25,810 bases of DNA from Chrysochromulina tobinii. Lineage: Eukaryota > Haptophyta > Prymnesiales > Chrysochromulinaceae. Below are positions 1 to 25,810 of this stretch, piece after piece (positions within the stretch are counted from its first letter, which is position 1; each line of letters opens with the position of its first letter). The stretch lies in contig JWZX01003285.1 of NCBI GenBank assembly GCA_001275005.1, positions 1 through 25,810 of the forward strand, written 5' to 3'. Position numbers and translations under genes: made by a program. Below the pieces are notes generated by a model. That model worked only from the letters and a program-made list of their open reading frames with translations. It was not told the DNA's origin and did not search any database.

Positions 1-1
1 C

Positions 2-430
2 CCGCCGCCGCCCCCGCGCCCTGCGCCCGTTGGCGGCGGTAGGGTGATGAGTGGAGCGAGCTATGCCGCGCTCACGGGCAATGCGCCGGCCGCGCCATCG
101 CCATCGCCATCGCCATCGCTCGGCCCTCAGACGATCCGCGTAACGCCCGTCGAGACGATGCCCAAGACAGCGCCCGCCCCCGCAGCTCCACCGCGGGCGG
201 CGGCGGCGGCGAGCAGCACGTCGGCGGGCAGCACGTATTATGTCGAAGGGATGGCGGACATGACCCCACAGCAGTACCGTGAGGCTCTGGAGCGCAAGTT
301 ACGGGCTCAAAAGAACCAGCGCGCTCAGGCCGACCCGTACGGCACGACGACGGGGCCCAAGGCCGCCGATAACTACATGGCCGCGCTCGAGCGCCAGTCG
401 AATGACAAGTACCGCGGAGGGGGCGACTGA
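2..430 (+). CDS. C-terminal part of an unrecognised protein (5' end outside window)
   Basis: The frame is open from the first complete codon of the window to a TGA at 428-430, giving 142 residues. An ATG at 47 is present, but nothing marks it as the true start, so I treat this as the 3' end of a longer gene. The first 70 residues are low-complexity Pro/Ala/Ser, including a PPPPP run and an SPSPSPSP run encoded by a hexanucleotide repeat. The last 60 residues are more ordinary: a helical, charged segment beginning MTPQQYREALERKLRAQ and ending with an Ala-, Lys- and Asp-containing tail that finishes in GGGD. The start of this helix is the only part that looks folded. I do not recognise a family. 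It could be the disordered tail of a scaffold or trafficking protein, but that is a guess. Whether the exon begins inside or before the window cannot be told. Confidence 0.6.
   Translation, partial: PPPPPRPAPVGGGRVMSGASYAALTGNAPAAPSPSPSPSLGPQTIRVTPVETMPKTAPAPAAPPRAAAAASSTSAGSTYYVEGMADMTPQQYREALERKLRAQKNQRAQADPYGTTTGPKAADNYMAALERQSNDKYRGGGD
95..118 (+). repeat. (CCATCG)4 hexanucleotide repeat
   Basis: Four exact tandem copies of CCATCG encode the Pro-Ser dipeptide run in the partial first gene. It is a coding microsatellite in a disordered region. Confidence 0.9.
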
Positions 431-693
431 GACGGCACTATCTGCACTACTGTCACCCGCGTCCCTACGTGCGTGGTGTTGCCAGAGGCGTACTGTGTGT
501 TGGGGGGCGCCCGCGTGTCGCACTTTGCGACGTTGTCGGATCTTGTACCGGTAAGGTTGATATAAGAGAACTTTGTGACCAAAAATGGGTTTTGGACGGG
601 GTGACCCACACAAGAAGACCCTCCTCCTCGCCTGCCTCTTCTCTCTTGGGCTCGGTGCTTTCGGGTGAACCCCCCTTTGTGCCGGGGGGCTGC
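431..693. other. Intergenic / 5' leader before the DPY30-SPRY gene
   Basis: This 263-bp stretch lies between the stop of the first gene and the first in-frame ATG of the next. The downstream reading frame stays open back to about 469 but without an ATG. A donor-like GTAAGG lies at 551-556, so a leader intron is possible, though I see no convincing acceptor. No RNA gene or repeat is visible. Confidence 0.4.
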
Positions 694-2355
694 ATGAGGA
701 GTGCCTCGATAGAGCGACACTCTTACGCTGCCGATCCACTCTGCGCTCCTGGTGCGGATCCATCCCCCACTTCGATCATCGAGTTGAAGGCGAAAGTGGC
801 AGAGGCGAAGGCGGCAGAGGCGAAGGCGGCAGAGGCGAAGGCGGCAGAGGCAAAGGCGGCCACTGAGGCTGCGGCGGGCGGCGTAGGAGGAGGTGCTGAC
901 AGGGATAGGGCTGTGTGGGTAGCCGACGCAAGCGCGGCACTGCAGAACGCGGTGAAATCGCTGCTCATCGCACGACCACCACCGATTGAGCCTTTGAGCT
1001 TTGTCGCAGAGCATCTTAGGCGAGGTGGCTCTTATGATGGGCCGTCTCGTGTCGATGATGGTGGTAAGGCTTACCTTGCGTCGATCAGGCCTCGCCTCGA
1101 GTGGGCCTTCAGCCGAGTTGTGAGCGAGGCGTACCCCGTGCGCTCGCCCATCAGTACCACTCGAGAGTCCCTCGCCGATCGGCTGGAGGCACTTGTGGCG
1201 CTCGAGGAGCTGACCATGGCCGAAGAGGACGACGAGGACGATAAGAGCTCTTTGCAGTGGGAGTGGAACACTTCGCAGTGGGAGTTCGATCCGCAGAGGC
1301 ATGCTCCGGATGTAACGATCGACGGCGAGGGAAGCCGCGTACACTTCGGGATGCGAACGGGAACGTGCCTCCTCCTCCCCAAAACCGAAGAGCCCTCTTC
1401 CTCACTCTCGCTCCCCAGCTCATCGTCGAGCTCTTCGGGGAGGCTCCGCCAGCCGAGCTCCGTCGTGCTCCGACTGAAGCTCGCCTCTCGGAGCTACGAC
1501 GCCATCGACTGCGATTGCGTCGGCATGCGCCGGACGTCGAACCGCTCGCTTGACAAGAGTTTCGTCGATGGCTCCCTCGGCCTCGACGGCGAAGGCGGCA
1601 TCGCATTGAGCGCGTGCGGCGCGTTACTCGTGCATACCAGTGTGGGGCTGATCGACTCGCCGCCGATGCTCGAGCCCTTTGAGCAAGGCGACGAGATCCT
1701 GATGCACGTGCGCCGCTCCACACGCAGCCTCTCAATCGCAAAGAATGGCGTCGAGGTGGCGCGCTATGCTGGCGTCCCCGAAGGGTGGCGGTTCGCCGTC
1801 AGCTCAGGCGCGAGAGGCGTGTGGGAGATTGTAGACCGGCCGAAGTGGTCACGCGTGCTCACGCCACTCGACACGAGGGCGACGCCGCACGCCTTGTTGC
1901 GAGCGGACTACGCTGAGGCGGAAGCCACGGAAACCAAAGGATCCAAGTCGGGCGCGCAGACGGAGTGCGCGCACTTTGCGCGCACGGCGCCACTGACGTG
2001 GGTCGAGATGCTCGAGAAGAGTCGTGTCGGGCACGCGAAGCGCATGCAACAGCTGGCGGCGTACGCGCTGCGCCAGGCGAAGCACGAGCAGGCACTCGAG
2101 CAGGCGCGCTTCGAGGAGTACGAGAAGCACTTTGTGCAGCCGGCCACCGAAGAGTACGAGAACCGCAGCCAGGCGGGTCAGCAGAGCCCGACCGCGGCGG
2201 CGGCGAGGCGCCCCGACGAGTCCCTGGGCCTGGCACAGCCTGCGAAGCCTGAGGCTGAGCGCGGCGCGCGCGTGAGCTTTGGGGGAGCAGGTGACTCGCC
2301 GGTGACCGAGGTGCGCTTGATAATTGTACATGGGGATGAAGATGAAGATGTGTAA
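694..2355 (+). CDS. DPY30/RIIa-motif and SPRY-like domain protein
   Basis: The 553-residue product is read from the first ATG of the frame at 694; the frame is open back to about 469 but has only non-ATG codons there. Residues 33-60 are an AKAAE repeat helix. Residues 74-110 fit the DPY-30/RIIa dimerisation-docking pattern: a helix, then ARPPPIEPLSFVAEHL, where a Pro-containing turn precedes a hydrophobic second helix. Residues 185-390 look like a SPRY/B30.2 fold, with the typical GDEI-hydrophobic strand, a central SLSIAKNG turn, and a final strand around FAVSSGARG. A poly-Ser loop at 240-250 interrupts it. Residues 440-475 are a charged helix. In known proteins DPY30/RIIa motifs dock onto amphipathic helices in axonemal, AKAP or COMPASS complexes, and SPRY domains bind proteins. 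I infer a scaffold, perhaps ciliary or chromatin-linked; neither is proven. There is no signal peptide or membrane segment. Confidence 0.75.
   Translation: MRSASIERHSYAADPLCAPGADPSPTSIIELKAKVAEAKAAEAKAAEAKAAEAKAATEAAAGGVGGGADRDRAVWVADASAALQNAVKSLLIARPPPIEPLSFVAEHLRRGGSYDGPSRVDDGGKAYLASIRPRLEWAFSRVVSEAYPVRSPISTTRESLADRLEALVALEELTMAEEDDEDDKSSLQWEWNTSQWEFDPQRHAPDVTIDGEGSRVHFGMRTGTCLLLPKTEEPSSSLSLPSSSSSSSGRLRQPSSVVLRLKLASRSYDAIDCDCVGMRRTSNRSLDKSFVDGSLGLDGEGGIALSACGALLVHTSVGLIDSPPMLEPFEQGDEILMHVRRSTRSLSIAKNGVEVARYAGVPEGWRFAVSSGARGVWEIVDRPKWSRVLTPLDTRATPHALLRADYAEAEATETKGSKSGAQTECAHFARTAPLTWVEMLEKSRVGHAKRMQQLAAYALRQAKHEQALEQARFEEYEKHFVQPATEEYENRSQAGQQSPTAAAARRPDESLGLAQPAKPEAERGARVSFGGAGDSPVTEVRLIIVHGDEDEDV
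799..858 (+). repeat. 15-bp tandem repeat, four copies
   Basis: Four copies of GCAGAGGCGAAGGCG (the fourth has one change) encode repeated AEAKA pentapeptides. They form an Ala/Glu/Lys helix just before the DPY30/RIIa-like motif. Confidence 0.9.
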
Positions 2356-2738
2356 CCTATTGAGTGTGTGAATACTGTGTCGCCGTGTGGGCCTCACAAG
2401 TTAGAAGTTTCTTCCGATCCGGGTTCGTTTGCCCATGTTGCCGCACGTTATCGTGGTTTCTGTGCCAGACAATGGTGCCAGAAGCCCGCAGAACTGTCCC
2501 GTACAATTGTAGGCACGCGCTTTTAGGCGCGTGGTTGCAGCTGGGTATCGAGTATCTCTCGTTTAGCCTACGCCCTTCCTCAACTTCGGTCGCGTGTGTT
2601 CACGTTCACGCCGAGGGATGAGCCTCCAGAACTCCACAAGACCACACTGCACACAAGTTCGCAATTGGCACACCACACAGTGTCTGTGGTGTGCGTGTGT
2701 GCAGGCCACAAAAGCTTGCCCTGCACCTCACTCAATCC
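2356..2738. other. Intergenic region with two short hairpins
   Basis: This 383-bp gap lies between two tandem genes. It has a perfect 7-bp stem with a 6-nt loop at 2514-2533. A 9-bp perfect stem with a 9-nt loop at 2668-2694 lies 44 bp before the next ATG. No convincing ORF, tRNA or other RNA gene is visible. Confidence 0.4.
2668..2694 (+). promoter_or_regulatory. Hairpin in the probable 5' leader of the C2-phosphatase gene
   Basis: GCACACCAC at 2668-2676 pairs perfectly with GTGGTGTGC at 2686-2694, leaving a 9-nt loop that contains a second, competing CACAG/CTGTG pairing. It could shape the mRNA leader or be a paired binding site in DNA. The role is inferred only from position. Confidence 0.3.
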
Positions 2739-4796
2739 ATGGGCGCGAAGCCCTCCTGCATCGAAAAGTGCGCCCCAAAGTCAGGGCCCGTAGCCACGGT
2801 GGTTCCCATGACGACAATCAAACGCTTGGAAGTCAACGTCCGTACAGGGCACGCCGGGCGGCTCACAGGGCGCGCTGGGCGGGTCACGGAGCGCTCCTCC
2901 TTCTTTGCGACTCTGGATGTGAAGCTCGCACGGAGGCATCTGCCCACGGCTAACGAGCCGGGAGAAGAAACTAGCTCCGATCTGTACGCGGCCATCTTTA
3001 TATCAGGACGCGAGCAGCTACACGAGGTGACCCACGCTGTCCCTCGGACGCTCGTGCCCGATTGGAGCTTTCAGGGGACGATCTCCGATGTCACTGAAGC
3101 CGAGGTGAGCAACGAGCACCTCGAGGTTCACTTGTGGGATCCCGAGGTGTCTCGCGACAGCCCGCTGGGCCTCGTGTCCATCCCTCTGGCGCGCCTTGAG
3201 TTGGGCGGTGGTGCCACGTACAAACTGCAGCCTACGGAGCAGTTGGGCGGTGGTACCACGTACAAACTGCAGCCTACGGAGCAGTCCATGGAGGGTCAGC
3301 GGGAGACGATCATGGGCCTCGGAGAGCTCACCGTCGAGCCACGGCTGACCGTGTTGGGCTCCACGGTCGTGCACCTGCTCGGTGCGTCGCACGTGCCATG
3401 CCTATTTGCGCTCCACCGCTCGCTTGTGCAGCCGTACGCCGCCGTGTGGCTCGCTGATGAATCGCTCACGCCTTTGAGTGAGCGCAGCGTCTGGCCTACG
3501 CAGCCGGCGGGCACGTACGCGCCGGTGTGGAATAGTGCGCATGCACTGCAGCTCTTCGAGCCCGAGGCGGACCTGAAGCACGCACTCTTGTGCATCGAGC
3601 TCTGGGACGACGATGGAGTGCTCGGACCCAATTTGATTGGTCACGCTCGCGCGCCGCTGAGCTCGTTCGGGACAGAGCCTTTCGTCGCCTTGCCGCTCAC
3701 CCCCTCGGCACTCGTGCAAAGCCCAGGGAGCTCTGCTGAGTCTTGTCAATTGAGCCGAGGGAGCGTAGCTGAGAGCTCCTCTGCGAGCGCGGCGGCGGCC
3801 ACGGCGCCCTCCGCCGGCGTGGTGCCGTCGCCGCCGACGGATGACGAAGACACCGCGGCGCGTGGTGCGTCTCACTTCATCAAGTGGGGCGTTCATTCTC
3901 TGACGGAGAGTATCAGCCCGACGTTGATGGCGCCGCTGCCGCCATGCACTGTGCAGCTGCGGCTGCTGCCCCGATCGCGCTGTCCCAGGCGCAAGCGGCT
4001 GTACGTTGTGCGTCACGGGGAGAGCTTGTGGAATCAAGGGCAGAAGGAGCTCAATCTGGTCGCGCTGTACTCGCAGGTCGATCATCCACTCAACATGCTG
4101 GGTCGCGAGCAGGCCGAGGGGCTCGCACAGAAGCTTGCGCAGGCGGCGAGCGCGCCCGCCGCCGACAGCGAGGCGGCCATGCTGCGCGATCTGTGCGGCG
4201 CGAAGCTGATCCTCTGCTCGCCGCTCACGCGTGCGCTCCAGACGTGCTTGATTGCGTTAGGGCACGCGTGCAATTTACGTTCGCCGGGTCGGTACGTGCA
4301 CCTGGCACCGAACGCGCGCGAGAAGCGCAACCACGGCGCCGTCGACTCGATTGGATGCGCCATCGGCGAGGCGGAGGTGCGCGCGCGGCTGATGCAGACA
4401 ACCGCCGAGCTCTACGAGGGCGATGCGGACGCCGCGAGCCGCGCCGTCGGCGGCATCGAGCTCGAAGATCTCGAGGTTCGTCAGCGCTGGTGGTGCACCT
4501 CCCCAGCCGAGAGCGAGCTGGAAGTGCACCAACGGCTCGCCGAGTTCGTACGACAGATCCAGTATGCGTCCGAGGAGACCATCGTCCTTGTGGGCCACTC
4601 GCATTGGATACGCGAGCTCCTCCGCGAGTACCTGCATGAGAGCGTCGGCCGACGCGACCCTGAGTTTGCCAAGCGGCTCGCGAGTAGGAAGCTCTCCAAT
4701 TGCGGCGTGGCGCGACTCGCCTTCGATTTTGACGAATCTGACGAAACTCCCATCACCGATGTGCAACTGCTATGTGGGACTGGGCTTGTCAAGTGA
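2739..4796 (+). CDS. C2-C2-histidine phosphatase (phosphoglycerate-mutase-like) fusion, probably N-myristoylated
   Basis: The 685-residue product starts at the first in-frame ATG (2739). The N-terminus MGAKPSC fits the myristoylation pattern (Gly2, Ser6), with Cys7 and Cys11 as possible palmitoylation sites. Residues 29-155 and 200-330 resemble two C2 domains, with strand motifs such as LEVHLWDPE and LCIELWDDDG, where acidic loops could bind calcium. An Ala/Ser/Pro linker spans 330-375. Residues 418-685 are a histidine-phosphatase domain: the RHGES motif with nucleophile His425, SPLTRALQT with Arg498, a probable acid loop near Glu528, and VGHSHW with second His620. All core catalytic elements are therefore present. 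Family members act on small phosphoesters or phosphoproteins; the substrate here is unknown. I infer a membrane-attached, possibly calcium-responsive phosphatase. The combination of lipid anchor, two C2 domains and this catalytic domain is unusual. It is convergent with the DUF4336 gene. Confidence 0.85.
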   Translation: MGAKPSCIEKCAPKSGPVATVVPMTTIKRLEVNVRTGHAGRLTGRAGRVTERSSFFATLDVKLARRHLPTANEPGEETSSDLYAAIFISGREQLHEVTHAVPRTLVPDWSFQGTISDVTEAEVSNEHLEVHLWDPEVSRDSPLGLVSIPLARLELGGGATYKLQPTEQLGGGTTYKLQPTEQSMEGQRETIMGLGELTVEPRLTVLGSTVVHLLGASHVPCLFALHRSLVQPYAAVWLADESLTPLSERSVWPTQPAGTYAPVWNSAHALQLFEPEADLKHALLCIELWDDDGVLGPNLIGHARAPLSSFGTEPFVALPLTPSALVQSPGSSAESCQLSRGSVAESSSASAAAATAPSAGVVPSPPTDDEDTAARGASHFIKWGVHSLTESISPTLMAPLPPCTVQLRLLPRSRCPRRKRLYVVRHGESLWNQGQKELNLVALYSQVDHPLNMLGREQAEGLAQKLAQAASAPAADSEAAMLRDLCGAKLILCSPLTRALQTCLIALGHACNLRSPGRYVHLAPNAREKRNHGAVDSIGCAIGEAEVRARLMQTTAELYEGDADAASRAVGGIELEDLEVRQRWWCTSPAESELEVHQRLAEFVRQIQYASEETIVLVGHSHWIRELLREYLHESVGRRDPEFAKRLASRKLSNCGVARLAFDFDESDETPITDVQLLCGTGLVK
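3201..3284 (+). repeat. 42-bp tandem duplication in the C2-C2 linker
   Basis: Positions 3201-3242 and 3243-3284 are identical except for one base (GCC versus ACC). Each encodes a 14-residue unit that begins LGGG and ends LQPTEQ. The near-identity points to a recent in-frame duplication between the two C2 domains. Confidence 0.95.
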
Positions 4797-5357
4797 ACAG
4801 GGAGGCATCGCCATGGGGCGGCACGAGTCCCCCTTCGGTTCGCCCTTCGGTTCTTGGTCTGGGTTGTCTGCTGGAGGAGACGCTGCATGAAATGAGGGAG
4901 AGCGTCTGATCCCAACCGCCACAGATGATGTGGGTGTCGAGTGGGGTGCAGGTCAGATGGGCGGGGCCTTTCAGGCGCGAGCTCCTGGGTGACGTCACCT
5001 AGGCTAAGGCTTGCGTCGGAAATCGGCCTCCCTCTTGCATGCATGAACGTGACCACGCGACGATCAACGTGAGATCGCTGCATGGCGAAATATTCACTCT
5101 GTCTCTGATCAGGTCGGGGAGCAGGGCACTACGTGTTCTACGTTACGCGAGTGCACTTTACCCGCGGTAGCCGGTCCCGGTTACGACAAAAGTCACTCGA
5201 CAAAAGTACTGTACATCGGTGTGGGTGTGTGTCGGTAGGATTATAACGTACTTGGTACTTTTCGACACACAGGAACCCGACCCGGAACGGAAAGAGCGGC
5301 GGTCCCGGTAGCCGCCGCGCGCGAGTCACAGTCCGTCAGTCGCCGAGTGCTCGGCAC
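4797..5357. other. Convergent intergenic region
   Basis: This 561-bp stretch separates two convergent genes, so it should hold both 3' ends. It contains a 12-bp palindrome (4988-4999), a repeated CGACAAAAGT (5184-5193 and 5198-5207), and GC-rich stretches with related GGTCCCGGT/GGTAGCCG words near 5165-5180 and 5300-5320. Short open frames here look random. No RNA gene is recognised. Confidence 0.4.
4988..4999. promoter_or_regulatory. Perfect palindrome containing a TGACGTCA (CRE/bZIP-type) core
   Basis: GGTGACGTCACC is a perfect 12-bp palindrome around the consensus recognised by CREB/ATF-type bZIP factors. It lies between two convergent gene ends, which is an odd place for a promoter element, so function is doubtful. 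Confidence 0.3.
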
Positions 5358-6221
5358 TCACAAGCCCAAGTGCTCCCTCAACACGCGCTTGCCGTCGGTA
5401 GCGACCGGCTCGCCATGGCAAGGCGCGATGTAGTTCCACGTCCAGGCCAAGATGGTCTCGTAGCTCTGCGCGCACGTCGGCGTGCGCATGAGCGTATTGT
5501 ACACTGGCCGGTAGATTTTGTCCATGCCTCCCTTCCAAAGTCGTGTCGAGAGCGGCACGTCTGCCGCGCGGCCCTCGACGTCCTCACGCGAGCCAGGGTA
5601 GTTCCACCAAAGGTCGGTTACGATCAGTGTCCGGCTCGGCGTGTGACAGAAGACGACCTCGTTGAAGAAGGGCACTCCCAATGAGAGTGGCACCTTGTCC
5701 TTGATCCAGCACAGTTGGAGCACGCCGCCCCACGCCGACGGCGGCGACACGCTCGTGAGCCCGTTGGACGCGTCGAGGAGCTCATCGAGTGAGGAGCGCC
5801 ATCCGACCTCGGGCTTCTTCTCGCGCAGCGATGGGCAAGCCCACGACATAGCCAATGGGTACTCTATGATCCAGGCGGGAGCGAATTTCTGGTGTTCAGT
5901 ATTGGGCGTCACAATGTGGCGGACCGGCCCGAGTTCGGCGAGCGCCGAACGCAGTGCATCATCAAGGCCCACGGGCGCGTGTACCCAGAGGGTGCCGTCG
6001 GGTAATCGTACGACCACGCTCTTGCACCCCACATCGGTTCCGGTCAGCCCAGGCAGCCGCGGATAAAATGGCCGTTCGATGAGCCACACGTCATCGTGTA
6101 TTGGCGTGAGGACGCTGCCTTGCGGGTTGGACCAGGTTGCATCGCGGTCGCGCAGCAGTGCCGGTGCCGGCCGGCGCAGCGGCGGTGCGGTCAAACCCAC
6201 GAGCGCAATCGCGAGGTGCAT
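5358..6221 (-). CDS. DUF4336 domain protein (metallo-beta-lactamase-like fold), possibly plastid-targeted
   Basis: The 287-residue product is read from ATG at 6221 (minus strand); the frame continues a few codons upstream only from a GTG. Residues 44-270 follow the DUF4336 pattern: DDVWLIERPFYP, a strand with VVVRLPDGTLWVHAPV, the ELGPVRHIVTPNTEH segment at 96-110, and FFNEVVFCHTPSRTLIVTDL at 185-203. The family is common in cyanobacteria, algae and plants. It resembles metallo-beta-lactamase folds, and its reaction is unknown. The first 26 residues have a short hydrophobic run (LAIALVGLTAPP) then Arg/Pro/Ala residues, which could be a signal-plus-transit peptide; that is inference. Residues about 150-190 are encoded by DNA that recurs in the channel gene at 12378-12644, so part of this segment may derive from a dispersed repeat. 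It is divergent from the gene at 6522. Confidence 0.8.
   Translation of the reverse strand: MHLAIALVGLTAPPLRRPAPALLRDRDATWSNPQGSVLTPIHDDVWLIERPFYPRLPGLTGTDVGCKSVVVRLPDGTLWVHAPVGLDDALRSALAELGPVRHIVTPNTEHQKFAPAWIIEYPLAMSWACPSLREKKPEVGWRSSLDELLDASNGLTSVSPPSAWGGVLQLCWIKDKVPLSLGVPFFNEVVFCHTPSRTLIVTDLWWNYPGSREDVEGRAADVPLSTRLWKGGMDKIYRPVYNTLMRTPTCAQSYETILAWTWNYIAPCHGEPVATDGKRVLREHLGL
5661..5783 (+). repeat. Dispersed repeat, copy A (within the DUF4336 gene)
   Basis: Three blocks recur in order on the same strand in the channel gene. The 5661-5675 block is identical to 12378-12392, followed by an 18-bp segment present only here and then shared CTTGTCCTT. The 5718-5750 block matches 12417-12449 at 32 of 33 positions. 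The 5758-5783 block matches 12619-12644 at 23 of 26. Here the repeat lies antisense to the coding strand. Confidence 0.8.
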
Positions 6222-6521
6222 GGGGTTGGAAGAGGAACCTCTCAACACACCCGCACTTCGAAACTACGAGCACTATGAATATACGTGGTATCCGGATACT
6301 ATGTACTGCACGTGCACCCGCGACTCAGCGGTTTCGTATTCTGATGACGTAATTGCGATACCCGGTACCGGGTACGGGTACAGTAGACGTTTCGATTCTT
6401 CGTGGAGCTTTCGTCGCGTCGCGGCACACGACGGACGCGAAGCTTTTTTCGTTTCGTCTCGTCCGGATCCGCGCTCTCACAGTTTTCCAGAGTGCGCGTC
6501 GTCGAGCCCTGCCCAGTGCGA
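6222..6521. promoter_or_regulatory. Divergent promoter region rich in perfect palindromes
   Basis: The 300 bp between two divergent start codons contain a 12-bp perfect palindrome GTATCCGGATAC (6288-6299), a 10-bp palindrome TGCACGTGCA with a CACGTG core (6307-6316), a TGACGTAA bZIP-like site (6345-6352) and a 16-bp perfect palindrome TACCCGGTACCGGGTA (6359-6374). CACGTG is the E-box/G-box core of bHLH and bZIP factors. The clustering within about 90 bp suggests a shared bidirectional control region; the factors are unknown. Confidence 0.5.
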
Positions 6522-8748
6522 ATGGCTCAAGTGGTGCCGATGGAGGACGGCGAGGAAGCTTCGACTCCAACCGAAGACCAAGTCAAAGAGATTACGGCGG
6601 GGGAAACAGTGCTTTCGCCGCGGCTCAGCAAGACCATGCCGAAAAACGGCGGACGAGTCAGGACCGAATCATTTATTCCGCCCCTTGTGACAGATCAAGA
6701 GAAAGGTACTCTGGAGATGAGAGACGTTACGCCGAGGTCTGACGGTGAGGCCAACGACATCGTACGGAAACGTGGCTCATCACATTGGCGGGAGAGGGCG
6801 CTCTCCCGGGACTCGCTCACGGACGAACCACAGGTACAGCAACTCGCCCAGAAGCGGCTCGATCTCGGCGCAGGCCGAACGCCGAAAGCTGAAAGCCTGT
6901 GGAAAAAAGGTCTGTTGAGGAGGTTGCTACAAAGGTTTACCGACAGGAACCAACACCTCACCACCGAAGAAGAAGCGCAGTCTCTCGTGGATCAGCTCAA
7001 CGTCATCATGCTCGCCCAGTATTGGATCTCGCAAGCTTTCAAACTCGAGCATGATGTCGAGAATCCAACACGCAAACCGTATGCCGTGGCCAGTGCGTGC
7101 CTTTGGACCGTTGTCTCAGCTCTCCTTGCCTTGTTGGAGATTGCGTGCCTGCTTTCTCTCGGGGTCTCAGTCAACTGGCCTCGCTGCGTTACGTCTGATG
7201 ACTGCAACGCGGGACAGGCGTGCGTAAGGCTGTACGAAGCGTGTGGCTTCAGTACGTCCGAGCAATGTCCCTTCAAGCCAGTGTGCATCGACTGCAACCA
7301 CTTGGCAGGTGCGGAGAATGGTGGGTCCGGAGACCCGTGGACGAATGATTTCATAACGGGCGACGCGGCGTATTACGAAAACGCGACAGTCTTCTGCCTC
7401 GAAGATCAACTTTTGGCTTCAGAGCATGCTCACTTCTTGCCGGGCGCATGGGATGACAAGGCTCAGCAGCCGATACCTCATGATTTATGGAGCTCTTCTG
7501 AAGACGAGGGGCTCTCGGGGGGGCTGCCGCCATCTTTTGCCCACTGCCTTTACGCTCGGAAGGCAGGCGTCAGCATGACAACCACAGATACGTTGATCTT
7601 GCATGTCGTCTTCTTACTCGTCGCCATGGAAGTGGCGGCTGAGACGCGCGAGCATGCAAATGCTTACTACATTCGCCGCCTCCTGTTGCCCTGGAAGCCA
7701 CTGCAGTGGACGGTCGTGTCTGTCTGCTACTCGGCCTGCAGGGTGCTCATCACTCTGCTCGGATTCTTATACTCAAGGGCGGTGCGTAGGCTCGCAGCGA
7801 CCCATCATGAGGACCCTTGTTGAGCCCTCTTAAGACCTGTGTGCTCACTCTGCACACGCGGCATCTTCGATTCGCGCTCGATGGCAGGTAGTCGCGCTGA
7901 TCCCGTACGCATGTCTCGTGCTGCTCACCAGCCAGGGAACCGATGCCACGAGCATCGTGCTGAATGGGCTGACAGTCATCTTCGTCCTCGAGCTCGACAA
8001 CCGAATTCCTCAAGTGTTTGTCTCGCTCGCGGAGAATGATACGATCAAAGACACATTTAGAGCACTCTTTACTGAGGACCGGCGACGACTCAGAGAGCTG
8101 ATTCGACAAGATCCGATGTGTAAAGAAACTTTCCGAACGACCCTCGACCAGTATCCGAACCCTCGCCTGATTACCGTTGCCGCCTCTTCCGTGTGCTACG
8201 CATCGCTCGTCTCGGGATTCAATCGTGCAACCGGGCCACTCTCGAACATCTCGTGCGAAATGCTGGTGCACTTCTACTTCTATCGCATCGCTCTGCAGTT
8301 CGGCATCTGGTGGACACTTTTGGGCCAGATCAGTGGTGATCTGTCCTCATATTCGTTCAACGTAATCGCGACCGTTGCATCACACTACAAAGCAGGGCGA
8401 GGAGGTGTTGTAATACGCTTTGTTGTGTATGCAGTTTTCGAGCTCGCGATCTGGCCGTTTATGGGCGCACTCTTTGCTGGCTTCAGTCTAACTGCGGCAT
8501 ATGCCTTCGTGAATCTCATGTATTGGCCGCCAATGACTCCCGTCGATTTTCAAATGTACTTTCCCGGTTTCTTCCTCGACGTGTTTGGACTTTGTGCGGC
8601 GAGTGGCTACGCCGAATATTATGGGCTCGACTGTATACCCCTGAACGCGGGTGAGAACCCTTTGAGCAGCACGATATCTTTCAAGTACTTCTCTTCCCTC
8701 GATGGTGTGTTGTGTAACTGGGCACCAGGCCACACATGCGAAGAATGA
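6522..8748 (+). CDS. Unrecognised polytopic membrane protein with Cys-rich loop (two exons)
   Basis: Exons 6522-7781 and 7888-8748 join in phase 0 to give 706 residues. ATG at 6522 is the first in frame. Residues 1-185 are hydrophilic and probably cytosolic, with an amphipathic stretch around 150-175. A first membrane helix is at about 190-217. A 140-residue loop (218-350) has cysteines at 222, 228, 234, 241, 249, 255, 258, 292 and 342, which suggests an extracellular or lumenal disulfide domain; NAT at 287-289 is a possible N-glycosylation site. Further hydrophobic helices lie near 355-375, 395-418, 421-455, 513-531, 545-568 and 596-633. The splice creates a continuous hydrophobic run across the junction (SRA then VVALIPYACL), which supports the intron. 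The general look is of a receptor or transporter with a large exposed loop, but I do not recognise the family and assign no function. Confidence 0.75.
7782..7887 (+). other. Spliceosomal intron, 106 bp, phase 0
   Basis: The donor is GTGCGTAGG at 7782 and the acceptor is GATGGCAG ending at 7887. The intron carries an in-frame TGA (7821-7823) and its length is not a multiple of three. Removing it restores one reading frame through a membrane helix. It is the only one of the three introns that breaks the frame if retained. Confidence 0.85.
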
Positions 8749-9383
8749 AAATCTGCCCAACTACAGTCCAGTCTCCAGAGAATAGTTGGCTGTGTGGTCC
8801 AGGAGTTTGATGCGTCAGGTTCGATGGGAAACTGTAACGTGCTGGCCAGAGAATAGTTGGCTGTGTGGTCCAGGAGTTTGATGCGTCAGGTTCGATGGGA
8901 AACTGTAACGTGCTGGCGCCAATAGTGCAATAGAGTAGACGAGAGCTTGTGAGAACCGACGTTGTGTCAAATTTTACGTGTAAAATGAAACAGTACAATC
9001 TCGCGTCGCCCGCGGTGCGGGCCGGTGTGCGGTCCGACATCGGTCTTCGCGTCCTGTACCGAGACCTCGTCTCGAGCATGGTCTCGCGGCGTAGAAAGGC
9101 GTAGAGGGGCTTCTGGGTACTGCTGCCTCGCGCTCGCCTCTACAATGTATACTGAGTTAAATACTGGGATTCGTATATTTGGCCGTATCGAATCGGACTC
9201 AGCGTATTCGGGAGCGTTTCCTCGGGCTCTTAGTGACGAGACTCATAGGAAAATCTATGACGAAACACTAGGCGGATTCTCATGAAACTTGACGAACTTT
9301 TCGCACTTTTCTGTGCATGAGCCAAGCACACTCCCGTCAAGAGGTGTGGTAGGGTGCCTCAGCGATTCACAGGTGATTCACAC
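8749..9383. other. 635-bp gap with a tandem duplication and an A/T palindrome
   Basis: No supported gene is seen between the membrane-protein stop and the transporter start; the short frames here look random. The region holds a perfect 71-bp tandem duplication (8775-8916), a near-palindrome ATTTTAC-GT-GTAAAAT (8971-8986), and CGTAG-containing words around 9090-9106. The transporter promoter must lie in the right part. Confidence 0.5.
8775..8916 (+). repeat. Perfect 71-bp tandem duplication
   Basis: Positions 8775-8845 and 8846-8916 are identical over all 71 bases. Each unit begins CCAG and ends CTGG, so the junction forms the palindrome CTGGCCAG. The first copy starts 27 bp after the stop of the membrane-protein gene, so the duplication may lie in its 3' untranslated region. 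No coding function is apparent. Confidence 0.95.
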
Positions 9384-10658
9384 ATGATTTCACAGCCAAA
9401 GTTTAAGCCTCGACACGGATCTCGGGCTCTGCCTCATGAATGTGGCCGTCGGTGGCCTCGAAAAGTGACTCGTCCGCCACGGTCACGAAGGATGTGGTTG
9501 TGTTTGCTCAAGCATTTTCTGCCGCTCGGCTTGCTGTTTGCCGTGCTACTCGGGCTCACTGTGCCACAACTTGGAGTTTTCGTCGCGAGTCTCAAGGTCG
9601 GTGACTGTGGAGTTGTGCAGACCTTCGCCGTGTGCCTCATTTTCATCATCTCGGGCCTCACGCTCAATACTGACGACATCAAGAAGGCCCTTCGCGCGTG
9701 GCCGGCCATCGTGTACGGCATCATGTCGATCAACTTTCTCACGCCGCTACTGCCGCTGCTTGTGCTCCCATTCATGCCCTTCCTTCCACACGAGTTTCAG
9801 TACGGCTTCCTGCTCTTCTGCAGCATGCCTACGACCATCAATAGCGGCGTCGCGCTGGCAGACGCGGCTGGCGGAAACTTTGCGTGTGCGCTACTGCTCA
9901 CGGTGAGCTCGAACATCATCGGCATCTTCAGCGCGCCCTTCTACCTTTCGCTGCTGCTCAGCCTAGGCGGCGGCGTGACCATCGACGCAATGCCGCTCCT
10001 TGTGAATCTGATGCTCACGCTGCTGCTGCCGCTCGTCATTGGAAAATGCGTGCGCGAGCTGAGCCCGACGGTGCGCTCGCGCGTGAAGCAGCACAAGACT
10101 TTCCTGTCCACCTTATCGTCCCTTTGCCTCATCACCGTGCCATGGATGAAGCTATCCATTTCGCAAGCAACACTCGTCGCGCTCGACGCCGGTTCCCTCT
10201 TCGCGCTGCTCGGGTGTGCGCTGCTCATTCATCTTGTCTACCTTGCGTGCAACTATGGCGTCGCGCGCCACGCGCTGCGGCTCAGCCTTGACATGCGAAA
10301 GTCGCTCGTCATCATGACGTCGCAGAAGACTCTCCCAATGGCGATGAGCGTGCTCTCCTTCTTCCCACAGAGTCTGGGCGAGCCCGGCCTGATCGCCATC
10401 CCTTGCATCATCTCACACCTGGTACAGCTCTTCGTCGACGCTTTCCTCGCTGCCAGATGGGCCCAAGTGACTGTCGACACGCCGAGCGGCCCCGTCTGTC
10501 GATGGCCCCTCGGCCGCCGAGCGCACGGTGAGGAGCGCGCAGAGGACGCGGTACAGCTCACGCGTCACGAGGCCGGTCAGGCCGCAAGTGCTTCGATCTC
10601 GAGCGAGGCAGTCTTGTGGGTCGAGGAGAAAGCAGCAGAGGGGGCCTCGGCCGTCTGA
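9384..10658 (+). CDS. SLC10A7/BASS-type (bile acid:sodium symporter family) membrane transporter
   Basis: The 424-residue product is read from the first in-frame ATG (9384). A second ATG at 9492 would start directly before the first membrane helix and is also plausible. Residues 1-36 are basic and hydrophilic and could be a targeting extension. Hydrophobic segments run from residue 42 to about 360, roughly nine to ten helices. The conserved MPTTINSGVALADAAGGN stretch (148-165) and SQKTLPMAMSVL (313-324) match the two crossover regions of the SLC10A7 / plant BASS4 / fungal Rch1 branch. The C-terminal 65 residues are hydrophilic. Family members move organic anions with sodium, or in this branch influence calcium homeostasis; the substrate here is unknown. 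The stop lies 142 bp before the channel ATG on the same strand, so the genes are tightly packed. Confidence 0.87.
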   Translation: MISQPKFKPRHGSRALPHECGRRWPRKVTRPPRSRRMWLCLLKHFLPLGLLFAVLLGLTVPQLGVFVASLKVGDCGVVQTFAVCLIFIISGLTLNTDDIKKALRAWPAIVYGIMSINFLTPLLPLLVLPFMPFLPHEFQYGFLLFCSMPTTINSGVALADAAGGNFACALLLTVSSNIIGIFSAPFYLSLLLSLGGGVTIDAMPLLVNLMLTLLLPLVIGKCVRELSPTVRSRVKQHKTFLSTLSSLCLITVPWMKLSISQATLVALDAGSLFALLGCALLIHLVYLACNYGVARHALRLSLDMRKSLVIMTSQKTLPMAMSVLSFFPQSLGEPGLIAIPCIISHLVQLFVDAFLAARWAQVTVDTPSGPVCRWPLGRRAHGEERAEDAVQLTRHEAGQAASASISSEAVLWVEEKAAEGASAV

Positions 10659-10800
10659 CGAGCTGATTGGCAATCCAATCTATACTCGAACTTGTGGCTC
10701 GTCGGAACAAAATTTTCGACGCGCTATCTTTTTGTCGACCTCCCACACACACCACACCCCCGGAAGACCGCGGAACGCGGCGCTCCTCATCGGCATTCTC
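10659..10800. promoter_or_regulatory. Short promoter/leader with paired CCAAT boxes
   Basis: This 142-bp gap separates two tandem genes. GATTGG (10665-10670) and CCAATC (10675-10680) form an inverted pair around CAAT, giving a CCAAT box on each strand about 120 bp before the channel ATG. CCAAT is the NF-Y core motif. Function is inferred from position only. Confidence 0.35.
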
Positions 10801-12720
10801 ATGGGCCCGCGGACGGCGGACGTCTATACGCCCGAGCAGCAGGCACGCCCTGGCGTCGACGAGCACAGGTACCGCGAAGTGCTGCAACCACTGCCGCCTG
10901 ACCGAGTACAGGGCCGCGAATTCACATTCAAAGATCTCGAAACCAACCAAAATGAGCAAGCGATCTTGGTGGGCATGACCTTTTACTCAGTGCATGACGT
11001 GGACCCGCAAAAGCAGTGCTTTTCAGCGGAGTTGACCGTCAAGCTGTGGTGGTGGGAAAAAGACAAGGAGAAGTGGCAAGAAGCACTGGATGATTGGAAA
11101 GATGACCGCGTGCGTCGTTTCTATGATGAGGACGGAAGAAAGAAGAACTCTCTGAAGCAGTTCAAGGTTCCAATGCTCGATTTTTTCAACCATCGGGATA
11201 TAGCGGACGTCGGCAAGCCCTTCTGCGAGGTGCGCAAAGCCTGGCCGTCAGGCTTGGTCCTGTACGAGCACCGTGTGCGCGGCACATTCAACGAGGTGTT
11301 CGAGCTCGCTCATTTTCCATACGACGTGCAGGCGCTCACGGTGCAGCTCCGGGTTAAAGAAAAGAAAGACACCGGTATGGGCCGCTACTTCGCCCTGAAT
11401 GCTGAGAAGGATTCGCACGCGCTGAAACCCAGGCTGCAACACAATGTCAAATCGTGCGAGTGGCGACTCTACAAGCCCTCTGCGCTGGCGGGCAAGTACG
11501 ATGAAACCACGGAAGAATTCCTCATCTACGAGGCATACATTTGCCTGTGGCGCCGTCACGAGTGTATGAGCTCGCGACGAACCAGAGACCAACTGCCTTG
11601 CTACTGCCTTGCCCCCTTTTGTGCCCTGCGCCCTGCCGCTTTTCTCACGAGGACGGCCTTCACATGTCACCCTTTCGTGCCACCCTTTCACACTCCAGAC
11701 TTCACATGGAACGTGCTCGCGGTGATGGGGATGATCTCAACGCTCTCGCTCGGTGTCTTTGGGGTGCCCGCATCGGACGGGGATTGCCTGGCCACGCGCT
11801 CAAGCATCGTGCTCACGCTGCTGCTCACGGCCATCGCCTTCAAGTTCGTCTTTGCTGACGCTTTGCCCAAGGTATCCTACCAGACGGTGCTCGACGGGTA
11901 TATGAACACTTGCTTCTTCTTCCTGGCTGCTGTCTTCGTCGAGAACGCGCTCATCTCGCGCTTCGGCGACATTGGCGATGCCGAAACGATCGACAATTGG
12001 TTCGCACTCACGTACATCGTGCTCTGGCTGCTGGCGAACGCGGTCTTCGTGGCCGTCGTGCGCGTGTACGTGCTTCGCGTATCGCGCATCTTGGGCGAGC
12101 CGCTCAACGAGGAGAGCGAGGTGCGCTCCCCGCTCGAGGTGCAGGGGGTCAGCATGCCGTGGCCACATAAATTCCTCGAAAGCCTGTCTCGGTCGTCGAG
12201 ATCCGGGAAAGAGGAGATGAAGGAGACGTACTGGTATGGAGACGCCTCGAAAAGCAGTACAGGCTCGGAGATGCCTCGAATTGCATTCACCAATCTCAAA
12301 GCCGAGCTGGAGCGCGCCAACGAGGCGCAGGCCACGGCGGATGAGCAACTCAAGTCACTACAGCGGGAAGTGGACTTGTTGAAGAAGGGCACCTTGTCCT
12401 TTAATCGGGACAGACCGAGCACGCCGACCCACGCCGACGGCGGCGACACCGACGCATCTTCCCCGGCCATGCGTCCACCGATGAGCGAGGGCGAGGCCCT
12501 GCTCTCGCATCGCCTCGACCAAGCGCAGCGCCAGCTTGCCATCGTGGCCCAGGTCAACGCGGCGGAGCGCGATCTGCAGCTCGCCTTGCAAATGGGCGCC
12601 GGCTCGACGAGCGCCGGAAGCCCACTGGGCGCGTCGAGGAGCTCTCCGGACGTACCAACCAGGGCAAGACAGCCAGGCTTCGCTTCGCCACCCGCATCAG
12701 TCGCCGTCTACAAAATTTGA
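10801..12720 (+). CDS. Pentameric ligand-gated ion channel homologue (Cys-loop superfamily fold) with coiled-coil tail
   Basis: Exons 10801-11563 and 11699-12720 give 594 residues. Residues 50-250 are the beta-rich ligand-binding domain, including YSVHDVDPQKQCFSAELTVKL and the FPYDVQ motif at 172-177 that follows the signature loop; the two flanking cysteines of true Cys-loop receptors are absent. After splicing, RRHEYFTWN leads into M1 (257-278). M2 and the M2-M3 loop are at 286-320, with the conserved LTLLLTAIAFKF and LPKVSYQTVLD. M3 is at 322-340 and M4 at 355-381. Such channels pass ions across a membrane when a small ligand binds. Two oddities stand out. No signal peptide follows the chosen ATG, so a 5' exon may be missing. 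A roughly 210-residue tail follows M4, with a coiled coil at 450-485 and a dispersed-repeat segment; classical members end soon after M4. Ligand and ion selectivity cannot be read with confidence. Confidence 0.88.
   Translation: MGPRTADVYTPEQQARPGVDEHRYREVLQPLPPDRVQGREFTFKDLETNQNEQAILVGMTFYSVHDVDPQKQCFSAELTVKLWWWEKDKEKWQEALDDWKDDRVRRFYDEDGRKKNSLKQFKVPMLDFFNHRDIADVGKPFCEVRKAWPSGLVLYEHRVRGTFNEVFELAHFPYDVQALTVQLRVKEKKDTGMGRYFALNAEKDSHALKPRLQHNVKSCEWRLYKPSALAGKYDETTEEFLIYEAYICLWRRHECMSSRRTRDQLPCYCLAPFCALRPAAFLTRTAFTCHPFVPPFHTPDFTWNVLAVMGMISTLSLGVFGVPASDGDCLATRSSIVLTLLLTAIAFKFVFADALPKVSYQTVLDGYMNTCFFFLAAVFVENALISRFGDIGDAETIDNWFALTYIVLWLLANAVFVAVVRVYVLRVSRILGEPLNEESEVRSPLEVQGVSMPWPHKFLESLSRSSRSGKEEMKETYWYGDASKSSTGSEMPRIAFTNLKAELERANEAQATADEQLKSLQREVDLLKKGTLSFNRDRPSTPTHADGGDTDASSPAMRPPMSEGEALLSHRLDQAQRQLAIVAQVNAAERDLQLALQMGAGSTSAGSPLGASRSSPDVPTRARQPGFASPPASVAVYKI
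11564..11698 (+). other. Spliceosomal intron, 135 bp, phase 1, in frame and stop-free
   Basis: The donor is GTATGAGC at 11564. The acceptor is a pyrimidine-rich tract ending CACTCCAG at 11698. Splicing joins T with AC to make a Tyr codon and restores the usual short link between the last beta strand and M1. The intron is 45 codons long with no in-frame stop, so a naive open reading frame runs straight through it. Confidence 0.85.
12378..12644 (+). repeat. Dispersed repeat, copy B (within the channel gene)
   Basis: Blocks 12378-12392, 12417-12449 and 12619-12644 match the DUF4336 gene at 5661-5675, 5718-5750 and 5758-5783 in the same order and on the same strand. This copy lacks an 18-bp segment present in copy A between GGCAC direct repeats, and has about 170 bp of extra sequence before the last block. 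Here it is read in sense. Confidence 0.8.
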
Positions 12721-12782
12721 AGAAGTACCAACTCGGTTTGTCCCTTATTCGCGTCTTTTTCACGGGCCTGTGTTCACACCGC

Positions 12783-13763
12783 ATGACAGCGAACAGAATT
12801 GCAAGGATATCTGATCTCAATATGCCATCCGACCTACCCGACCTTGATGCTCAGGGATTGTGCGCATCGTGTGGCTCTCACGCAACTGGGCAATATCAGG
12901 GCTCTGACGGACCGTTCCATTGCGGTGCATGCTGGGGCGAGGTGCGAGAGCCCCGGCTGCCTGTGCCGCCAGAGTGGTGGCGCGCAACTGCGGCAGCAAG
13001 TTGGATGGCACGAGCGCTGGAGGCACTGCATCCCTACGAGCTCAAGGTTCCTCTCATGGCGAGCGACGAGACGTTCACTTGCATCACAGACGCGGAGAGT
13101 CGCTTCTTTGCCGGAGTCGGAGCCTCAAAGGTCTGGGCTTCAGCACACCGCCTGTGCCGCTACCTGGACGATGCCGCGAACGACCTATCTCCTGGAGTGG
13201 CCGTGGAGGTCGGCTGCGGCTGTGGCGTGCCCAGTATGCTATTAGCACGCCGTGGCTGGCATGTGACAATGACTGACCTGCCTTGGCTGCTGCCGCTTGT
13301 CGACGCCAACGTTTCTGCCAACTTTGAGCGTGCGGACCCGAGGCGGCCTACGATCGCAGCTCTGCGATGGGGCTGTCAGGAGGATGCTATCGCCTTGAGA
13401 AGCTTGCGGCGTCCATCCCTAGTCCTCGGGGCTGACATCACCTACTTTGAGGAAGATTTCGACGCGCTGCTCACCTCTCTCGAGCATTTGAATGGCCTTC
13501 GGACTCTGATCGCGGTGCAGCACCGCAACGGGTGCCATCTGAAATTTGCGGACAGCGCGCGCACGCGCGGCTGGTTCGTGGAGCCAGCGGTGGTGCGTCG
13601 AATGTTACACGGATACCCGGTCACGCACACGCACTGCTGTACGCGCTGCTCGGTCCTACGGCTTACGCGTGCGCAAGCCGCTGCGGGCCTGCTGCGGCTC
13701 GTGCGCCACGCCGATGGAGCGATGTCAGCCTGGACCTTTACAACAGCAATCACAGATCGGTAA
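12783..13763 (+). CDS. Family-16 (METTL21-type) methyltransferase with an N-terminal CxxC pair
   Basis: The 326-residue product is read from the first ATG (12783), 62 bp after the channel stop; an alternative ATG lies at 12822. Residues 27-50 contain CASC and CGAC, two CxxC pairs 16 residues apart, a zinc-ribbon-like arrangement. Residues 115-280 fit the METTL21 / methyltransferase family 16 pattern: VWASAHRLCRYL before motif I, AVEVGCGCGVPSMLLA (140-155) for SAM binding, VTMTDLPWLLPLVDANV as post-I, and SLVLGADITYFEEDFDALL (212-230) as the acidic motif near the active site. Related enzymes trimethylate lysines of translation factors or chaperones using S-adenosylmethionine. The target here is unknown. 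The zinc-ribbon-like N-terminus is not usual for this family and may bring substrate specificity. There is no membrane segment or signal peptide. Confidence 0.83.
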   Translation: MTANRIARISDLNMPSDLPDLDAQGLCASCGSHATGQYQGSDGPFHCGACWGEVREPRLPVPPEWWRATAAASWMARALEALHPYELKVPLMASDETFTCITDAESRFFAGVGASKVWASAHRLCRYLDDAANDLSPGVAVEVGCGCGVPSMLLARRGWHVTMTDLPWLLPLVDANVSANFERADPRRPTIAALRWGCQEDAIALRSLRRPSLVLGADITYFEEDFDALLTSLEHLNGLRTLIAVQHRNGCHLKFADSARTRGWFVEPAVVRRMLHGYPVTHTHCCTRCSVLRLTRAQAAAGLLRLVRHADGAMSAWTFTTAITDR

Positions 13764-14084
13764 TAACATCGTCGTGGGTGCCAAAAAGGTGAATTTTTTT
13801 CTGTGAACACAACTTCAGCTAGGTTTACCCTATACCCAGAGGTATACCCCTACCGACATTGACAAAAGACATTGACCTCCGACAGTGGTGCTGGTGGCCG
13901 GTGTCAGTGTGAGGTCAGAGGCGACAGAGCACAGTCTTTGAGAGTGAATTTGCAATGGAAAGCCCATCGAGATTGTAATGGAGGAGGGTCGACGGGGTCC
14001 CGCCGATTCAAATGCATAGGTTCCTATCTTCACAGCCAATGTTTATAATTCGACACCCAAGACACCGGACCGGCGTACATACGG
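13764..14084. other. Intergenic region with short repeats
   Basis: This 321-bp gap between tandem genes contains a 6-bp hairpin TATACC-CAGA-GGTATA (13831-13846, counting the fifth C in the loop) and a direct repeat of GACATTGAC at 13855-13863 and 13868-13876. These are candidate regulatory or 3'-end signals, but nothing decides between the two. No RNA gene is seen. ATGs at 14012 and 14039 are in other frames. Confidence 0.35.
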
Positions 14085-15020
14085 ATGCGGTTACCATTAG
14101 CTCGGGGACCCCCGGACCTTCACACAAGACCGAAGAGAACTTGCGAATACTTTTGGCTCCTGTCGGCGATCCGCAAGCCGGCCGCCGAGCGTGAGTCCGT
14201 CGCGGCTCCGATCATGGAATCGGTAACGACCGTGTACCCAAAGCCGCCAGCTGAGGACGCGGAGCAGCAGCCGCCGGTAGAAGACGCAGAGCGGCAGGCG
14301 CGACGTAAGGTCATCGAGGAGCAGGTTCGGATCGCCAGGGAAAGGCAAGCCGCCAATGCAGGATCAGGGCTGACGCGCAAGGACATCGCCCGAAAGCTCA
14401 GTGGCGTGCCCGTGTTCGTCGTGCTCAACGGTGATAAGAACGTTGTTTCGGTCAGGCAAGAAGATGGCGGCGAAACCATATTCTGGCATCTCGAGAGTAC
14501 CAGTGCCGTCGACCATCTGAAGGTTGTCATGGAACAGTCGCCCAATGTGCCTGGGCTGCACGTCGGCGCCATGAGCCTTGCCGTTGCCTTGCCTCTTGTG
14601 CTAGACTGGGATGGTCTCGTAGGGCAAACCCACGCTGGTGATGCCGGCCGCGCTGAGGGGGTCAAGCCCCCATCCGTGCTGCGCCACGTGTTCGTCTCGA
14701 GGCCCGTGGCTGGCATCGAACTCCCCGTCTTCATGTGTGAAGTGCTCCAGACCCCGCTCGCACTGCCCGTCTTCTTTGACCGGCGCGATGTTGCGGCAGC
14801 ATGGGTGAAGAGCGGCCGCGAGCCAGCTGCCTGCACGAATCAGAATTTGATGGTTATCGACCTTCGCAAGCTCGTCACCGACATGCAGACGGACACCTAC
14901 AGCCTATGGTCGACAGTCGTCTTTGTTCCCTCGGGCGGAGCGATGGCGATCCTGGAAGCGCAGCAAGCGAAGAATGCCGCCGCCATTGCCGATGGGGATG
15001 AGCCGCCTCCACTTGAGTGA
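14085..15020 (+). CDS. Tic22-like protein (plastid protein import, intermembrane-space family)
   Basis: The 311-residue product is read from ATG at 14085; a later ATG at 14214 gives 268 residues and begins just before the recognisable part. Numbered from 14214, residues 10-48 are charged and helical, with a duplicated EDAE motif. Residues 52-245 resemble Tic22: LSGVPVFVVLNGDKNV (62-77), FWHLESTSAVDHLKVVME as the first module, then GAMSLAVALPLVL, and ELPVFMCEVLQTPLALPVFFDRRDVAAAW (169-197) as the second. The LPVFF-plus-acidic pattern is typical of the family. Tic22 proteins sit between the plastid envelopes and chaperone imported precursors. No clear signal or transit peptide is seen in either start version, so a 5' exon may be missed. 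It is convergent with the PP2C gene. Confidence 0.75.
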   Translation: MRLPLARGPPDLHTRPKRTCEYFWLLSAIRKPAAERESVAAPIMESVTTVYPKPPAEDAEQQPPVEDAERQARRKVIEEQVRIARERQAANAGSGLTRKDIARKLSGVPVFVVLNGDKNVVSVRQEDGGETIFWHLESTSAVDHLKVVMEQSPNVPGLHVGAMSLAVALPLVLDWDGLVGQTHAGDAGRAEGVKPPSVLRHVFVSRPVAGIELPVFMCEVLQTPLALPVFFDRRDVAAAWVKSGREPAACTNQNLMVIDLRKLVTDMQTDTYSLWSTVVFVPSGGAMAILEAQQAKNAAAIADGDEPPPLE

Positions 15021-15579
15021 GCGAGCCGAATAGGAGATTGGACTCGACGGGGACCAAGTCACTGACTCAGGTGGACTTTCATCGACTGACAGCCACACTG
15101 CGGAGGTGTCGACCTGCCACAATTGAATGTTCCGACTGCACTGAACAGTAGTATACATTTAGGAGGTGCCCGAGGGCCATGCGTCTGTGACGGGCCTGTC
15201 GCGGAGTCCCGCGCCGCGCACACCGTCAAGCTGTGCTCTGTGGGTGTGATATTCGACGGCGAGCGCACCCCGGTCCCCGCACGCCCGGACCGGTCCCGTG
15301 CCGCGGGCCCCATGGTCCGGATGGTGCGGGCGTATCATTTCTCACGTTTAAATGCGCATTGTCGTATGTGCGATTGACCCGGCGTGCCGACTGCGTGTGG
15401 GTTCGGGTGTGTGAGAGCCGGGGGGCGCGCGCGCATGAAATCGCATAAATTAGCGCGGTCCATGCGCGGTGTGTCTGTTACATACCTCACACTCGGTCGG
15501 CCCGGAAGGCGGAAGCGCCGGATCTATCGATGACGCGTGACGCACATGATGAGCACGGCGGTATTGATGCCGGCCGCGC
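15021..15579. other. Convergent intergenic region
   Basis: This 559-bp stretch lies between two convergent genes and should hold both 3' ends. An 8-bp perfect inverted repeat (CGCGCATG at 15431-15438, CATGCGCG at 15462-15469) surrounds a 23-nt loop. GC-rich CCGG words cluster at 15270-15320. No supported ORF or RNA gene is seen. Confidence 0.4.
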
Positions 15580-17406
15580 TCACGCGGTGCCGAGTGCGCC
15601 AGGCAAGCTGTCGAGGAAGATGACGATGGCTGTGATGTCGTCGCGGTAGTCGTCGCCGTCCGACGCCCACGCGACTGCAGCCTTGGCAATCAGGAAGCGA
15701 GCCGCATTGATCGCAGGCTCGCCTCTGTTGAGGAAGCCTCCCACGATGTTGACGACGTCCGCAGAGGAGAGGAATTCCCACACGCCGTCCGAGGCAAGCA
15801 CGATGAAGCGATCGCGCCCTTTGGCGAGGCTGTAAAATGCCACCTCGGGCGTCGCGATGACTCCGATCTCGTCGGCGTCGAGATCGCCAAGGGAACGACT
15901 CATCGTGAGGCCTGGGCCGAGCCTACGATTCTTCTTGTCCTTGTACACGCGCGCGGGCGCAAAGTATGGCTCCACCTCCGATGGCTTGATCCAGCCGCCC
16001 GCCGCCTCGATGCGCGCCTTCTCCTCAGGGTTCTCCAGCTTGTGGTCGTGCGTTAGCTCCACACTCACAAGCGTGCCCTCGGCGTCGTGCGTGCCCATCA
16101 CGGCGCGGCAGTCTCCCGAGTGCGCGAGGAGCACGCGCCCCTGGCGCAGCACCATGGCGACCGCCGCCGCGCCGCTCGTCGTGCCAGGCACCTCTCCAGT
16201 GGTGCCGTCCACCAGGTACGTGCGCAGATGCGAGTGGGCGGCCTCGAAGGCGTCGGTCAGCTGCTGGGAGAGCGTTACGTCGCCGAGGGTGCTGTCCCAT
16301 GAAGGTCCCTTGGTACTTGAGCCCGAGATGCGCTCGTACAGCTGGTGCAAGAGCTCCTGCGAGACCACGTCGCCCTTGTCGCCGTGCCCGTCCAGCACGA
16401 CAAAGAGGGCCGACCGCTCGTCGCCCGCGCATGGGTATACGATACATGCGCAATCCTGGTTGATCTTATCCTTATTCGAGTCCATGCCGTGGCAGGAGAA
16501 GCTGCCGACAACGTGGGAGGGCAGCGGCAGGTGTTCGGCCTCATCCTCCTGGCCCATCTCCACCGACTTGTGGAAGCCCGGGATCGGCGTCGGCGACCCC
16601 GAGGTTCGTTGAGAAAGCGGCATCGTCGACATGGCATCGGCCGGCATGGCATCGGCCGGCATGGCATCGGCCAGCATGGCATCGGCGGCTGCGAGCACGG
16701 AGCTCTTGGCAGGCAAAGTCAGCGCGAGGTCCACGCGTTCGTCATCGACGACACCGGCCCCAGCAGTGCCGCCAACATTTTTGTCGCCCTCAGCTGTCTC
16801 ATCGTCGTCGACCTCGTCGATGTGGCTCAGTCGGACTGAGAAGGAGCTCGCCGTCTGCTGACGTGTGAGCTTGGGGCTCGGCATGATCACGCTCGAGGCA
16901 CTGTGCTCATCGATGCTGAGACCGCCTGGTCTGAATTTGATCGACTGGCGGCGCACGCCCTTCAAGGTCGCGTGGCCGTCGGCGACGGCCCCCTTGAAGG
17001 ACATGATGTCGTCGGGGGCGCTGGTCGCCGTAATCACATGCCTCGCGCGCACGCGCTGCAGCTGCACGTGCCACTTGATGGTCGAGCGAAGTATGGCATT
17101 GTTGACCTTTGCGGCGGAGCGCGCCTTGATCGCGGCGTATGCGTTTATGCACTGCACGAATGATGTGTACGAGCTCAGCACCGTCGCGCCGTGGTCCGGC
17201 TCCGCCAGAAAGGAGGCCAGGTTGCCGTCACGCTCATCCGCGTCAAGGCCGAGGACCTCGGCGATCGCGAGCCTTGCGCTGTAGCGCCCCGCGAGCGCGT
17301 CGTCGAACGCGCACAGCGAAAGGTCCTCGCGCTGTAGCGCGAGGCTCGCGATCGCCGAGCGCTCCTCCGTCGTGAGCGCTTGGAGTTGTGAGGTATCGGA
17401 GTCCAT
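15580..17406 (-). CDS. PP2C-family serine/threonine phosphatase with long N-terminal region
   Basis: The 608-residue product is read from ATG at 17406 (minus strand). The frame stays open further upstream, but that would run into the divergent gene's start. Residues 295-600 are a complete PP2C domain: KINQD (314-318), FVVLDGHGDKG (335-345), TSGAAAVAMVL, LLAHSGDCRAV (426-436), LTHDHKLENPEEKARIEAAGG (451-471), MSRSLGD (502-508), LASDGVWEFL (537-546) and the final DDITA (589-593). The metal-binding aspartates are all present, so activity with Mg or Mn is expected. Residues 1-180 are a helical region I do not recognise. Residues 180-290 are disordered and include an ADAMP repeat. These enzymes reverse kinase signalling; the target is unknown. 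There is no membrane segment. The gene shares a 297-bp divergent promoter with the chromatin remodeler. Confidence 0.93.
   Translation of the reverse strand: MDSDTSQLQALTTEERSAIASLALQREDLSLCAFDDALAGRYSARLAIAEVLGLDADERDGNLASFLAEPDHGATVLSSYTSFVQCINAYAAIKARSAAKVNNAILRSTIKWHVQLQRVRARHVITATSAPDDIMSFKGAVADGHATLKGVRRQSIKFRPGGLSIDEHSASSVIMPSPKLTRQQTASSFSVRLSHIDEVDDDETAEGDKNVGGTAGAGVVDDERVDLALTLPAKSSVLAAADAMLADAMPADAMPADAMSTMPLSQRTSGSPTPIPGFHKSVEMGQEDEAEHLPLPSHVVGSFSCHGMDSNKDKINQDCACIVYPCAGDERSALFVVLDGHGDKGDVVSQELLHQLYERISGSSTKGPSWDSTLGDVTLSQQLTDAFEAAHSHLRTYLVDGTTGEVPGTTSGAAAVAMVLRQGRVLLAHSGDCRAVMGTHDAEGTLVSVELTHDHKLENPEEKARIEAAGGWIKPSEVEPYFAPARVYKDKKNRRLGPGLTMSRSLGDLDADEIGVIATPEVAFYSLAKGRDRFIVLASDGVWEFLSSADVVNIVGGFLNRGEPAINAARFLIAKAAVAWASDGDDYRDDITAIVIFLDSLPGALGTA
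16631..16690 (-). repeat. 15-bp tandem repeat (ADAMP coding)
   Basis: About four copies of the unit ATGGCATCGGCCGGC on the plus strand encode repeated ADAMP pentapeptides in the disordered linker of the PP2C protein. The last two units are slightly diverged. Confidence 0.9.
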
Positions 17407-17703
17407 ATCCCGTGAAACTTGTGTAATGAAACGTACCCAATATCCCAAACCTTCGACGGACAAAAGCAACCGCACGAGCAGCGCTTCAGAGCCGTGAAGT
17501 CTATCGGGAACGTACATGTATCCACGTCGCAGCGCCGCCCGCCAAGACGCTCGAAGTATTTGAAACGCGCCGTATGTTCGATGACGCGCGAGATGTGAAG
17601 TTTTTTTCTGCGATCGGCATCTTGGGCGACCCTGTACGGAACTCTTTGCCGCGTGGCATCTGGTCCTTGCGCCCCCCTTCTCCCCCCAGTCCTGTGGGCT
17701 TCC
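17407..17703. promoter_or_regulatory. Divergent promoter between PP2C and the chromatin remodeler
   Basis: These 297 bp must contain both promoters. A TACATGTA palindrome lies at 17513-17520. A long pyrimidine run ending CCCCCCAG (to 17689) could be the acceptor of a leader intron of the remodeler, whose ATG follows in a CCATGG context. No TATA-like box is convincing. Confidence 0.45.
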
Positions 17704-20700
17704 ATGGACAGCTGGGAGCCGGAGGACGAGGACGACGGCGACGGGCACCTCGCGGCCTCCTTCCCCAAGAAGAACCCGAGAGTGATCAAGGAGGACGACG
17801 GCGATGCCGAGAGCGACATGGACTCTGAGGATCAGGATCAGGAGCTGGAGCTGGCCACGCGCGGGGCGGCGAAGCGCGCACGGGCTGGGTCGTCAGCGCC
17901 GGCCGAGGCGGCCGCCGAGGCGGGCAAGGCGGCCATCATGAAGCAGGTGGAGGCTGATGCTGCCCTGGCGGCCTCGCTTGCCGATCAGCCCCCCCCTCCC
18001 AAGAAGAAGAGGTCCTCCGGCAAGCGCAAGCCGGCGGTGGTGCGCCGCACCGAGGAGGAGGCGGCCGCTGCCGCCCTGGGGGCCAATGGCGACGTGCCCC
18101 CGGAGGAGCCGCCCCACGACCTGTGTGTCAAGTGCCAGGAGTCGCACTCGTACCCGGGCAATGAGCTGCTCTTGTGCGACGGCGACGATTGCGGCTCGGC
18201 GTACCACCTGCACTGCCTGCGCCCAAAGTTGCTCGCGGTGCCCAAGGGTGACTGGTGCGTGCCACGCCCATCCGCCCTTCACGTCGCCCCACACGTCGCC
18301 CCACACGTCGGCAGTCGACGGCGCAGCCGCACGGCCGATGCGCTCCCTCACCTCATGTGTAGCCCCTGCCCCGCGCTGATCGTCGTGCGTGTCGCCGTGC
18401 GCAGGTACTGCCCTTCGTGCTCTTCGCGGCGGCGTGCCCTCGCCAGGCTCGAGGAAGACAATTCGATCGACAAGATTCTCGACGACCGGCCGCGCGCCAC
18501 GGGCGCATCTAGTGGCGGACCCGGTGGTGGACCCGGTGGCGCCTCGCATGCTGGGGTGGCGCTGCCGGCGGCGGACAAGGCCTCGGCGTCGCCGGCGAGC
18601 GTTCGCAAGCGCCTCGGCAGCCTGCAGAGCGAGTCGGACGAGCTCGAGTACCTGTGCAAGTTCAAGGGGCGTGCGCACATCCATGCTCGCTGGCTCTCTG
18701 CTGACGAGATCGTCGCCGACGGACGCCTTTCAGCACAGCGGCTGGGCAACTATGAGAAGAAGAAGCTCGCAGGCGAGCTCGACCGGTTCAACGAGCAGTG
18801 CCTGACCGTCGAGCGCGTGCTCGCCGTCGATGGCGGAGCCGGTGCTAAGCGCAAGGGTGGGCCGGACGGCGCCTTCCCTGGCGCGATCGACGCCTCGGAC
18901 GCGCTGGCAGAGGGCGGGCTCGGGACGGAGGCAAGCAGCGGCGGCGATGGCGGCGGGCCGAGCGGCGATGCCGAGCACAGCACTAGCGCGGCGGCGGGCG
19001 GCGGCGGCGGCGGTGGCGGCGGCGGCGGGCGGCGGCGTCGTTACTTCATCAAGTGGCTCAGCCTGACTTACGATATGTGTACCTGGGAGGATGAGGAAGA
19101 CGTGCCAGCCACCGCGGTGGCCGCCTTCCACCAGCGCCAGGTGGCCTTCCGCACGCGCTGCATCGAGCTGGCCAAGGCAGCCGAGGCCGGCGCGGCTCCC
19201 AGCACCAAGGCCGCCGGCAAGCGGAAGCTCGGCGCCTCCGACGGCGGCGGAGGCGGCAGTAGCACCATGGCGGTGAGCGAGCTGCCCGAAGGCGTGCTTC
19301 AAGGCGAGCGCTCCCTCCGTTCGTACCAGCTCGACGGTCTACGCTGGTTGCGCCACAACTACGCGCAGGGGCGGAGCGTCATCCTGGGCGACGAGATGGG
19401 CCTCGGGAAGACGGCACAGGCCGTGTGCATGCTGCAGTGCGTGCGCATGCTGCACAATGCCCAAGGGCCCGTACTCGTGGTCGTGCCTCTTTCCACGCTG
19501 CCGCATTGGACACGCGAACTTGCCGAGTGGACCTCGCTCGACACCGTCGTCTTCTACGGCAACAAGGACGCGCGCGCCGTCCTGGTGCAGTACGAGTGGG
19601 GCTTCCCGCCCTCGGGCGTCGAAGGCGGCGGGCGCGGCGGCGGCGGCGGCGGGCGCGGCGGCCGTCGTCCGACGCCGAAGCAGCTGCCCAAGTTCGACGT
19701 GTGTGTCACGACCTATGAGATGCTCACGGCGAACCTCGAGGTGCTCAAGCCTGTGCGCTGGGAGTACATGATCGTCGACGAGGCGCACCGTCTCAAGAAC
19801 CGCGATGCGAAGGCACTGCTCGCGCTGCGTGAGCTCGACTGCCCCGTGAAGCTCGCGCTCACGGGCACGCCGCTCCAAAATCACGTGGCTGAACTCTGGT
19901 CGATGCTCAACTTCCTCGAGCCCGACACCTTCGAGGAGCTCGACGACTTTCTCGATCAGTACGGCGACATGCAGAGTGCGGCGCAGGTGCAGGGGCTCAC
20001 CGAGGTGCTTCGGCCGTACCTGCTGCGCCGTACCAAGGCGGATGTCGACCTCGGGCTCACTCCGATGGAAGAGACCCTCATCCGCGTCGAGATCACCAAC
20101 TTCCAAAAGCGCTGCTACCGCGCGATCCTCGAGCGGAACCGCTCCGTGCTCCTGCGTGGCTCGGAAGCCTCGGGCGCCGGCCCGTCGTTCAACAACGTGT
20201 CGATGCAGCTGCGCCACTGCTGCAACCACCCGTTCCTCATCAAGGGTGTGGTCGAGGCGGAGGGGCTCGAGGGCGCCGATAACGCCACGTGGCTCGACAA
20301 CCTGATCGCCGCCTCGGGCAAGATGCTGCTGCTCGACAAGCTCCTGCCGCACCTGCGCGAGCAGGGGCACCGTGTGCTCCTCTTCTCGCAGTTCACGATG
20401 CTCCTCGACCTGATCGAGGAGTACGTCGAGCTGCGAGGCTTCAGCTACGAGCGCCTGGACGGGTCGGTGACTGGCGACAAGCGGCAGGCTGCCATCGACC
20501 GCTACTGCGCGCCGGACTCGGATACCTTTCTCTTCCTGCTGGGCACGCGCGCGGGCGGCGTGGGCATCAACCTGACGGCCGCCGACACGGTCATCATCTA
20601 CGATCCCGACTGGAACCCGCAGAACGATCTGCAGGCCCAGGCGCGCTGCCATCGCATCGGCCAGACCAAGCTCGTGCGCATCTACCGGCTGGTGACGCGA

Positions 20701-23700
20701 GATACGTACGAGATGCACCTCCTCGATGCGGCCAACCAGAAGCTCGGCCTCGAGCACGCGGTCATCGGACACGGCTCGTACCACAATATCGAGAAGGGCG
20801 AAGACGCCGCCGGCGACGACGCGCTCACCCTGGGTGGCGGGCGCAAAAAAGGCATGCCGTTCAAGGCTGCCGAGGTAGAGGAGCTGCTCAAACACGGCGC
20901 CCAAAAGCTCTTTACGCAGGAGCACGACGATGAGATCGCGCGCTTCAGCGCCGAGTCGATCGAGCAGATCCTACAGCGCTGCGCCACGACCAAGACCGCA
21001 AACGAGGCGGAGAAGGGCCAGAGCGGCGGCGTCTTCTCGCAGGCGTCGTTCAGGGCGGATGACGAGGGCGAGGCAATGGACTTGCACGATCCCGACTTTT
21101 GGGAGAAGATGCTCGGCGCCGAGGCTGAGGCCGAGGACGAGGGCGAGGAGGACGGCTTCGGCATCCGGGAGACCATGAGCGGCGGCATGAGCCGTTTCTC
21201 GCAGCGCAACTCTCAGGCGCCCGACCGTCTGGCGAACTCGCTGCTCGACCTGGGCGTCAAGCCCGAGAAGAAGGAGAAGAAGGAGGAGAAGGAGAAGAAG
21301 GAGAAGAAGGAAAAGAAGGAGAAGAAGGAGAAGGAGGAAGAGGAGGAGGGCGATGAGTTCCAGCAGATCACGTGGACCAAGGCACAGCTACATGCGACGC
21401 TGGCGGGGATCTTTAGCCTCGGGTACCACCGCACGCCGCTCATCAAGGCGCGCTACCCGTCGCTCGCCCAACGGTCGCTCGAGATGGTGCACGAGCTCAT
21501 CGACTACACGTGCTCGCTCTCGATGGCTCTCTTGCGCTTTGCCGCCCAGGCAGAAGCAGACGCCAAGGCGAAGGCGAAGAGGGCCCTGCGCGCGCCTGCA
21601 GAGGGGGGCGCAGCCGGGGGCGCGGCCGGCGCCGAAACCGGCCCCGAAACCGGCGCCGACGCCGGAACCACCGAAGCGGGCGCCGCGGCGGCAGAGGGTG
21701 GGGAAGGCGCTGCGGCTTTGGACACGGCCGCCGCCGCTGCTGCTGCGAGCGCACAGAGCATGCCGGCCGAGGGAGCCGAGGGGGCGGGGGCGATCCGGAG
21801 TCGGCCCGGGTCGGCGGCTGGCGCCATAAACGACGAGTACATTGTTGACGATGCGGCCGATCGCGAGAACGACGGGGCGGCAGCTACGCCCGCGGCCGAG
21901 GACGGCGACGACGATGCGTCTATGGACGAGGAGCCCGACCGCTTTCACGAGTATGAGGCGAGGCTGTGGCACTACCTGCAGGAGGGACGCCCGCCCATGC
22001 CCGGCCAGCCGCTGACCGATGCGCCGACGATCAAGCCGCTGCCGATGGCGCTGGCGCAGTGGTTCTCGCAACGGGTCGAGGGCAAGGCAGCCCAGATGAT
22101 CACGTGTCTACTCGACCTGCGCCGTCTACGGCAAGCCGTCGAGGCCGCGGCAAGCTTCGCGGAGTTCGAGGCACCCAAGCTGCCGTCGCGCCTGGGTAAG
22201 CCCGCCCTGCTCCATCGGATGAAGTGGGAGGATATCCCGCCCGACTCGGTCTTCTACAAGCCTCCCGAGTTCTGGCAGCCGCGGCTGATGGTGCCGCTCG
22301 ACACGGCGCCATACGACCCCTCGGATGCGCGCGCAGAGGGAGCGTCGGCTCTGGAGGGCAAGGAAGCGGGCGAATCGCCGTTGTCGAAGGATGGCGGGCT
22401 TGCGGAGGACGCGATGGATGTGGACGAAGCCGACGCAGCAATGGGCGCGGAGGCACCAGAGGCCATGGAGGAAGCGGAGCTAGCAGCGGAGGTGAAGGAG
22501 GAGGCTGAGCCCATGGTGACGACGAACTCGCCGCCGCCGGCTGATGGTGAAAGGCAGGAGGAGGCTGCAGCGGAGGCGGCGGCGGAGGCGGCAGAGGCGG
22601 CGGAGGAGGAGGCAGAGGAGGCGGCGGAGGAGGCGGCGGAGGCAGCGCTGGCGGCGGCGGAGGCGGCAGCGGAGACGGCGGAGGCAGCTGAGGAGGAGGA
22701 GGCGGAGGCAGCGGAGGAGGCAGGAGAGGATGCGGCAGAAGAGGCGGAGGAGGAGGCGGCAGCGGCGGAGGAGGAGAGGGCGGCGGCCTCTGGTGCAGGC
22801 CCCTCTGGTAGTATGGAGGGCGTGTGCATACCAATCAGCGCGTGCGCCAGCTCACTTGTGGACGAAATGTACAAGGCCGCCGTCGAAACTGGCGGCGCGA
22901 CTTCGAGCAACGGATCGCCTAGCGCTGCGCAACGCACCAAAAAGGGACCGTGCACTTGCGTCGGCTGCACGCGCCCCGACTGCGGCGACTGCCTTTGCTG
23001 CCGTGACATGCCCAAATTTGGCGGGCCTGGGCTGCGCCGCTCGCGCTGCGCCAACCGCAAGTGCATTGCGCCAAAAGAGCCAAAGCCGCCCAAAGAGCCA
23101 AAGGCCCCGAAGGAGCCAAAACCCCCGAAGGAGCCGAAACTGCCCAAGGAGCCGAAACCGCCCAAGGAGCCGAAACCGCTTAAGGAGCCAAAACCCCTTA
23201 AGGAGCCAAAACCGCCCAAGGAGCCCAAGGAGAGGAAATCGCGGGGGAAACCGAAAGCAGCCGTGTCGGCGACCGCGGCGGCGGCGTCTGCGGTGGCAGC
23301 CGAAGATTGCCATGCGAAGGAGGGCGAAGCCGCCGCCGATGGCGTGAATAGCCCACTGCCAGCTGCGGCCGAGGATGAAGAGATGGCCAAAGGCGAGGGC
23401 GTCGGCGCCGGCGAGAGCGGCACGACGTCGGTGGGTGCAAACGGTGCGGCGGCGGCGCTGAAGCCGTTAAAAAGAGCCGCCTTGGGCACCGTTGTGACTC
23501 GAAAATCTGCGCCGCCACCGCCACGGCCACCACCCCGGCCGCCCCCGCCCCCGAGGGCGCCTGAGCTCGAGTGGACGTATCTCGAGGACCGCGAGCTGCT
23601 GCTGGGCGTGTATAAGCACGGCTTTGGCTCGTTCGAGGCGTATTTCGATGACCCCGAGCTCGTGCGCTTGCGCGCACTCAAGCTGATCAAACCGAAGCCT

Positions 23701-25810
23701 TTCAAGGATGGCGAGGAGGGAGGCAAGAAGGAGGCCAAGGGAGTGAAAAAGGAGGAAGACGAGGGCGACGAGGAGGGTCATGGCGGTGGTGGCGCCAATG
23801 TCAAGCAGGATGACGAGGGCGAAGAGTCCAAGGTGAAGACCGAGGGCGAGGCGGCACAGCACCTAGAGGGCAGCACCACCCCCCCTCCTGCAAAGGCCGA
23901 CGAGGGCGTCGACGAAGGCGACGAGGCCAGAGACGAGGCCAGAGATGAGGCCAAGGACGAGGGCAGGCAGGAGGGCAAGGAGGAGGGCAAGGAGGAGGGC
24001 AAGGAAGTGAAGCCCAATGGGCCGGTTTGGGTAGCGCACGTCGACCTTCGCTCGATCGCCGCGCGCGTGAAGCATTTGATCTACGCGCTGCCCGTGCCGC
24101 CCTCAAACCCAAATGCTCTGCCCGAGCCGGACGAGGACGAGGACGAGGACGAGGAGGGCGAGGGAGAGGGAGAGGGAGAAGGAGAGGGAGAGCAAAAGCC
24201 CGTCAAGGCGCCCAAACCGGCCCGGCGTGTGCTGTGCACCAAGGAGGATGAGGCGTTCGTGATGACGCTCTACCCGCCCGGCATCGATAAGGAGCGGATG
24301 ACGGCCCTAGCGCTCGCAACGGCGCCTCAAGACCCCCTGATGCCGCGCCAGCATGGCGATGGGTTGCGCCATCGAGCTCCCGTTCTCACCATGGAGCAGC
24401 GCGCGGCGCGCGAAGCCGAGCGCGTCAAGGAGCGCGAGGCGAAGCTCGAGGCGAAGCGGCTCGAACAGGAGGCGAAGGCGGAGGAGCGTGCGCAGGAGCG
24501 CGCGAAGGCCAAGGAGGCCAAGGAGGAGGCTGAGCGCGAAAAGCGCGAGAAGCGGCAGGAGACGCTCGCGCGGGAAAAGGAGGAGCGCGAGAACAAGAAG
24601 ATCAAGGAGGAGGTGACCAAGTGCATGGATGCAATCTTCAAGAAGCTCGAGAGCCTTGCCAAGCGCGAGGAGAAGGTGGCCGCCATCCAAAGCCGCAAGC
24701 GACCGCTCGTGAATCGCGCCGCCTCGGGCGCGGACGGCGCGGACGGCGCGCCGGCGGCGGCTGGTGCGGGGGTGCCCAAGAAAGCCAAGGGCGGCACGGC
24801 CGCCCCCAAGTCGCCCACATCCACCGCCTCGTCGCCGCCTGCGTACGTCTATGCAGGGCTCTCCCTCGAGGGCGTTACGGGCGTGCATGTGAGCCTCACG
24901 CTGAGTGTCGGCGTCGTCCCGGGCTTGGGCGGCGCGAACGGCGTCTCGACGTCCGCGCCGCCCGTGCCGCCCGTTTCTCTCCAGCAGGGCTTCCACAGCT
25001 TGCTCTCAGAGTACAACCACGCGTCCGAGACAGAGGTGCATTCGCCCACACACCGGTGGGTCCACACCCTTTCCGGCATTGAGCGCTCCCTGCAGCTGGC
25101 ACTCGGCCATAAGCTCGCCGTGCGCTCGTCCATGGGCATCGGTAAGTGGGCTCGCGTGCCGTGGGTTTCGATCTGCGATCCAGCGCAGACCACCTCCTCC
25201 GGTCTGTACGTGCAGTACCTCCTCCAGGCGGACGTCGCGGGGGTCTACCTGTGCCTCGCACAAGGCACGAACAAGCTGCGCGCTGCCGTGGGCCCCGCGG
25301 CCGCCAACGTGCACATCGGCAACATCGCTTCCTTTGTGCGGGATCGCTGCCGGCGCGCGCTCGGCGACCGCGCACGCACCTCCGGCTTCGACCTGCTGGG
25401 CCGTATCGACCTTCGCGCTCCCAAAGGGCATGGCGCCCCTTATGAAATGGGGTCGATCGTAGCTCGCTACTACCCGCGTGACGAGCTGCCCGAGGAGAGC
25501 GAGCTGTGGACGCACCTGCGCCAGCTCCTGCAGGCCTACCAGGCGGTGACCCAGGATCCCGCCTACGTCGCCTTCGCGCAGCAGATCGCCGACAAGACGG
25601 CGGCGGCGCAGCGGGCGGCGCAGCAGCACTCGGCCGCGACTGCCCAACTGCTCGCCGCGCAGGCGCAAGCCGCCGCGCAGGCGCAAGCCGCCGCGCAGGC
25701 GCAGGGCGCCGCGCCGGCGCAAGCCGCGCATGCGGCGAGTATCAGTGGCTACCCGCCGTCCTCGCTACCTGCCGGTAGCAATGGCGGCGGCGGCAGGGGT
25801 CAGAATGCTG
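17704..25810 (+). CDS. CHD-type chromatin remodeler with PHD, chromodomains, SNF2 motor, CXXC finger, SANT-like and DUF3578/MrcB_N domains (3' end outside window)
   Basis: Exons 17704-18254 and 18405 to the window end give at least 2652 residues with no stop. Domains: PHD finger (about 139-189, ending WYCPSC across the splice); chromodomain 1 (262-310); chromodomain 2 (316-430), split by a Gly-rich insert; SNF2 ATPase (487-780) with GDEMGLGKT (512-520) and DEAH (642-645); helicase C (823-945) with CHRIGQ. A CXXC zinc finger (1700-1737) has eight ligand cysteines and DMPKFGGPG. It is followed by a PxKEPK repeat (1739-1797), a SANT-like segment (1904-1945), acidic runs, a charged coiled coil (2180-2280) and a DUF3578/MrcB_N-like domain (2374-2570) with GIGKWARVPWVSI. 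CHD proteins slide nucleosomes using ATP in the nucleus. PHD and chromodomains read histone tails, and CXXC fingers bind unmethylated CpG. DUF3578 belongs to McrB-like restriction subunits. Nearest relatives are Mi-2/CHD3-5-like, but the last two DNA readers are not part of those. Confidence 0.93.
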   Translation, partial: MDSWEPEDEDDGDGHLAASFPKKNPRVIKEDDGDAESDMDSEDQDQELELATRGAAKRARAGSSAPAEAAAEAGKAAIMKQVEADAALAASLADQPPPPKKKRSSGKRKPAVVRRTEEEAAAAALGANGDVPPEEPPHDLCVKCQESHSYPGNELLLCDGDDCGSAYHLHCLRPKLLAVPKGDWCVPRPSALHVAPHVAPHVGSRRRSRTADALPHLMCSPCPALIVVRVAVRRYCPSCSSRRRALARLEEDNSIDKILDDRPRATGASSGGPGGGPGGASHAGVALPAADKASASPASVRKRLGSLQSESDELEYLCKFKGRAHIHARWLSADEIVADGRLSAQRLGNYEKKKLAGELDRFNEQCLTVERVLAVDGGAGAKRKGGPDGAFPGAIDASDALAEGGLGTEASSGGDGGGPSGDAEHSTSAAAGGGGGGGGGGGRRRRYFIKWLSLTYDMCTWEDEEDVPATAVAAFHQRQVAFRTRCIELAKAAEAGAAPSTKAAGKRKLGASDGGGGGSSTMAVSELPEGVLQGERSLRSYQLDGLRWLRHNYAQGRSVILGDEMGLGKTAQAVCMLQCVRMLHNAQGPVLVVVPLSTLPHWTRELAEWTSLDTVVFYGNKDARAVLVQYEWGFPPSGVEGGGRGGGGGGRGGRRPTPKQLPKFDVCVTTYEMLTANLEVLKPVRWEYMIVDEAHRLKNRDAKALLALRELDCPVKLALTGTPLQNHVAELWSMLNFLEPDTFEELDDFLDQYGDMQSAAQVQGLTEVLRPYLLRRTKADVDLGLTPMEETLIRVEITNFQKRCYRAILERNRSVLLRGSEASGAGPSFNNVSMQLRHCCNHPFLIKGVVEAEGLEGADNATWLDNLIAASGKMLLLDKLLPHLREQGHRVLLFSQFTMLLDLIEEYVELRGFSYERLDGSVTGDKRQAAIDRYCAPDSDTFLFLLGTRAGGVGINLTAADTVIIYDPDWNPQNDLQAQARCHRIGQTKLVRIYRLVTRDTYEMHLLDAANQKLGLEHAVIGHGSYHNIEKGEDAAGDDALTLGGGRKKGMPFKAAEVEELLKHGAQKLFTQEHDDEIARFSAESIEQILQRCATTKTANEAEKGQSGGVFSQASFRADDEGEAMDLHDPDFWEKMLGAEAEAEDEGEEDGFGIRETMSGGMSRFSQRNSQAPDRLANSLLDLGVKPEKKEKKEEKEKKEKKEKKEKKEKEEEEEGDEFQQITWTKAQLHATLAGIFSLGYHRTPLIKARYPSLAQRSLEMVHELIDYTCSLSMALLRFAAQAEADAKAKAKRALRAPAEGGAAGGAAGAETGPETGADAGTTEAGAAAAEGGEGAAALDTAAAAAAASAQSMPAEGAEGAGAIRSRPGSAAGAINDEYIVDDAADRENDGAAATPAAEDGDDDASMDEEPDRFHEYEARLWHYLQEGRPPMPGQPLTDAPTIKPLPMALAQWFSQRVEGKAAQMITCLLDLRRLRQAVEAAASFAEFEAPKLPSRLGKPALLHRMKWEDIPPDSVFYKPPEFWQPRLMVPLDTAPYDPSDARAEGASALEGKEAGESPLSKDGGLAEDAMDVDEADAAMGAEAPEAMEEAELAAEVKEEAEPMVTTNSPPPADGERQEEAAAEAAAEAAEAAEEEAEEAAEEAAEAALAAAEAAAETAEAAEEEEAEAAEEAGEDAAEEAEEEAAAAEEERAAASGAGPSGSMEGVCIPISACASSLVDEMYKAAVETGGATSSNGSPSAAQRTKKGPCTCVGCTRPDCGDCLCCRDMPKFGGPGLRRSRCANRKCIAPKEPKPPKEPKAPKEPKPPKEPKLPKEPKPPKEPKPLKEPKPLKEPKPPKEPKERKSRGKPKAAVSATAAAASAVAAEDCHAKEGEAAADGVNSPLPAAAEDEEMAKGEGVGAGESGTTSVGANGAAAALKPLKRAALGTVVTRKSAPPPPRPPPRPPPPPRAPELEWTYLEDRELLLGVYKHGFGSFEAYFDDPELVRLRALKLIKPKPFKDGEEGGKKEAKGVKKEEDEGDEEGHGGGGANVKQDDEGEESKVKTEGEAAQHLEGSTTPPPAKADEGVDEGDEARDEARDEAKDEGRQEGKEEGKEEGKEVKPNGPVWVAHVDLRSIAARVKHLIYALPVPPSNPNALPEPDEDEDEDEEGEGEGEGEGEGEQKPVKAPKPARRVLCTKEDEAFVMTLYPPGIDKERMTALALATAPQDPLMPRQHGDGLRHRAPVLTMEQRAAREAERVKEREAKLEAKRLEQEAKAEERAQERAKAKEAKEEAEREKREKRQETLAREKEERENKKIKEEVTKCMDAIFKKLESLAKREEKVAAIQSRKRPLVNRAASGADGADGAPAAAGAGVPKKAKGGTAAPKSPTSTASSPPAYVYAGLSLEGVTGVHVSLTLSVGVVPGLGGANGVSTSAPPVPPVSLQQGFHSLLSEYNHASETEVHSPTHRWVHTLSGIERSLQLALGHKLAVRSSMGIGKWARVPWVSICDPAQTTSSGLYVQYLLQADVAGVYLCLAQGTNKLRAAVGPAAANVHIGNIASFVRDRCRRALGDRARTSGFDLLGRIDLRAPKGHGAPYEMGSIVARYYPRDELPEESELWTHLRQLLQAYQAVTQDPAYVAFAQQIADKTAAAQRAAQQHSAATAQLLAAQAQAAAQAQAAAQAQGAAPAQAAHAASISGYPPSSLPAGSNGGGGRGQNA
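18255..18404 (+). other. Spliceosomal intron, 150 bp, in frame and stop-free, inside the PHD finger
   Basis: The donor is GTGCGTGCC at 18255 and the acceptor GTGCGCAG ends at 18404. Joining TG with G restores a Trp codon and the PHD ending WYCPSC. The length is exactly 50 codons with no in-frame stop. It contains a short tandem repeat of CACGTCGCCC-type words at 18280-18310. Confidence 0.88.
21262..21348 (+). repeat. Lys/Glu-rich low-complexity run
   Basis: Repeated AAGGAG and GAGAAG triplets encode a KEKKEKK run and an acidic end, between the helicase part and a helical segment of unknown type in the remodeler. Confidence 0.85.
22552..22788 (+). repeat. Glu/Ala-rich purine-biased tract
   Basis: About 240 bp of imperfect GCGGCGGAGG-type repeats encode an uninterrupted Glu/Ala stretch, likely a long helix or disordered acidic region, just before the CXXC finger. 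Confidence 0.85.
22951..23064 (+). other. CXXC zinc-finger coding segment
   Basis: Thirty-eight codons hold cysteines at relative positions 1, 3, 6, 11, 14, 16, 17, 33 and 38, and the KFGG motif. This fits the CXXC domain of KDM2, CFP1, MLL and DNMT1, except that the first cysteine spacing is one residue shorter. DNA binding to unmethylated CpG is the family role. Confidence 0.85.
23068..23235 (+). repeat. 18-bp tandem repeat (PxKEPK), about nine copies
   Basis: Imperfect 18-bp units each encode Pro-x-Lys-Glu-Pro-Lys directly after the CXXC finger. The result is a long Pro/Lys linker that is likely extended and basic enough to touch DNA. Confidence 0.9.
24973..25560 (+). other. DUF3578/MrcB_N-like domain coding segment
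   Basis: About 195 codons show the family's order of motifs: GIGKWARVPWVSI, then TTSSGLYVQYLLQADVAGVY, LCLAQGT, an inner helix SFVRDRCRRAL, YEMGSIVARYYPRDELP and a final LLQAYQAV helix. The pattern is clear over the whole domain. The family sits at the N-terminus of McrB-like GTPases of modification-dependent restriction. Confidence 0.8.
25663..25716 (+). repeat. 18-bp tandem repeat (Gln/Ala coding)
   Basis: Two exact copies and one diverged copy of GCGCAAGCCGCCGCGCAG encode an Ala/Gln run after the DUF3578-like domain of the remodeler. Confidence 0.85.

Follow-up and report, generated by a model that had tools for sequence, protein, structure and literature searches.

Can a chromatin remodeler carry its own reader of DNA methylation and so place nucleosomes by the state of the DNA that it slides? 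To our knowledge, the coupling between methylation and nucleosome position is an open question, and it is raised by a gene at one end of a contig from the haptophyte Chrysochromulina tobinii. The window analysed here, 25,810 nucleotides in length, is the entire contig C2126 of a 53-Mb genome assembly (2253 contigs), and the 58 light-harvesting matches in this genome identify the host as a photosynthetic eukaryote. Two light-harvesting pieces match PDB entries 9vfj and 9m4f, and one of them further entries as well, without pointing to a particular lineage. Seven of ten neighbouring frames scanned match ordinary families, such as Tic22-like (plastid import), PP2C phosphatase and SBF-like transporter; neither tRNA genes nor Rfam families at gathering score were found in the window. 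The frame at 10471-12717 matches the transmembrane profile of ligand-gated ion channels (PF02932, E 8.9e-7), here in an alga.

The gene lies in a plus-strand stop-free frame of 2737 aa (17599-25809), delimited by an open-reading-frame scan, which runs off the contig; since contig and window end together, the 3' end of the gene is missing. The scan bears out the initial annotation in its single open frame with a first Met at 17704. That annotation had also described a CHD remodeler with a PHD finger, tandem chromodomains, an ATP motor, a CXXC finger and a DUF3578 (MrcB_N) domain. Pfam recovers the order PHD, chromo, SNF2, helicase C, CXXC, CHD1-type HTH and MrcB_N (Table 1), with significant profile matches for both the CXXC finger and MrcB_N. 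Two details of the earlier description require amendment: the first chromodomain is recognised by eye only, and the frame is not intron-free. The closest solved proteins in a PDB sequence search are human CHD4 (5.8e-139) and then CHD1 (4.7e-127).

Table 1 Predicted features of the CHD-type remodeler gene in the window (aa positions and bit scores from Pfam, unspliced window protein)
Feature	Position	Strand	Evidence
CHD-type remodeler gene, predicted, 5' end to contig end	17704..25810	+	open frame and first Met
PHD finger, split by predicted intron	18124..18450	+	PF00628, aa 176-220, E 3.3e-5, 24.3 bits unspliced (cut-off 24), 40 bits spliced
Predicted 150-nt in-frame intron (GTGCGT...GCGCAG)	18255..18404	+	GT..AG bounds, PHD score gain
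Chromodomain 1, approximate ends	18643..18777	+	by eye; paralog and P0002 have two chromo stretches
Chromodomain 2	19036..19137	+	PF00385, aa 480-513, E 4.6e-10
SNF2 ATPase and helicase C lobes, motifs intact	19324..20661	+	PF00176, aa 576-879, E 2.1e-72; PF00271, aa 908-1021, E 3.7e-23
Full CXXC zinc finger, KDM2-like, R-S replacing K/R-Q	22939..23064	+	PF02008, aa 1781-1822, E 7.1e-7, 29.6 bits (cut-off 26.5)
CHD1-type HTH/SANT region	23566..23661	+	PF23588, aa 1990-2021, E 2e-5, 24.9 bits, under cut-off 27
Charged (45%) linker region, partly helix-like, between HTH and MrcB_N	24043..24642	+	composition
MrcB_N (DUF3578/ADAM) domain	25000..25548	+	PF12102, aa 2468-2650, E 1.6e-31, 109.8 bits (cut-off 25); fold; pocket
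MrcB_N pocket equivalents	W49 at 25162, Y64 at 25207, L68 at 25219	+	alignment to E. coli McrB

In CHD proteins, PHD fingers and chromodomains serve as readers of histone tails and the SNF2 motor as the part that slides nucleosomes; the HTH region of CHD1 binds linker DNA. The window protein has the PHD finger, a chromodomain (with a candidate second one) and the SNF2 motor in common with the CHD1 and CHD3-4 remodelers, together with a putative CHD1-type HTH; it differs in adding CXXC and MrcB_N, and its relatives differ in adding a C-terminal Agenet, SGF29-tudor or bromodomain. The motor motifs are intact, namely Walker A (DEMGLGKT), DEAH and motif VI (QAQARCHRIGQ). Because excision of 18255-18404 raises the PHD score as tabulated, and because the PHD finger of a paralog on contig C2217 is continuous (46 bits), an intron very probably lies within the open frame. 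Pfam detects one chromo stretch in the window protein (the second); P0002, the 2414-aa product of an MMETSP transcript, and the paralog each have two. Likewise, the HTH_CHD1_Hrp3 match falls under the cut-off in the window protein and over it in the other two. The HTH and MrcB_N are separated by 268-447 residues in the eight proteins measured, and a charged, partly helix-like stretch of 115-200 residues lies in this gap in all eight (the window protein included, with P0017 and P0018 being near copies).

The CXXC finger possesses the eight Cys and the KFGG of the KDM2/FBXL19 fingers, and its nearest PDB relatives are KDM2B, FBXL19 and KDM2A; it departs from these in having R-S for K-Q and a first Cys cluster one residue shorter. 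A passage of a review (PMC3685328) assigns the reading of CpG to the KQ or RQ pair, which type-2 CXXC fingers have lost. The pair is kept as K-Q in nine of the ten other full-length fingers read by motif scan in the fetched loci, which cover part of the 37 zf-CXXC matches in the genome. Given R-S at this site, the proposal of the initial annotation that the finger selects unmethylated CpG is doubtful for the window protein, where the domain's probable role is to increase affinity for DNA, not to recognise unmethylated CpG strictly. Such recognition is possible for the paralog, to judge from the R-Q kept in its second half-CXXC. Half-CXXC fingers, which consist of one Cys cluster, KFGG and a loop without the first CxxCxxC, account for 15 of the 25 motif sites read in fetched loci (7 of these 15 with K/R-Q), and 19 of the 37 zf-CXXC matches begin at profile position 17 or later; examples occur at C2217:38007-38090 and C2217:33569-33652 and on C2008, C88 and C1087. 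From their sequences, they look like a single-zinc lineage variant.

Structure comparison of the modelled MrcB_N domain returned the fold of the McrB DNA-binding domain. The best Foldseek E-value was 4.4e-3, none being at or below 0.001, and two DUF1054 proteins, whose family shares the fold, drew level or almost level in VIA Z (10.0 and 9.4). Sequence alignment places Tyr64 and Leu68, the methyl-contact residues, in the window domain, with Ile at the variable Y41 site. The likeness to the N-terminal domain of E. coli McrB therefore extends over Pfam family, fold and the methyl-contact Tyr and Leu, whereas the McrB-type AAA_5 GTPase is absent from the Pfam scan of the (3'-incomplete) window protein and the domain is instead joined to a chromatin motor. 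Equivalents of W49, Y64 and L68 are kept in the window protein and nearly all relatives, some rows having been chosen by pocket residues; the L68 site holds Leu, the residue of E. coli McrB, in 37/37 aligned rows, part of them selected for Leu, and the Tyr64 site is His in P0002. For the rows chosen by pocket patterns, agreement in the pocket is circular: 17 genome_contigs rows were taken by a pattern containing the pocket Tyr and Leu, and three virus-collection rows by patterns holding the pocket Leu or Trp. Unbiased counts come from the 14 algal rows, P0015, P0016 and E. coli McrB, with P0019 being a near copy of the paralog's domain. Taken together, fold and residues make methyl-reading by the window MrcB_N plausible. 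The link to modified cytosine drawn by the initial annotation thus gains more than a name match, while still standing on sequence and a structural model; of its further suggestion that one remodeler compares two cytosine states, the methyl-reading half is plausible and the unmethylated-CpG half is doubtful in the window protein.

Twelve DNMT matches on nine contigs, together with two SRA matches, make 5mC plausible in this alga. The window and six sampled loci show no depletion of CpG (CpG o/e 1.04-1.18, TpG 1.01-1.21); there is hence no clear footprint of dense 5mC, which counts against a methyl reader. According to a passage in PMC12344493, citing Huff and Zilberman 2014, some algae, haptophytes and prasinophytes among them, carry DNA methylation between their nucleosomes that is linked to nucleosome positioning, and a passage in PMC9998398 likewise associates such inter-nucleosome methylation with nucleosome positioning. 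Inspection of a set of DNMT frames recognised none with a fusion to SNF2 (DNMT5), so that the linker-methylation pattern known from some algae is hypothetical for this one. Two further frames, C2140:21121-21966 (L009) and C1312:9270-10115 (L010), each combine a DNA methyltransferase with a weak, below-cut-off retroelement aspartyl-protease match, an arrangement that suggests methyltransferase-carrying retroelements. On C276 (L012, L033) and C2195 (L031), DNA methylase matches occur in or beside frames with PHD-type fingers, in a DNMT3-like layout.

The undepleted CpG also speaks for an alternative in which MrcB_N binds DNA or RNA without reading a modification and so equips an otherwise ordinary CHD remodeler with a general DNA clamp. 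The divergence of the window domain, with Ile at the variable site, and the sharing of its fold with DUF1054 proteins argue in the same direction; yet retention of the three pocket equivalents across nearly all relatives, in rows partly pocket-selected, argues against it, and we consider this explanation possible but unlikely.

The relatives of the domain bear on its origin and on a second alternative. The genome yielded two MrcB_N loci, one in the window and one on C2217. The C2217 paralog, read in three minus-strand pieces (38729-36855, 36848-34737 and 34603-30743) with predicted exon joins, comprises PHD, half-CXXC, two chromo stretches, SNF2, helicase C, HTH, half-CXXC, MrcB_N and Agenet. 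Protein searches with the MrcB_N part, under differing length brackets, returned 1, 12 and 9 proteins (3 of the last already seen). By Pfam, P0002 has chromo, SNF2, HTH, MrcB_N and SGF29-tudor, and neither PHD nor CXXC; P0018 and P0021 have CXXC, HTH, MrcB_N and Agenet; P0020 and P0022 have SNF2, MrcB_N and Agenet; P0008 has MrcB_N and a bromodomain; and P0007 has HTH and MrcB_N. Identity to the paralog in the searched part is 59% for both P0021 and P0020 and 49% for P0022, and reaches 99% for P0018 and 97% for P0019, which are therefore not independent of the paralog. Many relatives are fragment-like, so that domains missing from them mean little; among those found outside this genome, none holds SNF2, CXXC and MrcB_N in one protein. 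An environmental protein, P0023, carries MrcB_N without SNF2 or HTH by Pfam, and its C-terminus is AP2-type-like by eye.

A tree of 36 MrcB_N domains places the 14 algal rows together on one side of a branch (support 99/98), the window copy having the longest end branch among them (0.84). E. coli McrB entered the pocket count of 37 rows and not the tree; both omit P0009, P0010, P0012, P0014 and P0018 as near copies or shorter versions of kept rows, P0014 also because its frame leaves the family midway. The nearest bacterial row comes from a Chloroflexi MAG protein that also has AAA_5; it sits on a long, weakly supported branch (93/89). The simplest reading of these sequences would be one capture of a restriction-type reader, which then spread along with the CHD gene. 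Ten prokaryotic or virus-collection frames comprise three with HNH, three with NOV_C, two with AAA_5 (one just under cut-off) and two with MrcB_N alone. P0015 carries HNH and P0016 NOV_C beside MrcB_N. Bacterial-type proteins of these kinds (P0015, L052, L054) share the domain and its conserved pocket with the window protein but join it to NOV_C or to parts of nuclease type instead of SNF2. One virus-collection contig (L070, 788-2188) encodes an HTH-MrcB_N-HNH protein.

That eight of these ten relatives are fused to defence-type HNH, NOV_C or AAA_5, and that PDB titles list E. coli McrB-N solved with 5hmC, 5fC and 4mC DNA, would fit a domain that senses another mark (4mC, 5hmC, 6mA) or foreign DNA, transposons and viruses for example, to be silenced by chromatin compaction. 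This we hold to be improbable, in view of the invariant Leu shared with E. coli McrB, in rows partly selected for it, and of the many methyltransferase matches in the genome, obtained in a search for 5mC methyltransferases. Finally, although the gene is known here from genomic sequence alone, hides one predicted intron in its frame and meets the contig end 262 bases beyond MrcB_N, an assembly or gene-model artefact in which a neighbouring gene is the true owner of MrcB_N or CXXC is very improbable, given the similar arrangement in the paralog, the MMETSP transcript and environmental proteins. Indeed, by Pfam, the paralog and the relatives, the CHD remodeler with both CXXC finger and MrcB_N that the initial annotation described is real and recurrent.

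We therefore lean towards the window protein being a CHD-family remodeler that took up a bacterial restriction-type methylcytosine reader, which recruits or orients its motor at linkers. In exposed linker DNA, MrcB_N would flip out a modified cytosine, of which 5mC is the likeliest; the flipped base would recruit or orient the SNF2 motor, tethering the remodeler to modified linkers, and methylated linkers would thereby serve as the reference for nucleosome placement. McrB-N flips its base via the minor groove and bends the DNA; since both should be difficult on wrapped DNA, reading should favour linkers. Counted against methyl-reading are the Foldseek value, the DUF1054 ties, the long branch of the window copy and the His in P0002. 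A more specific version, in which a CHD spacing remodeler measures from flipped linker methylcytosines by means of the captured McrB-type reader on a long arm, is put forward tentatively. A related case is CDCA7-HELLS, where the SNF2 remodeler has a partner that, as a passage in PMC10538959 suggests, may be a sensor of DNA methylation. There the sensor is a subunit of its own and has a different zinc finger, whereas in the window protein it would be of bacterial type and in the same chain.

Among the literature matches listed, a set that mostly leaves aside subscription papers, no title or abstract opening describes MrcB_N in a CHD protein, which does not imply that the arrangement is unpublished. 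For the coupling of methylation to nucleosome position, a remodeler that brings its own methylcytosine reader offers a direct candidate, and its motor may be steered directly by DNA methylation. If the methyl-reading interpretation is true, a prokaryotic defence module has been turned into a eukaryotic chromatin reader; and if the protein is indeed a spacing remodeler of the kind proposed, the methylation pattern would directly set nucleosome positions within one protein chain.
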